NCBI RefSeq assembly: GCF_907165195.1
Contig: NZ_OU015584.1
Coordinates: 992,001-1,056,000, forward strand
Direction of reading: 5' to 3'
DNA from: Parvicella tangerina
Lineage (GTDB): Bacteria; Bacteroidota; Bacteroidia; Flavobacteriales_D; Parvicellaceae
DNA: 64,000 nt
Positions 1 to 64,000 of this stretch are shown here, in pieces. The translations under genes and the position numbers were made by a program. A model generated the notes under the pieces. That model did no database searches, was not told the DNA's origin, and saw only the letters and a list, made by a program, of their open reading frames with translations. How positions within the stretch are numbered: position 1 is the first letter of the stretch; every line of letters begins with the position of its first letter.

Positions 1-269
1 GCTTTCTGATTTTTGCGGAATTGTACACCCCAGGCGCTAAAAGGAATGGTTTTCCAACTGTTCTTTTTTGAAACAATATTCTGATCAAAATATGGCCAAA
101 GCTCTTTATTCTCTTTAAGAAACTTCAATAGCTCTAACTTAATCTCTTCTGTGTGATCCATGACACTTTTTGACCAGTCATAATCAGCAGGATCAAAATA
201 GGTTGGAGCTGAGCCTTTATAGCCATCTCTTTCAACGAAAGAGTAAAATATTTTTTTTCTCTCCTTCAT
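1..269 (-). CDS. Aspartyl/asparaginyl beta-hydroxylase-like protein, N-terminal part
   Basis: Only the first 89 codons are inside the window; the gene runs off the left edge. It starts at an ATG (complement of 267-269), 2 nt after the stop of the gene at 272-1042, so the two are almost certainly co-transcribed. The visible N-terminus contains PTYFDPADYDW, closely matching PNYFDENEYDW in the neighbour, followed by a charged helix and a W-x3-PFSAWGV segment that also aligns with it. The catalytic half is outside the window, so the assignment rests on paralogy with the neighbour. Fe(II)/2-oxoglutarate dioxygenase activity is inferred. Confidence 0.75.
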   Translation of the reverse strand, partial: MKERKKIFYSFVERDGYKGSAPTYFDPADYDWSKSVMDHTEEIKLELLKFLKENKELWPYFDQNIVSKKNSWKTIPFSAWGVQFRKNQK

Positions 270-271
270 GA

Positions 272-1042
272 TTAGTCATGTTTAATAATAACTCCTCGTT
301 TGCTTTGGTAGGGATGTATTAAGATAAGAATAAACTTGAAACACCAGAATACAATGCGATGAATAAACTTAGGTGCGCTTAGAAACCCTTTGATCTTACC
401 GCCAAGCCATTGAAGTAAAAGAAAAGATCGGACATTAATACAAATCTCAAATTCATGTTCTAAAAACTCTTCTCTTAGCACATCAAATAAGAAAATCAAC
501 CTGTCACCATTTGTGTGATTCCACCCAAGGTGTTCCTTTGCATCCAAAAAAATTAGGATTTCACCCTCTTTCCATGATTTCTGCTCTCCATTTACCTCAA
601 ATCCTATTTCTGGCAACTCTCCTGGAATGTCGATGCCTAAATGACAACGAAAAATAGCATTTGTATCACCACTATGTCTGGAGAGATCTGCACCTGCTTT
701 CAATATGTTGAAACTTGCACTTAAAATTTGCGGGTACTTATCGAGTATGTTTTTAATAGAGGGAGCCTTGTTTAGATTAAATGGGACATCAATTCCCCAG
801 GTTTTAAAACCAAGCGTAGCCCACTGACTACCATCCGTGGAAACCGCATCAGAATAATAAGGAATTAACTTTCCATCTCTTTCTTTAAGGATGGCGAGTA
901 ATTCCTTCTTTATTTGTTCTTTCTGAGCAGCAATGTCCCTTGCCCAATCGTATTCATTTTCATCAAAATAGTTAGGCTCATCTCCACTATAAGGAGGCAT
1001 CCAGTAGTTGTACCAAATTCTATTTTGTTTCTTATTTTTCAC
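272..1042 (-). CDS. Aspartyl/asparaginyl beta-hydroxylase-like dioxygenase
   Basis: A 256-aa protein starting at GTG. It has the PF05118-type core: SRHSG with a candidate iron ligand His123, the R-x-H-x-G segment at R132/H134, and an E-H-x-x-W-N segment with the second candidate iron ligand His171. A downstream Arg181 could bind 2-oxoglutarate. This family uses Fe(II) and 2-oxoglutarate to hydroxylate Asp/Asn residues, or acyl chains in the LpxO branch. Unlike its paralogues, the second His is preceded by FLDAKEH instead of FDDSIEH. It also carries an extra C-terminal segment of about 60 residues with a hydrophobic stretch near 225-240, so it may be membrane-associated. Substrate unknown. Confidence 0.85.
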   Translation of the reverse strand: MKNKKQNRIWYNYWMPPYSGDEPNYFDENEYDWARDIAAQKEQIKKELLAILKERDGKLIPYYSDAVSTDGSQWATLGFKTWGIDVPFNLNKAPSIKNILDKYPQILSASFNILKAGADLSRHSGDTNAIFRCHLGIDIPGELPEIGFEVNGEQKSWKEGEILIFLDAKEHLGWNHTNGDRLIFLFDVLREEFLEHEFEICINVRSFLLLQWLGGKIKGFLSAPKFIHRIVFWCFKFILILIHPYQSKRGVIIKHD

Positions 1043-1107
1043 GCTATCTGCAAGAAAGGTAATAATTATGAACGAACAAATGAGTTAAATCATTATTTTA
1101 GTGAGCA

Positions 1108-1764
1108 ATGTTTTATGAATCTTCTAAATATCCGTTCACAGCACAAATTTTGGCAAAGTATGACCAGATTAAAGAAGAAATGGAGCGAACGCTGGCTCTT
1201 CCGTTGCAGCAATTAGATCAAAATACCTGGGCGGGAGAAAGGCCTAATTATTTAACTTCTTCCTTTGATGCCAAGTTAGCTTGGAAGACTTATGTGTTTA
1301 AATATTTTGGTATCAACCACCGACCAAATCAGGAGGCTTGCCCAGTATTCTCTAAGCTTTTGGAAGAATTCCCATTTATCGCAACAGCAGAGTTTTCAAT
1401 GTTGGAACCGAACACCCATATTTTACCTCACAAAGGATTTACAGGTAAGGTGCTTAGGTCGCATCTTGGTATGGTTGTGCCAGAAGGAGATCTGGGAATC
1501 AGAGTGGGAAATGAAACAAGGAAATGGAAGGAAAAGGAGTGGCTAGTTTTTGATGATTCTATAGAGCATGAGGCATGGAATAAAACAGCTCAACGAAGAA
1601 TTGTGTTGATGATCGATTTTGATCCTGATCTTTCTGCTCAGAAAGTAAACAAAGTGTGTAAGGAAGTCTTAATGAAGACGAACGATAAGCACATGATGGA
1701 TATTGCTTCAAGAGAAGATTGGCTGAACTGGTTTGATAAAGGCGAATTTCCAAGAGATTTGTGA
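1108..1764 (+). CDS. Aspartyl/asparaginyl beta-hydroxylase-like dioxygenase
   Basis: A 218-aa protein, divergent from the gene at 272-1042 across a 65-nt gap. Core motifs are ILPHKG (candidate iron ligand His108), R117-x-H119-x-G, KWKEKE followed by FDDS, IEHEAWN (candidate iron ligand His154), and R163/R164 for 2-oxoglutarate. These match the two-His iron site of the AspH/LpxO superfamily, which lacks the usual carboxylate ligand. Its TGA stop overlaps the next start by one base (TGATG), so the two plus-strand copies form a translationally coupled pair. It could act on a peptide or on an acyl chain; the sequence does not decide. Confidence 0.87.
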   Translation: MFYESSKYPFTAQILAKYDQIKEEMERTLALPLQQLDQNTWAGERPNYLTSSFDAKLAWKTYVFKYFGINHRPNQEACPVFSKLLEEFPFIATAEFSMLEPNTHILPHKGFTGKVLRSHLGMVVPEGDLGIRVGNETRKWKEKEWLVFDDSIEHEAWNKTAQRRIVLMIDFDPDLSAQKVNKVCKEVLMKTNDKHMMDIASREDWLNWFDKGEFPRDL

Positions 1765-2396
1765 TGGGTAGGAATTTTTATAATTTAGAACAGACTGAAT
1801 GGGCAAAGGAACTTGAGGCAAACTTTGAGGTTATTCGTGAGGAGATGATTTCCGTGCTGGAGAAGAACAAAGGCCATTGGGTTTCTCCTCATCCAGATTA
1901 TGTGCAAGGTGAGCAGTGGAGAACCTTTGAATTGGTTTTCTTTGGAATGAAACTCAACAAAAACTTAAATGAGTGTCCAAAGACGGCTGAATTGCTCACC
2001 AAAATTCCTGAATTGATAACAGCTGATTTTTCAGTTTTGCCGCCACAAACAGATATTTTGCCTCATAAAGGTTACTCCCGAATGATCACCAGATGTCACT
2101 TGCCGCTTATTGTTCCAAAAGGAGATCTAGGAATTGAGGTTAATGGAGAGAAAAGGTTTTGGGAGGAAGGGAAACTAATATCTTTTGATGATTCGCTCAT
2201 TCATCGAGCTTGGAACCATACGAATGAAGTCCGTGTAGTTATGATGATTGATGTTCCAAGTGAAAATTACAACTACACAGCAGATCAAATTTGTCGTTAT
2301 AAGCTGGAGAATATGGATGATCCTTACTTGCTTAAAATGGCAGATAGAGCGTCCTGGCTAAAGATGTATGAGAATGGGGAGTTTAGTCTCATGTGA
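1764..2396 (+). CDS. Aspartyl/asparaginyl beta-hydroxylase-like dioxygenase
   Basis: I take the ATG at 1764, which overlaps the upstream TGA by one base; a GTG sits one codon earlier. The 210-aa protein has ILPHKG (His101), R110-C-H112, FDDS, LIHRAWN (His147) and R157, all equivalent to the upstream paralogue. It is the fourth family member within 2.4 kb. The gene ends 8 bp inside the 3' end of the convergent GNAT gene. A soluble Fe(II)/2-oxoglutarate hydroxylase is the best family assignment. Its place beside acyl-carrier and ketoacyl-synthase genes makes an acyl or glycan substrate worth considering, as in LpxO, but that is inference. Confidence 0.87.
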   Translation: MGRNFYNLEQTEWAKELEANFEVIREEMISVLEKNKGHWVSPHPDYVQGEQWRTFELVFFGMKLNKNLNECPKTAELLTKIPELITADFSVLPPQTDILPHKGYSRMITRCHLPLIVPKGDLGIEVNGEKRFWEEGKLISFDDSLIHRAWNHTNEVRVVMMIDVPSENYNYTADQICRYKLENMDDPYLLKMADRASWLKMYENGEFSLM

Positions 2397-3018
2397 ATGT
2401 TTTTCCTATCGAATCATTCACCTCTGGAATGTTTAAGACCGATACAGAACCTTCAACAACAAGTTCTCCAGTACTTTGCATGTAGCTTTTAGCGCCTCGC
2501 ATCAGTTTTTCTTTTTTTGAATTAAAATCTTCCCGAGTTAGTATATACCATTGGTTTTTGTTTCGGTTCTGACCTGGGATTAAAGAGTAGCCAAGCGATC
2601 TATTATACTTCTTTGCCTGTTCATTATTCCTTAGTATGCGGATGTATGATTTGTTACCAATGTGTATAACATTGAAGATGTAATTGATCAGAATAATGGA
2701 TGCAATACCGGGAATTGGGCTATTAATATATTCAGCTTCCCAAATAAAAATACCACCTTCACCATACTGTTCCTTCAAATTAACCTCTTTGCAGTTGATG
2801 ACTCCGATGGGAGAACCTTTAACGATAATCAAAAAGTAATAATTAAGAGAATTATTTACGCGCTCGAACCATTCTACCTGTTCTTTGGCAGATATCTTTT
2901 TTTGATAAGCCATTGTTTTTCTGATAGATGGGTGATTTCTCCATGTTCTTACTAACTCAATATCATCTTTTGCGATTCTTTTGAGTGTGATACCATATTG
3001 TTTCAGAATTAGACTCAT
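2389..3018 (-). CDS. GNAT family N-acyltransferase, PseH-like
   Basis: A 209-aa protein, last gene of the minus-strand operon, overlapping the GT2 stop by 4 bp (ATGA). The N-terminal half reads as a GNAT domain: LKRIAKDDIELVRTWRN near 12-28 is the typical opening of PseH/RimJ-like transferases, and IRILRNNEQAKKYNRSLGY near 127-145 is the usual C-terminal helix. The last ~40 residues are outside the fold. GNAT enzymes move an acyl group from CoA or ACP to an amine. Next to an ACP and two ketoacyl synthases, acylation of an amino sugar is a reasonable inference. Confidence 0.75.
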   Translation of the reverse strand: MSLILKQYGITLKRIAKDDIELVRTWRNHPSIRKTMAYQKKISAKEQVEWFERVNNSLNYYFLIIVKGSPIGVINCKEVNLKEQYGEGGIFIWEAEYINSPIPGIASIILINYIFNVIHIGNKSYIRILRNNEQAKKYNRSLGYSLIPGQNRNKNQWYILTREDFNSKKEKLMRGAKSYMQSTGELVVEGSVSVLNIPEVNDSIGKTFT

Positions 3019-3947
3019 ATTTCCTCATCAATGCTGTAAACAGGACTGTTGTTGGTGTTTCTGAAAATTTTCCCGAGATACTCTCCAATGATCCCTAGAA
3101 CCAATAAAATAATTCCTGTGGAAAAACTAATGGTAACAATTAGAGCGGTGAACCCTTTTATACTTACGCCAAAGAATAGCTGCTTAATGATGAAGAAGGT
3201 GCCAAGTATAAACATGAATAAGGAGATAAAGAAACCTAATGCCTTAACCACTTTAATAGGAAGAAGGGAAGAGTACATGACAACATCACCGCCAAGCCTG
3301 AACAAATCCAGTATGCCGTAATGAGATTTTTTGCGTAAACTCTTTTGATGCTCAACCGTTACAAAACCGATCTTGTTCGTATGCCAGAAAACAGCCTCAT
3401 CGATAAAAACAAAATTCGTTGCATTTTCTGCAATTTTTTTAGCGAGTGATCTATTCATCAGCCTAAAGCTGGAGCCGTTTACTTTGTTATTCCCTCCAAC
3501 AATTTTGGAAATGATCTCATAAAAGAACTTAAAGAACTTTTTAACTAAAGACCTATTGGCCTTTTTGAACTTACCGTAAACGACATCCAATTCCTTTTGT
3601 TCGTATTCTTGAATCAGCTTTAAAGCATCTTCTGGCAAAACTTCCAAATCATCATCTATCGTTATGATAAGGTCTCCAGAAGCTTTCAGCATACCAGCGC
3701 AAGTTGCGTTGTGTTGCCCAAAGTTACGACTCAATCTAATACCGTGAACAAGCGATGGATGTTGAGATTTTAACTTTTTTATTTCTGTCCAGCTATCATC
3801 TTGACTGTAATCATCAACTAATATTATTTCCATCAGATTGTGTTGCCAGCTAGCAAAAGAGGAATTGATCCGCTCGACCAATTTCGGCAGAAAAGCTGAA
3901 CCATTGTAAACGGGAACGATTATGGAATATGTCGGGGTCGTTTTCAT
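3015..3947 (-). CDS. Family 2 glycosyltransferase, DPM1/GtrB-like, with two membrane helices
   Basis: A 310-aa protein. The N-terminal GT-A domain opens with YSIIVPVYNGSAFL and has the DDYS and ITIDDDLEVLPE acidic motifs for nucleotide-sugar and metal binding. Two hydrophobic helices near 232-255 and 265-290 match the polyprenyl-phosphate glycosyltransferase layout (GtrB, ArnC, DPM1). Such enzymes charge a lipid carrier with a single sugar at the cytoplasmic face. The start ATG overlaps the SDR stop by one base (TAATG). The TMTC-like GT-C protein at the head of the operon would be the natural user of that lipid-linked sugar, which is inference. Confidence 0.87.
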   Translation of the reverse strand: MKTTPTYSIIVPVYNGSAFLPKLVERINSSFASWQHNLMEIILVDDYSQDDSWTEIKKLKSQHPSLVHGIRLSRNFGQHNATCAGMLKASGDLIITIDDDLEVLPEDALKLIQEYEQKELDVVYGKFKKANRSLVKKFFKFFYEIISKIVGGNNKVNGSSFRLMNRSLAKKIAENATNFVFIDEAVFWHTNKIGFVTVEHQKSLRKKSHYGILDLFRLGGDVVMYSSLLPIKVVKALGFFISLFMFILGTFFIIKQLFFGVSIKGFTALIVTISFSTGIILLVLGIIGEYLGKIFRNTNNSPVYSIDEEI

Positions 3948-4696
3948 TATTTTTTGCTTCCAATAGTTAGCCCTCCATCCATAACAATGTTTTCACCAGT
4001 GATCCATTTGCTTTTTCCTGAAAGCAGGAAGGCACAAGCGTTGCTGACATCTTCTGGTTGTCCAAAGCCTAGAAGGTATTGTTCTTCATATTTATTCATT
4101 TCATCCTCTCCAGTTGCTCGCTTAGTTTCTTCAAAGATGGGGGTTTGAACCAGCGCAGGAGAAATGATGTTTGCCCGAAGTAAATTTGAATGCTCAATCG
4201 CTAGGGTTTTTGTGAAGGCTTCAAGTGCGGCTTTACTACTTACGTATAATGCTCCACCAAGGTACGGAAATTTAGATGAAATAGAAGAAAGGAAGATCAT
4301 TGAACTTTCCTTGTTCACTTTTTTTTGCTTTAATAGTTGTCCTGTCAACAGCACAGCTGATTTGTAGTTGATATCAAATACCTTATGATAATGCTTTTCC
4401 TGAATAAACTTAATAGGCATTGGTTTAACTATTCCAGCACAATGAACAAATCCGTCAACGTTCTCAATATCTCCTGCAATAGCCTTTAAATCATCAGGTG
4501 ACGTCAGATCAGCAGTAATTATGGTTACCTCGCTATTACAGTTTGAAGCAAGTTCCTTTAGTTTTTCTTCATTCCTTCCAGTTAATGTAAGTTTTGCTCC
4601 GTGCTTACTCAACAACTTGGCGCAAGAAGAACCGATTCCTCCTGTTGCACCAGTTATTAGAAAGTGTTTGCCCGATATGTCTAAAAAGTCAATCAA
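3947..4696 (-). CDS. Short-chain dehydrogenase/reductase, FabG-like
   Basis: A 249-aa classical SDR: the TGATGGIGSS cofactor loop at 15-24, a catalytic Ser in FLSSISS, then the Y-x-x-x-K pair in LYVSSKAA, and a C-terminal MDGGLTIG as in FabG-type enzymes. The probable role is NAD(P)H reduction of a 3-ketoacyl group. The start is TTG and shares bases with the TGA stop of the KAS III gene (TTGA). Between two ketoacyl synthases with an ACP and a glycosyltransferase, it likely makes a short hydroxyacyl substituent; this is inferred from context. Confidence 0.85.
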   Translation of the reverse strand: MIDFLDISGKHFLITGATGGIGSSCAKLLSKHGAKLTLTGRNEEKLKELASNCNSEVTIITADLTSPDDLKAIAGDIENVDGFVHCAGIVKPMPIKFIQEKHYHKVFDINYKSAVLLTGQLLKQKKVNKESSMIFLSSISSKFPYLGGALYVSSKAALEAFTKTLAIEHSNLLRANIISPALVQTPIFEETKRATGEDEMNKYEEQYLLGFGQPEDVSNACAFLLSGKSKWITGENIVMDGGLTIGSKK

Positions 4697-5739
4697 ATTT
4701 CAATGAGTTCAGGAAGATAAACATTCTTTGTAGTGAGCACTACGGAAGCCCAAGAGAGACCAACGCCAAATCCCGAAAGGATGAGTGTTTTATCATTTAC
4801 TTCATTTCTTAATCTGGTTTGTATCGTGAGAGGTATAGAACCAGAACTTGTGTTTCCATACTCATCCAGACTGTAAGGGACTTTCTCTTTGGGAAATTTA
4901 AGCTTCTTTCTTATCGTTTCATTGATTAATTTATTGGCTTGATGAAGCACCAGGTATTCGACATCACTTTCAGACAATGAGGTCTTCTCCATCAGCTCTT
5001 TGACGTTTTTTGGGACTTCACCAATAGAGAAGTTGAAAATAGAGATGCCATCCAAAATGAGATTGAGCTCATGTCTTGTAATACCATCTGAAACTTTTAC
5101 TTCTTTCAGAGAATTTTCATGAAACATATTACGAGTTCCACCTCCTTTGATCATAATCGACTCATATCCACTTCCGTCACTGCCCATAGAAAAGGTCATG
5201 GGATGGGCTGTTTCATCATACTCAAGAGCCGTGGCAGATCCAGAGTCACCAAACAGGGGATAGGCACTTTTATCTTTGTAGTTTACTGAGTTGGTTGAGA
5301 TATCACCGCATAAAAGGATCGCTCGCTTAACCTGTCCCTGTTGCATTAAATTGCTCAAAACATACAGTCCATAAACATACCCAGAACATCCCAGATTAAT
5401 ATCAAAAGCAATGGCGTTTTTAGAAAGGCCCAATTTGTTCTGAAGAATGATCGCTGTGGCAGGTAAGTAATAGTCTGAACTTTGCGAAACAAAAATCAGG
5501 GCATTAACACTGTCGGCTTCCCAATTTAAGCCGTTTAAGAGTTTCAGCGCAGCTTTTTCGCATAGGTCTGAAGCGCACACACCATCTTCAGCTACCCTTC
5601 TTTCTTTGATGCCAGTAGTTGATATGAGCATTTTTCTTTCAGCAGCTGACAACAGATCATATTCCTCGTTTTTTTCAACATTTGATGGAACGCAGTTAGT
5701 AATGCCCTTCAGCGCAATATGTTGGATTTTAGCAATCAA
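4693..5739 (-). CDS. 3-oxoacyl-ACP synthase III family protein (second copy)
   Basis: A 348-aa thiolase-fold protein with the complete KAS III triad: Cys118 in LGCSGYVYG, His266 in LHQANK and Asn296 in YGNTSSG. KAS III enzymes condense an acyl-CoA starter with malonyl-ACP. It starts with TTG, sharing bases with the ACP stop (TTGA), so ACP and synthase are translationally coupled. It clearly differs from the other KAS III in this operon, so the two probably do different steps or use different starters. Housekeeping FabH cannot be excluded, but the glycan-type setting argues for a dedicated pathway. Confidence 0.88.
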   Translation of the reverse strand: MIAKIQHIALKGITNCVPSNVEKNEEYDLLSAAERKMLISTTGIKERRVAEDGVCASDLCEKAALKLLNGLNWEADSVNALIFVSQSSDYYLPATAIILQNKLGLSKNAIAFDINLGCSGYVYGLYVLSNLMQQGQVKRAILLCGDISTNSVNYKDKSAYPLFGDSGSATALEYDETAHPMTFSMGSDGSGYESIMIKGGGTRNMFHENSLKEVKVSDGITRHELNLILDGISIFNFSIGEVPKNVKELMEKTSLSESDVEYLVLHQANKLINETIRKKLKFPKEKVPYSLDEYGNTSSGSIPLTIQTRLRNEVNDKTLILSGFGVGLSWASVVLTTKNVYLPELIEI

Positions 5740-5981
5740 TCTGAAGCCTTCATTTTGGTCTCAATTACTTTGTAAAGATCGTTAATTGTTTGCGTATTCT
5801 GGAGGTCACTTCCACTGAGTGAAATATCGAACTCTGTATCCACCAGCGCAATAATAATCAGAGCATGCATAGATCCCCAATTTTCAATTTTTCTGTAATC
5901 AAAGTCAGGGTGTAATGTTCCCTTTTCAATGTCCTCAAATTCTTCTTCCAATTTTTCTATGAATGCTTCAATTGTAATCAT
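5736..5981 (-). CDS. Acyl carrier protein-like
   Basis: An 81-aa acidic helical protein. ENWGSMHALIII places Ser37 where ACPs carry phosphopantetheine; the canonical D-S-L is replaced by G-S-M. It lies between two KAS III genes, 1 nt after the first and overlapping the second. A dedicated carrier for a short acyl chain is the natural reading. The G-S-M site is atypical, and whether it is modified cannot be judged from sequence. Confidence 0.8.
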   Translation of the reverse strand: MITIEAFIEKLEEEFEDIEKGTLHPDFDYRKIENWGSMHALIIIALVDTEFDISLSGSDLQNTQTINDLYKVIETKMKASD

Positions 5982-5982
5982 A

Positions 5983-6987
5983 TTATTCAGTTTTTAAGAT
6001 AGTTCCAGACCATGAATACCCAATTCCAAAGCCTGCAATAAATATAACACTATTCGCTTTAATTACACCAGCTTTTTTTGCCTCGTGAATGGCGATAGGT
6101 ATGGAAGCAGATACGGTGTTCCCAAAATCCTCTAAACAAGTAAATACTTTTTCTGAAGATATATTCATTTTTCGAGATAGAAAACGTATTACGATATCAC
6201 TTGCATGGTGAAAGATAAATAAATCAATATCATCTTTGCTTAAATTATTCTTTTCCAATAACTCATTAAGTAAAGTCGGCACTTCCCTGAGGGAAAATCG
6301 CAGGATTTCCATACCGTCCATTTCCATTCTACCAATGAGTAAGCCTCCTTCTTTTTCGTATTTAGTTATCCATTCCTTGTCTACAGGGTTTCTAGCTCCC
6401 GACCCTCTAATAATCAGGTTTTCTGCTCCTGATCCGTCACAACCGTAAGCTACTTCATTTACTAAAAAGCCCCCTTGATCAGAGATTAATGTGGCAGCCG
6501 CTGCATCAGAAAATAAGGCGCGTAAATGATAATCTTCTGAATGTAGCACCTTTGTAGGCATGTCTGAAGTTATCAAAAGTACGTTTTTGCCAGTGCCGTT
6601 TTCAACCAATGCTTTGGCAATCAGGAGCCCGTTGGTAAAACCTGAACATCCCATCGGAATATCAATTGCAGCGCATGTTTTCGGAAGTCCAAGCTGTTCA
6701 TGAATCAAACATGCCGTTGCGGGGCCAACGTAATCCAGAGCACTAGTCACATAAAGTAAAAAGTCTACTTCATCCTTTGTTATTACACTTTTGTTAAAAA
6801 AGGCCTTTCCGACTTCTACAGCAAGGTCAGATGCCAGTTCATCTGGTGCTGAAAGGAAGCGTTTCTTGATACCCGTGGAGCGAAAAATTTCTCCCATAGG
6901 AATACCGAAGATGGTACTCAGCTCTTCATTTGTCAACTCCTTAGTGGGTGTATGAATAACAATATCTTGAATAAAAGCTTTACTCAT
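5983..6987 (-). CDS. 3-oxoacyl-ACP synthase III family protein (first copy)
   Basis: A 334-aa KAS III-like protein with Cys114 in MGCSGF, His260 in FHHAS (replacing the usual HQAN) and Asn290 in FGNTVSAS, so the catalytic triad is present. The ATG lies 5 nt after the stop of the large membrane gene upstream. The HHAS variant suggests a specialised enzyme rather than housekeeping FabH. It probably works with the ACP immediately downstream. Confidence 0.87.
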   Translation of the reverse strand: MSKAFIQDIVIHTPTKELTNEELSTIFGIPMGEIFRSTGIKKRFLSAPDELASDLAVEVGKAFFNKSVITKDEVDFLLYVTSALDYVGPATACLIHEQLGLPKTCAAIDIPMGCSGFTNGLLIAKALVENGTGKNVLLITSDMPTKVLHSEDYHLRALFSDAAAATLISDQGGFLVNEVAYGCDGSGAENLIIRGSGARNPVDKEWITKYEKEGGLLIGRMEMDGMEILRFSLREVPTLLNELLEKNNLSKDDIDLFIFHHASDIVIRFLSRKMNISSEKVFTCLEDFGNTVSASIPIAIHEAKKAGVIKANSVIFIAGFGIGYSWSGTILKTE

Positions 6988-6992
6988 GTGGG

Positions 6993-9491
6993 TTAGTTAC
7001 TTTGTAACAGTGATTTGAATTGCTGATTATCCTCAAATTTTCCAAGTTGCTCAGATAAACTGATTAGTTTCTTCAATAGGAACTTCCTCTGTTGTATAAC
7101 TTTCGCCAATACTGCTTGTTTCTTTTGACTTTCTTGAGGATGAGCACCTGTGTCCTCATTGATTTCTCTGATGTTTCTATCGAATTCATCCAATGCTAAC
7201 AGGTAGTTCTCATAGGCCTGGTCAAGTTGGTTAAGTTTTACGTAGGCAACCGCGATTTTTGTATAGAACTCATGGAAGTATTGAAACTCATTGACTTTCA
7301 ACGCCTTTTCATTGATTTCAATCACCTTTTGGAAATCTTTCTTGATTTCATAATACTCATGCATGGTGTTGTACGGAGGATAATAGGTTGGGTCGAGATC
7401 AAAACATTTACTCAAGTGAGGTAAAAGGTTTTTTTCGAAATAATTCATGCGTTCTTGAGCGTAGTCTTCTATTTGTTTGATGGTCGCATTTTGTGACAGC
7501 ACTTGACTGTAGTAGTTTTTGAGGATTTGGACACTCAGGAACTTAAAGAGATGCTTGTCTAATGTTCCGCTCGAGTAAGATGAAATGATGTCACCTGCAT
7601 TCGTTTGAATGATTTGTTCAAATTCCTGCTCATTAAAGTATGTTTTTAAACCAAATGAAGCTACCAGAGAAAGGGTGTTGTTTTTAAGGTTGGATAAAAA
7701 GGTTTGGTTATCTGTGGCACCATTAGCTGAGTTAGAAATAGTCGATTGACAGTTAGACCTCAGCCTTTCTAGTGTGCTCCCAAGCATGTCAACTTGTTTT
7801 GCCGAGCTCGGGTCTATCTTTTTGTTTGTGGTACTGCTATCTGAGGGAAGTGTTTTGATTGCATCGATGAGATAGAAATACGATTTCCAGTTCCAGAATT
7901 CAACGTTCCCAAGATTGTAGCTAGCCTCAAGATAATTGGAATCAATCTCAACGGCTCGGGAAAAATAATAATAAGCTGTATCTACATTGCCCCGGAAGGA
8001 GTAGTTCAACGCTCCTAGATTATTAAATGTTACCGCATATTGGTCATAAATACTTAGGCAAGCCAAGAACTCTCTCTCAGCGCTATCTACCTTTGCCATA
8101 TATACATTGGCAGGAGAATTCTGGGAGGCAAGTTGAATCCCCTCTGTGTAATAGGCCTGACCGAGCATATTGTGGGCTTTGTAGGATTGATCCAAGTGAA
8201 CGATATCCGTTTTGTAAAGGGAGGTATCTGTTTTCCATGCTTTGTTTCTATTGAATACATACCCCAAGCATACAACAGAAAGTATTCCCAGTGTAATTTT
8301 GATAAGATTCTTCGAATTGGCAAATTTTCCTTCCTGCTGAAAGAAGTAATAGTATATGCCATAAGCAACAAGAATACTAAATCCCAATGAAGCAATGAAA
8401 GCGAATCGTTCAGCAATAATACCAACTGCTGGAAAAAGGAGGTTGCACGCTCCACCAATTCCTAAAAAATAGAATAGGACTCCATATCCCCAAATCTCTT
8501 TTCTTTTTATTCGCCAAACTGCAATTCCAACACTAGCCACCATGACTAAAAGCATCAAGTAAACCAAAGGGTTAGACCAATCAGCAATGGGCACTTGATC
8601 ATACCCATAATAATATCGTAGTGGGTAGGGTAAAATCATTAAACTTAAATAGTACCAGTTGGAATAAAAGAACATGGGAATTCGATCTGCGAATCCCGTA
8701 TAATAAAGTGGGTTTTCAAAATAATATTTTACCCTGGCAACGGGGTCCGATAGAAGCGTTTTCCCCATAAACTTAAAAACAACAAAGCCAACAACCACAA
8801 CAGATACGATCACTCCAACTCTTTTAAGATTAATAGATCGGAAGTAGTAGAGAGTTAGTGGGAGCAGAGCGATAAAGATCATTCCTGTCTTTTTACTCAA
8901 AAGAGACATTAAGATAAAAACAAACGAAAGGATCAGCGACAGTATTTTCTTTTTATCGTAATGGTTTAAAGCTTGTTTAAGAGCGAGGATACCAAACAGA
9001 AAGGACAGTAATTCATCTCTGGATTTGATATTGTTGACCACCTCACTGTGGATTGGATGGATTAAAAAGATGAAACAGCTAAGTACAGTCAGAATATATT
9101 TTTCCTCACCCCAAATTTGATTGAGTACTCTGAACAAGACCACAATGCCAATTGCATATAGCAGGATGTTAAAGAAGTGACTCACCGTTGGGTTTTGTCC
9201 AAAAAATTGGTATTCTATGGCAAAGGAGGTTGTTGTTACAGGTCTGTACGCATAACTTTGCTTATTATTAACTACAAAGTGAGAAGTAAAAATCTTTGGA
9301 ATAGATGCGATCCCTCCTTCTACAGTAGGATGTTTACTGTTGTAGGTTGAAGTAACAAGATTGTCATCCATGGAATACTCATTTTTCATGGAGTTACCAT
9401 AAAAGATGAAAGCCAATACGAAAATGCCAAGGTAATAGGGTAGGAATTTGCCTATCTTAAGGTTCGAGGTATTCTTTTCGTGTTTAGACAT
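6993..9491 (-). CDS. TMTC-like GT-C membrane glycosyltransferase with C-terminal TPRs
   Basis: An 832-aa protein; I take the ATG at 9491 (a GTG lies one codon earlier). The N-terminal half has about ten membrane helices, an early YSMDDN acidic motif in the first lumenal loop and LIHPIHSEVV, both characteristic of TMTC/DUF1736-type O-mannosyltransferases. The C-terminal half is soluble with TPR-like helices near 430-540 and 690-790. GT-C enzymes transfer a sugar from a polyprenyl-phosphate donor in the periplasm, and a GT2 that could make such a donor is in the same operon. A promoter -7 box lies 5 nt upstream. The acceptor is unknown. Confidence 0.8.
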   Translation of the reverse strand: MSKHEKNTSNLKIGKFLPYYLGIFVLAFIFYGNSMKNEYSMDDNLVTSTYNSKHPTVEGGIASIPKIFTSHFVVNNKQSYAYRPVTTTSFAIEYQFFGQNPTVSHFFNILLYAIGIVVLFRVLNQIWGEEKYILTVLSCFIFLIHPIHSEVVNNIKSRDELLSFLFGILALKQALNHYDKKKILSLILSFVFILMSLLSKKTGMIFIALLPLTLYYFRSINLKRVGVIVSVVVVGFVVFKFMGKTLLSDPVARVKYYFENPLYYTGFADRIPMFFYSNWYYLSLMILPYPLRYYYGYDQVPIADWSNPLVYLMLLVMVASVGIAVWRIKRKEIWGYGVLFYFLGIGGACNLLFPAVGIIAERFAFIASLGFSILVAYGIYYYFFQQEGKFANSKNLIKITLGILSVVCLGYVFNRNKAWKTDTSLYKTDIVHLDQSYKAHNMLGQAYYTEGIQLASQNSPANVYMAKVDSAEREFLACLSIYDQYAVTFNNLGALNYSFRGNVDTAYYYFSRAVEIDSNYLEASYNLGNVEFWNWKSYFYLIDAIKTLPSDSSTTNKKIDPSSAKQVDMLGSTLERLRSNCQSTISNSANGATDNQTFLSNLKNNTLSLVASFGLKTYFNEQEFEQIIQTNAGDIISSYSSGTLDKHLFKFLSVQILKNYYSQVLSQNATIKQIEDYAQERMNYFEKNLLPHLSKCFDLDPTYYPPYNTMHEYYEIKKDFQKVIEINEKALKVNEFQYFHEFYTKIAVAYVKLNQLDQAYENYLLALDEFDRNIREINEDTGAHPQESQKKQAVLAKVIQQRKFLLKKLISLSEQLGKFEDNQQFKSLLQSN

Positions 9492-9496
9492 CACTA

Positions 9497-9504
9497 CAAA
9501 TCTA
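9497..9504 (-). promoter_or_regulatory. Promoter -7 box of the glycan operon
   Basis: On the minus strand this reads TAGATTTG, a perfect match to the Bacteroidota TAnnTTTG box. It ends 5 nt before the ATG at 9491, so the transcript is predicted to be leaderless or nearly so. A weak -33 candidate (TTA) lies 19 bp upstream. Confidence 0.6.
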
Positions 9505-9520
9505 AACTAATTTTAGATTT
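9498..9520. promoter_or_regulatory. Inverted repeat over the glycan operon promoter
   Basis: Arms AAATCTAAA (9498-9506) and TTTAGATTT (9512-9520) are perfect complements around a 5-nt centre, and the left arm overlaps the -7 box. This could be an operator for a dimeric repressor. AT-rich palindromes also arise by chance, so the function is unproven. Confidence 0.4.
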
Positions 9521-9546
9521 TAATAAAGTGTGATGGAAAATGTATG

Positions 9547-10380
9547 TTACTTTTTAACGAAGGACTCGGTGCAGTTGTCAAAACTCAACCAATAATTATC
9601 TTTAGAAAGCGTTGTAATATCTACTGACGATCCATAACCTTTCATCATGAGGTCACCATACTTGTCGTGGATTTCATATCCAGTCTCGTCAGAAAATACA
9701 ATCTCTTGATTCTTTTTGGCGTAGGTGAACGTAAGCTTGGGTTTGTTGGATTCTATTTCAACAAAATCAGAAGTTTTGATCTTTCCAGCCTGGTCAACTT
9801 GTGCCACCCTGAATTTATTTTTCCCAGAGGTGAAATCTACATGAAATGCATAGTTTGAAATGTCTGGAGTTCCATCTCCCTGAACTTCTCCAACGTCAAT
9901 CCATTTGTTCCACTTGTACTGTTGAATAACGAAGGGCAACGAACCTGTTTCATTTTCTGTGATCCACTGAAGAATCTGCGCCTCATCAATAGAAATGTCT
10001 ACAGTTTCAAAAGTTGGTTGGGGCTTTAAGCCACCAGGATTCAAAACTTTGGGAGTGCATCCCATTTTGTGTCTAATCTCGATGGTTATATCCTGACCAA
10101 TTTCAAAATTGAATGGCGAAAGGTCAATTTCAAAGGCACTTGAGTTGATCTCATCGGTAATCAGGTTCCCATTAACTCTGATCTCATAGGCGCAAAAACC
10201 TATGCCTTCTGAGCCCAATGCCTGAGCAATGAAGATATTTCGATGCTGATACTTCCCTTCAAGGATAATCACACCGTCTTTTTCTTCTTCAGAAAGCTTT
10301 GGAGGTGAATCCGCAAAGGACTGTAAAACCAGGGTAAACATCACCAGAAACAAACCAATATGTCTTAACCTATTTTTCAA
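9547..10380 (-). CDS. Exported protein of unknown function
   Basis: A 277-aa protein. I take the TTG at 10378-10380 because the -7 box then lies exactly 5 nt upstream, as for other genes here; the GTG one codon earlier is the alternative. A signal peptide (hydrophobic 9-22, cleavage near SFADS) is followed by a beta-rich region with two Cys (GFCAY, MGCTP). The C-terminal ~50 residues (YEIHDKYGDLMMKGYGSSVDITTLSKDNYWLSF) resemble the strand pattern of a T9SS sorting domain, but the fit is loose. No enzyme motif is recognised. Confidence 0.7.
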   Translation of the reverse strand: MKNRLRHIGLFLVMFTLVLQSFADSPPKLSEEEKDGVIILEGKYQHRNIFIAQALGSEGIGFCAYEIRVNGNLITDEINSSAFEIDLSPFNFEIGQDITIEIRHKMGCTPKVLNPGGLKPQPTFETVDISIDEAQILQWITENETGSLPFVIQQYKWNKWIDVGEVQGDGTPDISNYAFHVDFTSGKNKFRVAQVDQAGKIKTSDFVEIESNKPKLTFTYAKKNQEIVFSDETGYEIHDKYGDLMMKGYGSSVDITTLSKDNYWLSFDNCTESFVKK

Positions 10381-10385
10381 CACTT

Positions 10386-10393
10386 CAAAATTA
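10386..10393 (-). promoter_or_regulatory. Promoter -7 box
   Basis: Minus strand TAATTTTG, a perfect TAnnTTTG match, 5 nt before the TTG start at 10380 and 2 nt before the GTG. A TTTTTG further upstream is a possible -33, with 23 bp between them. Confidence 0.5.
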
Positions 10394-10492
10394 ACAAGAT
10401 TTAATTAGTCAAACGACAAAAATATGCAGTCAGTTTCCAAGAAATGATTAAGCATAGTTTTTGCTAGATGAATAACAAATCACATCACATTA

Positions 10493-10744
10493 CTATTTCA
10501 AAAAGACAAAGATTCTACCGAAGTTTTTTTGATCCTTATCTATTCTTTTAACTAAGGGCTTTATTTTCTTTGATTCCACAAAGCGAAGAACTTTTTTCTT
10601 CAGTTGACCACTGCCTTTACCTGAAATTATTTCAATGGTTTTGATCTTTTTTTCTGAGGCTTCCTCAAAAATGTCGAATAAGGCCTTGTTGATAGCTTTG
10701 CTATCATTGTAGATGGGATGAAGATCTAATTTAAGCTTCGCCAT
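10493..10744 (-). CDS. Smr domain protein
   Basis: An 83-aa stand-alone Smr domain: LDLHP at 5-9 and the glycine-rich ISGKGSGQLKKKV at 41-53 are the two signature motifs. The Smr domain, first known from the MutS2 C-terminus, binds nucleic acid and in several proteins is an endonuclease. The ATG overlaps the TGA stop of the upstream gene by one base (TGATG), which supports this start over a TTG one codon earlier. Whether it is a nuclease or only an RNA/DNA binder is open. Confidence 0.82.
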   Translation of the reverse strand: MAKLKLDLHPIYNDSKAINKALFDIFEEASEKKIKTIEIISGKGSGQLKKKVLRFVESKKIKPLVKRIDKDQKNFGRIFVFLK

Positions 10745-11256
10745 CAATCCTCGGAATCATTTTCTTTGTAATTCTCTAAGGTGGCTGTTATGATCATCTC
10801 TACTATAGATCGTGTATAGTCCTTATCCCAGGAAAGTTTTCCCGTCATGTAGTCGTAACGAGCCACTCCCATGGGTTTCGTTTTTAGAAAGTCTACTTCC
10901 AAACCTTGCTTTTGTTTGAATAAGGCAACTTCTACTTTGAGTTTGCTTTTTCGTTTTACATCTTCGGGAGCATTTACAGTGCTTACAACGAGGTGTTTTG
11001 AGACATATCCAGACTTTGTGAATTCCACCTTGTAGATCTTTCCTGTGTCCAGTTGATAGAACATTCTCCCCTTTTGAGTGACCGTACTATCAAGGAGTTT
11101 TCCATCGGCACTAACGTATATTTTTACAACATCTAGTCTGGATCCCTGTTCTTCTACCGAAGTGATTTTGGCGTCAAACTTTACCTGAGGAGCTTCTTGT
11201 CCAAAGAAACTAAGACTGTGTGCACTCATTAGCAGAGTGACAAAAAGTATGTTCAC
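10744..11256 (-). CDS. Exported protein of unknown function
   Basis: A 170-aa protein starting at GTG (11254-11256) or at a TTG four codons earlier. I favour the GTG because the TTG lies inside a TAGTCTTTG sequence resembling a promoter box. The N-terminus is a signal peptide ending near FFGQE. The mature part (VKIYVSADGKLLDSTVTQKGRMFYQLDTGKIYKVEFTKSGYVSKHLVVS) resembles the carboxypeptidase-regulatory-like beta sandwich found in many Bacteroidota envelope proteins. It is translationally coupled to the Smr gene. No function assigned. Confidence 0.7.
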   Translation of the reverse strand: MNILFVTLLMSAHSLSFFGQEAPQVKFDAKITSVEEQGSRLDVVKIYVSADGKLLDSTVTQKGRMFYQLDTGKIYKVEFTKSGYVSKHLVVSTVNAPEDVKRKSKLKVEVALFKQKQGLEVDFLKTKPMGVARYDYMTGKLSWDKDYTRSIVEMIITATLENYKENDSED

Positions 11257-11313
11257 GAAATTCGACAAAGACTATTTTTCAAAATGGGTCTATCCTCTTT
11301 AAGATTCCACAAA

Positions 11314-11703
11314 TCACCGTTGACCTTTTATGAATTTTGAGATGCCTTCCATGGCCACATTAAAGGTCGTTTGATTAATGGTTCTTATCGTTTTGAATAA
11401 TGAAGTGTTTTTCAGTAATGGGTCAACTTTAGCTCCTTCTTCAATGACTTTTAGCCACATGTCTGCAAAGCTCTTGTTTTCTTTCTTGGCTAATTGATGC
11501 AGGTGCTTAGCAATGTCTGCGGCAGATGCATTCGCTAACAAAGTTGCCGTTTCTTTTTTAGGAGTTGCCGCATCCACATCAACAAGATTATTAGGAGATT
11601 TGTTGATGAAATCTTCCTTAGACTTTACATCGTCAACCTCGATAGTGTTAGGGTTTTGACTCAAAAACTCGTTGAGGTCTTTTAGTGTTGATCTTCTTGC
11701 CAT
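11314..11703 (-). CDS. Small ParA-partner protein, unknown family
   Basis: A 129-aa protein, start ATG 1 nt after the ParA stop, so surely co-translated. Residues 1-65 are polar and look disordered; 66-129 are helical (AADIAKHLHQLAKKENKSFADMWLKVIEEG). No helix-turn-helix or ParB box is recognised. Position and size suggest a ParB-like or cargo-adaptor partner for the ATPase, an inference from gene order only. Confidence 0.72.
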   Translation of the reverse strand: MARRSTLKDLNEFLSQNPNTIEVDDVKSKEDFINKSPNNLVDVDAATPKKETATLLANASAADIAKHLHQLAKKENKSFADMWLKVIEEGAKVDPLLKNTSLFKTIRTINQTTFNVAMEGISKFIKGQR

Positions 11704-11704
11704 G

Positions 11705-12331
11705 TTATTTAAGTTCTTTAATGATCATTTTTGCAATCGGTCTGTACCTTCTTTCACTTTTGTATGTACTGGGCATAGTAAACATTTTTTTCTGAGGTAC
11801 ATAATTGTCAAACATTGAAACGTCTAAGTTATTTAACGCGTCTTTAATTGTTTTTATTCTCGTGTGAGAATGAATACGATTGGGTAGAATATACAATTTT
11901 AATTTATCATTCAGCTTTTCTGCTGGTTTCAAGTCTTTAACAGTTTGATACGCAACCAGAAGGTCATTTTGCGTTAAACTGGTTGTGATAATCACCATGT
12001 TGCTGACCAAACATAATTCTTTAATACCCTGGTCGGTTGTCTTTCCCGCACTATCAACAATAATGTAGTCATAGGTGTTGGAAGGAATGATTTTATCGAG
12101 TTCAGTAGCAACTTCATCATCCGTAGAAGCAATGATCGGAAAAAGTTTCTTCTCGTTCACCTTATGCTTAAATACATCAATCTTTCGAGAAGAGATGAGC
12201 GTATAGTTCGGGTCTGTTTCAACCAACAAGACCTTTTTTCTCATATCATGTAATGAAGTAGCAAGGTTGATGGCGTTGGTTGTCTTTCCAGAACCTCCTT
12301 TGCGGCTGATAAACGAAATTACTTTTGTCAT
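11705..12331 (-). CDS. ParA/MinD-family ATPase, orphan type
   Basis: A 208-aa protein from the ATG at 12331; the open frame extends further upstream into metF but lacks family features there. The N-terminus MTKVISFISRKGGSGKTT is the deviant Walker A with the signature lysine. VLLVETDPN and YDYIIVDSAG are Walker A' and B. The gene begins 10 nt after the metF stop and is not near an origin, chemotaxis or flagellar genes. Orphan ParAs place protein cargo or chromosomes along the nucleoid; here the only partner candidate is the small downstream gene. Confidence 0.85.
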   Translation of the reverse strand: MTKVISFISRKGGSGKTTNAINLATSLHDMRKKVLLVETDPNYTLISSRKIDVFKHKVNEKKLFPIIASTDDEVATELDKIIPSNTYDYIIVDSAGKTTDQGIKELCLVSNMVIITTSLTQNDLLVAYQTVKDLKPAEKLNDKLKLYILPNRIHSHTRIKTIKDALNNLDVSMFDNYVPQKKMFTMPSTYKSERRYRPIAKMIIKELK

Positions 12332-12341
12332 GTTTTGGGGG

Positions 12342-13292
12342 TTAAAAAATTTCTGAAGCGATGCTCTTGACTGCTTTCCCTTTACCCATGGTGTAAAAGT
12401 GTAGCACGGGAGCACCTTTTGCTATTAATTCTTTGGATTGGTTTATCGTCCATTCTACGCCTAATTTAGCAACTTCTTCATTACTCTTGCATTTTTCTAG
12501 TTCCTTGGATAATTCCATTGGGAAATCAATATGAAAGAATTTAGGTAAGAAAGTGCGGTGTCTAAGCGTAGTAATAGGCTTTAGACCTGGTATGATAGGT
12601 ACATCAATTCCGATCGACCTGCATTTGTCCACAAATGCAAAGTATTTCTTATTGTCAAAAAACAGTTGAGTCATGATATATTCTGCCCCTGCATCAACCT
12701 TAGCTTTTAAATGTTTTAGATCTGTATCTAAATTCATTGCTTCAAAGTGTTTTTCAGGATAACCTGCGGCTCCGATGCAAAAGTCAGTAGGAGAGTTTTT
12801 TTGCTCCTCGTCCAGGTATTTTCCTTCATTGAGGTCACGAATCTGTTTGATCAGGTCAATAGCATAACTGTGCCCTCCCTTGTTAGGCGTAAAAACCTGC
12901 TCCGTTTTTATTGGGTCTCCTCTTAAAGCGAGTATATTGTCTACTCCTAAGAACTTTAGATCGATCAGCGCATTTTCAGTCTCTTCAACGTTGAAGCCAC
13001 CACAGATTAGATGAGGAACTGCGTCTACTTTGTACTTATTCATGATAGCAGCACAAATACCAACTGTTCCTGGGCGTTTTCTGATGGAGATTTTTTTGAG
13101 TAGTCCATCACCCATATCCTTATACTTGTATTCTTCACGATGATAAGTAACGTTGATGAACTTTGGTCCAAACTCGATGAGTGGGTCTATGCCAGCATAG
13201 ATGTCTTCGATACCCTTACCTTTTAACGGAGGGATGATCTCAAACGAAAAGAGCGGCTTTTTTGATTCCTGGATATAGTCAATAACTTTCAT
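12342..13292 (-). CDS. metF: Methylenetetrahydrofolate reductase
   Basis: A 316-aa FAD enzyme reducing 5,10-methylene-THF to 5-methyl-THF for methionine synthesis. MetF features are the N-terminal LFSFEIIPPLKG segment with the catalytic Glu, NVTYHREE, ILALRGDP near 137-145, and FDNKKYFAFVDKC followed by VPIIPGLKPIT in the C-terminal half. Length is normal for the bacterial enzyme. A TATCTTTG box precedes it, so it heads a run of minus-strand genes that includes parA. Confidence 0.95.
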   Translation of the reverse strand: MKVIDYIQESKKPLFSFEIIPPLKGKGIEDIYAGIDPLIEFGPKFINVTYHREEYKYKDMGDGLLKKISIRKRPGTVGICAAIMNKYKVDAVPHLICGGFNVEETENALIDLKFLGVDNILALRGDPIKTEQVFTPNKGGHSYAIDLIKQIRDLNEGKYLDEEQKNSPTDFCIGAAGYPEKHFEAMNLDTDLKHLKAKVDAGAEYIMTQLFFDNKKYFAFVDKCRSIGIDVPIIPGLKPITTLRHRTFLPKFFHIDFPMELSKELEKCKSNEEVAKLGVEWTINQSKELIAKGAPVLHFYTMGKGKAVKSIASEIF

Positions 13293-13321
13293 TGATGCTT
13301 AATTCAATTCTAATAAGCACG

Positions 13322-13329
13322 CAAAGATA
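13322..13329 (-). promoter_or_regulatory. Promoter -7 box of metF
   Basis: Minus strand TATCTTTG, a perfect TAnnTTTG match, 29 nt before the metF ATG. No clear -33 TTG at the right distance. Confidence 0.5.
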
Positions 13330-13403
13330 GGTGTGGAAATTCGAAAATTTAAATACTTGTCGATAAGATTTGTCAAAATAATTTTTTGTCGATCAAATTG
13401 TCG

Positions 13404-13411
13404 TAATTTTG
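13404..13411 (+). promoter_or_regulatory. Promoter -7 box of lepA
   Basis: TAATTTTG, 16 nt upstream of the lepA ATG. A TTTTTTG run ending at 13388 lies 15 bp upstream, slightly short for a -33 element. Confidence 0.5.
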
Positions 13412-13427
13412 CACGTTATTAGCATTT

Positions 13428-15218
13428 ATGAAAAACATTAGAAACTTCTGTATTATTGCGCACATTGACCATGGTAAAAGCACCTTGGCAGATCGACTTT
13501 TGCAAACGACCAATACCATTTCCGAAAGAGAAATGAAGGATCAGGCGTTAGATGATATGGATCTGGAGAGAGAAAGGGGGATTACGATCAAGAGTCACGC
13601 AATTCAAATGGATTATGTGCAGGATGATGAGCAGTACGTGTTGAACCTAATCGACACCCCTGGTCACGTTGATTTTTCATACGAAGTTTCAAGGTCAATT
13701 GCCGCTTGTGAAGGGGCTTTGTTGATTGTAGATGCTTCTCAAGGAATCCAGGCACAGACAATCTCAAACCTGTATTTGGCAATCGAAAATGATTTAGAGA
13801 TCATTCCAATTTTAAATAAAATGGACCTCCCTGGTGCAATGCCAGAGGAAGTTACGGATCAAATCGTTGACCTCATTGGTTGTGATCCGTCAGAAGTGAT
13901 TCCTGCTAGCGGAAAGACTGGTCTTGGCGTGGATAAGATTCTAGAAGCGATTATTGCGAGAATTCCTGCTCCAGAAGGAGATCCAGAAGCGCCACTACAG
14001 GCAATGATCTTTGATAGTGTCTTTAACCCTTTTAGAGGTATTATAGCCTATTACCGAGTATTAAATGGGGCTATCAAGAAAGGAGATCGAGTAAAGTTTG
14101 TGAATACTGGTAAGGAATATGATGCCGATGAGATCGGTGTTTTGAAGATGGATTTAGCTCCTAAGAAAGCTGTTAATACAGGAGACGTGGGGTATATTAT
14201 TTCCGGTATTAAGAAAGCGAATGAAGTTAAAGTAGGGGATACCATTACTACGGTTGAAAATCCTTGTTTAAATGCGGTAAAAGGTTTTGAAGATGTGAAA
14301 CCGATGGTCTTCGCAGGGATTTACCCTGTTGATACCGAAGATTATGAGGAGCTGAGGTACTCGATGGAGAAGTTACAGTTGAATGATGCTTCTTTAGTAT
14401 TTGAACCAGAGAGTTCGGCTGCACTAGGCTTCGGATTCAGATGTGGTTTCTTAGGAATGCTACACATGGAAATCATTCAGGAGCGTTTAGAGCGCGAGTT
14501 TGATATGACCGTAATCACAACGGTTCCTAACGTGTCTTACAAGGCTTACTTGAAAAAAGATGAAGAGTTGGTGATCGTAAACAACCCTTCAGATTTACCA
14601 GATCCCGCAAAGATGGACTATATCGAAGAACCTTACATCAAGGCTTCAGTGATCACTAAGTCAGACTATGTGGGAGCAATCATGACATTGTGTATTGAAA
14701 AGAGGGGAGAGATGACCAATCAGGTTTATCTAACTCAGGATAGAGTAGAGTTGAGCTTTGATATGCCAATGTCTGAAGTGGTATTTGATTTTTACGATCG
14801 TTTAAAAACCATCTCAAAGGGATATGCGTCTTTTGACTACTATCCAACCGATTACAGAAGGTCTGATCTCATCAAACTAGATATACTGCTGAACTCAGAG
14901 CAAGTAGATGCATTATCTGCATTGGTGCACAGAAGCAACGCGTTTACATTGGGTAAAAAGATTTGCTTAAAGTTGAAGGAGCTAATCCCAAGACAGCAGT
15001 TTGAAATTCCAATTCAAGCAGCAATTGGTGCCAAGATTGTGGCGAGAGAAACGATAAAAGCGCTTCGAAAAGACGTAACGGCTAAATGTTATGGAGGTGA
15101 TATTTCACGTAAGCGTAAACTGCTTGAAAAGCAGAAAGCTGGTAAGAAACGTATGCGTCAAGTAGGTAGAGTAGAAGTACCTCAGGAGGCTTTCTTGGCG
15201 GTGTTGAAATTGGATTAA
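13428..15218 (+). CDS. lepA: Elongation factor 4 (LepA)
   Basis: A 596-aa translational GTPase, full length. G1 [10 protein letters not shown] at 11-20, switch motif ERERGITI, G3 DTPGHVDF, G4 NKMDLPG and the LepA-specific C-terminal region ending in [25 protein letters not shown]4 acts on stalled or mis-translocated ribosomes. Its stop overlaps the convergent amidase gene by 4 bp. It is transcribed divergently from metF. Confidence 0.97.
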
Positions 15219-16669
15219 TCTTCTGTAATTTTTCGCCAAGGTTGAGCTTCTTCAAGCTGCAGAGCTAACTCTAGTAAAAGTTTTTCTTGTCCATGGTTTG
15301 CCCAGAATAACATTCCAATAGGAAGCCCATTGTCCTGGTCGAAGCCCAGAGGAAGTGAAATTGAAGGTCCTCCGGATGCATTGGCATAAGGAGTGAAGCA
15401 GGTCCAATTGATAATCCGGTCAAAGAGCTCCTCAAAGTTTAAGTTCATTCCGAAGTAACCAATCTCAGGTGCAGAACTAGCAATGGTTGGTGTGAGAAAC
15501 AGATCAATATTAAGTTCTTCAAACATGCGCGAGTATTGATGGTACGTCTTTTTCATTCTAACTGCAATTCCTGGAGTTTTATAACAGTTTTTCAGGTAAG
15601 ATTTTGATAGTCCCTTTGTGAGCTGAGTTACTTCATTACTTTTAAAAGAAGGATCTAACAGTACTTTTCCAAATCGATGGATGAAGAAGGCATTCATCGC
15701 CCAGACATTCGCAAAATCTTCAACAAATTGATCAGGTATAGTTAATGCCACTGGTCGGACGATGTGTCCAAGGGATTCGAGTAATTGCACTGTTTTTAGT
15801 AGTTCAGATGATGAACATTCGTCAGCCTTCATTCCATTGATGGAGTTAGTTGTATAGCCAATGTTCAGCACTTTTGAGGTTGGTTCGTTGACAAGACCAA
15901 TCTTGGGCAGTTTGGGGTTTTTGAAGTGTTTTTCTGCTTCTGCATAAAAGTAGGCTGTGTCTCGAACAGATCTTGTGAGTACTCCATCTATGGCAATGTC
16001 AATCGGTTGATTCTTAAAAAGGTCACTTTTTAATAGTCTTCCCCGAGAAGGTTTGAGCCCCACTAATCCACAAGCAGCAGCAGGTATGCGAATTGATCCA
16101 CCACCATCAGCAGCGTGAGCCAAAGGAACTACACCAGAAGCTACCAAAGCTGCACTCCCACCAGAAGAACCTCCTGGCGTATGGTTAATATTCCAGGGGT
16201 TTCGAGTGTCTTTTTGATGATTAAATTCGGTAGAGCAAGTAAAACCAAACTCAGACATTGAACTGCATCCCAAAGGCGCAAAGCCGATTGCTTTCATTTG
16301 TTCGATTATAGGATCTGATTTCTTTGCTGGTTTAGGGTTAGAAAAGGCTTCTGAACCATAGTAACTGGGCAAACCTTCTACATGAGTCATGTCTTTAATA
16401 AAAGTAGGAAGACCCTCAAAAAATCCAATGTTTGTTTTTGTCTCCGTTAAGCTCTCTTCAAAGCGATCAGTGACTATTGCGTTGAGTAAGGGGTCAACCT
16501 GGCGAGCTCGCTCAATAGTCGCCAAGACTACTTCCTTTGAAGAAACCTCTCCAGCCTTAATCAGTTCCGCTAATGCAACCGCATCAAACTCTCCAAGTAC
16601 ATCGTTTTTAAAAGCATGGACTTTTGAGGGTTTCAACACTTTTTGGCTTTTTTGTTGAGCTGTAGGCAT
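15215..16669 (-). CDS. Amidase signature family protein
   Basis: A 484-aa amidase signature enzyme with the whole Ser-cisSer-Lys triad: Lys92 in FIKDM, Ser168 in PGGSSGGS and Ser192 in DGGGSIRIP. The spacing agrees with FAAH (Lys142, Ser217, Ser241). No gatB/gatC neighbours exist and the N-terminus carries an extra ~25 polar residues, so it is not obviously GatA; a stand-alone carboxylic amide hydrolase is more likely. Substrate unknown. Monocistronic. Confidence 0.87.
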
Positions 16670-16809
16670 AGCATTGATTTATGTTAACGCAGAATGAATC
16701 ACGTCAGCAAGATAAGGATAAAAGACTTGCTCTACAGTCTAACGTTTGACTTGATTAGCTTTTTAACAATTGATAACTCCAATGTTAACTAATTGTTTCT
16801 AAAAATTGG

Positions 16810-16839
16810 TTGGTCAAAAATGATTTAGTCCTACCTTTG
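16810..16839 (+). promoter_or_regulatory. carA promoter (-33 TTG and -7 TACCTTTG)
   Basis: TTG at 16810-16812, 19-bp spacer, TACCTTTG at 16832-16839: a complete Bacteroidota promoter. The -7 box ends only 5 nt before the carA ATG, so a leaderless mRNA is predicted. Confidence 0.7.
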
Positions 16840-16844
16840 TCGAC

Positions 16845-17960
16845 ATGAATCCACAAGATAAAAATGCGGTATTGGTTTTGGCTGACGGTACTGTTTTTTA
16901 TGGTAAATCCTGTGGTGCCGAGGGTACTGCAACGGGAGAAATAGCCTTCAACACCGGTATGACTGGTTATCAAGAAATTTTTACGGATCCTTCTTATTTC
17001 GGACAAATGGTCGTTATGGCATCATCCCACATAGGGAATTATGGTGTGCACGAGGATGAGGTGGAATCTGATTCGATTAAGATCAAAGGTTTGATCGTTA
17101 GAAAGTTTGCTTATCGTCCTTCTAGATACGGAAATAAAATCAGACCGCTTCAAGATTATTTGGTGGAAAATAACGTAGTAGGAATTCGAGACATTGATAC
17201 ACGAGCACTAGTCAGTCATATTCGTGAATTTGGAGCGCAAAATGCCATTATTTCGACAGAAACAGAGAATGTGGATGCCTTGAAAAAACAGGCGACCGAA
17301 ATTCCATCTATGAAAGGAATGGAACTAGCGTCTAAAGTTTCTACGAAAGAAAAGTACACAGTTGGTGAAGGTGGAGAATATAAAGTTGCCTTACTTGATT
17401 TTGGCGTAAAGCAGAATATTATCAGATGTCTTCAAGAAAGAGGTTGTCAAGTGACGGTGTTCCCTTATGATACATCAGCAGAAGAGATTCTATCTGGAGG
17501 GTTTGACGGTGTGCAGTTAAGTAATGGACCTGGAGATCCTGAACCATTGACTGCCGTGGTGGAGAATATTAAGCAGCTAGTTGAAGCGAATATCCCAATT
17601 TTTGGTATCTGCCTAGGGCATCAGTTATTGGCGATCAGTCAGGGGCTGTCAACCGAGAAGATGCATAATGGACACCGAGGGATTAATCATCCGATCAAAA
17701 ACCTGGAAACGGGTAAAGGCGAAATAACTTCGCAAAACCATGGCTTTGTAGTTCGAATGGAAGATGCAGAAAAACATCCTAACATTAAAGTGACACATGT
17801 GCATTTGAATGATGGGACGCTAGCTGGCTTTAGGCTGAATGATAAAAATGCTTTTTCAGTGCAATACCATCCAGAAGCTTCACCAGGACCTTATGATTCG
17901 AGGTATCTGTTCGATAGCTTTATCGAGAATATGAAAGTAAACAAGAAACAATTAGCATAA
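16845..17960 (+). CDS. carA: Carbamoyl-phosphate synthase small subunit
   Basis: A 371-aa glutamine amidotransferase subunit supplying ammonia to CarB for arginine and pyrimidine synthesis. The CarA domain opens with VLADGTVFYGKSCGAEG. The class I amidotransferase domain carries IFGICLGHQLL with the nucleophile Cys, and the C-terminal QYHPEASPGP with the catalytic His-Glu. No carB follows; enolase does. The start fits the family N-terminus, even though the -7 promoter box is just 5 nt upstream. Confidence 0.96.
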   Translation: MNPQDKNAVLVLADGTVFYGKSCGAEGTATGEIAFNTGMTGYQEIFTDPSYFGQMVVMASSHIGNYGVHEDEVESDSIKIKGLIVRKFAYRPSRYGNKIRPLQDYLVENNVVGIRDIDTRALVSHIREFGAQNAIISTETENVDALKKQATEIPSMKGMELASKVSTKEKYTVGEGGEYKVALLDFGVKQNIIRCLQERGCQVTVFPYDTSAEEILSGGFDGVQLSNGPGDPEPLTAVVENIKQLVEANIPIFGICLGHQLLAISQGLSTEKMHNGHRGINHPIKNLETGKGEITSQNHGFVVRMEDAEKHPNIKVTHVHLNDGTLAGFRLNDKNAFSVQYHPEASPGPYDSRYLFDSFIENMKVNKKQLA

Positions 17961-19295
<1,335 letters not shown>

Positions 19296-19320
19296 CAGTT
19301 GAAAAAACATAAACGATTCG

Positions 19321-19358
19321 AACATCCGTTGAGTAATTTCAACGGATGTTTTTGTTTT
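19321..19358 (+). terminator. Intrinsic terminator after eno
   Basis: A perfect 12-bp stem: AACATCCGTTGA (19321-19332), loop GTAATT, TCAACGGATGTT (19339-19350), then TTTGTTTT. The T-rich tail runs into the TTG start of the next gene. Confidence 0.8.
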
Positions 19359-20283
19359 GAAACACTACTTTAGCATACAACTGAAACGGCTTATTCGTTT
19401 TTTTGAGAAGCGTGGGTTTTCTTTAGGGTTAGCAGTAGCTTTAATCCTTGTCTTATTTGTTGGCGGAACCTATTTTTTACATCAAAAAACTCCATACGCT
19501 GCTTGGATCATTTTTGGAATTGTAGTGACCGTATTATTTCCATTAAGTAGTAGGACTAGGTATGACCACCTGCAATTGATTTTCAAATCAACAGAAGTCT
19601 TTAAGGTTCGATTGCTAGAGAACTTACTGATTTCGATTCCTTTTTTGATTTGTATGGGAAGCCTTAACTGGGTGGTAGCTGTGATTACGTTTGTTCCCAT
19701 AACTGTATTGGCGTTTAAAATAAGACATCGAATTTTACCTTTTAGTCTCCCAACTCCGTTTCAAAAGATACCCGTCCACTTTCCATCGGGATTTAGAAAG
19801 TATTTCTTTTTACATTTATTTACGATTCCTCTTGCGGTTTTTGCGATCAGCATTGAGAATTATAATTTGGGGCTTTTCGCAATAATTCTCAACTGGCTAT
19901 TTGTTTTTGGTTATTTCGGAAAGGTAGAGCCGTTGGAGTATGTTTGGATTCATTCAAAAACACCAAAACAGTTTTTAATGACGAAAATAAAAGAAGGTAT
20001 TTTGGGTAGTTCCTTTATTATTGTTCCAATTGCACTGGTCTTCATAGCAGTGGATTTCTCTGTCTGGTATTTTCCGGTGGTCATCTATCTGCTAGGGCTG
20101 ATCAACCTGATTAATTTGATTTTGGCTTCCTATATTTCTTTTCCTGATGAAATGTCTCTTCCTAATGGAATTTTGATTGCAATAACTTTTATGTTACCCC
20201 CTTTAGCCTTAATAGGATTGGGATATTTTTATACGAAGGCTAGCCAAAACTTAAAATTGATACTCAATGATTCGGATAAATAA
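19357..20283 (+). CDS. ABC exporter membrane subunit
   Basis: A 308-aa protein with a cytoplasmic lead (KHYFSIQLKRLIRFFEKRGF) and about eight hydrophobic helices, as in small ABC-2 type permeases. The start appears to be TTG at 19357; there is no in-frame ATG before the membrane segments. The start directly abuts the terminator hairpin after eno, so expression may depend on read-through. It overlaps the ATPase gene by 17 bp, which supports a two-gene exporter. Substrate unknown. Confidence 0.75.
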   Translation: MKHYFSIQLKRLIRFFEKRGFSLGLAVALILVLFVGGTYFLHQKTPYAAWIIFGIVVTVLFPLSSRTRYDHLQLIFKSTEVFKVRLLENLLISIPFLICMGSLNWVVAVITFVPITVLAFKIRHRILPFSLPTPFQKIPVHFPSGFRKYFFLHLFTIPLAVFAISIENYNLGLFAIILNWLFVFGYFGKVEPLEYVWIHSKTPKQFLMTKIKEGILGSSFIIVPIALVFIAVDFSVWYFPVVIYLLGLINLINLILASYISFPDEMSLPNGILIAITFMLPPLALIGLGYFYTKASQNLKLILNDSDK

Positions 20284-20944
20284 ACTGTCGAAGAATTTCG
20301 GAAATAAAGAAGTGCTGAAGTCAATTTCACACGATTTTGAATTGGGTAAAGTTTATGGTATTGTTGGAGAGAATGGAGCTGGAAAAACAACTTTTTTTAG
20401 GTGTATGGCCGGGCTTGAAACTCATGCTGGTGACATTACATCTTCCATAAAGCCGTTAAAGGATTCTTTGGGTTATTTACAAACTGAACCTTACTTCTTT
20501 CCCAGAATTACTGGTAAAGAATATTTGCAATTGTTTGCAAATTCACATGATGAAACAGAAGTTGATTTTGCAAAACAAAACATATTTGATTTACCACTGA
20601 CAAAATACGCTGAAGATTATTCTACAGGGATGAAAAAGAAATTGGCACTTCTTGCTGTTTTGCTACAAAAGAACGAAGTGATTATTCTTGATGAGCCTTT
20701 TAACGGAGTGGATATACACAGTAATTTAGTTATCAAGGAAATAATTGACAAGCTTGGAAAATCAGGAAAGACCATTTTTATATGTTCGCATATCTTCTCA
20801 ACCCTCACAGATGTTTGTGATGAAATCATTTTTATGGATGAAGGGGTTTTTAAAAAGGTCTATCAGTTGAGTGATTATACTCAGTTAGAGGAGGAAATGA
20901 AAAAGAAAACCATACTTGAGTCTGTGGATCGTTTAGATTTGTAG
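20267..20944 (+). CDS. ABC transporter ATP-binding protein
   Basis: A 225-aa ATPase: Walker A GENGAGKTT at 34-42, signature YSTGMKKKLALLA (a degenerate LSGGQ), Walker B VIILDEPFNGVD and the switch His in FICSHIF. It overlaps the permease gene. The pair resembles bacteriocin-, lantibiotic- or drug-type exporters, with no accessory gene to identify the cargo. Confidence 0.88.
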   Translation: MIRINKLSKNFGNKEVLKSISHDFELGKVYGIVGENGAGKTTFFRCMAGLETHAGDITSSIKPLKDSLGYLQTEPYFFPRITGKEYLQLFANSHDETEVDFAKQNIFDLPLTKYAEDYSTGMKKKLALLAVLLQKNEVIILDEPFNGVDIHSNLVIKEIIDKLGKSGKTIFICSHIFSTLTDVCDEIIFMDEGVFKKVYQLSDYTQLEEEMKKKTILESVDRLDL

Positions 20945-21009
20945 ACATGATTGTGACTCTTGTTACACGATTTATTGATATTTGTCATACTTAGTCGATT
21001 TACGTGTGC

Positions 21010-21017
21010 TAAATTTG
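21010..21017 (+). promoter_or_regulatory. Promoter -7 box of the ferredoxin reductase operon
   Basis: TAAATTTG, perfect TAnnTTTG match, 17 nt before the ATG at 21035. A TTTG at 20981-20984 is 25 bp upstream, slightly long for -33. Confidence 0.5.
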
Positions 21018-21034
21018 CTCCATAATTTTTGAGA

Positions 21035-22051
21035 ATGATTACTACAGATATATTGATAATAGGTGCCGGACCTGTGGGGTTGTTTACCGTTTTTGAAGCA
21101 GGATTGTTGAAGTTGAGGTGTCATTTGATCGATGCTTTGCCACAGCCAGGCGGACAGTGTGCAGAGATCTACCCAAAGAAACCGATCTATGATATTCCGG
21201 CTTACCCAGAAGTAATGGCAGGGGATTTGATTGACAATTTGATGAAACAGATCGAACCATTCAAGCCAACATTTACATTGGGTGAGAGTGCGGTAACCAT
21301 TGATGAAACCGAAGATGGGCAATTCATTGTAACAACTGATAAAGGGTCTCAACATAAGGCCCCAGTAGTTGCTATTGCTGGAGGGTTAGGCGTTTTTACA
21401 CCGAGAAAACCTCCAATACCAAATATCACCGAATTTGAAGATAAAGGAATTAAATATATCGTAAAGGACCCTGAAGAATTCAGAGATCAAAAAGTAGTGA
21501 TTTCTGGCGGTGGTGATACCGCTCTTGATTGGACGATCTACTTCGCTGAAGAACTCAATTGTGATGTAACCATGGTGCATCGTTCAGAAAGTTTTAGAGC
21601 ACACTTAGATTCTGTTCAGAAAGTGATGAATATGGCTGAGTCGGGTAAGTTAAAGTTGATGGTCAATTCAGAGGTTAAAGCGTTGAATGGAAACGGTAAG
21701 CTGGATGAGGTTGTGATCAAAACAAAGGCAGGGGAAGTATTCAATGAAAAGGTGGATACCTGGTTGCCATTGTTTGGCTTAACTCCTAAGTTAGGACCAA
21801 TTGCTGATTGGGGACTCGAGATAGAGAAAGGAGCAATCAAAGTAGATAATGCTACAGATTACCGAACGAACCGAGAAGGAATCTACGCTATTGGTGATGT
21901 GAATACTTATCCTGGTAAACTAAAGTTGATCCTTTGTGGATTCCATGAGGCCACGATTATGGTGCAAAGTGCATTTAAGAGAATTCATCCGAATAAGAAC
22001 AACGTGTTAAAATACACCACTGTGAATGGTGTGCATGGCTTTGAAGAATGA
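21035..22051 (+). CDS. Thioredoxin reductase-like ferredoxin-NADP(+) reductase
   Basis: A 338-aa flavoprotein; ATG at 21035 chosen over an in-frame TTG two codons earlier. FAD-binding IIGAGPVGLF near 8-17, PGGQCAEIYPKKPIYDIPA, NADPH-binding ISGGGDTALDW and the C-terminal GIYAIGDVNTYPG. The thioredoxin reductase CxxC is absent, as in the YumC-type FNR class. Coupling by a 4-bp overlap to a [2Fe-2S] ferredoxin supports NADPH-ferredoxin electron transfer. The final electron acceptor is unknown. Confidence 0.9.
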   Translation: MITTDILIIGAGPVGLFTVFEAGLLKLRCHLIDALPQPGGQCAEIYPKKPIYDIPAYPEVMAGDLIDNLMKQIEPFKPTFTLGESAVTIDETEDGQFIVTTDKGSQHKAPVVAIAGGLGVFTPRKPPIPNITEFEDKGIKYIVKDPEEFRDQKVVISGGGDTALDWTIYFAEELNCDVTMVHRSESFRAHLDSVQKVMNMAESGKLKLMVNSEVKALNGNGKLDEVVIKTKAGEVFNEKVDTWLPLFGLTPKLGPIADWGLEIEKGAIKVDNATDYRTNREGIYAIGDVNTYPGKLKLILCGFHEATIMVQSAFKRIHPNKNNVLKYTTVNGVHGFEE

Positions 22052-22383
22052 CAGAAGACGGAATAATACAGGTCACGGTCATTGATCGTGAAGGCGTAGA
22101 GCATGTTCTCGAGGCGCCCACAGATATGAATATGAACATCATGGAACTCTGCAAAAGCTATGAGTTGCCTGTTCTAGGAACTTGCGGTGGAATGGCCATG
22201 TGCGCTTCTTGTCAGATCTATGTGGAGAATGATAAAGTTTCCTTAGAAAGAAATGACGATGAACAAGCGATGTTGGATGAAGCTTGGTATGTGGAAGATA
22301 ACAGTCGTTTGGGGTGTCAGATTCATCTAGCTCCAGAACATGATGGCTTGGTAGTAAGGTTGGCACCTAGTGATGATTTTTAG
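22048..22383 (+). CDS. [2Fe-2S] ferredoxin, adrenodoxin type
   Basis: A 111-aa protein with the Cys spacing C46-x5-C52-x2-C55 in TCGGMAMCASC and a fourth Cys in RLGCQI near 92, the adrenodoxin/ISC-type cluster ligands. It overlaps the reductase gene by ATGA and forms an electron-transfer pair with it. The 3' end overlaps the convergent MFS gene by 4 bp. It could feed a P450, a dioxygenase or Fe-S assembly; no such partner is adjacent. Confidence 0.92.
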   Translation: MTEDGIIQVTVIDREGVEHVLEAPTDMNMNIMELCKSYELPVLGTCGGMAMCASCQIYVENDKVSLERNDDEQAMLDEAWYVEDNSRLGCQIHLAPEHDGLVVRLAPSDDF

Positions 22384-23597
22384 GTTATCTTCTCCGTTTT
22401 CATAATCAACTGCTGATACCAGACGATTGCGACAAGGTACAAAATAATCGTTATTGAGAAAACCCCATAAAACGGAACGCCTTTATCCCGTAGAGCGCCA
22501 AAAACAAGTGAAGAAAAAACAAAACTTCCATTCCAAATAAGCGCCATTAAGGATGCAGTTACTTCATGATCGTCTTTGTCTACATATTTCATGATCACTT
22601 CTGTGGTGAGGGGTTGAGCGATATTCATTAAAGGCTGCCGTAAGATATAAGCTCCCAGAGCTGCAAACAAGGCCCAATTCCAATCATTGTAGAAATCCAT
22701 TAGCGCTAGAGTGACAAGGCATAGTACAGATAACGATTGTGTTACTGGGATACTATACTTCATACCGTACTTGTTTTTGATGCTCGGAGCAAACAGAATC
22801 AAGGCAAATACCAACCCATAGGCAAGGAAACTAAACCCAGAGTAGTCATCATATTTCAAGTGAAAAGTTCCTTCAAAATATAACGGTATAAATGGGACGC
22901 TCATGCCAGCACCGACCGCAATGATGAATGTTGGAGTCAGGGCATAACCGATTCGACTCCAGTTCGAAGAACCAAAGAAATTTTTAAAAGTTATTCTGTC
23001 TACTTTTTCAGGGACGTGTTCATCCTTTATTCTAAAAGCAAAGAAGGCTCCTATAAAACTAATTAAGACCATAAAGATCAAACAGTTTTTATGATCAAAG
23101 ATTAAGGGAAAGCTGTTCGATAATAAAAAAATAAAAAGACCGCTAGTCACTGCCCCAAAACTCCAAGTTGAATATGCAAGAGAAATAGAGTTAGACAATT
23201 TGGTGGTACTTGCATTTCGCATGATAAAGGGAATCTTTGGAATTTCTGCAAGACTAAAGGCTACCCCCCATAATAGAAATGAAATGTGAATGCCCCAAAA
23301 TGATTTAATTTCAATGAAGTAGATAGCAATCAAGGTAAACAAAGGAAGACTGACAGAGGCAATCTTAAAGTAGTTAGCCAAGGGTTTGCCCTTGATATAA
23401 AGTCCAAAAGGTAAACTGATAAACAATACACCGAGAAAACGAGAGGCAAAGAAGCTTGCATTCTCACCGTCACTAAAACCCTTGCTTCTCAAGTAGAGTA
23501 GGAGCAGAACCATAAGGGCTCCATTGATGAGTTGAAGTGCAGCTTCAGAAAGAATTACATTCCAGATCTTTCGATGAATATTTTTGAATCCGAGCAC
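22380..23597 (-). CDS. MFS transporter
   Basis: A 405-aa membrane protein with about twelve helices and a GTG start. SYAxWSFGAVTSGLF and the central loop FRIKDEHVPEKVD fit the major facilitator superfamily. An odd trait is the INGALMVLLLLYLRSKGFSD start of helix 1, as in sugar and drug permeases of the YfkF/YqgE class. Substrate cannot be predicted. Confidence 0.8.
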   Translation of the reverse strand: MLGFKNIHRKIWNVILSEAALQLINGALMVLLLLYLRSKGFSDGENASFFASRFLGVLFISLPFGLYIKGKPLANYFKIASVSLPLFTLIAIYFIEIKSFWGIHISFLLWGVAFSLAEIPKIPFIMRNASTTKLSNSISLAYSTWSFGAVTSGLFIFLLSNSFPLIFDHKNCLIFMVLISFIGAFFAFRIKDEHVPEKVDRITFKNFFGSSNWSRIGYALTPTFIIAVGAGMSVPFIPLYFEGTFHLKYDDYSGFSFLAYGLVFALILFAPSIKNKYGMKYSIPVTQSLSVLCLVTLALMDFYNDWNWALFAALGAYILRQPLMNIAQPLTTEVIMKYVDKDDHEVTASLMALIWNGSFVFSSLVFGALRDKGVPFYGVFSITIILYLVAIVWYQQLIMKTEKIT

Positions 23598-23676
23598 CTA
23601 TTCTAAAAGCGTTAACTATATTCTTATCTTTACGAAAAGAAAACTGAAAGCAAATTAACTACTAATAACCGAATCC

Positions 23677-25875
23677 TTGAAGGTATTCCTTGTCATATTT
23701 CTCTCAGTCTGCAGTTATCTTTCAATTGCTCAAAGTCATTTAGTGGACACCACTGATTTCAATCAGTTGACTACATTTGAAAGAGAGTTAATAGAAGAGT
23801 ATACCCCCAAAATTCGTGAGGAAAAGGATGATAGTGCTAAGCTCGTACTCATTAATGAACTGTACATGCAGTTCAATGATAATGATGTCTGGATCTTGTA
23901 TACAGAATTAATGAAACCAATTCTTGATCATTATCTTGAAACTAAAGGGAGAACAGCGTTCTACATACAAAAACTCCATGATTACTATAATGATTGTGCC
24001 TATTACTATGGGTATAAAAACGATCTTCAAACTCAGGTAGCGTATAATAAAAAGGCCTATGAATTAGCAAAGGAACTCGGAGATAATGCTAAAATTGCTT
24101 ATCACATGAATGCAATTGCGGCCTATTATCACCTCATCGGAAAGTTTGATCTTGCCGTATCTAACTTTAATGAAGCACTTGAAGTTTTTGAGAGTCAACA
24201 AGATACTTCTTCCATGATCACGTTGATGGGGAATCTTGCTTTTATGTATTATGAGCAGGGACAATACGATGATGCTATGGGACTCTATAAGAAGGCTGAG
24301 AAACTTGCAAGAGCAACGAATAGACGAAGTCATCTAGCTCATATTCTTGGTAACCTTTCGCTCGTTTATTTTCAACAAGAAGACTACGAGAAGACAGCAG
24401 CAGCCATTGATACAGCACTTAAGATCAGAGAGCAGTTAGGGGAAATGGTAAGCTATTACCTAACGTTGAATAATTATGCTGCCATGCTCAGAAAGCAGAA
24501 AAAGTACGATGTAGCCATTGATACGATTCATTCCATAATACGTGGAAGAATCAAACTTGAAGTCTGGGATGACTTGAGCTACTCTTACTACTCATTGGCA
24601 ATGATTTTTAACGACCTTGAGCAGTACGATAGTGCTTTAGTTTATGGAAACAAATCGATGTATTTAGCAAAACAAATCAATTACCCAACTTTGCTTAAAG
24701 ATGCGGGAAGAGCTTTGTACATGGCTTATGAAGGCTTGAACAATGGCGATTCCGCATTCAAGTATTATAAGCTGCATATTGAAATGAAAGATAGCCTATA
24801 CAATGAAAAAAATGTAAACGCAGCTATTAAGAATAAATTGAGTAGTGATTTTGAAAAACAAGCAGCGGCTGATAGTGTTGCTCATGCTAAGGAACAAGAA
24901 ATAAACGAAGCAGAAATTGATCGCCAGCACGCAGAGATTAGGGCAAAGAACACCATGCAGTATGGCTTAATCATTGGCCTCTTATTAGTAGTTGTTTTTG
25001 CCGTATTTATGTACAACCGATTCAAGCTGACTCAAAAGCAAAAGTCGATTATTGAAAAGCAGAAAGAGGTAGTTGAAGACCAGAAGAAAGTTGTTGAACA
25101 CCAAAAGGAAGTGGTGGAAGAAAAAAATAAAGAAATTACAGACTCTATCAATTATGCAAAAAGAATTCAGGAAGCCATCCTTCCATCTCGCTATTCGTTG
25201 GTAGATAACCTAAAAAATGGTTTTGTACTTTTTAAGCCAAAAGACGTTGTGTCTGGAGATTTCTACTGGTTGGAGAACAAAGGTGAAAGTATTTATTTTG
25301 CCGCTGCGGATTGTACAGGTCATGGGGTTCCTGGAGCAATGGTTAGTGTGGTCTGTAGTAATGCGCTTTCGAAATCACTCTTAGAAGAACAAATCACAGA
25401 CCCTGGAAAACTCCTGGGTAGGACACGAGAATTAATTATTCAGCGGTTCGCAAAAAGTGGTGAAGATGTGAAAGACGGGATGGATGTATCTCTCTGCAAG
25501 CTGACGGGAAACAAGTTGTACTGGGCAGGGGCAAATAATCCGTTGTGGATCATTAGAAATGGGGAGGATGCCATCACTGAGGTAAAGGCGAATAAACAGC
25601 CTGTTGGTTTATATGCAGACCCTAAGCCATTTGATACGCATGAATTTGAACTGAATAAAGGAGATACCATTTATATCTTTTCAGATGGATTTCAAGATCA
25701 GTTTGGTGGAGAAAAAGGAAAAAAACTGAAGACAGGGAATTTCAAGAAGTTGCTAATTTCAAACAATTCGCTCTCGATGGATGAAGTCAAAGGGAAGTTA
25801 GAAGACTTTTTCTTTGAATGGAAAGGAGAATTTGAGCAAGTGGATGATGTATGTGTAATTGGTGTTAGAATATAA
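23677..25875 (+). CDS. TPR sensor with SpoIIE/PP2C phosphatase domain
   Basis: A 732-aa protein starting at TTG. A signal peptide (1-19, ending SIAQS), a TPR array near 130-380 (LGNLAFMYYEQGQYDDAMGLYKKAEKLA), one membrane helix near 427-446, a coiled coil with repeated KQKEVVE units, then a SpoIIE-type PP2C phosphatase from ~500. The latter has KDVVSGDFYW, AADCTGHGVPGAMVS and FSDGFQDQFGGEKG. The layout suggests an exported TPR sensor controlling a cytoplasmic Ser/Thr phosphatase, as in partner-switching systems. No STAS antagonist or kinase gene is nearby. It is tandemly duplicated. Confidence 0.88.
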   Translation: MKVFLVIFLSVCSYLSIAQSHLVDTTDFNQLTTFERELIEEYTPKIREEKDDSAKLVLINELYMQFNDNDVWILYTELMKPILDHYLETKGRTAFYIQKLHDYYNDCAYYYGYKNDLQTQVAYNKKAYELAKELGDNAKIAYHMNAIAAYYHLIGKFDLAVSNFNEALEVFESQQDTSSMITLMGNLAFMYYEQGQYDDAMGLYKKAEKLARATNRRSHLAHILGNLSLVYFQQEDYEKTAAAIDTALKIREQLGEMVSYYLTLNNYAAMLRKQKKYDVAIDTIHSIIRGRIKLEVWDDLSYSYYSLAMIFNDLEQYDSALVYGNKSMYLAKQINYPTLLKDAGRALYMAYEGLNNGDSAFKYYKLHIEMKDSLYNEKNVNAAIKNKLSSDFEKQAAADSVAHAKEQEINEAEIDRQHAEIRAKNTMQYGLIIGLLLVVVFAVFMYNRFKLTQKQKSIIEKQKEVVEDQKKVVEHQKEVVEEKNKEITDSINYAKRIQEAILPSRYSLVDNLKNGFVLFKPKDVVSGDFYWLENKGESIYFAAADCTGHGVPGAMVSVVCSNALSKSLLEEQITDPGKLLGRTRELIIQRFAKSGEDVKDGMDVSLCKLTGNKLYWAGANNPLWIIRNGEDAITEVKANKQPVGLYADPKPFDTHEFELNKGDTIYIFSDGFQDQFGGEKGKKLKTGNFKKLLISNNSLSMDEVKGKLEDFFFEWKGEFEQVDDVCVIGVRI

Positions 25876-25876
25876 A

Positions 25877-28123
25877 ATGAATTGGTTGAAACACATATTA
25901 GTCTTGATTTCAGTTCTTCCAATTTTGGTCAGTGCTCAAGTTGATTCTCTGCTGAATGAGGCAGAAAATGCCAACAGTGATACGGCAAGGTTACGAAACT
26001 TAGTCCTTGTTACAGAGTACTGTGCCATTCCAGATATCGAATACTATGCAAACCAGTGTATTCATTTGTCGGATAGTTTGATTGAACTAGGGTTGTATGA
26101 TGAAGAGAAGTTGTTGTTTTTTAAATCAACAGCTATCAATAACCTCGGGTTCATGCATCATGCGTATGCAGAGTATCAGCCAGCTATAGCGCAGTATGAA
26201 AAAAGCATTCAGATCTATACACAAATTAATGATTCTTTGGGTCTTGCAAGATCATTGAATAATATTGCGATGGTCTATAAAGATGCTGGAGACACAGAGA
26301 AAGCAATAGCGCTTTTGCAGCAGGCCAATGATATTTGTGCCCCAATGGGTGACTATGACCTCCATAACATCACCCTTACGAATTTTGGAACCATTTACAC
26401 CCAAAAAGGAGATATTAATAAAGCCATCGAATACCTGTTTAAGGCAATTAAACTTCAGGATAAGGAAAATGATGCCTACGGGTTGGCACATAGCTATAAC
26501 ACCTTGGCTTCGTTGTATCACTCACAAGAAGATTTTGAAAATGCTGAAGTCTATTTTGAAAAAGCGATTGAACAATCTAAACAGGCAAATGACTTTGATA
26601 TTTTGGCTAGCTGCTATAACAATCTTGGTTTTATACATGATCTGAAGGAAAAGGATTCTTTAGCTCTTGTTTACTACGAAAAATCACTTGACCTCAGGTT
26701 GAAAATAAATGATCGGAAAGGTGAAGCAGAATGCTACAGTAACATGGGGTCATATTTTTTGGAGCATGGTGATACATTAAAAGGGTTAGATTTAATAGAA
26801 CAATCGATTGAGATTAGAGAAGAAACAGGAGAAGCAGAAGGGTTGAGTAATTCTTATCAAAAGATTGCGGGTATTATGCTGGATAGGGGAGAGCTAAATA
26901 AGGCATTGGATTATGGGGAAAAGTCGTATGCGCTAGCTAAACAAATAGGCTATTCAGAAGACATTAGAAACAGTTCTTTGGTGTTGAGTCAAATTCAAGC
27001 TCAATTGGGTAACTTCAAAGAGGCTTACCAAATGCATGTGGCTTATCTGGCAGCGAGAGACTCTCTTTTCAATAAAGAAAATCAAAAGAACATTATTCAG
27101 GAACAAGTAGATTATGAATATGCTAAAAAGCATCTTGCTGATAGTCTGAATACGGCAAAAACACTGGAAATTGCTCAATTGGAGAAAGAGCACCAACAAA
27201 AGGAATTGGATAAAGCCAATCAAAGAAATATTGCGATGCTTATCGGTATAGTCCTTTTGGTAGTAGTCGTTATTCTTGCATTTTTTGCCTATCAGAATAA
27301 GAAAAGATCAGAGCAGACAATTTCTCAACAAAAAATCAAGGTCGAAGAGCAAAAGCAGCTTTTAGAAGAAAGTAACAAAGAGATCTTAGACTCCATCACT
27401 TACGCGCATCGCATCCAGACCGCAATACTTCCTCCTGAGGACCTATTTAAAAAGCATTTGCCCAATAGTTTTGTCTTTTACCGTCCAAAAGATATTGTGG
27501 CAGGAGACTTTTATTGGTTAGAGGAGATTGACGATACCGTCATCTTTGCCGCTGCAGATTGCACAGGACATGGTGTTCCAGGAGCCTTGGTCAGCATGAT
27601 TTGCAGTAATGCATTGACAAAAGTAGTAATGGAAGATGAAATTACGGATCCAGGGAAATTGCTGGATAGAACTAGAGACCTGGTCATTCAAACCTTTGCA
27701 AAAAGCAATGAAGATGTAAAGGATGGCATGGATATTTCGCTATGCAGGTTGAAAGGGAGAAGCTTATGGTGGGCTGGGGCTAATAACCCGCTATGGATCA
27801 TTAAAAATCAAACGAACGAGATTGTAGAGATAAAAGGTAATAAACAGCCCGTGGGACTGTATTCGGATCCTAAACCTTTCGAGACCCATTATCTTTCGCT
27901 GGAAAGAGGAGATACGGTTTATTTATTTTCTGATGGTTATCATGATCAATTTGGCGGAGAAAAGGGTAAGAAGCTTAAAACAGGAAGTTTCAAAAAATTA
28001 CTACTGCAAAATAACCATCTCGAGATGCCTGAGATCATAGAACGTCTGGATTTCTTTTTCAATGATTGGCGAGGAGACTTTGAACAGGTGGATGATGTCT
28101 GTGTGATAGGGATTCGAGTTTAA
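25877..28123 (+). CDS. TPR sensor with SpoIIE/PP2C phosphatase domain, tandem copy
   Basis: A 748-aa paralogue of the preceding gene. ATG at 25877 chosen, 1 nt after the upstream TAA, because a signal peptide follows directly (MNWLKHILVLISVLPILVSAQ). Six or more TPRs (AIAQYEKSIQIYTQINDSLGLARSLNNIAMVYKDAGD and similar), a membrane helix near 456-475, a coiled coil, then the phosphatase domain with KDIVAGDFYW, AADCTGHGVPGALVS and FSDGYHDQFGGEKG. Phosphatase domains are far more alike than the TPR parts, so the two sensors probably respond to different signals and act on the same output. This is inference. Confidence 0.88.
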   Translation: MNWLKHILVLISVLPILVSAQVDSLLNEAENANSDTARLRNLVLVTEYCAIPDIEYYANQCIHLSDSLIELGLYDEEKLLFFKSTAINNLGFMHHAYAEYQPAIAQYEKSIQIYTQINDSLGLARSLNNIAMVYKDAGDTEKAIALLQQANDICAPMGDYDLHNITLTNFGTIYTQKGDINKAIEYLFKAIKLQDKENDAYGLAHSYNTLASLYHSQEDFENAEVYFEKAIEQSKQANDFDILASCYNNLGFIHDLKEKDSLALVYYEKSLDLRLKINDRKGEAECYSNMGSYFLEHGDTLKGLDLIEQSIEIREETGEAEGLSNSYQKIAGIMLDRGELNKALDYGEKSYALAKQIGYSEDIRNSSLVLSQIQAQLGNFKEAYQMHVAYLAARDSLFNKENQKNIIQEQVDYEYAKKHLADSLNTAKTLEIAQLEKEHQQKELDKANQRNIAMLIGIVLLVVVVILAFFAYQNKKRSEQTISQQKIKVEEQKQLLEESNKEILDSITYAHRIQTAILPPEDLFKKHLPNSFVFYRPKDIVAGDFYWLEEIDDTVIFAAADCTGHGVPGALVSMICSNALTKVVMEDEITDPGKLLDRTRDLVIQTFAKSNEDVKDGMDISLCRLKGRSLWWAGANNPLWIIKNQTNEIVEIKGNKQPVGLYSDPKPFETHYLSLERGDTVYLFSDGYHDQFGGEKGKKLKTGSFKKLLLQNNHLEMPEIIERLDFFFNDWRGDFEQVDDVCVIGIRV

Positions 28124-29022
28124 TCAATAACCAGATCATTAATTATATTCTCAACCGAGTCATTAGGCGTATACCATTTTGTGGAATCATCTCTTTTAAA
28201 CCATGTTAATTGTCGTTTCGCAAAATTCCGTGTGTTTTTTTTGATGAGTTCAACGGCTTCGTCTAATGAAATATCACCGTCTAAGAACTTGAATAATTCT
28301 TTATAACCGACAGTATTCAGCGAGTTTAAATGGTTGAACTCATGGACTGTCTTGACCTCTTCCAGTAAGCCTTTCTCCATCATGAGATCAACCCGTTGGT
28401 TAATGTTGTTATATACAATTTCTCGATCAGTATTCAGACCTATTTTGTGAATTTGAAAAGGTCTTTTCTTTTGCTTGCCTTTTCTGAATGAAGAATAGGG
28501 TTTCCCCGAAACACGACAAACTTCAAGGGCCCTGATCAGCCGCTGTGGATTCTGAATATTCATCTTTTCGAAATGCAAGGGGTCTTTTTCTTTGAGTTCT
28601 AGCTGAAGAGCCGCTATCCCTTTATCGTCAAGTTCCTGAACGAGTTGCTCTCTGATTTTCTTATCCTTTGGTATGTCATCAATCCCTTTACACACAGCAT
28701 CCACATAAAGTCCTGAACCACCAACAAGTATGGCAACAGGATTTTTGCTGAAAACAACTTCCAACGTTGAAATGGCATCTGCTTCAAATTTTCCAACATT
28801 GTACTCATCGTGAATACTTAAACTATCAATAAAATAATGGGGAACACCATCCATTTCTTCAGGTGTTGGTTTTGCCGTTCCGATAGCGATTTCTTTGAAA
28901 AATTGCCTACTGTCAGCACTTAGGATCGGACAGTTGAAGTGCTTAGCAAGTTTGATTGATAAGCTTGTCTTTCCTATGGCCGTAGGGCCAACGATTACAA
29001 TAAGGTGAGTATTCTTTGCCAT
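28120..29022 (-). CDS. miaA: tRNA dimethylallyltransferase
   Basis: A 300-aa enzyme adding dimethylallyl to A37 of tRNAs reading UNN codons. P-loop IVGPTAIGKTSLS, SADSRQFFKEIAIGTAKP, LVGGSGLYVDAVCKG, and C-terminal KKNTRNFAKRQLTWFKRD match MiaA throughout. I use the ATG at 29022 because it fits the usual N-terminus; another ATG four codons earlier is possible. It overlaps the phosphatase gene by 4 bp at the convergent ends. Confidence 0.95.
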   Translation of the reverse strand: MAKNTHLIVIVGPTAIGKTSLSIKLAKHFNCPILSADSRQFFKEIAIGTAKPTPEEMDGVPHYFIDSLSIHDEYNVGKFEADAISTLEVVFSKNPVAILVGGSGLYVDAVCKGIDDIPKDKKIREQLVQELDDKGIAALQLELKEKDPLHFEKMNIQNPQRLIRALEVCRVSGKPYSSFRKGKQKKRPFQIHKIGLNTDREIVYNNINQRVDLMMEKGLLEEVKTVHEFNHLNSLNTVGYKELFKFLDGDISLDEAVELIKKNTRNFAKRQLTWFKRDDSTKWYTPNDSVENIINDLVID

Positions 29023-29044
29023 GACTTGAACCATGGCAAAGGTA

Positions 29045-32000
29045 TTATTTAATTACTTTCACTGTATGACTGACACCTTTATCTTCTATGATCATAATGT
29101 AAGTACCAGCTGGAAGATCATAATGAGAAACAATCGTTCTGTTCTCAGAAGTGTTTTCAACTTGAGTAGTCTTAACAACCTGTCCCAAGTTATTAAACAC
29201 GTTCACTGTGTAGAAATCTGATGAAGTTTTGTAAAGGATGTTCCAGTCATTATAATCATTCAAAACACTTACGTTCTCCTCAGAAAACTCAACCACTCTA
29301 GTAGGAGACAACTTATAGCTTCCATCAAAATCAACCGTTCTTAAACGGTAATATGATTTTCCGTTCAGAGGATAATAATCTACCGAAGTGTATTCTAACG
29401 TTGTTGTAGAATTTCCAGCTGCATCTTCAGCAAGAAGATCATGGAAATTGATTCCGTCCTTACTTCTTTCGATCACGAAGTGAGAAACGTTGATCTCAGA
29501 TTCTGTTACCCACATCAAGTCAACCTTATCAATATTCTTTTTCGCTTCAAATACTATTAATTCAGATGGTAGAGGAGAGTTGATGTTTGAAAGTGTCCAC
29601 GGAGAAAACGTGGTTATGCCTGGAACTGTTACCGTATATCCCCCTGTGATAATACCTGTAGTTTGTCCAGGATAAATAGTTTCATCCCATTCATTTGTTC
29701 CCGTATCATAGCGTTGAGCGATCATAGAAACATAGTCATTATAAGGAGCTATTGGCAGTTCGGATATCGAATAGCCAAATGTCAATGTAGCCGTGGGACT
29801 TCCCGAAGGGTCAATTTGCCAAAAGCGATCAGCCGTTGCATCTCTGTTGTCGGGAGCTAGACCTGTTGTGCTGGCTAAGTTAGTTACGTTGACTGGTAAG
29901 CTGGGCCAGGGCTGATTATTAGCGGGAGTCCCATACGTAGATACAGATACAGTGCCCGCATTTCCTGCAGTTACATTGAAAGTAAATGGAATATAAGTTC
30001 CACCCACACCATCAGCAAAAGGATAAATATGGTCTCCACCAATTGCATTGATCACCCAATTGATCTTACCGTTGTTAGCACCCGTTCCAGAACCAGATTC
30101 ATCAACAATAGATCCAGAAGTTCTTGTAATTGCTCCGGTGCCTGTGTTGTTTAATGTTAACTCATTACCGTTCAATTGAATTTGGTCGTCTGAAAGCGCT
30201 AAAATTCCAGCTGACTCAATGTTGACATTGTCGTTCAGTATTAACGTTCCTCCAGATTTACTTAATGTGATATTATTAAACGCTTCTGCTGCTTGACCAG
30301 TATTTATGTGTTGGTCAGCTCCACCATCAAATATTACCGTTGAACTAATATGATCCAACGATTGTGTAGTATTACTATTTGTGTAATCACCTGCAAGATT
30401 CAAAGTTCCGTTAGGGTTAAGATCTAGTCTTCCATTAGCATTGATGGTCATGTTCCCATTTACATCTAAGGTAGCGGAAGCACTGTTGTTAATTAACCTT
30501 GCATTTGAACCACTTGAGCCATCTATGGTTACGTTACCAACAGTTAAAGAACCAGAGCCTGTAGTCTCAACTATTAGCGTTCCTGTACCTCCTGTTTTGT
30601 TGATCGTCAATCCATTCGTTAGGGTAAGATCTCCATTGGAAACAATCGTAAGTAGGTTATTAGTTGCATTATTCGTACTGATCGTCACGCTATTTGCTAC
30701 AGCTGAACCACATCCAGTTCCAACTTCACAGTTGTTGCTAGCGGTTTGGTTGATTGTTACGTCAGTCGCAGCTGTTGGAACATAACCATCATCCCAGTTA
30801 AAACAATCACACCAATCTGTGTCGGTATTACCTGTCCAAAGACCATGAGTACCACCACTACCATACACGTCCAGTTGCACTGCGTCAGAAGCAGCATAGC
30901 ACGTGGCCGTATTTTCTCTAATTTGACAGTAGTATTGATAGTCATCATACCCATCTGACGGAGAAATTGTTAAAGTGGCTGATGTAGCCCCAGAATAATC
31001 ACCACCATTTGTAACAGCGGTCCAACCTGCATCGCCAGGTGCTGCATAATACCACTGATAAGCTAAAGCGTTTCCGCCTACAAAACCTTCTGAACCAGCT
31101 ACACTTAATTGAACATCATTTCCTGCACATGTAGTCGAAGTTGAGGGGTTGGTCGTAACCGATGGTGCTGTTGGAGTTCCAGCGGGATTATATGATCCCA
31201 GGTCTGAACAGCTTTCAGTACTTTGATCCCAGTCTCCTGTTTCATCCCAGCCTGTATAAGGGGGAGTATTGTTAGGTGATGTTTTTCTTCTATAAACGTA
31301 GCCAGCCCCACCAGTAAAAGACGTTCCTGGAGTTCCCCATTTATCAATAGCTGCCCCTCCACTGGTCTCTAGCCAAATACCATCGTCTGTATTAATTCCT
31401 GTGCCTGCAACTAATTGATCCAAGACACCAGAGCATAGCGAACTACTGTTTCCTATTACGTAAGTATCACCATCAGCTAAAGTTCCAGATAGCGCATAAT
31501 ATTGATCGAAAGAACCATTGTTGTTTTGATGAATCTGATAATTAGCTAAGTTGACAGAGGCACTGGTTCCATTATAAATTTCGTAATAATAGGTGTCTCC
31601 TGAACCAGCGTCATATACCTCAGAAATGAATAGGTCAGAATAGGTAGGAGTACTATTTTCGCAGGAAGTCAGATCAGTATCTATTATTGTAAATGAGGAA
31701 TAGGATGCATCACAAGGTTGAGAATCGGTAACGACTATGTCGCCCGTTGCTGCACCAACGGGAACAATAGCCTCAATCTCTGTTGATGAAACTACCACGA
31801 ATGTTGCTGAAGTTCCATCGAATGTAACATCAGTGGCTCCTGTAAACCCTCCACCTGATGCGGTTATCGTAACCACAGTTCCTTCAGGACCATTGGTAGG
31901 AGATATACCAGTAATTGTGGGGGGCGTACACGATGGTGCGCAAGTATTTGTATGACCAGCGTTTGCAGATCCAGTCGTATAACTGGTTACGATCCATTCT

Positions 32001-32521
32001 GAATTTGTAGCGTTAGTGCCAGCTGAGGAGGTCCAGTTGGTATTGGGATCACAAATGGTAGACTTTCTAGTAAGTCGGTGATCTTTTGTTGCATTTGACG
32101 TTCCTGCTACGTTCCATCCTGTTCCAGGATCTGCACCGTCAGTTCCAACTGCGTCAATGAGTACACCGAATTTTGCTAAACCAACAGCATCATCACCATT
32201 CCAGGAAGCCGTTCCGCTGTAAAGGTCGGCTCCTGGGACATCGCCTGAGTTATTTGCAATTACATAGGTGCTACCGTCATTTAATGTTCCAGAAAGTGCT
32301 ATCGTTGCTTCTGGCCAACTACCACCATTACTAATTCTCCAAATGTCGTAATTCCCAAGGTTAACAGGAGCTCCTGTACCATTATAGATCTCAATATATT
32401 TCGAGTTACCCGAACTACCTTCTCCATATTCAGAGATAATAAGGTCAGAAGTTTGAGCATTTATTTTATAAAACGAAAGCGATAATATTAAGGCTGCAAG
32501 GGTTAGTAAAAAGTTTTTCAT
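29045..32521 (-). CDS. Large T9SS-exported protein with lamin-tail and IPT domains
   Basis: The ATG at 32521 is chosen because the signal peptide starts there (MKNFLLTLAALILSLSFYKINAQ); the frame is open further upstream. About 1158 aa. Two lamin-tail-like domains (LIISEYGEGSSGNSKYIEIYNG and LFISEVYDAGSGDTYYYEIYNG), one IPT/TIG domain (ITGISPTNGPEGTVVTITASG), Ig-like and Thr/Asn-rich beta-helix-like repeats near 610-800, and a type A sorting domain at the C-terminus ending YDLPAGTYIMIIEDKG and VKVIK. Cell-surface or secreted adhesin-like role is inferred. It shares its leader element with the next large gene. Confidence 0.88.
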   Translation of the reverse strand: MKNFLLTLAALILSLSFYKINAQTSDLIISEYGEGSSGNSKYIEIYNGTGAPVNLGNYDIWRISNGGSWPEATIALSGTLNDGSTYVIANNSGDVPGADLYSGTASWNGDDAVGLAKFGVLIDAVGTDGADPGTGWNVAGTSNATKDHRLTRKSTICDPNTNWTSSAGTNATNSEWIVTSYTTGSANAGHTNTCAPSCTPPTITGISPTNGPEGTVVTITASGGGFTGATDVTFDGTSATFVVVSSTEIEAIVPVGAATGDIVVTDSQPCDASYSSFTIIDTDLTSCENSTPTYSDLFISEVYDAGSGDTYYYEIYNGTSASVNLANYQIHQNNNGSFDQYYALSGTLADGDTYVIGNSSSLCSGVLDQLVAGTGINTDDGIWLETSGGAAIDKWGTPGTSFTGGAGYVYRRKTSPNNTPPYTGWDETGDWDQSTESCSDLGSYNPAGTPTAPSVTTNPSTSTTCAGNDVQLSVAGSEGFVGGNALAYQWYYAAPGDAGWTAVTNGGDYSGATSATLTISPSDGYDDYQYYCQIRENTATCYAASDAVQLDVYGSGGTHGLWTGNTDTDWCDCFNWDDGYVPTAATDVTINQTASNNCEVGTGCGSAVANSVTISTNNATNNLLTIVSNGDLTLTNGLTINKTGGTGTLIVETTGSGSLTVGNVTIDGSSGSNARLINNSASATLDVNGNMTINANGRLDLNPNGTLNLAGDYTNSNTTQSLDHISSTVIFDGGADQHINTGQAAEAFNNITLSKSGGTLILNDNVNIESAGILALSDDQIQLNGNELTLNNTGTGAITRTSGSIVDESGSGTGANNGKINWVINAIGGDHIYPFADGVGGTYIPFTFNVTAGNAGTVSVSTYGTPANNQPWPSLPVNVTNLASTTGLAPDNRDATADRFWQIDPSGSPTATLTFGYSISELPIAPYNDYVSMIAQRYDTGTNEWDETIYPGQTTGIITGGYTVTVPGITTFSPWTLSNINSPLPSELIVFEAKKNIDKVDLMWVTESEINVSHFVIERSKDGINFHDLLAEDAAGNSTTTLEYTSVDYYPLNGKSYYRLRTVDFDGSYKLSPTRVVEFSEENVSVLNDYNDWNILYKTSSDFYTVNVFNNLGQVVKTTQVENTSENRTIVSHYDLPAGTYIMIIEDKGVSHTVKVIK

Positions 32522-32552
32522 TGGTTCATAATCATGCAGTTTGGCTTGTATC

Positions 32553-32580
32553 ATGGTTTCGGGCACGTTTGCCTTCAAGG
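32553..32580 (-). promoter_or_regulatory. Shared 28-bp leader element, copy A
   Basis: On the minus strand this includes CCTTGA, then GGCAAACGTGCC, then GAAACCAT. It is 26/28 identical to 37738-37765 and lies in the 5' leader 31 nt before the start codon. GGCA-AACG-TGCC can form a 4-bp hairpin. Its role is unknown. Confidence 0.6.
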
Positions 32581-32600
32581 AGTTCATGATTTAAGCTAAA

Positions 32601-32608
32601 CAAAACTA
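32601..32608 (-). promoter_or_regulatory. Promoter -7 box of the 3.5-kb T9SS gene
   Basis: Minus strand TAGTTTTG, identical to the box of the other large T9SS gene at 37770-37777. A weak TTA lies 23 bp upstream. Confidence 0.5.
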
Positions 32609-32664
32609 CTTATGAACACATAGTTTTTGGTTAAGTGAGTTTTAAGCGTGTTTTAAAGGATGTT

Positions 32665-32704
32665 AAGAAAAAATAAACCTGTAAGTAGTGAATTACAGGT
32701 TTAT
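32665..32704 (-). terminator. Intrinsic terminator after the 5-kb T9SS gene
   Basis: A perfect 12-bp stem, 32673-32684 with 32693-32704 (core TAAACCTGTAA), 8-nt loop; on the minus strand it runs into a TTTTTTC tract. Confidence 0.8.
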
Positions 32705-32725
32705 CTTCTTTAATGTTTTGCCACT

Positions 32726-35700
32726 TTAGTGTACGATCTTCTTCACGACAGAATTATTATTGGTAACCAGACGAATAATGTACTGTTGCTCGGTTGGAAG
32801 GTCCAAGGTAATCAACCCATCACGGTCTGAAACCTGAAGCTGCTTCACTAACTTACCTTCTATGGTATAGATCTCAAAAAATGATCCGTAGGTCAAGTTA
32901 GAAAACCTAATTTCCAAGGTGTTTTCAATGGAAACTGGTGTGAAGTCTTCATAACTAGAAAATTCAACCAATTTTACTTCAGATTTATCGAAGGAACCAT
33001 CAAAATCATATTGGTAAATTCTGTAATAATTATCACCAATTTGTGGGTTCATATCTGTAAAGGTATACTTATTTAATACAGAGGAATTACCTTGACCTTT
33101 AACTTCTCCAATAGGCTTATAGCTCTCTCCATTGACAGATCGCATCACCACAAACTTGTCGTTATTAATTTCACTGGCAGTTTCCCAAACAAGGTCGACC
33201 GCAAAATCTTTCCTTACAGCTTCAAAGTAAAGGAGCTCAACTGGAAGTGTAACATCGCGGACAGAACAACCATCATTACCATAGTTGTAAGCGGGTGCTG
33301 CGCAGTACTCAAATTCTGCATAGTCACCGTCTGCACCAGACAGAGAGTTTGGCAAATATTCATATTCGGTTGTTGTAGTTAAACCATTTACATCGGTTAT
33401 TTCAGTAGAGAAATATCTGGACCCTGCACCTGAGTTCGCAAAGTTTCCACCACTTCCCCAACTAGCATCTGTTGAAAAGAGTAAATAAATGGGACCATTT
33501 CCACATAGACTTGTGAAGTCATAGGCACTGGCACATACATTATTTGACATTAATAGCACTGTAGAATGAGCAGGTATTGTTCCCACGGTTACAGCATCTT
33601 GGAATAGTGAGCAGCCAGCAGCTGCGTTAAAGGAAGCTGTTAAAGCTCCGTCTGCAGTAAAGGCATCAGTAAAAGTTGTTGAAGCAGGATAAGAAGTGCC
33701 GTAACTTACATTTACATTCGCAGCGTTGGATACATCTATTGCAACATTTCCAATCTCCAGAGCAAAGAATTCATTGTAGCCCTCAGCACCACAAATAGCA
33801 TCGCAGCTATTAACCATTGCTGTAATCATTTCTGGGTCATTTTCACTTCTTGCTCTGAACTGTGCAGCATCACTTGCTGTACTACATGAACCGTCTTCGG
33901 TGCAGACACAATAGAATTGGTATCCATTATAGGTTTCTATATCTGATGCATTTCCAGTAATCGAAAGGTTGGCTGATGTTTCTCCAGAAACTGTAGCTAG
34001 AGGAAAAGCTCCAGCTGTAACAGTGCTCCAACCCGCTGCAGATCCATCATTGTAATACCATTGGTAGGTCAATGCCCCTCCACCAGAGCCAGCAGCAGCT
34101 GTGATATCCTTGAGAATACTACAAGCATGTGAGTCATTTGGTTCAGAAGTAATACTTGGGTGAGTGTCGTAAACTACACCAAAACTTCCCAGATCTGCAC
34201 AGGTTTCCACGTTATTTATTGTCCAGTCAGCGGCATTCCATGTTGTGGTAGGGCCAGAAGCTGCAACATCTCTTGTGATAGAGTATCCTGTATTCCCTGG
34301 GCACTCAACCCAATCCACATCTGTCCCGTTGTGAACCAACATTATTCCGTCATTTTCATTAATCCCTGCTCCTGCTTCAGTGAAATCCCATGTTTCGGTA
34401 CATGTGTTGGCTGAGGTACCAATATTCAATAGAAATACCCCACCAGCTGGAATTACTCCAGAAAGAGAAATAGTTCTGGTTGGAGAGGCATCACCTGCAG
34501 TTGCATATCTCTCAATCGTGTAATTCTCAGCTCCTAAATCAATTGCACTACCAGTTGGGTTGAATAATTCGATGTACCAAACATTTGCAGCATCTGAATC
34601 GTAAACTTCAGAAATAATAAGGTCAGAGAAAGAAGTACTTCCACCACATAAACCAGCTGTTGAAATCAACGTGAAATTGCTGGCCGTACTAACTGTACAT
34701 CCTCCTTCATCAATATCGATCGTATTGTCAGTAGCCCCTGCAGGAATTTCAACGATGATAGAAGTTGAGCTGACAAACTGAACGGTTGCAGCGATTCCTC
34801 CTATATCAGCCGTTGTACTGGTTGTGAACCCTGTTCCTGTGATGGTAACAGCGGTTCCTTCTGGTCCTGAAGTAGGGGCAAAACTGCTCACCGAATGTGT
34901 TGGAGTACAGGATTCTACGATAGTAATAGACCATCCATTCAAAACTCCAGTATCAGCACCAGCATCATCACACACCCTGATAATCCATGTTCCAGTTGGT
35001 GTCTCGCCATTAAATGTAGCTAAGGTTCCTCCTGTCGTTTGCAAAATTTCGTCCACTGCTCCATCTAATGTGTGATCAGTTGTGTACGTTGTGTTAGCTG
35101 ATCCATCATCAAAAGTGGCTTCAAGGTTAGCCGCCCCAGCACCTTGACCATCGAAAATAGTTACTATAGTTCCTGTTGGAGATTCTACTTCAATTTGTAG
35201 GTCACCTCTGTAGGTGTGTTCTATAAAAACATCCACATCAATATCTGCAATGGGGTTCGTTCCTGAATAATTAAAGGTCATCTCAACATTGTCATTCAAA
35301 GCACACCCATCGTCAGGGATCGCTGCCGTAGGAACTACACTACAAACGACATCTTGTAAACTCCAGTCAGTTCCATTTCTGGTCCAAACTTTAAAACAAT
35401 ACGAAACTCCGTTGGTAAGTCCTGTTACGTTTACAGAAGTTCCTACTCCTTTGTATACAACATATTCATTATTAGAACCAGAACAATCTACGCAAGTTCC
35501 GCTTCCATAAGTTGGATTAGCTGTATACCCAGAACCATTCCCGCTAGGTGTAAAACCAATTGTGCCATCCTCAGCAACGATTAATACTTCATCAAAACAA
35601 TATGCAGGGTTCGTCCAAGTAATTGAAGCAGATTGGTTTCCTGCAGTCACTGCAAAGCCAGATACGTTGTCTGGAGGTGATGGACATGGCGTTGTTTGAT

Positions 35701-37708
35701 TTCCTGTGGTGGGTGAGGTTGTGTTATAACAATCCGATGAACTGTTAAATTCATAAACGGCAACGTGATAAGTAACATTGGGAGTTAGTCCAGTTACCGA
35801 AACAGAAGCTCCAGTTCCGTTATAGACAACAAAATTTCCAGTTCCAATCTCGTCAGGTGTACCGCTGAAGTCGTTATCTGCAGTATAACTAGTTCCATCT
35901 ACCGGATCAGCATCCACAGCAGAACCTTCATGTACCAGAACAATTGAGTTTGTTCCGTTTCCACCTGTCCAGTCAACAGTGAATCCAGTGCTTGTTACTG
36001 AGGAGAAACTTACCGAAGTAGGTTGTGCAGTAGGGTCATCACAAAGTGTGGTCGTGTTTCCTGTCAAAGGGCTTGTCAAATAGTAACAGTCATCTGCGGT
36101 ATTGTATTCGTAAATAGCGACATAGTAGTCGGTGTTCGGATTAAGATTGGTAACCGTTACAGGTCCACCATCTCCCGTGTACATCACAAAGTTGCCAGTT
36201 CCTATTTCATCTGGAGCGCCTGACCAATCATTGTCTGCCGTATAGCCAGTTCCATTTACGGGCCCACTGTCAACAGCACTTCCTTCATGAACTAATACAA
36301 TTTGACTGTCACCATCGCCAGCATCTGTCCAGCTAATTTGCATGGATGTAGAGGTAATTGAACTAAAATTGATTGAGTTAGGTTGAGTTGTTGGGGCTAC
36401 GCATGGGCAGTAGTCACCATAAACAGTGAAATTGTCAAAGCCAGCATAGTCGGATCCACCATTTTGAGTGATGCTTAAAGTTAGCGATACCGTAGTTGCT
36501 GTTCCGATTGGAATGTCAACATTTCCTTCCTCAGAATAGTTGCTACTGCCGTTGATTAATTGCACAGAACCTTGTCCTACACCATCTATGAACACTTCAT
36601 AGAAAACGTCATCGCCACTATCAAATTCGAATACATCATAGTCGAAGGAAATTCCAACGTTAGCAACTCCAGAAACATTAACACTGTTAAAAGTGATGAT
36701 ATCGTTGTCGTTTATATCATTCAATCCCCAAAAGTTTCCTGTTATACTCGCATAATTGACGTTTGCCAAAGAGTTTGTAATGCCCCAAAAAGCTTCATCT
36801 CCTTCTTCAGCTGTAGAATATCCCCAAGTTGTTCCAGAGTCAAAATCTTGAGCAAATAAGGTTCCTCCTGAAGCTTGTTCATCATCAGAAATGGTTAGGG
36901 TGTAAGTAGATTGAGTTCCTACCGCTGGTGTCCCTTGTCCACCGGTTACATTAGTTATGGTAAAGACAAAAGTTTCCGCACCATCACAAGTTCCATTGTC
37001 TACTATATTGAGTGTGTAACTATCAGTCGTTCCACTTGCAGGCGTTGTTTCAGTATCGGTAGAACCAACCGCAGCAAAATTACTCAGCATTGATGCATTT
37101 CCACTGGTAAGTTCAATTGTTGTTGTTGTAGATGCACTTCCAGAAGGATTGTTTATAGTTAAGGGAAGGTTGAAAGTTCCAGCATTTTCCGCAACTGATC
37201 CAGAGGCTGAGGAAAACTCTGAATCCGTGTTGCTTCCTCCGCCTGTGTAACAGGTCCAGGTTAAGTCATCAATTGCCACCCTATCTCCAGTACTGTTAAT
37301 AATTTCGATTATAACATTCCCAGTGATGTTTATCCCTGAAATTGTAGTCGTAGTTACGGTTGCGTCAAATGGAACGGTTCCAACAGGAGTTCCATTAACT
37401 TCTACTGATAAGTTTCCTGTACCTCCAGAAAATTTTCTCTGTGTGGTAACTGTTAGGTCTCCAATACCACCTGCAAAAGTTCCAGAAAGCAATGAACCAT
37501 TTCTTATGGTAATCGCCTTTCCCGTAATAGTTTGATCAGTTCTCGCATCTGTCGCTGTCCAGCCAATTCCGTCATCTCCTGTCCAGTTTTCTGTTTGATA
37601 GCCACCGTATGGCCCTATATTTGTAAAAGTTTCACTTGCACATGTCTGTGCAGAAATGTTCCAGGAAAAGAATATTAAAGCGGCTAATGTTAACGCTAAC
37701 TTTTTCAT
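32726..37708 (-). CDS. Very large T9SS-exported multidomain protein
   Basis: A 1660-aa protein with signal peptide MKKLALTLAALIFFSWNISAQ. Order of recognisable parts: Calx-beta-like region (ENAGTFNLPLTINNPSGSAS), a jelly-roll segment, two close fibronectin-III-like repeats (IVLVHEGSAVD, DEIGTGNFV) plus a third divergent one, a P/proprotein convertase-like domain (DVFIEHTYRGDLQIEVESPTG), an IPT domain (APTSGPEGTAVTITGTG), a lamin-tail domain (LIISEVYDSDAANVWYIELF), and a T9SS type A sorting domain ending YIIRLVTNNNSVVKKIVH. No catalytic protease domain is seen, so a surface or adhesin role is more likely. Confidence 0.9.
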   Translation of the reverse strand: MKKLALTLAALIFFSWNISAQTCASETFTNIGPYGGYQTENWTGDDGIGWTATDARTDQTITGKAITIRNGSLLSGTFAGGIGDLTVTTQRKFSGGTGNLSVEVNGTPVGTVPFDATVTTTTISGINITGNVIIEIINSTGDRVAIDDLTWTCYTGGGSNTDSEFSSASGSVAENAGTFNLPLTINNPSGSASTTTTIELTSGNASMLSNFAAVGSTDTETTPASGTTDSYTLNIVDNGTCDGAETFVFTITNVTGGQGTPAVGTQSTYTLTISDDEQASGGTLFAQDFDSGTTWGYSTAEEGDEAFWGITNSLANVNYASITGNFWGLNDINDNDIITFNSVNVSGVANVGISFDYDVFEFDSGDDVFYEVFIDGVGQGSVQLINGSSNYSEEGNVDIPIGTATTVSLTLSITQNGGSDYAGFDNFTVYGDYCPCVAPTTQPNSINFSSITSTSMQISWTDAGDGDSQIVLVHEGSAVDSGPVNGTGYTADNDWSGAPDEIGTGNFVMYTGDGGPVTVTNLNPNTDYYVAIYEYNTADDCYYLTSPLTGNTTTLCDDPTAQPTSVSFSSVTSTGFTVDWTGGNGTNSIVLVHEGSAVDADPVDGTSYTADNDFSGTPDEIGTGNFVVYNGTGASVSVTGLTPNVTYHVAVYEFNSSSDCYNTTSPTTGNQTTPCPSPPDNVSGFAVTAGNQSASITWTNPAYCFDEVLIVAEDGTIGFTPSGNGSGYTANPTYGSGTCVDCSGSNNEYVVYKGVGTSVNVTGLTNGVSYCFKVWTRNGTDWSLQDVVCSVVPTAAIPDDGCALNDNVEMTFNYSGTNPIADIDVDVFIEHTYRGDLQIEVESPTGTIVTIFDGQGAGAANLEATFDDGSANTTYTTDHTLDGAVDEILQTTGGTLATFNGETPTGTWIIRVCDDAGADTGVLNGWSITIVESCTPTHSVSSFAPTSGPEGTAVTITGTGFTTSTTADIGGIAATVQFVSSTSIIVEIPAGATDNTIDIDEGGCTVSTASNFTLISTAGLCGGSTSFSDLIISEVYDSDAANVWYIELFNPTGSAIDLGAENYTIERYATAGDASPTRTISLSGVIPAGGVFLLNIGTSANTCTETWDFTEAGAGINENDGIMLVHNGTDVDWVECPGNTGYSITRDVAASGPTTTWNAADWTINNVETCADLGSFGVVYDTHPSITSEPNDSHACSILKDITAAAGSGGGALTYQWYYNDGSAAGWSTVTAGAFPLATVSGETSANLSITGNASDIETYNGYQFYCVCTEDGSCSTASDAAQFRARSENDPEMITAMVNSCDAICGAEGYNEFFALEIGNVAIDVSNAANVNVSYGTSYPASTTFTDAFTADGALTASFNAAAGCSLFQDAVTVGTIPAHSTVLLMSNNVCASAYDFTSLCGNGPIYLLFSTDASWGSGGNFANSGAGSRYFSTEITDVNGLTTTTEYEYLPNSLSGADGDYAEFEYCAAPAYNYGNDGCSVRDVTLPVELLYFEAVRKDFAVDLVWETASEINNDKFVVMRSVNGESYKPIGEVKGQGNSSVLNKYTFTDMNPQIGDNYYRIYQYDFDGSFDKSEVKLVEFSSYEDFTPVSIENTLEIRFSNLTYGSFFEIYTIEGKLVKQLQVSDRDGLITLDLPTEQQYIIRLVTNNNSVVKKIVH
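35690..36400 (-). repeat. Two adjacent ~350-bp repeats inside the large T9SS gene
   Basis: The two units encode almost parallel fibronectin-III-like domains, each with IVLVHEGSAVD, YTADND, PDEIGTGNFV and a C-x-TSP-x-TGN-x-TT ending. The DNA is diverged at synonymous sites, so the duplication is old. A third, weaker unit follows. Confidence 0.75.
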
Positions 37709-37737
37709 GTTTAGTTAAACAAAATTGATAATCAGTA

Positions 37738-37765
37738 ATGGTTTCTGGCACGTTTGCCGTCAAGG
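37738..37765 (-). promoter_or_regulatory. Shared 28-bp leader element, copy B
   Basis: Second copy of the element at 32553-32580, with differences only at two positions flanking GGCAAACGTGCC. It begins 4 nt after the -7 box, so it would be at the extreme 5' end of the mRNA, and lies 29 nt before the start codon. Confidence 0.6.
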
Positions 37766-37769
37766 TTTT

Positions 37770-37798
37770 CAAAACTAATTTCAGGGTTAAAGTTACAA
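37770..37798 (-). promoter_or_regulatory. Promoter of the 5-kb T9SS gene
   Basis: Minus strand TTG (complement of 37796-37798), 18-bp spacer and TAGTTTTG (37770-37777): a complete Bacteroidota promoter. Confidence 0.7.
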
Positions 37799-38054
37799 AA
37801 AGAATAAGTGATAAGAAACTCTGAATTCAAACAACAAGATTAAAGTGTCAATAACGCTAGTATGTTCTGAAGTGATATAATATGGTTTTCGTTTGTTTCT
37901 ACTTGATAGATTGATGAATTTGCAGGTGTTAATAATGCCTTATGAACTTGTCCTAAAAGAGTGTATTTAACATAAATTTAATATTGACAATTGTTGAAAA
38001 CAGTTCGATTTAAGCTGGGTAACTTTAGTTACATTTTGATTCTATTAAATAGGT

Positions 38055-38062
38055 TAGATTTG
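38055..38062 (+). promoter_or_regulatory. Promoter -7 box of the rhodanese gene
   Basis: TAGATTTG, 17 nt before the ATG. A TTTG at 38035-38038 is 16 bp upstream as a -33 candidate. Confidence 0.55.
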
Positions 38063-38079
38063 TTCTAAACAATTGTAAA

Positions 38080-38469
38080 ATGAAGACAATAATTATAACA
38101 CTTGTATTGATGTTAGGGGCAGCGGTAACTTTACCAACTAGGGCGTGGGCACAGTCTTATAACCAAAAGGTACATACAGCCAAAAGAGTAGCAAAGAAAG
38201 AATTCAAAGAATATTTAGAAAATCATGAAAAAGTTCAGCTCATTGATGTAAGAACTCCGGGAGAGTTTGGAGAAGGAACGATTGAAGGAGCAAAGAACAT
38301 CGATTTCTATAATCCTGATTTCAAAAATGAGATTGCCAAATTAGACAAGGAGCTGCCAACACTGATCTTTTGTCGAAGTGGTGGTAGAAGTGCAAAAGCG
38401 CTGCAAGTATTTAAGGCGGAGGGATTTGATTATGTTCTTGAGCTCGAAGGAGGTTATTTGAATTGGTAA
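38080..38469 (+). CDS. Exported single-domain rhodanese
   Basis: A 129-aa protein: signal peptide ending at TRAWAQ (1-25), then one rhodanese domain with LIDVRTPGEFGEG and an active-site loop FCRSGGRS carrying Cys98. Rhodaneses carry a cysteine persulfide and transfer sulfane sulfur. An export signal places it in the periplasm. It begins a short sulfur-related series (HMA protein, persulfide dioxygenase). Confidence 0.92.
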   Translation: MKTIIITLVLMLGAAVTLPTRAWAQSYNQKVHTAKRVAKKEFKEYLENHEKVQLIDVRTPGEFGEGTIEGAKNIDFYNPDFKNEIAKLDKELPTLIFCRSGGRSAKALQVFKAEGFDYVLELEGGYLNW

Positions 38470-38487
38470 TATAAATATCATTTAGGG

Positions 38488-38757
38488 ATGAATAATTTAA
38501 CAGTAACAATACAAAACTTGAAATGTGGTGGCTGTGTAAATACAGTCACTAACAAATTAGAAGAACTCGAGGGTGTTTCGAATGTGAAAGTAGACGAAGT
38601 GACTTCACAAGTTTCATTCGAACTTTCACAAGAAAATGACATGGAACAGGTGATCGAAAGACTTGCCCAGATTGGATATCCTATTGAGGGAGATGAGAAT
38701 ACGTTAATGCAAAAAGCGAAGTCTTTTGTAAGTTGTGCAGTGGGTAAGGTGAGTTAA
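38488..38757 (+). CDS. Heavy-metal-associated (HMA) domain protein
   Basis: An 89-aa ferredoxin-like fold protein with the metal loop LKCGGCVNTV: Cys13 and Cys16 form the C-x-x-C site, but the Met before it is replaced by Leu-Lys. The last ~20 residues (AKSFVSCAVGKVS) add a further Cys. Copper chaperones have this fold. Its location between a rhodanese and a persulfide dioxygenase could also mean a thiol- or sulfur-related role. It follows the rhodanese by 18 nt and ends with a terminator. Confidence 0.85.
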   Translation: MNNLTVTIQNLKCGGCVNTVTNKLEELEGVSNVKVDEVTSQVSFELSQENDMEQVIERLAQIGYPIEGDENTLMQKAKSFVSCAVGKVS

Positions 38758-38782
38758 TTTTTGAAGGTTTAATTAGTTAGTG

Positions 38783-38813
38783 AAGGACTGTCTGAAGAGA
38801 TGGTCCTTTTTTT
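38783..38813 (+). terminator. Intrinsic terminator after the HMA gene
   Basis: AAGGAC (38783-38788) pairs with GTCCTT (38803-38808), followed by a T-run. Confidence 0.65.
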
Positions 38814-38905
38814 GTGTCTGAGTGATAGATCTGAACAAAATCAATCACTGATTTTTATCAGTTTTTAGGGTAACAATCGTTACTAATTTAGTGCTTGTGA
38901 GCATC

Positions 38906-38913
38906 TACCTTTG
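38906..38913 (+). promoter_or_regulatory. Promoter -7 box of the persulfide dioxygenase gene
   Basis: TACCTTTG, a perfect box, 28 nt before the ATG at 38942. Confidence 0.55.
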
Positions 38914-38941
38914 TTCATGTAAACATTAAAATCTAACGAAA

Positions 38942-40351
38942 ATGAAAGTAGAACAAATTTATACAGGGTGTTTAGCTCATGGAGCTTACTACCTAGAAAG
39001 CAATGGAGAAGCGGCAATTATAGATCCATTAAGAGAAGTTCAACCATATATTGATATGGCAAATGAGAGAGGTGTGAAGATTAAGTATGTTTTTGAAACG
39101 CATTTTCATGCAGACTTTGTTAGTGGTCATGTTGATCTCGCCAAGAAAACAGGAGCTACAATTGTAATCGGACCTACAGGTTTGACTCCAGGTTACGAGG
39201 TGTTGATCGCTGAGGATAATCAAGAGTTCAAATTAGGAGATGCTACCATCAGATTACTTCATACGCCAGGACACACTACAGAAAGTAGTTGTTTCTTATT
39301 GATCGATGAGGACGGTAAAGAGACTTCGATCTTTACAGGAGATACGTTGTTTATAGGAGATGTAGGTAGGCCTGATCTAGCTCAAAAAGTGATCGCTGAA
39401 TTGACTCAAGAAAAATTGGCGAATATGATGTTCGATTCATTACGAAATAAAATCATGCCTTTACCAGATGATTTGATCGTGTATCCAGGACACGGTGCGG
39501 GTAGTGCATGTGGTAAAAATCTTTCGAAAGAAACGACAGATACCTTAGGTAATCAGAAGAAAACAAATTATGCCTTGAATCCAGAATTGTCAAGAGAGGA
39601 ATTTGTGAAAGAGTTATTGACGGGGTTAACACCTCCGCCAGGGTATTTCCCAGACAACGTGTTGATGAATATTGGAGGGTATGAATCGATCGATGAGGTA
39701 GTAAATCATGGTACTCAAGCACTTTCAGTTGAAGAATTTGAACAACTAGCGAATGAAGGTATTCAAATACTTGATACTAGAAATGCTGATGATTTTTCTT
39801 CAGGCTTTATTCCTGGGTCGTACAATATTGGAGTTGAAGGAAGTTTTGCAAATTGGGTAGGAGTAGTGTTTAAGGATGTTAAAACACCTTTACTACTGGT
39901 GGTAGATGAAGGCAAAGAAGAGGAGGTAGCTATCCGTTTGGCTAGAATTGGTTTTGATAACGCTAAAGGTTACCTGAAAGGAGGAATTGGGGCATGGCTC
40001 AATGCAGGGAGAGTAATCGCTAAAATTGAGAATATTGAGCCAGAAGAGGTTGCTGGGTTGAATGCAACTGAGATTGTTGATGTTCGGAAGAAAAGTGAAT
40101 ACGACAGTGAGCATATAGTTGGAGCGATCAATGCACCGCTAGACTATTGGGAAGATCAATTGGATAAGATCGACAAAACAAAGAAAATGTACGTGCATTG
40201 TGCTGGCGGATATCGTTCAATGATTTTTTGCAGCATATTGAAATCTAAGGGGTATGATAAGTTGGTCAATATTAGAGGAGGTTTTTCTAAGATCAAGAAT
40301 GTGAATGGAGTAAACGTTTCTGAATATGTTTGCCCAACAACAATGCTGTAA
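38942..40351 (+). CDS. Persulfide dioxygenase-rhodanese fusion
   Basis: A 469-aa protein. The N-terminal metallo-beta-lactamase domain has ETHFHADFVSGH at 52-63 (His54, His56, Asp58, His63) and TPGHTTES, as in ETHE1/CstB-type iron persulfide dioxygenases. Two rhodanese domains follow. The first (about 255-350) has no active-site Cys in its loop (VVDEGKEEE) and is probably inactive. The second has Cys420 in YVHCAGGYRS. It oxidises glutathione or low-molecular-weight persulfide to sulfite and may use the second rhodanese for sulfur transfer. No sulfide:quinone reductase is nearby. Confidence 0.92.
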   Translation: MKVEQIYTGCLAHGAYYLESNGEAAIIDPLREVQPYIDMANERGVKIKYVFETHFHADFVSGHVDLAKKTGATIVIGPTGLTPGYEVLIAEDNQEFKLGDATIRLLHTPGHTTESSCFLLIDEDGKETSIFTGDTLFIGDVGRPDLAQKVIAELTQEKLANMMFDSLRNKIMPLPDDLIVYPGHGAGSACGKNLSKETTDTLGNQKKTNYALNPELSREEFVKELLTGLTPPPGYFPDNVLMNIGGYESIDEVVNHGTQALSVEEFEQLANEGIQILDTRNADDFSSGFIPGSYNIGVEGSFANWVGVVFKDVKTPLLLVVDEGKEEEVAIRLARIGFDNAKGYLKGGIGAWLNAGRVIAKIENIEPEEVAGLNATEIVDVRKKSEYDSEHIVGAINAPLDYWEDQLDKIDKTKKMYVHCAGGYRSMIFCSILKSKGYDKLVNIRGGFSKIKNVNGVNVSEYVCPTTML

Positions 40352-40372
40352 ACTAGCAATCATAAATGATTC

Positions 40373-40407
40373 AAGACCCTACCATGATACCGTGAGTAGG
40401 GTCTTTG
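40373..40407 (+). terminator. Intrinsic terminator after the persulfide dioxygenase gene
   Basis: A 10-bp stem, AAGACCCTAC (40373-40382) with GTAGGGTCTT (40396-40405), followed by TTG. Strong hairpin but a short T-tract. Confidence 0.7.
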
Positions 40408-40444
40408 TATTCATGTTAAATAGTTTTTTACGGTTTTGTAACAG

Positions 40445-40464
40445 AATACCCTAAAAAGGGTATT
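40445..40464 (+). promoter_or_regulatory. Palindromic operator candidate upstream of feoA
   Basis: AATACCC (40445-40451), six-nt centre, GGGTATT (40458-40464): a perfect 7-bp inverted repeat next to the -33 region of feoA. An iron-sensing repressor site of DtxR or Fur type is plausible but not a match to a consensus I can name. Confidence 0.5.
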
Positions 40465-40485
40465 TCAAAAAAAGATGACAGCCGT

Positions 40486-40493
40486 TACTTTTG
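40486..40493 (+). promoter_or_regulatory. Promoter -7 box of feoAB
   Basis: TACTTTTG, 12 nt before the ATG at 40506. A TTTC at 40463-40466 is 19 bp upstream. Confidence 0.6.
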
Positions 40494-40505
40494 TCTTTAA
40501 CAATA

Positions 40506-40745
40506 ATGAGACTTACAGATTTAAATATAAATGAGCAAGGAATCATCTCAGAACAGGACATCAATCTGTTGCCTGCAAAGTTAGTTGATTTTGGATGTGT
40601 TCCTGGGAATGTAGTTTCAATTGTCAACTATGCACCGTTTAACGGCCCTGTTTATCTTAGAGTTCAAGAAACCTTTTTTGCAGTTAGAAGAGAAATCGCA
40701 GACTTCATAGAGGTTATTCGATTGGAGGAGAAAGAAGTGGCCTGA
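40506..40745 (+). CDS. feoA: Ferrous iron transport protein A
   Basis: A 79-aa SH3-like protein; ATG at 40506 chosen, since the upstream in-frame TTG overlaps the -7 box. It contains the FeoA pattern of LPAKLVDFGCVPGNVVSIV and the terminal FAVRREIADFIEV. It modulates the FeoB G-protein transporter. The TGA stop overlaps the feoB ATG by one base. Confidence 0.9.
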   Translation: MRLTDLNINEQGIISEQDINLLPAKLVDFGCVPGNVVSIVNYAPFNGPVYLRVQETFFAVRREIADFIEVIRLEEKEVA

Positions 40746-42727
40746 TGAGTGAGACCTCACTACGTTCAATAGTTTTAGTAGGGAACCCGAATACGGGAAA
40801 GACCAGTTTATTCAATAAATTGACTGGAATGACCCAGAAGGTTGGGAATTATCCAGGCGTTACGGTAGAAAAAAAAGTCGGTAAACTTCAAATTGGTCAG
40901 GAAAAGTTTCAGGTAACAGATCTTCCAGGCACGTACAGTATCAATCCATCTTCTCAAGATGAAAAAGTTGTACTAAGCTTCGTTCAAGAGGAGTTGAAAA
41001 GTCCAAAAACACAGATTTTTATTTACGTTGCTGAGGTAAGTAACCTGCGAAGAAACTTATTATTTTTCACTCAACTTAGAGACTTAGGGTTGCCGATAGT
41101 GCTGGCGATCAATATGGTAGATCAGATGACTGCAAAAAAGATCTCCATTGATATTGAAAAACTAGAAGAAGAGTTAGCAACAAAGGTTATTCCTATAAGC
41201 GTAAAAAAAGGAACAGGGCTTGACGACTTAAAGAAGTTTGTCGGAACTTTTGTTGGCGGTACTCGAAAGCCTCAAGACAATGAGCTATATGATTGGGTTA
41301 CCAGCTATACTGCAGATCATGATGATCTTGATTTGTTGACGATTCGATCAAACAGTGTTAGGCGAATGAAACGGATCAATGAATTGATCAATTACATCGT
41401 CAAAAAACAGCCGAGCAAGTTTGATAATCTCAGGGCAAATCTAGATAAAGTGTTTTTGCATAAGATATTTGGTCCGATCGTGTTTTTTGCAATATTGCTG
41501 CTCATATTTCAGGGAGTTTATTCTTGGAGCGCATACCCAATGGAAGGCATTGATTTATTGTTTGCAAATCTAAGTAGTTGGACGAAAGAGGTTTTACCTA
41601 AAGGAACATTTACGAATCTGATCGCTGAAGGATTGATCCCAGGGATCGGAGGTGTGGCCATATTTATCCCTCAGATAGCTATTCTATTCATGTTCATTGC
41701 TTTTCTCGAAGAGAGTGGTTACATGAGCCGGGTAGTTTATATAGCCGATAAGGTGATGCGAAAATTTGGGCTTAGTGGAAAAAGTGTCATTCCTTTGATC
41801 TCTGGAACTGCCTGTGCAATCCCTGCAGTGATGGCCGCTAGAAATATTCAAAACGAGAAAGAAAAACTAATCACGATTTTGGTCACGCCTTTTATGACCT
41901 GTTCGGCTCGACTGCCGGTTTATTTAATGATTATTGCTTTGGTGATACCATCAACTTATTATTTTGGGGTAAATCTTCAGGCAATAACCTTATTTGTTTT
42001 GTACGTACTTGGGTTTTTAGCAGCAATACTAAGTGCATACGTGTTGAATAAGTTTATGAAGTTAAAGTCAAAGGATGCGTTTATTGTTGAAATGCCCGAG
42101 TACAGGATGCCTTCGGCAAAGAATGTTTTTCTGGAGGTGTTCAATAAAACAAAAAGTTTCGTTTTTGATGCAGGAAAGATTATCGTAGCGCTTTCTATCG
42201 TTTTATGGTTTTTAGCTTCACATGGTTTTAGCGATGAGTTTAACAATGCTGAACAATTAGTGACAGAACAATACCAAGGTCAAGACTTATCTGAAGATGA
42301 ATTCAAAACTAAAATTACCGGGTTTAAAGTGGAGCACAGTATGATCGGTAGCGCAGGAAAGTTTATAGAGCCTGTTATTGCGCCTCTAGGATATGATTGG
42401 AAAATTGGAGTAGCCGTGCTAAGTTCGTTTGCGGCAAGAGAGGTGTTTATTGGCTCTTTGGCCACCATTTATAATGTTGGAAATGAAGAGTTCGATAGCA
42501 TCCAGAATCGTATGCGGAAAGAGAAGAGAGCAGATGGAAGTGCAGTTTATGACCTTCCCACCGGAATTTCTATTCTGTTGTTTTATGTGTTTGCCATGCA
42601 GTGCATATCTACGTTAGCCATCGTGAAAAGCGAGACGGGAAGTTGGAAATGGCCAATCTTACAATTGGTATTTATGTCTTCGATTGCTTACCTTGCAGCA
42701 ATGGCTGCATATCAAATACTAAGTTGA
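40745..42727 (+). CDS. feoB: Ferrous iron transporter B
   Basis: A 660-aa protein for Fe(II) uptake. N-terminal GTPase: G1 GNPNTGKTSLF at 13-23, G3 DLPGTYS, G4 NMVD. A helical GDI-like linker, then the membrane part with about eight to ten helices, including the GIGGVAIFIPQIAILF and LISGTACAIPAVMAAR gate motifs and a second such motif near the C-terminus (LSSFAAREVFIGSLATIYN). Length is at the low end of the family. It is followed, overlapping by one base, by a small Cys-rich protein. Confidence 0.96.
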   Translation: MSETSLRSIVLVGNPNTGKTSLFNKLTGMTQKVGNYPGVTVEKKVGKLQIGQEKFQVTDLPGTYSINPSSQDEKVVLSFVQEELKSPKTQIFIYVAEVSNLRRNLLFFTQLRDLGLPIVLAINMVDQMTAKKISIDIEKLEEELATKVIPISVKKGTGLDDLKKFVGTFVGGTRKPQDNELYDWVTSYTADHDDLDLLTIRSNSVRRMKRINELINYIVKKQPSKFDNLRANLDKVFLHKIFGPIVFFAILLLIFQGVYSWSAYPMEGIDLLFANLSSWTKEVLPKGTFTNLIAEGLIPGIGGVAIFIPQIAILFMFIAFLEESGYMSRVVYIADKVMRKFGLSGKSVIPLISGTACAIPAVMAARNIQNEKEKLITILVTPFMTCSARLPVYLMIIALVIPSTYYFGVNLQAITLFVLYVLGFLAAILSAYVLNKFMKLKSKDAFIVEMPEYRMPSAKNVFLEVFNKTKSFVFDAGKIIVALSIVLWFLASHGFSDEFNNAEQLVTEQYQGQDLSEDEFKTKITGFKVEHSMIGSAGKFIEPVIAPLGYDWKIGVAVLSSFAAREVFIGSLATIYNVGNEEFDSIQNRMRKEKRADGSAVYDLPTGISILLFYVFAMQCISTLAIVKSETGSWKWPILQLVFMSSIAYLAAMAAYQILS

Positions 42728-42876
42728 TGCTACAAACGGTACTTACCTATATATTCGTCATATTGGCAGTAGTCTACCTGACAAAGCTGCTGCTTTTTAA
42801 GAAGTCGTCTTCTTCTAAAAAGGGGTGTGGTTGCGGAAATTTGGATTGTAATTCTAAATCTTTGTCAAAATCATAA
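42727..42876 (+). CDS. FeoB-associated Cys-rich membrane protein
   Basis: A 49-aa protein; ATG at 42727 shares a base with the feoB TGA stop. One membrane helix (VLTYIFVILAVVYLTKLLLF), then a KKSSSSKK stretch and GCGCGNLDC with three Cys. This matches the small FeoB-associated Cys-rich proteins found after feoB in many bacteria. The role in iron transfer is assumed, not shown. Confidence 0.8.
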   Translation: MLQTVLTYIFVILAVVYLTKLLLFKKSSSSKKGCGCGNLDCNSKSLSKS

Positions 42877-42884
42877 CACTCACG

Positions 42885-42902
42885 TTATCAAAGTGTTGAT
42901 AA
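42885..42902. other. Inverted repeat after the feo operon
   Basis: TTATCAA (42885-42891), AGTG, TTGATAA (42896-42902) form a perfect palindrome with no T-tract. An overlapping hairpin pairs AACACT (42875-42880) with AGTGTT (42892-42897). It could be an mRNA-end structure or an operator; the 164-nt region to the sigma gene has no other feature I recognise. Confidence 0.4.
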
Positions 42903-43040
42903 GGTGTCGAGAGCGGACATTTGTTAAATGTTCTTAAAAAATCTATTTTCTGAAAAAATATTTTCCACGAAAAGCAACTTTTTGGTGTTTTATTTGTTAT
43001 TTAGATAAGTTCAAAATAACGAGTTAAAGAAAAACAAGAT

Positions 43041-43904
43041 ATGAGACAGTTAAAAATAGAAAAAAGCATAACCAATAGAAGTGCTATTTCCTTTAACAAA
43101 TACCTGTTTGACGTTAGCCAAATTGAAATGATCTCTCCTCAAGAGGAGTTTGAATTAGCTGGTAGAATTAGAGAAGGCGATCAGAAGGCATTGGATAAGT
43201 TAGTGAGATCCAACCTAAGGTTTGTGATCTCTGTGGCTAAGCAGTACCAGAATTTTGGTGTGAATTTGCAGGATTTGGTGAATGAAGGGAATATTGGTTT
43301 GATAAAGGCAGCACAGAAATTTGACGAGACAAGAGGTTTTAAGTTCATCTCTTATGCGGTTTGGTGGATTCGTCAGATGATCCAAAAAGCAATTAATGAG
43401 CAAGGGAAAATAGTGAGAATTCCATCTAATAAATCAGGTTTGATGATGAGAATCGCTAGGGCTGAAGATGAATTTTTGCAAAAGAACGAGCGTCTCCCCG
43501 ATGCTGATGAACTAGCGCAAATGTTGGAAGTTACTGAAAAGGAGATCAAGGATACTTATTCAAGTAAATACACTAAATATGACTTAGATGCTCCGATCAC
43601 TAGTGATGACAATACGACTAGGATGGAAAAATTTCAGAGTGATGAGAATTCACTAACAGAAGAACAATTATCCAATAACTCCTTGCATATTGACATTGAA
43701 AGAATGCTTGGCAAGTTAAGCCCTAGAGAGCGAAAAATTGTTCAGGATTATTACGGAGTTGGTGTGAGCAGAAGCAAAACGATTGCTGAGATTTCTTCTG
43801 ACCTGGGGATGTCTAGAGAAAGCATCCGTAAACTCAGAAATAAGGCAATCAAAAAACTAAAGTCAGGCAATATCGAACACATGATGGATTACATCGCCAA
43901 TTGA
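43041..43904 (+). CDS. RNA polymerase sigma factor, RpoD/SigA type
   Basis: A 287-aa sigma-70 of the short Bacteroidota form lacking region 1.1. Region 1.2 near 20-50, region 2 with DLVNEGNIGLIKAAQKFDETRGFKFISYAVWWIRQMI near 75-112, region 3, and region 4.2 with TIAEISSDLGMSRESIRKLRNKAIKKL near 245-273. The N-terminus MRQLKIEKSITNRSAISFNKYL is the usual one for the Bacteroidota primary sigma. However, NFGVNLQDLVNEG is diverged from the common primary form, so a group 2 paralogue is possible. Its gene is after feo and before an S46 peptidase. Confidence 0.9.
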   Translation: MRQLKIEKSITNRSAISFNKYLFDVSQIEMISPQEEFELAGRIREGDQKALDKLVRSNLRFVISVAKQYQNFGVNLQDLVNEGNIGLIKAAQKFDETRGFKFISYAVWWIRQMIQKAINEQGKIVRIPSNKSGLMMRIARAEDEFLQKNERLPDADELAQMLEVTEKEIKDTYSSKYTKYDLDAPITSDDNTTRMEKFQSDENSLTEEQLSNNSLHIDIERMLGKLSPRERKIVQDYYGVGVSRSKTIAEISSDLGMSRESIRKLRNKAIKKLKSGNIEHMMDYIAN

Positions 43905-43944
43905 TATTGACATAGCGTAATAACTAAAATTTGGAACAAAATAT

Positions 43945-43952
43945 TACCTTTG
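43945..43952 (+). promoter_or_regulatory. Promoter -7 box upstream of the S46 peptidase
   Basis: TACCTTTG, a perfect box, located before the hairpin at 43965-43995, so the hairpin would be inside the leader RNA. No clear -33 element. Confidence 0.45.
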
Positions 43953-43964
43953 CTAGGTAGTCAG

Positions 43965-43999
43965 AAAAGCATCCGTCAAGCTGACGGATGCTTTTCGTT
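43965..43999 (+). terminator. Terminator-like hairpin between sigma and S46 genes
   Basis: A perfect 14-bp stem, 43965-43978 with 43982-43995 (core GCATCCGTCA), 3-nt loop, then CGTTTTT. It can end the sigma transcript, but it is also downstream of a -7 box, so it may be an attenuator for the peptidase gene. Confidence 0.8.
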
Positions 44000-44016
44000 T
44001 TTAAAAGAAAAATACC

Positions 44017-46668
44017 ATGAAGTCAATTAAGCTTACCATTTTATCTTTATTCATTACGTTTTCATCTTTTGCGCATGAGGGAATGTGGATTCCTTCTTTG
44101 CTCAAGATTGTTGAAGGAGACATGCAAGCAGAGGGTTTGAAGCTGTCTGCTGAAGATATTTACTCCATTAATAACTCTAGTCTCAAGGATGCAATTGTTC
44201 ACTTTGGCGGAGGATGTACTGCCGAGATCGTATCTGATCAGGGATTAATTTTAACCAATCACCACTGCGGATTATCGCAAGTACAATCGCACTCTTCTGT
44301 AGATCATGACTATATCAAGGATGGTTTTTGGGCAATGTCAAAACAGGAGGAACTGAAAAATGAAGGCTTAACCGCAACACTCATTGTTAGAATAGAAGAT
44401 GTTACAGCTCAGGTAAATGAAGGGGTTACAGATGAGATGGGAGAGAAGGAAGCCTACAAAGCGCAGTATGAAAACATGAAATCAATTGCTTCGAAGGCTA
44501 CGGTGGGTACAAACTACGAAGCGGTAGTTAAGCCTTTTTATTATGGAAACGAGTTTTACCTGATCGTTACGAAAACATTTGAAGATGTGCGATTGGTTGG
44601 CGCTCCACCAGCTGGAATTGGAAAGTTTGGAGGAGACACAGATAATTGGATCTGGCCAAGACATACTGGAGATTTTTCTGTTTTCAGAATTTATGCGGAT
44701 AAGAATAATAACCCCGCAAAAATATCTGATGATAATGTTCCTTATCGTCCGGATAATTGGCTAAAGGTTTCTATGGAAGGAGTACAGGAAGATGATTTTA
44801 CAATGGTGTTTGGCTTTCCCGGGAGAACGTATCAATATATGACATCTTACGAAGTGGAAGACTACATTAATGTGGTTACACCAAAGCGTATTGAAATGCG
44901 CACGGCAAGTTTAGATGTTATTGATGCAAAAATGAAGCAGTCGGATGAGGTGAGAATCAAATATACTTCAAAGCAAGCACGAATTTCTAATGCACACAAG
45001 AAGTGGATTGGACAATTGTTAGGGTTAAAAGAGAAAGATGCATTACAACAAAAGAAGGATTTCGAAGCAGAATACCTCAAGAGGGTACCAAAAGATGGCA
45101 AGTATAAAAACGTTCTGCAAGACCTTAAGGAAGTGCAAGAAGGTTTCTTGAAATACGATCTGGCTCGTTCCCTTTGGATTGAAATTTGGTACTACGGTCC
45201 TGAGATCATTCGTTTTGCGAATGGCTTTGAAGGAATGCTTCAGGAGACTACCTATATGGAGACATTTAGAAAGAAAAATGAAGGGTATAGAGGTTTTTTC
45301 AAAAACTATGATGTGAGTGTCGATAAGGCGGTCTTTGAAAAGTTGATTCCCATGTACGTTCAGGCTTTAGACCACGGGCTGAGGCCAGAGGAAATTCCTA
45401 CAGGAAACAATTGGGCAGCAGATTATACCGAAATGATATACAGTAAATCCATCTTCTGTGATTCGGTTAAACTTCAGAAGTTTTTAATGAAACCGCAGAA
45501 GAAGCAAATCAAAATGTTGCAAAAAGACCCTGCGTTTAAATTGGCACAGAGTATCATGCTGACCTACAAAGGCGAAGTGGAACCCATGTACTATGATTAC
45601 TACCTTAAGAAGGACGGTTTAATGAAGAAGTACTTGGCAGCTCAAATGGAGTATTTCCCAGAAAAGAAATTCTTTGCAGATGCCAATAGTACGCTAAGAC
45701 TAACTTATGGAAAAATTGAGGGTGCATCTCCAAGAGATGGTATGGCTTATACCTATTACACTACGATTGACGGTATCATTCAAAAGAATAATACGGGTGA
45801 AGAGGACTTTGAAATGCCTGAAAGAGTTCGAGAACTTTGGAAAGCAAAAGATTATGGTCCGTACGCTACTGATGGAGAATTAAGAGTTTGTCTTTTAGGT
45901 TCTAATCATACCACAGGAGGAAACTCAGGTAGTCCAGCTCTGAATGGAGAGGGACACCTGATCGGTATTAACTTTGACAGAAGTTGGGAAAGTACGATGA
46001 GTGACATCATGTTTGATCCGAGTATCTGTAGAAACATCATGGTAGACATTAAGTACGTTCTATGGGTGATGGATAAGTATGCAGGAGCTGGACATCTAGT
46101 AAAAGAAATGGATTTGGTAGATGCCGATTACCGGGAGCAACAGTATTTAAAAGAAATGAAGGGTAAAGTTCAGATGTTTACCAATAGACTGCAAGATGTT
46201 CCGAACGATGTCTATGCATTACTGGGAAGGTCTTATGTGTTTAAGGAAATGGGAATGACACAAGAGTACTTGGCAGATATTAACCAAGTGCTAAAAATTG
46301 ACCTTAAGAACATAGCAGCTTTGAATCAAAAGGCAGATTACTTGCAAAGCAAAGGTAAGTTTGACGAGGCATTGTCATTAACCAAAGAGTCACTCAAGAT
46401 AAAGAGTGGAGTGGATAATTTGGAGGCCATGTTTATTCAGGGTAAAACATTAATGGGACTTGACGAGAATACTAAGGCTTTGAGCGTATTTGATGAGGTC
46501 ATTGAGTTGGATTTTACGGTGTTTGATGCTTATTACTTTAGAGGCATTTGTCATCAGGAACTTGGGAATTTGGATGAAGCCTGCAAGAATTTTGAACTTG
46601 CTGCTAAAATGGGGCATGAGAAAGCACAAGAAATTCACTACCTGAATTGTGATCTTGGAGCCTGGTAG
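44017..46668 (+). CDS. S46 family dipeptidyl-peptidase, DPP11-like, with TPR extension
   Basis: An 883-aa exported serine peptidase; signal peptide up to SSFAHE. The trypsin-like triad is visible: TNHHCG (His82/83), GGDTDNW (Asp207-209 area) and TGGNSGSP (Ser637). Arg655 lies 18 residues after the Ser in INFDRSWE, the position of Arg673 in P. gingivalis DPP11, which selects Asp/Glu at P1; DPP7-type has Gly. So an Asp/Glu-specific dipeptidyl-peptidase is predicted. S46 enzymes are usually ~720 aa; here residues after ~725 form TPR-like repeats, an unusual extension. It precedes a deacetylase-like gene by 5 nt. Confidence 0.9.
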   Translation: MKSIKLTILSLFITFSSFAHEGMWIPSLLKIVEGDMQAEGLKLSAEDIYSINNSSLKDAIVHFGGGCTAEIVSDQGLILTNHHCGLSQVQSHSSVDHDYIKDGFWAMSKQEELKNEGLTATLIVRIEDVTAQVNEGVTDEMGEKEAYKAQYENMKSIASKATVGTNYEAVVKPFYYGNEFYLIVTKTFEDVRLVGAPPAGIGKFGGDTDNWIWPRHTGDFSVFRIYADKNNNPAKISDDNVPYRPDNWLKVSMEGVQEDDFTMVFGFPGRTYQYMTSYEVEDYINVVTPKRIEMRTASLDVIDAKMKQSDEVRIKYTSKQARISNAHKKWIGQLLGLKEKDALQQKKDFEAEYLKRVPKDGKYKNVLQDLKEVQEGFLKYDLARSLWIEIWYYGPEIIRFANGFEGMLQETTYMETFRKKNEGYRGFFKNYDVSVDKAVFEKLIPMYVQALDHGLRPEEIPTGNNWAADYTEMIYSKSIFCDSVKLQKFLMKPQKKQIKMLQKDPAFKLAQSIMLTYKGEVEPMYYDYYLKKDGLMKKYLAAQMEYFPEKKFFADANSTLRLTYGKIEGASPRDGMAYTYYTTIDGIIQKNNTGEEDFEMPERVRELWKAKDYGPYATDGELRVCLLGSNHTTGGNSGSPALNGEGHLIGINFDRSWESTMSDIMFDPSICRNIMVDIKYVLWVMDKYAGAGHLVKEMDLVDADYREQQYLKEMKGKVQMFTNRLQDVPNDVYALLGRSYVFKEMGMTQEYLADINQVLKIDLKNIAALNQKADYLQSKGKFDEALSLTKESLKIKSGVDNLEAMFIQGKTLMGLDENTKALSVFDEVIELDFTVFDAYYFRGICHQELGNLDEACKNFELAAKMGHEKAQEIHYLNCDLGAW

Positions 46669-46673
46669 TAGCC

Positions 46674-47975
46674 ATGTTAAAGGTATTTGTTGAAAATAAG
46701 TCAAATAGGCTTTTATATGCTCTAGACTTGGTTTTAAATCAGGTAGGAGGGCTAAAATTCAAGGTTGCCGATAATACGGAAGATCTTCACCCTGATGATC
46801 ACGTAATTAACTATTCTGGAAGAAATATCCAAGGTTCCTTTCAGATCCACCCTCATGGGTTGTTGTTTGAAAAGGATGTTCAGATTGGAGATATACCATT
46901 TAGCTACCGCTCAGACAAGATGCTAGTAAGTGTCTTCCCAACAGAATTTGATGATCTAGGTTTTGATGTTTTTGCTGCGTCATTCTACATAGCAACTCGG
47001 TATGAAGAGTACCGAAAATTTGAAGCCGATGAGCACGGTCGGTATACGAGTAAACACTCGATTCAAAGTAAAATAGGAATTCTTAAACGTCCGATCATTA
47101 ATATTTGGGTGAAGGAGTTAAAGAAGTTACTCGAAAAAAAGTGGAATATCACCTTTCCTGAGTCGCGCTCATTTAGAACGATCAATACCATTGATGTGGA
47201 TGTTGCTTTCGCCTACTTAGCTAAAGGAGCAGTTAGAGGAACTGGAGGGCTAGGTAAAGAAATTCTTAAAGGAGATTTTAGCTCAGCAAAGAACAGGATC
47301 AATACCATGACAAACAAAGAGAAAGATCCGTTAGACACGTATGATTTTATAAAAGAAACAGCAACCAATAACGGTGTGGAGAGTATCTTTTTCCTGTTGC
47401 TCGGAGACTACAAAAAGCCCTATGACACGCCCAATGACTTTACATCAGTAGTTTACCGGGAGTTAGTGCAAAGACTAGCGTCCTTTTCTCAAATCGGAAT
47501 TCACCCTTCTTATAATTCCTATTTGAATGAAGGTAAACTGTTAAAGGAGATAGATCGATTAAAAGCACTTACCAAGTTAGAGAACGTAATTGCCAGAAAA
47601 CATTTTTTACGCTTGTCCATACCTGACTCTTATCGCCTGATGGAAAAAGTGGGAATAACTGACGACTACACGATGGGATACGCAGATCAGATTGGTTTTA
47701 GAGCGGGGTTATGCACACCTTTTAAACCTTTTGATGTACTTCAAGATAAGGTCTTGAATATTCAGGTTCATCCGTTTGCTTATATGGATGGAACCTTACG
47801 AGAGTATCTCCATTTATCTGCTGATGAAGCAGTAAAAGAAGTTGAGTTCTTGAAGCGAGAAGTAAAAAATGTAAATGGAGAGTTTATTGGGATCTGGCAT
47901 AACACTTCTTTGACAGATACAGGTGAATGGGAGGGGTGGCGAGAAGTTTATGAAGTTGGGTTAGGCAACTCTTGA
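46674..47975 (+). CDS. Polysaccharide deacetylase-like protein
   Basis: A 433-aa protein. The N-terminal ~150 residues are a separate alpha/beta region; the C-terminal ~280 look like an NodB-type carbohydrate esterase domain with TIDVDVAFAY (metal Asp), IGIHPSYNSY (metal His), and GFRAGLCTPFKPFD (substrate Arg). The match is to a divergent Bacteroidota family, not classical NodB. The substrate is perhaps a cell-envelope glycan. It is coupled to the S46 gene. Confidence 0.75.
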   Translation: MLKVFVENKSNRLLYALDLVLNQVGGLKFKVADNTEDLHPDDHVINYSGRNIQGSFQIHPHGLLFEKDVQIGDIPFSYRSDKMLVSVFPTEFDDLGFDVFAASFYIATRYEEYRKFEADEHGRYTSKHSIQSKIGILKRPIINIWVKELKKLLEKKWNITFPESRSFRTINTIDVDVAFAYLAKGAVRGTGGLGKEILKGDFSSAKNRINTMTNKEKDPLDTYDFIKETATNNGVESIFFLLLGDYKKPYDTPNDFTSVVYRELVQRLASFSQIGIHPSYNSYLNEGKLLKEIDRLKALTKLENVIARKHFLRLSIPDSYRLMEKVGITDDYTMGYADQIGFRAGLCTPFKPFDVLQDKVLNIQVHPFAYMDGTLREYLHLSADEAVKEVEFLKREVKNVNGEFIGIWHNTSLTDTGEWEGWREVYEVGLGNS

Positions 47976-47997
47976 TCTATCATCGAGTCTTTATAGT

Positions 47998-48921
47998 GTG
48001 AAAAAACTACTCTTTCTCATAGTAATTGTTTTCTGTTCCCTTTCGGTGAATGCGCAGCAGTATAAGTTGTTGCCTGATTCATGTACGTATTGTATGTATA
48101 AGAAAAAAATAGGACCCTATTGGATGGATGGTGTGAATGAGATTATTCCCAATTTAGATACAATGATCAATGGGAAGCAGTATACTGCTGGAAGCTGGAA
48201 GGTATATTTTAGACAAGAAGGAGATCTAGTTTATTGTCTTCATCAGGATTCCATTCAGGAAGAAATTGTCATGGATTTTAACGTAGCGATTGGTGATACA
48301 CTTTATAATCTATACTCAAGAGATGGTTGGTGGAATAAATATCACGCTAGGGTAATTGTTGTTGATTCAGTTTTGCTAGGTGATGGTTCGTTTCATACTT
48401 ATATTGAACTTGAAGGTTTTCAAATGTTTGATGGTTATCAATGGGAAAGCCATACTTGGGAGATTAAGTGGAACGAAAAAGGGCTGTGTAATTGTGGAGG
48501 AACTTATAATGTTTTGGGAGGCTTAACAACTAACACTCCTTTGGATTATCAGATTCTTGATGGTCCATATTATGTGAATCCTGTGTATTGCACAACTGAC
48601 ACGCTGGTGCCAAATGAGTGTTACGATTTCGGACATACTTGCAGTAATTGCAGTCCGATTTTATCTGAAGTAAATGAAAATGAAAACTCGATAATCAACT
48701 TATACCCCAATCCAGCATCAACTCAGATCTACCTTGAATCTTCATTGCTGGGAGTGCAGCAACTTTCCATATTCTCGATGACGGGAAAGTTGATTGAATC
48801 AGTTTCATTTCGAGGGCAATATACGTTGGATGTTGAACACTATACCGAAGGATTCTACGTTTACGTCTGCAGAGATGAATTTGGAAACCAAACTACCGGT
48901 AAGATCGTTGTGGATCGTTAA
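47998..48921 (+). CDS. T9SS-exported protein of unknown function
   Basis: A 307-aa protein with a GTG start and a signal peptide ending SVNAQQ. The mature part has several Cys pairs (CTYCMYKK, CNCGG, CSNCSPI). The C-terminal ~75 residues are a T9SS type A sorting domain (INLYPNPASTQIYLES ... FYVYVCRDEFGNQTTGKIVV). No catalytic motif. The next gene begins inside its last codons. Confidence 0.8.
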   Translation: MKKLLFLIVIVFCSLSVNAQQYKLLPDSCTYCMYKKKIGPYWMDGVNEIIPNLDTMINGKQYTAGSWKVYFRQEGDLVYCLHQDSIQEEIVMDFNVAIGDTLYNLYSRDGWWNKYHARVIVVDSVLLGDGSFHTYIELEGFQMFDGYQWESHTWEIKWNEKGLCNCGGTYNVLGGLTTNTPLDYQILDGPYYVNPVYCTTDTLVPNECYDFGHTCSNCSPILSEVNENENSIINLYPNPASTQIYLESSLLGVQQLSIFSMTGKLIESVSFRGQYTLDVEHYTEGFYVYVCRDEFGNQTTGKIVVDR

Positions 48922-50083
48922 AACTGGTTGCGTCTGCGCAATTCTAAGTTTTAATATTTCAACAGGTTTTTCTCAAAATTGGACTGAAGAGTCTGAATTC
49001 GCTGGGATTGAACGTGATGATGCAGTAGGGTTTTCTGTTGGAAATACGGGTTTTGTGGGGACAGGAAGAGATGCTGGATTCCAATATACCTCGGATTTCT
49101 ATAAATTCGAAAATGACAGTTGGAGTCAAATTCCATCTATACTGGGAGATGCTCGTCAATACTGTTCATCATTTTCGTTTAGCAATCAAGGCTGTATTGT
49201 AAATGGAGTAAATGCTAGTGATCAAGTTCTAAATGAACTGCAGTGTTTTGATCCAGAATTGAATGAATGGAGTTATCACTCTACATTCCCAGGCTTGCCT
49301 AGATTACAAAGCGCTTCTTTTTCAATAGGAGAAAAAGGTTATTGTGGGTCCGGAAGAAATGATACGCTAGTTTTCAGTGACTGGTATGTTTATGATCCTG
49401 TTCGCGACACATGGAATGGAATTTCTGATTTTCCAGATGAACGGTATGAAAGTGTAACTTTTGTTATAAACGGTATTGCTTATGTTGGTCTTGGGGCTAA
49501 TCTCGATGGGGATTTTTTTAACACGTTTTACAGATATAGTCCATTAGAATCAAGTTGGTTTAGGATAGCTGAATTTCCTGGTTTGGCTAGAACATATAGT
49601 CAGGGATTTAATCAAGATGGTAAAGGTTTTGTTTGTGGAGGTATGGATGAGAACGGTAATATTTTGAATGAGTGTTGGGAGTATGATCCGAGTATTGATG
49701 AATGGAGTCAAGTTGATGATTTTCCTAAAAAAATGAGAGGGATGTCTCATTTTAAGTTATCAGGTTGCAACTATTTCGTGACTGGATTAGATGAAAGCTT
49801 CAACAGAATTAAGAGTACATACAGCTCTTGTACAGATGAGGAGATTGGAGATGGTTTTTTAATCTATCCCAATCCATCAATTGGCAAGATAGCTATTGTA
49901 GTGGAAAGCGAGTTTGAAGAAACCAATCTTCAAATATTCAATGTCCTCGGAAAATTGGTTTATCAATCATCCATAACGTTCTCCTATACTCTTTTAGACT
50001 TAAGTGATTTTGATGTGGGGGTATATATCTTGTATTTCAGAAATGATAAAAGAGAAATAATCAAGAAGCTGGTACTAAACTAA
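48908..50083 (+). CDS. Kelch-repeat T9SS-exported protein
   Basis: I take the TTG at 48908, overlapping the previous stop by 14 nt, because a signal-peptide-like stretch follows it (LWIVKTGCVCAILSFNISTGFSQ); no ATG exists in between. About 391 aa. Five or six Kelch-type blades, with a W-x-x-(I/V)-x-x-FP-x-x-R pattern and G-(Y/F)-x-G-x-G segments, form a probable beta-propeller. It ends in a T9SS type A sorting domain (IYPNPSIGKIAIVV ... VLGKLVYQSS). Surface or secreted binding role inferred. Confidence 0.78.
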   Translation: MWIVKTGCVCAILSFNISTGFSQNWTEESEFAGIERDDAVGFSVGNTGFVGTGRDAGFQYTSDFYKFENDSWSQIPSILGDARQYCSSFSFSNQGCIVNGVNASDQVLNELQCFDPELNEWSYHSTFPGLPRLQSASFSIGEKGYCGSGRNDTLVFSDWYVYDPVRDTWNGISDFPDERYESVTFVINGIAYVGLGANLDGDFFNTFYRYSPLESSWFRIAEFPGLARTYSQGFNQDGKGFVCGGMDENGNILNECWEYDPSIDEWSQVDDFPKKMRGMSHFKLSGCNYFVTGLDESFNRIKSTYSSCTDEEIGDGFLIYPNPSIGKIAIVVESEFEETNLQIFNVLGKLVYQSSITFSYTLLDLSDFDVGVYILYFRNDKREIIKKLVLN

Positions 50084-50113
50084 AAAAGCACCTCCTTATC
50101 AGAAAGTGCTTTT
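50084..50113. terminator. Bidirectional terminator between convergent T9SS genes
   Basis: AAAAGCAC (50084-50091) pairs with GTGCTTTT (50106-50113); A/T tracts at both ends allow termination in both directions. Confidence 0.75.
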
Positions 50114-50139
50114 CAGTTGTTTCATTGGTATTACTGATC

Positions 50140-51528
50140 TTAGTGCTGAACAGTAATTTTTTTAGTTGTTACAGAAATATCGTTAGAGATCTCTACGATG
50201 TACTGTCCGCTGTAAACTGTTTTCGTATCGAAATAAGCAATGGTCGATCCTTGCTTAATTTGTGTGCTATGAATTAATCTACCTGACATGTCATATAGTT
50301 TTACTTCAAAGTTCTCAGTGTTACTGTTCATCAGCTGAATAGCAATAAGATCTGAAGCAGGGTTAGGGAAAACATTCACCTGCACGTGTTCTAGATCAAT
50401 AACTGAAGATGTTCCTGGTGTATAAGTGGTTGTCGTTTCAGTGATAGAAGTAACTTCTCCGCCATCAACGTTTCCATAGTAGGTAGGGCCTACCATATAT
50501 GGAAATGCTGAATTCCAGTTCTCATCCACAGTGGCAAAATAGCAATAGATTCCATTTGGATATTCTGGTGTTACACAGAATCTTCCATTGTGTTCATCTA
50601 AATCACCAAATGATAAGTTAAACTCATAATCTTCACGGTAGTATCCAAGGGGATAAGTGGCGTCTACATCAGGACCGTCTGTAACATCAGTGCCATCGTA
50701 GTAGTGTGTTCTTTGCGTCATACTACTTCTTAACTGATAACTCGATTGTATTCTCTTAATACCTCCTGAACCATCAGGGTTTGCATAACCGTAAGGACCG
50801 TATACGGGAAATCCATCAAATGCGTATCCTAGTAAAGGAGAATGCTGTGTGGAATCAATGACGTATAAGCCATCACTCACATAGAGATCACAAACATCAG
50901 AAACTTCAACAAGGTCTAAGTTGAACGCAGATGGGTTTTGGTGGTGATGATAGGCTCCTCCTTCAAGAGTTCCTCCAGGTCCGGGTCCTCCACTAAAAAT
51001 TGGAGAAGGATGTCCCTTTGAACAATCAAATCCTTCATTCTCTGCCAGTATAGCATCTCTATTCCATACTCCGTCTCCTGTTCCACCAAGTGGTCCACCA
51101 GCGTCACTTCCCGAGGACAGACTGTAGGAAACTCCATCTCTATAATCATACATAGCTACTCCATTGATCCATATTCCTATAGAGCCCATTTGAGTGGCAG
51201 TTGCAGTCCCTGAGTTTTGAGAAGGGTTAAGAGGTATTTTGTAGATATAGTCGTTGTCAGTAGCTTGAGCTGGGTTGCCATCTTGATAAGGCCCCACGAT
51301 ATATGAGGGTATTCCAGAACAAGAGATGTAAGCGTAATTAGTAGAGAACTCTACTTGTTGAACATTGGCTTCATAGGAGTCGTTAATTGGTGTTGAGTTA
51401 CCGGCAACATAGTGGCTTCCTGTTAATCCCGTTGTATTGATCATCCATGAGGTGATCGCTGGATTCGTCTGCGCATTGATAGCTAAAGCAGATGAGATCG
51501 CGAGTGCGAATAGTACGTTTTTTTTCAT
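50140..51528 (-). CDS. T9SS-exported YHYH domain protein
   Basis: A 462-aa protein with signal peptide ending NAQ, then a YHYH domain: GGAYHHHQ at 181-187, LLGYAFDGFPVYGPYGY at 222-238, and DEHNGRFCVTPEYPNGIYCYFAT near 301-323. The last ~75 residues are a T9SS type A sorting domain (VNVFPNPASDLIAIQL). The His/Tyr-rich signature suggests metal binding, but the function of the family is not established. It is the last gene of the directon with MbnH, MbnP and the ECF module, 38 nt after mbnH. Confidence 0.88.
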   Translation of the reverse strand: MKKNVLFALAISSALAINAQTNPAITSWMINTTGLTGSHYVAGNSTPINDSYEANVQQVEFSTNYAYISCSGIPSYIVGPYQDGNPAQATDNDYIYKIPLNPSQNSGTATATQMGSIGIWINGVAMYDYRDGVSYSLSSGSDAGGPLGGTGDGVWNRDAILAENEGFDCSKGHPSPIFSGGPGPGGTLEGGAYHHHQNPSAFNLDLVEVSDVCDLYVSDGLYVIDSTQHSPLLGYAFDGFPVYGPYGYANPDGSGGIKRIQSSYQLRSSMTQRTHYYDGTDVTDGPDVDATYPLGYYREDYEFNLSFGDLDEHNGRFCVTPEYPNGIYCYFATVDENWNSAFPYMVGPTYYGNVDGGEVTSITETTTTYTPGTSSVIDLEHVQVNVFPNPASDLIAIQLMNSNTENFEVKLYDMSGRLIHSTQIKQGSTIAYFDTKTVYSGQYIVEISNDISVTTKKITVQH

Positions 51529-51566
51529 AGTTGTTATGATTTGTTTATAGGTTAGACGATATAATT

Positions 51567-52607
51567 CTATTCATCCTTCGTTTGAGGGAAAAAAAACTCA
51601 AATGGGAAGGAATATTTTTGGTTAAATAGGAATTCCTTGTCTGTTAATGTCAACAGAAAAGCAACCAAATCCGTTTTTTCATGATCAGTCAACGAAATTG
51701 GACGCTGAAGTCTGTGGTCGAGATGATCATTCTCAAGAGGAACTTCAGAAGTATAGAAATTCAAGACTTCGCGTAAGGTTTGGAATCTTCCGTCATGCAT
51801 ATACGGATAGGAAAATTCAATATTTCTGAGCGTTGGTATTTTAAAGTGCAAACTGTCCTCAGAACTATTTGTAATTTTCATTCTTCCAAAATCATTCAAC
51901 GAGGAATCCACGGGAAGACCATTCCATACAAACTCATTGGATGTAAACAAGGGGGCTTGGTGACATGAAGCACAATTCTTAAGAAAAAGCTGATAGCCAT
52001 TTCTCTCCTGATCGGTGAATTCATTATTGCCGGCCATCACTTGATCAAACTTAGCGTTCTTACTTTCTAACGTGGCCATAAAAGCTCCTATTGCTTTTAG
52101 CGTGTGTTCACCAGTTACCACTGGGTTTCCAAAAGCCGCCTGGAATAATTGCTGATAACTGGGATTGTGATTCAATTTGTAAACAACGTTTTCAATATTT
52201 TCTCCCATTTCATCGGGGTGACTAATAGGAGCCAGTGCCTGAGCATCCAGATTGTGAATAGCTCCATCCCACATGAACTGCTTTTGATAGGCTAAATTCA
52301 TTAGAGCTGGTGAGTTGCGCGTACCTATTCTATCAGCAATGCCATGGCTAAGTTGATGATCAACATGAGTAAATGCTGAATATTGTGAATGACATGAAGC
52401 ACAAGAGATAGTGCTATCTGACGAAAGAATTGGATCATAAAAAAGTACTCTTCCCAAATAGATTTTTTCTGCCGTCAGCGGATTAGAGATGGTGTCGTAC
52501 TGATACGCAGGCCATTCTATCATCTCCTCAGATAGATTTGACGGGATGGAAAGTTCTATTAAAGAAACCGTAGATATTAACGCTATGATGAGAGCAACAG
52601 GTTTCAA
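51567..52607 (-). CDS. Diheme cytochrome c peroxidase-like protein, MbnH/MauG family
   Basis: A 346-aa exported protein starting at TTG directly after the MbnP stop codon. It has two c-type heme sites: CASCH at 69-73 and at 212-216. YMHDGRF near 269-275 is the conserved loop of the bacterial peroxidase/MauG family, which supplies the second heme ligand in that superfamily. It is adjacent to an MbnP-like gene. In methanotrophs MbnH uses peroxide to convert a Trp in MbnP to kynurenine; the pairing here makes that the best hypothesis, though a plain cytochrome c peroxidase cannot be excluded. Confidence 0.87.
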   Translation of the reverse strand: MKPVALIIALISTVSLIELSIPSNLSEEMIEWPAYQYDTISNPLTAEKIYLGRVLFYDPILSSDSTISCASCHSQYSAFTHVDHQLSHGIADRIGTRNSPALMNLAYQKQFMWDGAIHNLDAQALAPISHPDEMGENIENVVYKLNHNPSYQQLFQAAFGNPVVTGEHTLKAIGAFMATLESKNAKFDQVMAGNNEFTDQERNGYQLFLKNCASCHQAPLFTSNEFVWNGLPVDSSLNDFGRMKITNSSEDSLHFKIPTLRNIEFSYPYMHDGRFQTLREVLNFYTSEVPLENDHLDHRLQRPISLTDHEKTDLVAFLLTLTDKEFLFNQKYSFPFEFFFPQTKDE

Positions 52608-53231
52608 TTATTTAACGGAAAAAAGTGATGGCAATAGGTCTGCGATCAGATTGGCATGGTGTCCTGGGGACATGACATGGTGGATTGTTCTGTAATCCAG
52701 TTGATCAAGTAACTTTTCAGGTGATATCTTGATCACAAAGTGGTCTGAAGTTGAATTTAATGGAAGCTGGACTTCACGACAAGCATTGTTGGGGTGCATA
52801 AATCCACCGATATGATAGCTTATCGAATGATTGTTGACATTGGCTTCAAGTTTAAAGTTGATGTAACCACTTTGCCACGTCCAGTACATGCCTTTTGTGG
52901 GATCTAGATCCCCTCCATGAACACCTTTCATATTTTTTGCACTATCAACGCCAACATTAAATGAAATCTGGTCAAAGTTCGTGTCTTCAGGAATTTCCAA
53001 ACGTATGGAGAGTGAGTTGGAGTCACTGTGATCTAATAAGTGATAGCTTTCTTGTTCAGTGAACGTGACAGTCTTATTGTTTGATAATTTTACAGAAGAA
53101 ATATAGTAGCGAAGTTGATCGATTGTCAAGTTCGCTGAACCGTGATCTAACTCAAAAGTAAAAACTACTTGTTTTTGAGAAAAGCAGATTGAACTGATCA
53201 AAAGAACGACTATGAATCCCAGAAATTTCAA
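52608..53231 (-). CDS. MbnP-like copper protein
   Basis: A 207-aa exported protein starting at TTG after the Spy-like stop codon; signal peptide 1-19. The MbnP pattern is seen in VGVDSAKNMKGVHGGDLD, GMYWTWQSGYINFKLEA at 114-130, and SYHIGGF. Trp117 and Trp119 are the only two Trp in the protein and both are in this motif. His105, His140 and His146 are candidate copper ligands. MbnP proteins bind copper via a kynurenine made by MbnH. Placement next to a diheme gene supports an equivalent maturation here; that is inference. Confidence 0.85.
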   Translation of the reverse strand: MKFLGFIVVLLISSICFSQKQVVFTFELDHGSANLTIDQLRYYISSVKLSNNKTVTFTEQESYHLLDHSDSNSLSIRLEIPEDTNFDQISFNVGVDSAKNMKGVHGGDLDPTKGMYWTWQSGYINFKLEANVNNHSISYHIGGFMHPNNACREVQLPLNSTSDHFVIKISPEKLLDQLDYRTIHHVMSPGHHANLIADLLPSLFSVK

Positions 53232-53687
53232 TTATTTTTTCTTTTTTGGTGGGTGATGCGGAGCAAATAGTTTACTCAATTCTTTCACCAATTTATTAAA
53301 AGCAATTTCTTGCTCGGGTGTACAGATGTCTCGTAGGTCACAAAAGTGATTAAAGTTTACATGTTCAATTTCGACATGTATTTGACCGATTTGATTTGCC
53401 AGTTTATCTACTTCCGTTTCTACATCATCCTCAAGTAATAAAGCGTACAAATTATTTTTAGCGATTTTTAGCGCTTGTTCTTTCTCAACAATTTTAGCAC
53501 GATGATCCTTGATCAAACCTTCGTAAGCAGCAACCTGATCTTTCGAAAAACCCAGCTTTTCAATGATAATATCTTTCGGTGGATGATGAGGTGGATGATC
53601 TGGTCTAGCAAAGAACAGATAGGCAAAAATACCATTACAGATCAACAGCAAAGAAATAATAACAATATAAACGGTGGATCTACTCAT
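53232..53687 (-). CDS. Spy/CnrX-like periplasmic metal-sensor protein
   Basis: A 151-aa protein with a single N-terminal membrane helix (6-27), then a helical periplasmic domain. His clusters flank it: RPDHPPHHPP (28-37) and PHHPPKKKK at the C-terminus. The middle has LGFSKDQVAAYEGLIKDHRAKI, an LTxxQ-like element, and HVEIEHVNFNHFCDLRDICTPEQ with three His and two Cys. This fits the CpxP/Spy/CnrX heavy-metal resistance family. It overlaps the anti-sigma gene by 8 bp and sits where CnrX does beside CnrY and CnrH, so a metal-sensing function is likely. Confidence 0.85.
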   Translation of the reverse strand: MSRSTVYIVIISLLLICNGIFAYLFFARPDHPPHHPPKDIIIEKLGFSKDQVAAYEGLIKDHRAKIVEKEQALKIAKNNLYALLLEDDVETEVDKLANQIGQIHVEIEHVNFNHFCDLRDICTPEQEIAFNKLVKELSKLFAPHHPPKKKK

Positions 53688-53988
53688 GGCTGTATAATTG
53701 TGGTGATGAATAAAGATTACTACCTATAGCTTCTATTTCGTTAGCTTCTTGCGTAGTTTGAGTTTGTTGACCAATCACATAGATGTTAAAAACGATCAGT
53801 ACAACGGAAAGCATAGCTGTTGACCACAAGAATCCAGGAGTGGCCATTTCTGTTAGGTTTTCATATTGCTGCTTCGCACGAGTCAGAATATGATCAGGAG
53901 CTTCAACACGACCAATCTGATCTTTTGTGTTGTTCAATATGTCTTCAACGTTTTGCATATCTATTGGTTTAGACGATGTATTATTCAT
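53680..53988 (-). CDS. Small membrane anti-sigma factor, CnrY-like
   Basis: A 102-aa protein with a cytoplasmic N-terminus (1-50), one membrane helix near 52-73 and a short periplasmic tail. It overlaps the ECF sigma gene by 8 bp and the Spy-like gene by 8 bp, the classic arrangement. The protein is too short and divergent to be assigned by motif; the call rests on topology and gene order. Confidence 0.75.
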   Translation of the reverse strand: MNNTSSKPIDMQNVEDILNNTKDQIGRVEAPDHILTRAKQQYENLTEMATPGFLWSTAMLSVVLIVFNIYVIGQQTQTTQEANEIEAIGSNLYSSPQLYSHE

Positions 53989-54511
53989 TTTCCTTCGCTT
54001 GTTGCATGATTTTTTTCAATTTCACCTTTGCTCGTTGAACTAGAGACTCTACTGCTTTAGGAGATAGGTTCATGATCTCCGCAACTTCTACTTGCGATCT
54101 ATCTTCTAATTTATGCAGTATCAACGCTGTTTTTTGTTTGTCAGGAAGTTGGTTGATACAGTTCATGATAAAAGCTACTTCCTCTTTAGATTTTAGCTGA
54201 ACGCCTGGGTGGTTAAAGTGATCTTGTGTAAAAATCGCTTCCTGACCACTTAACTTGAATATGGAACTTAAAAACCCAAGGCGCTTTTTCGCTTTCTTGG
54301 CTTTGATGAAATCAAGGGATTTATTGATGGTAATCCGATAAACCCAGGTTGTCATCTCCGCATCTTGGTTGAATGTATCGTAGTTCTTGAAGATCGAGAC
54401 GAAAACATCTTGCGTAACCTCCTCGGCATCTTCAATGTTCTGGAGGTATTTTAAAGCTAGGTTGTAAACAAGATCCTTGTGCTCTTGATATATTTTATCG
54501 AAGTTCAACAA
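53981..54511 (-). CDS. ECF sigma factor
   Basis: A 176-aa sigma of group 4. Region 2 is DAEEVTQDVFVSIFKNYDTF near 28-47 with TWVYRITINKSLDFIKAKKAKKR; region 4 is LPDKQKTALILHKLEDRSQVEVAEIMNLSPKAVESLVQRAKVKLKK near 122-167. It starts at TTG (two in a row) immediately after the TGA of the ABC permease gene, so its translation is coupled. It likely controls the downstream metal genes when released from the anti-sigma factor. Confidence 0.92.
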   Translation of the reverse strand: MLNFDKIYQEHKDLVYNLALKYLQNIEDAEEVTQDVFVSIFKNYDTFNQDAEMTTWVYRITINKSLDFIKAKKAKKRLGFLSSIFKLSGQEAIFTQDHFNHPGVQLKSKEEVAFIMNCINQLPDKQKTALILHKLEDRSQVEVAEIMNLSPKAVESLVQRAKVKLKKIMQQAKENE

Positions 54512-55963
54512 TCAGTACTTCAACCATTTGAATAACTCCTTGTAGGTGATTTTCTTTCCGTACATTAAAATACCCGTGCGATATATTTTACCAGCAACCC
54601 AGGTCGTACCAATAAAGGTAACTATTAGCAAGATCATACTACTGATCAAGGGTAATGTCATTCCATCTCCACCATTTGCACTGTACCTCACCAACATCAC
54701 AATGGGGGAGGTAAACGGAATTTGACTGCACCATTGCATAATCGTACTATTTGGATCTTGAATACCAATTAAGGAGATCATATAGGCGAATATCAACGGG
54801 AGCGTAACAGGAAGCATGAACTGTTGGGTGTCGGTCTCGCTATCTACAGCTGCCCCAACAGCTGCCATCAAGGATCCATAAAGGAGGTAGCCTCCAATAA
54901 AGAAGAACAGAAAAATGAAGATTAGCGATACCCATGGAACTTCATTGAACAAATACATTAAGGTGTCGCTATTTTGTGCTGTAACCGCCTGTTCATTCAA
55001 GCCCATGTGATTTGCAACGTCTCCAGTAACTTGTTCTGTGGGAATGTTTTGAGTAGCTTGAAAACCAGCCGCATACTTGTCGGAAACTAGAAATGGTAAA
55101 CCAACAATTGCGAAGGTGCCAATGAGGGTTACCCACATAGCAAATTGAGTGAGGCCGACCAACATGATCCCAATGATTTTCCCCATCATTAACTCAAAAG
55201 GTTTTACTGAGGAAACAATCACTTCAACAATCCTACTTGTTTTTTCTTCAATTACGCCCTTCATGACCTGAACGCCATAAAAGAAAATGAATAAATAAAT
55301 GAGCAATCCGAATACAAATCCAATTACTGATTTCTCCTCAACCATAGAGTCTCGGTCATCCTCACTTTTTACATCATTAAAATCAACTCTGATCTGACTT
55401 TTGACTGATTTGTATAGATCGGGGTCAATTTCGAAAGCTTCTAGCTTATGCTTCTCAACCGAATTATTGATGATCTGCGTTATGTGCGTTTGAACGTGCG
55501 CAGGTGGAATTTCTCTAAAAACCACTTTCACCGAGTTGAAAAGTTTGGAAGTTCCTCCATCATCAGAAGTTGGAACATAGACGAGTAAGTCATAATCTTG
55601 CATCCCTTCCTCTTCTGCAAAGAGATCTTTTACTTCCTCGAAAGATTTGCCCGCTTCAACATTATCATAGTAGATAAATTTATACTTATCGTTGAGGTGT
55701 CCTTCAGGATCGGTAACTATATTACCTTTTTGCTCAGGTTCCTGGGCTCTTTTAGCTTGTTCAATAAAAAGGTGTTTGGTCACTGCGGTAGCTTCATCCA
55801 CAACAAGAATTTTGTAATTCTTTTCTTCAGGAGCACTCAAATAGGCAAGTGCTACTAATAGACCAGCAACTAAAAAAGGAACGAGGAGGGTCAGAATAAT
55901 AAAAGACTTCTTTTTTACTCGACTGCCATATTCGCGCTTAATGATTAGACCAATTTTACTCAT
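54512..55963 (-). CDS. ABC-2 type permease, NatB-like
   Basis: A 483-aa membrane protein: N-terminal helix, a ~200-residue extracytoplasmic domain, then five to six helices in the C-terminal half. The pattern VMKGVIEEKTSRIVEVIVSSVKPFELMMGKIIGIMLVGL is typical of ABC-2 NatB/YhaP-type permeases. It overlaps the ATPase gene by 8 bp. Sodium or metabolite export is family-level knowledge only. It directly precedes the ECF sigma gene. Confidence 0.85.
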   Translation of the reverse strand: MSKIGLIIKREYGSRVKKKSFIILTLLVPFLVAGLLVALAYLSAPEEKNYKILVVDEATAVTKHLFIEQAKRAQEPEQKGNIVTDPEGHLNDKYKFIYYDNVEAGKSFEEVKDLFAEEEGMQDYDLLVYVPTSDDGGTSKLFNSVKVVFREIPPAHVQTHITQIINNSVEKHKLEAFEIDPDLYKSVKSQIRVDFNDVKSEDDRDSMVEEKSVIGFVFGLLIYLFIFFYGVQVMKGVIEEKTSRIVEVIVSSVKPFELMMGKIIGIMLVGLTQFAMWVTLIGTFAIVGLPFLVSDKYAAGFQATQNIPTEQVTGDVANHMGLNEQAVTAQNSDTLMYLFNEVPWVSLIFIFLFFFIGGYLLYGSLMAAVGAAVDSETDTQQFMLPVTLPLIFAYMISLIGIQDPNSTIMQWCSQIPFTSPIVMLVRYSANGGDGMTLPLISSMILLIVTFIGTTWVAGKIYRTGILMYGKKITYKELFKWLKY

Positions 55964-56945
55964 TATCTTGCGTATTTTCCTGATTTAAACTTTGTTCAAC
56001 TTCTTCTGCAGAAACATTGTCTTTTTGTGCTACTGCCTTAATGAAAATCTCATTCATTGAAGGGATTCTTTTGTTTACACCCAAAACCTCTACATGTTCC
56101 AGAATGGATTTTAGGTAATTATTTAATGTATTTCCTTCCATCAGCTTAATCGTAGCCAAAAAGTGATGTTCACCTAATTGTTCTCGGTTAACCAATTCCC
56201 AGCCTCCCCAAACGGCATTTGCAAAAGAAACCACATTTCCTTTGAATTCAATCAGGTATTCTTCATCTGAAAACTTCGCTTTAACATCAGTCAGTTTTCC
56301 ATCCAATACTTTTTTGGATTTATTGATCAAAGTGATGTGGTCACAGATCTCTTCAACAGATCCCATATTGTGGGTAGAGAGAATAATGGTTGTTCCCTGA
56401 TCTCGAAGTTTAAGGATCTCACTTTTTACCAAATTCGTATTGATCGGGTCAAACCCGCTAAAGGGCTCATCCAAAATCAATAGCTGAGGACGGTGCATGA
56501 CGGTGGTGATAAACTGAATCTTTTGAGCCATACCTTTAGAAAGTTCTTCTACTTTCTTATCCCACCAAGCCAAAATGTCGAATTTTTTAAACCAATGATT
56601 TAAGGCTTCTTTCGCCTCTTTCTTATCCATGCCCTTCAACTGAGCAAGATACAAGGCTTGTTCGCCTACTTTCATTTTCTTGTACAGACCTCTTTCTTCA
56701 GGTAGATAACCAATTTGACTGATATGCTCACGTCTCAAGCGCTCACCATTGAGGTAAACGGCTCCACTATCTGGCGCAGTGATCTGATTAATGATTCGAA
56801 TCAGACTCGTTTTTCCTGCCCCGTTTGGTCCTAGTAGACCATAAACGGACTGCTTTGGAACTTCTATACTCACATCATCTAAGGCAGTGTGTGCAGCGTA
56901 GCTCTTTACAATATTCTCAGCCTTGAAAATAATCTCGTTTGACAT
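55956..56945 (-). CDS. ABC transporter ATP-binding protein, NatA-like
   Basis: A 329-aa ATPase: Walker A GPNGAGKTS at 38-46, signature ELSKGMAQK, Walker B LLILDEPFSGFDP, switch His in LSTHNMGS. A C-terminal extension (residues ~225-310) carries the DUF4162-like regulatory region, followed by an acidic tail (QNTQDNE). It forms an exporter with the permease that overlaps its 3' end. Confidence 0.9.
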   Translation of the reverse strand: MSNEIIFKAENIVKSYAAHTALDDVSIEVPKQSVYGLLGPNGAGKTSLIRIINQITAPDSGAVYLNGERLRREHISQIGYLPEERGLYKKMKVGEQALYLAQLKGMDKKEAKEALNHWFKKFDILAWWDKKVEELSKGMAQKIQFITTVMHRPQLLILDEPFSGFDPINTNLVKSEILKLRDQGTTIILSTHNMGSVEEICDHITLINKSKKVLDGKLTDVKAKFSDEEYLIEFKGNVVSFANAVWGGWELVNREQLGEHHFLATIKLMEGNTLNNYLKSILEHVEVLGVNKRIPSMNEIFIKAVAQKDNVSAEEVEQSLNQENTQDNE

Positions 56946-56954
56946 AGTTGTTGC

Positions 56955-57128
56955 TTATAACTTGTTCTGTCTTTCCTTCATGCTATTTCTGAAGTAAGAA
57001 CTTTTCTTGGGTTCCTTCCTGCCTTTTTTTATGAAGCTACTCAATTTCCATAAGACCATTGCGGATATCAATACGAAAATAGCAGTTAAGGCTAGTTCTA
57101 TAGTGTCTTGAGAAGAAATACTTTCCAT
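56955..57128 (-). CDS. 57-aa single-helix membrane protein
   Basis: A small ORF lying 1 nt after the kynureninase stop and 9 nt before the ABC ATPase start. It reads MESISSQDTIELALTAIF, a hydrophobic segment to W27, then a very basic tail (FIKKGRKEPKK, MKERQNKL). The start and spacing fit the operon, and the composition (short membrane helix plus positive C-terminal tail) is that of a real small membrane protein. Function unknown; it could assist the adjacent exporter. Confidence 0.6.
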   Translation of the reverse strand: MESISSQDTIELALTAIFVLISAMVLWKLSSFIKKGRKEPKKSSYFRNSMKERQNKL

Positions 57129-57129
57129 C

Positions 57130-58407
57130 TTATTGTTTTAGGTAGCTTTCCAGGATTTGACCAAATCGGTAAACATCCTCAAAATTGTTGTATAACGGTG
57201 CAGGAGCTATTCGTATCACGTTAGGTTCTCTCCAATCTGCAACTACTCCCTCTTCGCTAATGAAGTCAAATAATTCTTTTCCTTGTCCATGAGCAAGAAT
57301 AGATAGTTGCGCACCTCTCTGCGTTTTGTCTCTTGGTGTAATGATTTCGAAATCTACGTTGTCATATCGATCAGAGATATCATCAATCACAAACTCCAGA
57401 TAGCCAGTCAGTGCATCTCTTTTTTCGCAAAGTTTTTCCATCCCGACACTAGTGAAAATGTCCAGTGATGCTTTGTGGGCAGCCATTCCCAAGACAGGAG
57501 CGTTACTCAATTGCCAAGCTTCAGCAGTTGGAATAGGACTAAACTCTTCTTCCATTAAGAAACGAGTGTCCTTATTTTGCCCCCACCATCCAGCAAAACG
57601 AGGAAGGTCTTTATTTGTAAGATGCCGCTCATTGACATACAATCCGCTCACTCCTCCGGGGCTGGAGTTCAAATATTTATATCCGCACCAGGCTGCAAAG
57701 TCAACTCCCCATTCATTCAATTTCAGATGAATATTGCCCGCAGCATGGGCAAGATCAAAACCAACAATCGCTCCAGCACTATGCCCCCACTGGGTTATCG
57801 CTTCCATGTCCCATAATTGCCCCGTGTAATAATTAACACCACCAATCATGATCATAGCTATTTCTTCGCTATGCTTATCAATAAGTGATTTTACATCTTC
57901 CATTCTAACAGTATGCTCACCTTCTCGCAGAGCAATTTGTATCAAGGCATCATTAGGTTCATAACCATGGAATTTCACCTGAGATTGCAGAGCGTACTGG
58001 TCGGAGGGAAAGGCTTTTGCTTCACAGAGGATCTTATATCGTTTTCCATGAGGTCGATAAAAAGAGACCATCAGTAAATGAAGGTTCGTAGTTAAACTGT
58101 GCGTTACCACTACTTCCTCAGGTTTAGCACCTACGATTTCTGCGGTTTGTTTTGTAAGTATTTCATGATAAGGCATCCAAGGGTTCTTAGCATAAAAGTG
58201 ACCTTCAACACCCCATTTCGCCCAGTCATCCAACTCTTGATTGATATATTCTCTTGTCGATTTTGGTTGGAGACCTAGTGAGTTCCCCGTAAAGTATACA
58301 ACTGGCTTTTTTGTGAATGTGGGAAAAAGAAATTGTTCTCTGTAAGATCTTAGGCTATCTTCCTTGTCTTTCTCTTGAGCAAAATTTAAACTGTTTTGAT
58401 AGTTCAT
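57130..58407 (-). CDS. kynU: Kynureninase
   Basis: A 425-aa PLP enzyme cleaving kynurenine to anthranilate and alanine. I take the ATG at 58407 (MNYQNSLNFAQEKD); the frame is open upstream. Family hallmarks are YFTGNSLGLQPKS, THSLTTNLHLLM, LAHAAGNIHL, and WCGYKYLNSSPGG with the PLP lysine, plus the C-terminal RIAPAPLYN. No other kyn genes are adjacent. A promoter box precedes it and it is the first gene of a ten-gene directon with the exporter and ECF module. Confidence 0.95.
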   Translation of the reverse strand: MNYQNSLNFAQEKDKEDSLRSYREQFLFPTFTKKPVVYFTGNSLGLQPKSTREYINQELDDWAKWGVEGHFYAKNPWMPYHEILTKQTAEIVGAKPEEVVVTHSLTTNLHLLMVSFYRPHGKRYKILCEAKAFPSDQYALQSQVKFHGYEPNDALIQIALREGEHTVRMEDVKSLIDKHSEEIAMIMIGGVNYYTGQLWDMEAITQWGHSAGAIVGFDLAHAAGNIHLKLNEWGVDFAAWCGYKYLNSSPGGVSGLYVNERHLTNKDLPRFAGWWGQNKDTRFLMEEEFSPIPTAEAWQLSNAPVLGMAAHKASLDIFTSVGMEKLCEKRDALTGYLEFVIDDISDRYDNVDFEIITPRDKTQRGAQLSILAHGQGKELFDFISEEGVVADWREPNVIRIAPAPLYNNFEDVYRFGQILESYLKQ

Positions 58408-58428
58408 TTCGATAAATTGATATACACA

Positions 58429-58436
58429 CAAAGTTA
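58429..58436 (-). promoter_or_regulatory. Promoter -7 box of the kynU operon
   Basis: Minus strand TAACTTTG, perfect match, 21 nt before the kynU ATG. Confidence 0.55.
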
Positions 58437-58576
58437 GTGTTTTGTGGGAAAACAGGTTAACCGTTTGTTGTTTATGATCACCTTTTAAATAATTAAAAAG
58501 ACATTAGCAGGTGAAAAGGGGGGATTCTTGGAAAGAATCAAACGGTGTAATGAGAAATTCAACCGTAAAAAACACT

Positions 58577-58584
58577 TATCTTTG
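58577..58584 (+). promoter_or_regulatory. Promoter -7 box of the IPV-repeat gene
   Basis: TATCTTTG, perfect match, ending 4 nt before the ATG at 58589, so a leaderless transcript is predicted. Confidence 0.6.
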
Positions 58585-58588
58585 AGGT

Positions 58589-59404
58589 ATGCTTAAGAAC
58601 TGGACTAGATTTCAGAAATGGACCGTTGTGGTGTTGTTTTTACTATTGTTGATCAGTGGAGGTATTATTGCTTCTCTTGTGGTTACACTTCAAGTTTCTG
58701 AGCGTAGGTTAGAAGCGCTGGGTAACGTGATGGGCGAGATGGCGGAGCAACATATCATCACTGAAGTGACTGTAGATGAAAGCATCCCATTGCAATCAGA
58801 CATATCCGTGATGGATGAGTTGGTGGTGAATATTGATATGACGGTAAATACTGAAATTCCTTTTACAGCAAAGATTCCGGTTAGTGAGAATATGCTCGTT
58901 CCATTCAAGATTGGAGTAAAAGACTATATCAAGTTGGATACCACAATTTCTGTGACGGACTTTGTCAACATTGATGTAGATGATACGATTCCATTGAATC
59001 AAAAGGTTAAGATGCCTATTTTTGGAGAAAGAGGTCCTTCGGTTCCGATTCAAGGAAAAATTCCAGTTAAGCAGCAACTCAAAGTTGGGTTTAGCGAAGA
59101 CCTTCCTGTTCATAGTATCGTTCCGATAGATATGTTGATTGTAGATACGCTTCCAGTTGGATTGGACATGAAGATTCCAGTCAATGTAATGGTTCCAGTA
59201 AGCTTGCCTATTCGTCAGCAGGCAAAGATCACTTTCAATGGAGCGATGCCTGTTGATGCTGAGATCCCTATCACGTTGACCATTCCAGTAGATATCCCAT
59301 TGAGTGAAACTTCGTTGGCCGTTTATTTTAGGAAATTGGCAGCTGGTCTTAAGGGATTGACAAATCTATCTTTGGAAGATGTGGATTTGGATGCAGTGGA
59401 GTAA
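58589..59404 (+). CDS. Membrane-anchored repetitive protein of unknown family
   Basis: A 271-aa protein: cytoplasmic start, one helix at 13-37, then an extracytoplasmic region made of short beta-strand-like units with about 18 x-P-(V/I/L/F) motifs (IPFTAKIPV, IPLNQKVKMPIF, IPVNVMVPVSLPI, MPVDAEIPITLTIPVDIPL). Units recur roughly every 10-14 residues and alternate hydrophobic and polar residues, as in a beta-solenoid or long beta-sheet. The last 30 residues are helical (YFRKLAAGLKGL). I do not recognise the family. It is a monocistronic gene with its own promoter. Confidence 0.8.
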   Translation: MLKNWTRFQKWTVVVLFLLLLISGGIIASLVVTLQVSERRLEALGNVMGEMAEQHIITEVTVDESIPLQSDISVMDELVVNIDMTVNTEIPFTAKIPVSENMLVPFKIGVKDYIKLDTTISVTDFVNIDVDDTIPLNQKVKMPIFGERGPSVPIQGKIPVKQQLKVGFSEDLPVHSIVPIDMLIVDTLPVGLDMKIPVNVMVPVSLPIRQQAKITFNGAMPVDAEIPITLTIPVDIPLSETSLAVYFRKLAAGLKGLTNLSLEDVDLDAVE

Positions 59405-59408
59405 ACAC

Positions 59409-60074
59409 TTAAAGTTTCCCAAACTTAGTTTCGCCTGAATTATTGGCCTGAAGAAAGTCTTTTGTTCTTACGTTGAGACAGGTTAACCACATACCCCCGT
59501 ACGCAAATGTATCGATGCAAATGGTATGACCAAAGTTTGCTATTTTCCCATTTTTTCTTGAAGTGTGCCCGCAAATCACTGTTTTACCGTCTGAAAAGGC
59601 TTCAGGTTGTTCAAACTTTTTCCAGAATAAATGATGTTTATTTTGCTTGCCCAGTTCCTTGTTCTTCTCGAGGCCAGCATGCACGAAAATGTAGTCATCA
59701 ACTTCGTAAAAAGGTAGGCAGGAATCAATAAAGTCCCAATGAGATGTTTTGATGTTCTGAACCCAGTCAGATTTGTTGTCGATTCCGTATGATTGAAGGG
59801 TTTCATTGCCTCCAAATTGCAACCACTCAATAAAGTGCTTTGATGAGCTGCTGGCTGCTTTCATCATAATTTCATGGTTGCCAAGTATGAATACGAAGTT
59901 GTAGGTTGTTTTATGTTCAATCAACCAATCTAAAACACCAGAACTGTCAGGACCTTTATCAATATAATCTCCGAGAAAAATGACAGTGTCACCCTTTTTG
60001 ATAAAGTCTTGATTAAAAATGGATTGAAGAGCCTTTAGGCATCCGTGAATGTCACCAATTGCAAAGAGAGCCAT
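59409..60074 (-). CDS. Metallophosphatase of the PP1/PrpA-like type
   Basis: A 221-aa calcineurin-fold phosphatase with the full motif series: GDIHGC near 7-12, GDYIDKGPDS, GNHE, VHAGLE and CGHTSRK. ATG at 60074 chosen over a GTG one codon upstream. The family includes bacterial Ser/Thr protein phosphatases and ApaH-like dinucleotide hydrolases; which one applies is unresolved. It is convergent to the repetitive-protein gene with a 4-nt gap. Confidence 0.88.
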   Translation of the reverse strand: MALFAIGDIHGCLKALQSIFNQDFIKKGDTVIFLGDYIDKGPDSSGVLDWLIEHKTTYNFVFILGNHEIMMKAASSSSKHFIEWLQFGGNETLQSYGIDNKSDWVQNIKTSHWDFIDSCLPFYEVDDYIFVHAGLEKNKELGKQNKHHLFWKKFEQPEAFSDGKTVICGHTSRKNGKIANFGHTICIDTFAYGGMWLTCLNVRTKDFLQANNSGETKFGKL

Positions 60075-60090
60075 CACTGAGATAAAAATA

Positions 60091-60118
60091 AAAAGGGCTC
60101 AACGGATGTTGAACCCTT
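60091..60118 (-). terminator. Intrinsic terminator after the small exported-protein gene
   Basis: On the minus strand AAGGGTTCAAC, loop ATCC, GTTGAGCCCTT with one mismatch, then TTTATTTTTATC. Its core contains AACATCCGTTGA, the same 12-mer as in the terminator of enolase. Confidence 0.75.
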
Positions 60119-60138
60119 CAGAAAAATTAGTCTGAATG

Positions 60139-60441
60139 TTATTTTTTCAAATCGAACTTGTCAATTGCTTCTTCGGTGAAAAGAATAATGTGAGCTTCAG
60201 CCCAGTCTCTCGCAATACTTTCATTTTCTTCCTTGGTTAACGTAACGTCATATCTAGGGAATTCAGGATGAATCTGTCCATCTTTGAAGTAATCTTCAAG
60301 CTTTGGCTTCTTGATGATATACTCCTTGCTGCTGGCTCTTTCTTTTGATATCTTTTCAGTGTTTATAGTTGTGTTCTGAGCTAAAGAAACAGACGCTATT
60401 AAAAGTCCTGATAATAAAATTGTAAGTTTTAAGCTTTTCAT
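60139..60441 (-). CDS. Small exported protein of unknown function
   Basis: A 100-aa protein; ATG at 60441 chosen because the signal peptide starts there (MKSLKLTILLSGLLIASVSLAQN). The mature part is charged and helical near the C-terminus (TKEENESIARDWAEAHIILFTEEAIDKFDLKK). It follows fabD by 31 nt. No family is recognised. Confidence 0.7.
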   Translation of the reverse strand: MKSLKLTILLSGLLIASVSLAQNTTINTEKISKERASSKEYIIKKPKLEDYFKDGQIHPEFPRYDVTLTKEENESIARDWAEAHIILFTEEAIDKFDLKK

Positions 60442-60472
60442 TTCTAGTTGTTTGAGGATAAAATAAAAAAAA

Positions 60473-61363
60473 TTATGCAGTTTCCAAAGTTGCACTGGAA
60501 GTTGGGAATTTGCGATCTACTTTTTTGAATAATCCTTGAAGCACTTTTCCAGGACCTACCTCAATCACTTCTTCACATCCGTCTGCAATCATATTTTGCA
60601 TGGTCTGGGTCCACCTAACTGGAGCTGTTAATTGCGCAATTAGATTCTCTTTAATAGCTGTAGGGTCAGTAACCCCCTTAGCAGTCACATTTTGATAAAC
60701 AGGACATTTGGGTGTTGAAATATCCGTTTTTTCGATAGCTGCTGCCAGCGAAGTTCTTGCCGGTTCCATTAGTGGAGAGTGAAATGCTCCTCCGACAGGA
60801 AGTACTAAGGCTCTTTTAGCCCCCGCTTCTTTTAACTTTTCACAGGCTTCATTAATAGCATCTACTGCACCTGAAATAACTAACTGACCAGGGCAGTTAT
60901 AGTTAGCTGCTACAACAACCCCATCAATTGCCTCACAGGTTTCTTCCACAACTGAGTCCTCTAAACCTAAAATTGCCGCCATAGTAGATGGCTCAGCTTC
61001 ACAAGCTTTTTGCATAGCTAGGGCTCTTGCAGAAACCAATCTAAGTCCATCTTCAAAGTTCATCGCTCCAGCGGCAACCAAAGCAGAAAACTCCCCTAAA
61101 GAATGTCCTGCAGTCATATCTGGTTGGAAGTCATTTCCAAGCACCTTTGCTAAAATCACCGAGTGCAGAAAAATGGCAGGTTGAGTTACTTTCGTTTGTT
61201 TCAACTCTTCATCTGTCCCACTGAACATGATGTCAGTAATTCTGAAACCAAGTATCTCATTGGCTTTTTCAAACATGTCTTTTGCTAACTCAGAAGAATC
61301 ATATAGATCCTTTCCCATTCCTATAAACTGTGCTCCCTGTCCGGGGAAAACGTATGCTTTCAT
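60473..61363 (-). CDS. fabD: Malonyl-CoA:ACP transacylase
   Basis: A 296-aa acyltransferase charging ACP with malonate for fatty-acid synthesis. N-terminal VFPGQGAQFIGMG, AGHSLGEFSAL with nucleophile Ser88, Arg113 for malonate recognition in SARALAM and His195 in GGAFHSPLM. Complete length. It lies 4 nt after the Bax-inhibitor gene, in the same direction. Confidence 0.96.
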   Translation of the reverse strand: MKAYVFPGQGAQFIGMGKDLYDSSELAKDMFEKANEILGFRITDIMFSGTDEELKQTKVTQPAIFLHSVILAKVLGNDFQPDMTAGHSLGEFSALVAAGAMNFEDGLRLVSARALAMQKACEAEPSTMAAILGLEDSVVEETCEAIDGVVVAANYNCPGQLVISGAVDAINEACEKLKEAGAKRALVLPVGGAFHSPLMEPARTSLAAAIEKTDISTPKCPVYQNVTAKGVTDPTAIKENLIAQLTAPVRWTQTMQNMIADGCEEVIEVGPGKVLQGLFKKVDRKFPTSSATLETA

Positions 61364-61367
61364 AATC

Positions 61368-62105
61368 TTAATCTCTTAATTTTGATAATAACCTAAGAAT
61401 TTCTAAATATAACCATACTAACGTAATGATCAGTCCAAAAGCGCCATACCATTCCATGTGCTTGGGGAGACCTTTGCTTGCTCCCTTTTCAATGAAGTCA
61501 AAGTCTAGCAGGAGGTTCAATGCGGCAATAACAGTAACAACCAGACTAAAACCTATCCCCAGAGGGCCATTACTATGCAACAACGGAATAGTCACCCCAA
61601 ACATTCCAAGTATCAGGGCGATGAAGTAGAAAATTGCAATTCCAGCAGTAGCCATGATCAACACCGATCTGAACTTTTGGGTAACTTTTATGATTCGGGC
61701 TTGGTACAGGAATAACATTCCAGCCAAAACTGCTCCTGTAAGCACTACGGCTTGTAGAATGATTCCAGGAAATAGAAAACTATAAAAGGCAGAAAGCCCA
61801 CCAACAACAGCTCCTTCCACAACGCAATAGGCGCCTCCAATATACATAACATACTGGGGTTTGAAGTAGGCAAAAAAAGCGAGTCCTATTGCTATGAAGA
61901 TGCCAGCATACATTGCTCCCAGAGGAAATTGACCACTCAGCATGAGCGAGTATCCTCCAAATGCCGATGCCATTAGAATCGCTAAGAAGATAAGTGTTTT
62001 GTTAATAGCCCCAGAAACGGTCATGTTTCCTTCACTAACCATTATGTAATCCTTGTCAAGTACTTTATCGCCTAATACAGGATTTGAACTCTTGAATAAA
62101 CTCAT
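61368..62105 (-). CDS. Bax inhibitor-1/YccA family membrane protein
   Basis: A 245-aa protein with about seven membrane helices. The N-terminus (MTVSGAINKTLIFLAILMASAFGGYSLM) and the segment LNLLLDFDFIEKGASKGLPKHMEWYGAFGL with an acidic pair match the Bacteroidota Bax1-I family. Related proteins conduct Ca(2+) or modulate membrane proteolysis. It is followed directly by fabD. Confidence 0.88.
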   Translation of the reverse strand: MSLFKSSNPVLGDKVLDKDYIMVSEGNMTVSGAINKTLIFLAILMASAFGGYSLMLSGQFPLGAMYAGIFIAIGLAFFAYFKPQYVMYIGGAYCVVEGAVVGGLSAFYSFLFPGIILQAVVLTGAVLAGMLFLYQARIIKVTQKFRSVLIMATAGIAIFYFIALILGMFGVTIPLLHSNGPLGIGFSLVVTVIAALNLLLDFDFIEKGASKGLPKHMEWYGAFGLIITLVWLYLEILRLLSKLRD

Positions 62106-62202
62106 ATTTATAAATATTACTGTGGTGCCAAATTAATGATTCGAAACTGATTATGAACTCACAAATGGATTTCTTTTTACGTTTAAGTGAGCGTTATAGT
62201 AG

Positions 62203-62919
62203 TTAATCTCTGCTTCCGAGTAGTTGTAGAACCCAATAAACAAGTGAAGCTAAGGCACTTAATGCAGCAACAATGTATGTCATAGCAGCCCATTTCAATG
62301 CATCTTTAGACATGACCAACTCTTCTTGCGTAACTATTCCGTTTCTCTCAATCCATGCCAGTGCTCTTTTAGAAGCATCAAATTCCACTGGTAGTGTTAC
62401 TGCGCTAAATAGGAATAGTATTCCATTGGTAGCAATCATAATCCATATAATAGCCTCCACTGGTACAGCTTGATAAAGAGCATAACCTCCAAACAAGGCA
62501 ATCATGATTACAATGTTCATGATCATGCCACTTGCATTTTGAAGAGGAACCAACTTAGACCTCAGTTTTAACGGGCCGTAACTAGTAGCGTGTTGTACAG
62601 CATGTCCACATTCATGCGCAGCAATTGCAGCGGCTGCAGCGTTCGCTCCGTTGTAAACCCCTTGACTCAAGTTGACCGTTTTATTGAGCGGGTTATAATG
62701 GTCGGTGAGGGTTCCATTCACAGAAGTTACTTTCACATCATAGATGCCATTATCGTACAGCATTTGCTCCGCTATTTCTCTTCCTGTCATTCCATTTTGT
62801 AGTCTGACCTTAGCGTATTTGTGGAACTTTGACTTTAGTCTGGCACTAATTGCCATACCCAAGAACATGAAAGGCAATGCAATGAGCATTGGCCAAATAT
62901 TTAATGTCATAAAATCCAT
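62203..62919 (-). CDS. Membrane zinc metallopeptidase, YugP-like
   Basis: A 238-aa protein: N-terminal helix (8-28), the zinc-binding HECGH motif at 102-106 within AAAAIAAHECGHAVQHATSY, and two or three more helices after 130. EFDASKRALAWIERNGIV carries further conserved acidic residues. It fits the YugP (neutral zinc metallopeptidase, type 2) family. Substrate unknown. Confidence 0.9.
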   Translation of the reverse strand: MDFMTLNIWPMLIALPFMFLGMAISARLKSKFHKYAKVRLQNGMTGREIAEQMLYDNGIYDVKVTSVNGTLTDHYNPLNKTVNLSQGVYNGANAAAAAIAAHECGHAVQHATSYGPLKLRSKLVPLQNASGMIMNIVIMIALFGGYALYQAVPVEAIIWIMIATNGILFLFSAVTLPVEFDASKRALAWIERNGIVTQEELVMSKDALKWAAMTYIVAALSALASLVYWVLQLLGSRD

Positions 62920-62984
62920 ACGTGATGCTTTTCCTGATCATTTTCAAAAATCTGACCAAGTGAAAAAGCTGGACAATTTGTCAT

Positions 62985-63404
62985 TTACTCTCCCCGATAT
63001 GTGACAAAATTGTTCTCTGATTCGTAAAGCTTCAACTCATGCAGTTCTGCACCTATTTCCTTAATCAGAGGGGCTAAAATCTTCCAGATTTCGATTGTTA
63101 GGATTTCTGTACTGGCTAACTTCCCTTTCATAAAGGGAACGTCAAGGTTGATATTCCGATGGTCTAACTGTTCGATCACTTCATTTTTGACAACATCACT
63201 TACTTTCTTTAAGTCAACACAATAACCTGTGTTTGGATCTGGTTCACCTTTCACGGTGACGAATAGCTCATAATTATGTCCATGCCAGTTCTTGTTTGCG
63301 CACTTTCCGAAGACATCTTCATTCTTTTCTCGACTCCATTTTGGATTGTACATTTGATGTGCAGCGTTAAACCGTTCTCTTCGAGTTACATAGACTAAGG
63401 GCAT
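62985..63404 (-). CDS. 6-pyruvoyltetrahydropterin synthase/QueD family enzyme
   Basis: A 139-aa protein of the tunnelling fold. Zinc ligands His16 (FNAAHQ), His41 and His43 (WHGHNY) are visible; the Cys is at 35, five residues before HGH (C-x5-H-G-H). QueD enzymes typically have C-x3-H-G-H, so this one looks more like a PTPS-II pterin enzyme than a queuosine enzyme. LDHRNIN and TSTE-like ASTEILTIEIW are also family hallmarks. No queC, queE or queF is nearby. Confidence 0.88.
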   Translation of the reverse strand: MPLVYVTRRERFNAAHQMYNPKWSREKNEDVFGKCANKNWHGHNYELFVTVKGEPDPNTGYCVDLKKVSDVVKNEVIEQLDHRNINLDVPFMKGKLASTEILTIEIWKILAPLIKEIGAELHELKLYESENNFVTYRGE

Positions 63405-63428
63405 ATTCCTGATGATTTGATTCAGGTA

Positions 63429-63460
63429 TAAAGTTAGTAATTAGTTGTCATTAATGACAA
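63429..63460 (-). promoter_or_regulatory. PTPS gene promoter with overlapping palindrome
   Basis: Minus strand TTG (complement of 63458-63460), 21-bp spacer, TAACTTTA (63429-63436, one mismatch to TAnnTTTG). A perfect 16-bp palindrome, TTGTCATT followed by AATGACAA, at 63445-63460 covers the -33 region. Confidence 0.55.
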
Positions 63461-63475
63461 ATTGAATAAGCGTAT

Positions 63476-63811
63476 TCAAAGAGCTTCTTTCACTTCAAGA
63501 AGGAATGATTTTACTTTTTCTAATCGTTGCACCAGCTCGAGGGTTTCAAAGCTTTCTTCCTTGTTTCCTCTTATTTGGTCCTTAGCCCCCTGAAGTGTAA
63601 AACCACGCTCTTTAACCAGGTGATAGATCAAGTGAAAATTCTCAACATCTTCCTTTGTGAAAAGGCGATTGCCTTTTTTGTTTTTGTTAGGTTTGATGAT
63701 GTCAAACTCCTTTTCCCAAAACCGAATTAAGGATGTATTAACGTCAAACATCTTCGCAACTTCACCGATGCTGTAGTATAATTTTTCTATGGGTTTCTTT
63801 ACGTAGGGCAT
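63476..63811 (-). CDS. MerR family transcriptional regulator
   Basis: A 111-aa regulator; ATG at 63811 preferred over a TTG two codons upstream. The winged helix is evident: YYSIGEVAKMFDVNTSLIRFWEKEFDIIKPNKNKKGNRLFTKEDVENF at about 13-60, followed by a helical dimerisation segment. No ligand-binding domain is present, and no metal-binding Cys. It is of the common Bacteroidota stand-alone MerR type. It could bind the palindrome at 63445-63460 just downstream. Confidence 0.9.
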   Translation of the reverse strand: MPYVKKPIEKLYYSIGEVAKMFDVNTSLIRFWEKEFDIIKPNKNKKGNRLFTKEDVENFHLIYHLVKERGFTLQGAKDQIRGNKEESFETLELVQRLEKVKSFLLEVKEAL

Positions 63812-63883
63812 ATCCAAGTATAAAAGTAATTGAATAATAACGCCTTAATGATGAATTGATTTTTTTTGCTCAACAGTGAAATG

Positions 63884-64000
63884 TTAATTTTCAATGTGAG
63901 GAGGTTCAGACCAGATGTCGTCTGACGAGCTATTGCTAGGTGCAATTTCTCGATATCTTTTTCTGCTTTGAACGCCAAACAAGCTGCCCTGATAATTGAA
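63884..64000 (-). CDS. C-terminal fragment of a gene running off the right edge
   Basis: 38 codons then TAA in a frame open to the window end; the end reads FNYQGSLFGVQSRKRYREIAP ... SSDDIWSEPPHIEN. The coding look (polar, no rare patterns) is plausible, but with so little of it no family can be assigned. Confidence 0.5.
   Translation of the reverse strand, partial: FNYQGSLFGVQSRKRYREIAPSNSSSDDIWSEPPHIEN

Follow-up and report, generated by a model that had tools for sequence, protein, structure and literature searches.

A conserved gene set joining an ECF sigma switch to MbnP, MbnH and a YHYH protein suggests a copper response at the Bacteroidota cell envelope

A gene set conserved in many aquatic Bacteroidota places a switch that probably senses metal, made up of an ECF sigma factor, an anti-sigma factor and a Spy/CnrX-like sensor, beside an MbnP-family protein, an MbnH-like diheme enzyme and a YHYH protein. 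The set suggests that the cell envelope responds to copper in a way so far undescribed. We studied it from one copy in Parvicella tangerina, within a 64,000-nucleotide stretch of contig NZ_OU015584.1 (the window). The parts are of known kinds; what is new is a candidate promoter, with the consensus CGMARG-N16-CRTCTAA, at the sigma/anti-sigma junction and again before the YHYH gene. An earlier account made from the letters of the window (the sequence-only reading) had proposed a metal switch driving a copper-protein pair and an exported partner. The observation behind it is confirmed as real beyond the gene order of one genome, and its interpretation is partly supported.

Organization of the operon

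The six genes that the sequence-only reading had named were all found on the minus strand, in the order and place that it gave:

53981-54511, minus strand: ECF sigma factor of 176 aa, starting at a TTG next to the natB stop
53969..53997, minus strand: candidate promoter 1, CGAAGG-N16-CGTCTAA, at the sigma/anti-sigma junction
53680-53988, minus strand: anti-sigma factor, 102 aa, one hydrophobic stretch by hydropathy
53232-53687, minus strand: Spy/CnrX-like sensor, 151 aa, putatively periplasmic and membrane-anchored
52608-53231, minus strand: MbnP-family protein, 207 aa, TTG start
51567-52607, minus strand: MbnH-like diheme enzyme, TTG start, two CxxCH motifs
51552..51580, minus strand: candidate promoter 2, CGAAGG-N16-CGTCTAA, 23 bp before the YHYH start
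50140-51528, minus strand: YHYH protein with a C-terminal T9SS sorting domain, 462 aa

The sigma and anti-sigma genes overlap by 8 bp, as do the anti-sigma and sensor genes; MbnP abuts the sensor gene, MbnH abuts MbnP, and 38 bp separate mbnH from the YHYH gene, coordinates that bear out the overlaps or zero gaps reported earlier down to mbnH. The anti-sigma gene could instead start at an internal ATG, at 53958. Directly 5' of the sigma start, at 54512, lies the end of natB, an ABC-2 transporter gene that the sequence-only reading had left unmentioned.

ECF regions 2 and 4 of the sigma factor were matched at 5e-16 and 7e-16 in a family search, and the same search of the anti-sigma protein gave nothing above any cut-off. 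The anti-sigma protein and the sensor each have one hydrophobic stretch, and the operon combines an ECF sigma factor, a one-helix anti-sigma factor and a sensor whose membrane anchoring is judged from hydropathy only.

Conservation of the gene order

Titled genome records supplied 80 YHYH loci, of which 54 had sufficient upstream sequence; their neighbors were counted with E-value limits on the sigma, MbnP and MbnH matches. Recurrence of the order elsewhere, on which the sequence-only reading had staked its proposal, was borne out: sigma, Spy-like sensor, MbnP, MbnH and YHYH stand together in 24 of the 54 loci (one further locus has a weak Spy match), and MbnP-MbnH-YHYH without an adjacent switch in 20. 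Those neighbors of switch-less operons that were inspected as translations, mostly without family searches, looked housekeeping-like and gave no functional clue. Across 199 genomes of the order, at least 49 of the 91 strong matches to YHYH have a listed MbnP within 5 kb, a lower bound because the count excluded YHYH matches with E above 3.2e-36 as well as MbnP matches that were weak or unlisted.

Seen from the sensor, 34 of 54 matches in the order have a listed MbnP no more than 3.2 kb away, a count biased because the sensor query was built from MbnP-linked sensors. Fourteen of the 54 have none of the partner genes on their own strand (neighborhoods in genomes G090 and G061 were not inspected); L259 ends at the sensor, and at L261 an oxidase is convergent. 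Sigma, anti-sigma, Spy-like sensor and YHYH occur without MbnP or MbnH at L074 (a weak YHYH match, 2e-26), L079 and L095. MbnP/MbnH sits apart from the switch in genome G109, with the same candidate promoter before MbnP (L033), and in two genomes (L260 and L263) the switch precedes a diheme enzyme without a neighboring MbnP, the L260 enzyme carrying a T9SS tail.

MbnP, MbnH and the YHYH protein

The MbnP-family protein passes PF20243 (1.2e-38; 133 bits, cut-off 27) but reaches only 32.9 bits against TIGR04052 (cut-off 140), and because it misses the equivalog cut-off we file it as a member of the Pfam family and not as a TIGR04052 equivalog. PDB sequence searches with this protein, its profile and the second MbnP that the genome also encodes did not find any MbnP structure; the link came via a fold search and via a Paracoccus MbnP. 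The AF2 model (pLDDT 89.3) matched 7l6g with Z 16.0 over 186 aligned residues at rmsd 2.8, the next-best score being 4.9. MbnP P0001, which matches 7l6g at 1.9e-41, has Met-x-Trp-x-Trp and His140 in common with the window protein. The earlier numbering of W117 and W119 was correct, and both residues, with H140, are present in 30 of 30 proteins and also in 9 of 9 MbnPs that include Deinococcus and proteobacterial ones. Met115 is conserved, and there are just two cysteines (16 and 151).

MbnH matches CCP_MauG at 2.3e-55, and its profile finds 6e1c as best PDB match (4e-71); it scores 220 bits against TIGR04039, below a cut-off (362.85) reached in 2 of the 199 genomes of the order. Both heme motifs (Cys69-Cys72-His73 and Cys212-Cys215-His216) and Tyr285 are present in 22 of 22 proteins. 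Tyr285 aligns with a Tyr in 6e1c and a Met in 1iqc, and a Tyr replacing the axial Met of bCcP is typical of MauG/MbnH-type enzymes.

The YHYH domain passes PF14240 (2.1e-55; 188 bits, cut-off 25), and His173, His194, His196, His229 and Asp238 are conserved in 28 of 28 proteins. The AF2 model of the YHYH protein was poor (pLDDT 57) and was rejected as a query for fold searching. The protein had been called T9SS cargo, and it does carry a C-terminal sorting domain (Por_Secre_tail 3e-14; TIGR04183 47.9 bits, cut-off 23) in a genome that contains the translocon gene sprA (SprA, 2405.7 bits). The cell-surface location first proposed holds for the YHYH protein and not for MbnP or MbnH, because the YHYH protein alone among the six window proteins has a T9SS domain and the hydrophobic N-termini of the other two (by hydropathy) make them probably periplasmic.

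The sensor

Against PF13801 (Metal_resist) the sensor scores 18.4 bits, below the cut-off of 29.2, and 8 of 21 family members match at E 0.01. Its profile reaches NccX at E 0.13 only and the chaperone Spy (3oeo) at 0.016. Conserved positions are His62 (21/21), Glu108 (20/21), Cys122 (20/21) and His114 (16/21). The position of CnrX Met123 holds Ile in 15 sensors, Leu in three and Val in three, with a Cys four residues beyond it, in an alignment that is weak here.

A candidate promoter shared by two putative transcription units

A dyad search 5' of sigma rose marginally above shuffles, and the signal became clear once YHYH upstreams were scanned; the window's own YHYH upstream had been inspected before the pattern was fixed. 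With a pattern built partly from the sequences tested, and allowing one mismatch, the site occurs at 34 of 57 sigma/anti-sigma junctions in triad loci and before YHYH at 27 of 49 triad loci, against 2 of 884 controls; 21 of 49 loci have it on both the sigma and the YHYH side. Of 40 strict matches in 3.7 Mb (both strands), 37 are module sites, and the reversed pattern gives 0. Because the loci share ancestry, Fisher values overstate independence. Where no triad is present, 16 of 85 YHYH upstreams carry the site when one mismatch is allowed. A matrix from eight sigma upstreams scored YHYH upstreams above 316 control upstreams from the same loci (p 2.5e-9), with 18 of 49 exceeding the 99% control level. 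The site also precedes the detached MbnP operons at L033 and L131. A regulator coupled to the MbnP/MbnH pair and YHYH, as the sequence-only reading had it, is thus supported by a promoter-like sequence common to both units, and from their position both sites may be read by this sigma.

Genome-wide, the strict pattern was not enriched: it matched at 65 places in the 199 genomes, against 68 for the reversed control on the forward strand alone (counted by hand); by our own count, 22 of the 65 lie inside such modules or switches. The exact pattern matches three times in the 3.98-Mb genome of the window, twice in the operon. A larger regulon in that genome was rejected because the third match is inside an ORF and one-mismatch matches (15) fall below the control (26). 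Exact matches before a TonB-type receptor, CotH/LTD-T9SS genes and an arylsulfotransferase-like gene number one or two cases each, which chance could produce.

A model for the operon and its rivals

We favor, as the probable explanation, an operon with which Bacteroidota respond to a metal, most likely copper, at the envelope. The anti-sigma factor would hold the ECF sigma at the inner membrane until the periplasmic sensor, binding metal by a His/Glu/Cys site, made it let go. Sigma would then drive anti-sigma, sensor, MbnP and MbnH from the junction promoter and YHYH as a second unit. Because sigma in the window sits outside both promoter units, induction would produce more of the sensor and of the anti-sigma factor that inhibits sigma, a negative feedback. 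MbnH would oxidize Trp117 of MbnP to kynurenine, creating a periplasmic high-affinity copper site, and T9SS would export YHYH as a surface metal-site protein. Copper as the signal, its direction and kynurenine formation are what we infer, and we lean modestly toward copper excess over starvation as the trigger.

One genome offers a link to copper apart from MbnP. There, at L223, a switch of this type and two copies of the promoter stand before genes for a CueO-like multicopper oxidase (333 bits, cut-off 525) that carries a T9SS tail, for a protein of AhpC/TSA type and for another YHYH protein; CueO-like oxidases are usually detoxification enzymes. A Deinococcus MbnP adjoins copC/copD-type genes, and on a Paracoccus plasmid the neighbors of MbnP and a diheme protein are PCu(A)C and two Sco genes.

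The Paracoccus neighborhood would suit a starvation operon, in which low copper induces the MbnP site and surface YHYH for scavenging as in methanotrophs, and PMC3912023 describes MopE/CorA as copper-repressed, which argues for that trigger. We consider this possible but rather unlikely, since the lone promoter-sharing enzyme with clear copper kinship is the CueO-like oxidase, the Deinococcus genes point the other way, and CnrX-type switches fire upon metal binding (PMC7689651). It is distinctly doubtful that the signal at the envelope is a different one, such as a metal other than copper, peroxide or misfolded protein, and that MbnP-MbnH-YHYH serves a redox or metal response without copper specificity: the reach of the sensor profile to Spy, sensor ligands unlike those of CnrX, and the diheme enzymes without adjacent MbnP at L260 and L263 fit such a signal, whereas the repeated partnering with MbnP, the one multicopper oxidase and the conserved sensor Cys and His do not. 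Simple co-inheritance of uncoupled neighbors, with promoter-like sites kept by descent, accords with the homology of the loci, the 20 without an adjacent switch and the missing genome-wide enrichment, but is very improbable given sites at non-homologous places within one locus (those 21 of 49) and before the multicopper oxidase and detached MbnP operons.

Returning to the metal-response operon, a broader idea, which we hold to be evenly poised, is that Bacteroidota possess a family of ECF/anti-sigma/sensor copper switches with their own promoter sequence and interchangeable outputs, in which sensor Cys/His replaces the Met of CnrX. If true, its outputs would include kynurenine-type MbnP with MbnH, YHYH, a T9SS-exported CueO-like oxidase and a T9SS-tailed diheme enzyme, and the family would be a copper regulon of the envelope peculiar to the phylum. 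Outside methanotrophs, copper proteins of the MbnP family (kynurenine-type) would come under a defined switch, with two directly testable promoter sites that make the role of MbnP/MbnH in ordinary bacteria, copper intake or protection, answerable. The YHYH family would gain a partner and a likely metal context. A sigma/promoter pair is also predicted for Bacteroidota, where few are known to our knowledge.

Comparison with known systems

The switch resembles CnrH-CnrY-CnrX/NccX of Cupriavidus, which responds to nickel and cobalt, in its ECF sigma, one-helix anti-sigma and anchored helical periplasmic sensor of about 150 aa. The order there is CnrYXH, unlike the sigma-anti-sensor order here, and the targets here are not an RND pump. 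The mirroring claimed earlier stands for architecture and size: in sequence the sensor shows weak similarity, lacks Met at the Met123 position and conserves other residues.

Like the methanotroph MbnP-MbnH pair, the genes here are adjacent and combine an MbnP fold, Met-x-Trp-x-Trp and a His with a diheme enzyme nearest 6e1c that shares its Tyr. In contrast, this MbnP is short with two Cys only, both proteins fall below the TIGR04052/TIGR04039 cut-offs, and an ECF/anti-sigma/sensor switch and YHYH are added. No MbnB match was found in the window's genome, in agreement with the reported lack of methanobactin genes. MbnP/MbnH pairs outside methanobactin operons were known already (PMC3621798). 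The module as a whole was absent from the literature searched; no paper on a Bacteroidota MbnP-YHYH module was found there, the 2021 PNAS analysis of MbnP neighborhoods being outside its scope.

In MopE/CorA with CorB (SACCP), too, a copper protein with kynurenine shares its transcript with the gene of a diheme enzyme (PMC3912023). MopE/CorA has no marked sequence similarity to MbnP, as PMC3621798 states, and is itself at the surface, unlike the probably periplasmic MbnP here. The YHYH domain (PF14240) shares the conserved histidines and aspartate of the metal site predicted in PMC7824862, where it belongs to a predicted phage-tail hydrolase, whereas here it is T9SS cargo coupled to MbnP/MbnH.

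An operon with conserved gene order

The six genes that the sequence-only reading had placed at 50140-54511 were borne out, all on the minus strand: an ECF sigma factor, an anti-sigma factor and a Spy/CnrX-like sensor (together, the switch or triad), followed by MbnP, MbnH and a YHYH protein with a T9SS tail. The sigma/anti-sigma and anti-sigma/sensor junctions each overlap by 8 bp, the sensor/MbnP and MbnP/MbnH junctions have no gap, and 38 bp separate MbnH from YHYH. We found family matches to ECF sigma, MbnP, CCP_MauG and YHYH plus Por_Secre_tail, while the family search gave no match above cut-off for the anti-sigma; one hydrophobic stretch is present in the anti-sigma and one in the sensor. 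The organism's own genome encodes SprA and, in agreement with the earlier failure to see methanobactin genes, a search of it returned no MbnB match. An ABC-2 type natA/natB pair (54512-56945, minus strand) lies immediately upstream of sigma, and since the natB stop directly precedes the sigma TTG start, this organism may transcribe sigma together with natAB. Outside the window (C1, ~880 kb; locus L072, 8839-11717), the same genome carries a second MbnP, which retains WxW, followed by two tandem MbnH-like genes.

Protein scans of 199 genomes from the organism's order matched MbnP in 121 and YHYH in 93. A listed MbnP lay within 5 kb of at least 49 of 91 strong YHYH matches, a lower bound because YHYH matches weaker than 3.2e-36 and weak MbnP matches were omitted. 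The YHYH family is patchy in the phylum, as it was found at E <=1e-60 in 16 of 395 genomes drawn phylum-wide. We also searched titled genomes with the YHYH alignment and took the best 80 loci among the matches listed, which by title comprised 78 from Bacteroidota groups, one "uncultured bacterium" and one Candidatus Kapaibacterium; 26 with <5.2 kb upstream were set aside. Conservation of the order in Bacteroidota had been proposed as a check, and the full order of sigma, Spy, MbnP, MbnH and YHYH was present in 24 of the 54 scorable loci, with -1 the most frequent gap at both Spy-MbnP and MbnP-MbnH. One more (L142) had the full set with a weak Spy (0.0024), 20 had MbnP-MbnH-YHYH without the switch, one had MbnH alone with YHYH, and eight had no partner on the YHYH strand, including one (L171) whose other module genes are divergent from YHYH. 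The gene set is thus real and conserved.

A candidate promoter shared by the switch and YHYH

The sequence CAAGT..CATC was common to the sigma upstreams of several loci, and a scoring matrix from eight sigma-upstream sites was applied to YHYH upstreams. Its median was -1.2 for 49 YHYH upstreams at triad loci versus -9.1 for 316 control upstreams from the same loci (Mann-Whitney p 2.5e-9), for loci that are related by descent. The 99% level of 884 controls was exceeded by 18/49 YHYH upstreams with the triad and 7/85 without it. The matrix output revealed a two-box form, CGMARG-N16-CRTCTAA, and counts made with it at these loci are partly circular. In 3.70 Mb of locus sequence (both strands counted) it had 40 strict matches, against none for its reverse. 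YHYH upstreams accounted for 20 of them, sigma/anti-sigma junctions for 11 and sigma upstreams for 4; two others precede MbnP in operons that lack an adjoining switch (L033, L131), and the last 3 lie at other places. The exact pattern occurs at three places in the own genome, one within a 760-aa ORF and two in the module, a locus outside those used to build the pattern, its YHYH upstream having been inspected before the pattern was fixed:

51552-51580, candidate promoter before YHYH, exact CGMARG-N16-CRTCTAA match
53969-53997, candidate promoter at the sigma/anti-sigma junction, overlapping the sigma end, exact CGMARG-N16-CRTCTAA match

Allowing up to one mismatch, sites were present at 34/57 sigma/anti-sigma junctions, in YHYH upstreams with (27/49) and without (16/85) the triad, in 3/41 MbnP upstreams without the triad and in 2/884 controls; in some relatives sigma itself is preceded by such a site (8/57 sigma upstreams). 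Sigma-side and YHYH-side sites occurred together in 21/49 loci. Across the 199 whole genomes the exact pattern was found at 65 places, 22 of them in such modules or switches, and was rarer than the reversed control (68, forward strand alone, by hand count); in the organism's own genome, the one-mismatch counts were 15 versus 26. What is special about the pattern is its position, rather than its genome-wide frequency. It also stands immediately before CotH/lamin-tail/T9SS genes in two genomes (L229, 2466-4753; L224, 3219-5545), one belonging to the window's genus, and these could be further targets or chance.

Judging from position, the module's own sigma may read both sites, the junction site driving transcription of anti-sigma, sensor, MbnP and MbnH and the second that of YHYH; the module genes are very probably co-regulated. 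The strict pattern is absent before sigma in the window and, with sigma directly after natB, feedback would be negative.

Possible alternative outputs of the switch

A sensor-profile scan (E 1e-6) gave a single match in each of 54 of the 199 genomes. A listed MbnP was <=3.2 kb away for 34, a share biased upward because the profile was made from MbnP-linked sensors; three had YHYH only, one an oxidase and two a diheme enzyme only. The other 14 had none of these partners on the sensor strand; two were scored from coordinates alone (G090, G061), one sequence stops just past the sensor (L259), and one has a convergent oxidase-type gene with a T9SS tail (L261). Three loci have sigma-anti-Spy-YHYH without MbnP/MbnH (L074, its YHYH weak at 2e-26, L079 and L095), and three have sigma-Spy-MbnP-MbnH with no YHYH within the stretch examined (L058, L071 and L062, whose sequence reaches just 0.8 kb past MbnH). 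At L223 (2600-7984), a switch of the module's kind and the promoter pattern both precede a CueO-like multicopper oxidase with a T9SS tail (333 bits, under the 525 cut-off), which is accompanied by an AhpC/TSA-type protein and by another YHYH protein, shorter than the first. At L260 (4302-6943) and L263 (3693-6351), the switch precedes a long diheme (MauG-type) enzyme with no MbnP adjoining, and at L260 this enzyme carries a T9SS sorting tail. Elsewhere (L268, 1851-6832), sigma-anti-Spy lies between two MbnP-MbnH tandems. The component families are already known. For the module as a whole, the candidate promoter and the other outputs of the switch, no description was found in the full-text literature searched, a scope outside which most subscription papers lie.

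MbnP, MbnH and YHYH

The AF2 model of the window MbnP (pLDDT 89.3) matched M. trichosporium MbnP, 7l6g, with Z 16.0 and rmsd 2.8 over 186 residues, and the next-best structure had Z 4.9. Met115, Trp117, Trp119 and His140 are common to 9/9 MbnPs, proteobacterial ones included (that of Paracoccus, P0001, matches 7l6g at 1.9e-41), and the C-terminal Met187 is present in 26/30. A 2021 PNAS paper reportedly has the first Trp converted to kynurenine and copper held by His and Met in 7l6g. With only two Cys (16, 151), the window MbnP is without the four-Cys feature named in the 7l6g entry. The nearest PDB structure to the MbnH profile is 6e1c (4e-71), which we take to be methanotroph MbnH; Tyr285 is matched by a Tyr in that structure and by Met in 1iqc, a bCcP with axial Met. 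Part of one report describes the pair as conserved far outside methanobactin producers (PMC3621798). On Paracoccus (L186, 7801-8970) and Ideonella (L188, 6824-8095) plasmids, MbnP is followed by a gene labelled as the MATE transporter MbnM. This label is probably wrong, since the L186 protein has two CxxCH motifs and looks like a diheme enzyme of the MbnH type.

The AF2 model of YHYH was poor. His173, His194, His196, His229 and Asp238 are invariant (28/28), a set that fits the metal site predicted for the YHYH domain in a passage of PMC7824862. A Deinococcus plasmid has a YHYH gene beside one annotated HupE/UreJ family (L187, 5392-7468), possibly a metal-transport context outside Bacteroidota.

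Copper and comparison with CnrX

Copper involvement is likely but unproven, and we lean modestly toward copper excess as the trigger. Under the somewhat less favoured alternative, copper starvation turns the operon on, as would suit the copper repression of MopE/CorA described in part of PMC3912023 and the PCu(A)C and Sco genes adjoining the Paracoccus MbnP/MbnH pair. However, the Deinococcus MbnP adjoins copC/copD-type genes, the CueO-like oxidase partner, in one genome and below cut-off, also argues against starvation, and the CnrX logic, as set out in part of PMC7689651, points to excess.

The description of the sensor as Spy/CnrX-like held in part: it has a Metal_resist match, although a sub-threshold one (18.4 versus 29.2 bits), and 8/21 members of its alignment match at E 0.01. 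Among 21 sensors, His62 is conserved in 21, Glu108 in 20, Cys122 in 20, Gln126 in 19 and His114 in 16. In a weak alignment to NccX (E 0.13), His114 falls on a His, whereas His62 falls on a Glu, and the position that we take, by CnrX numbering, to be Met123 is Ile, Leu or Val in the sensors. CnrX signalling requires Met123, according to a portion of PMC7689651. The altered ligand set would fit a metal other than that of CnrX, which we infer to be copper.
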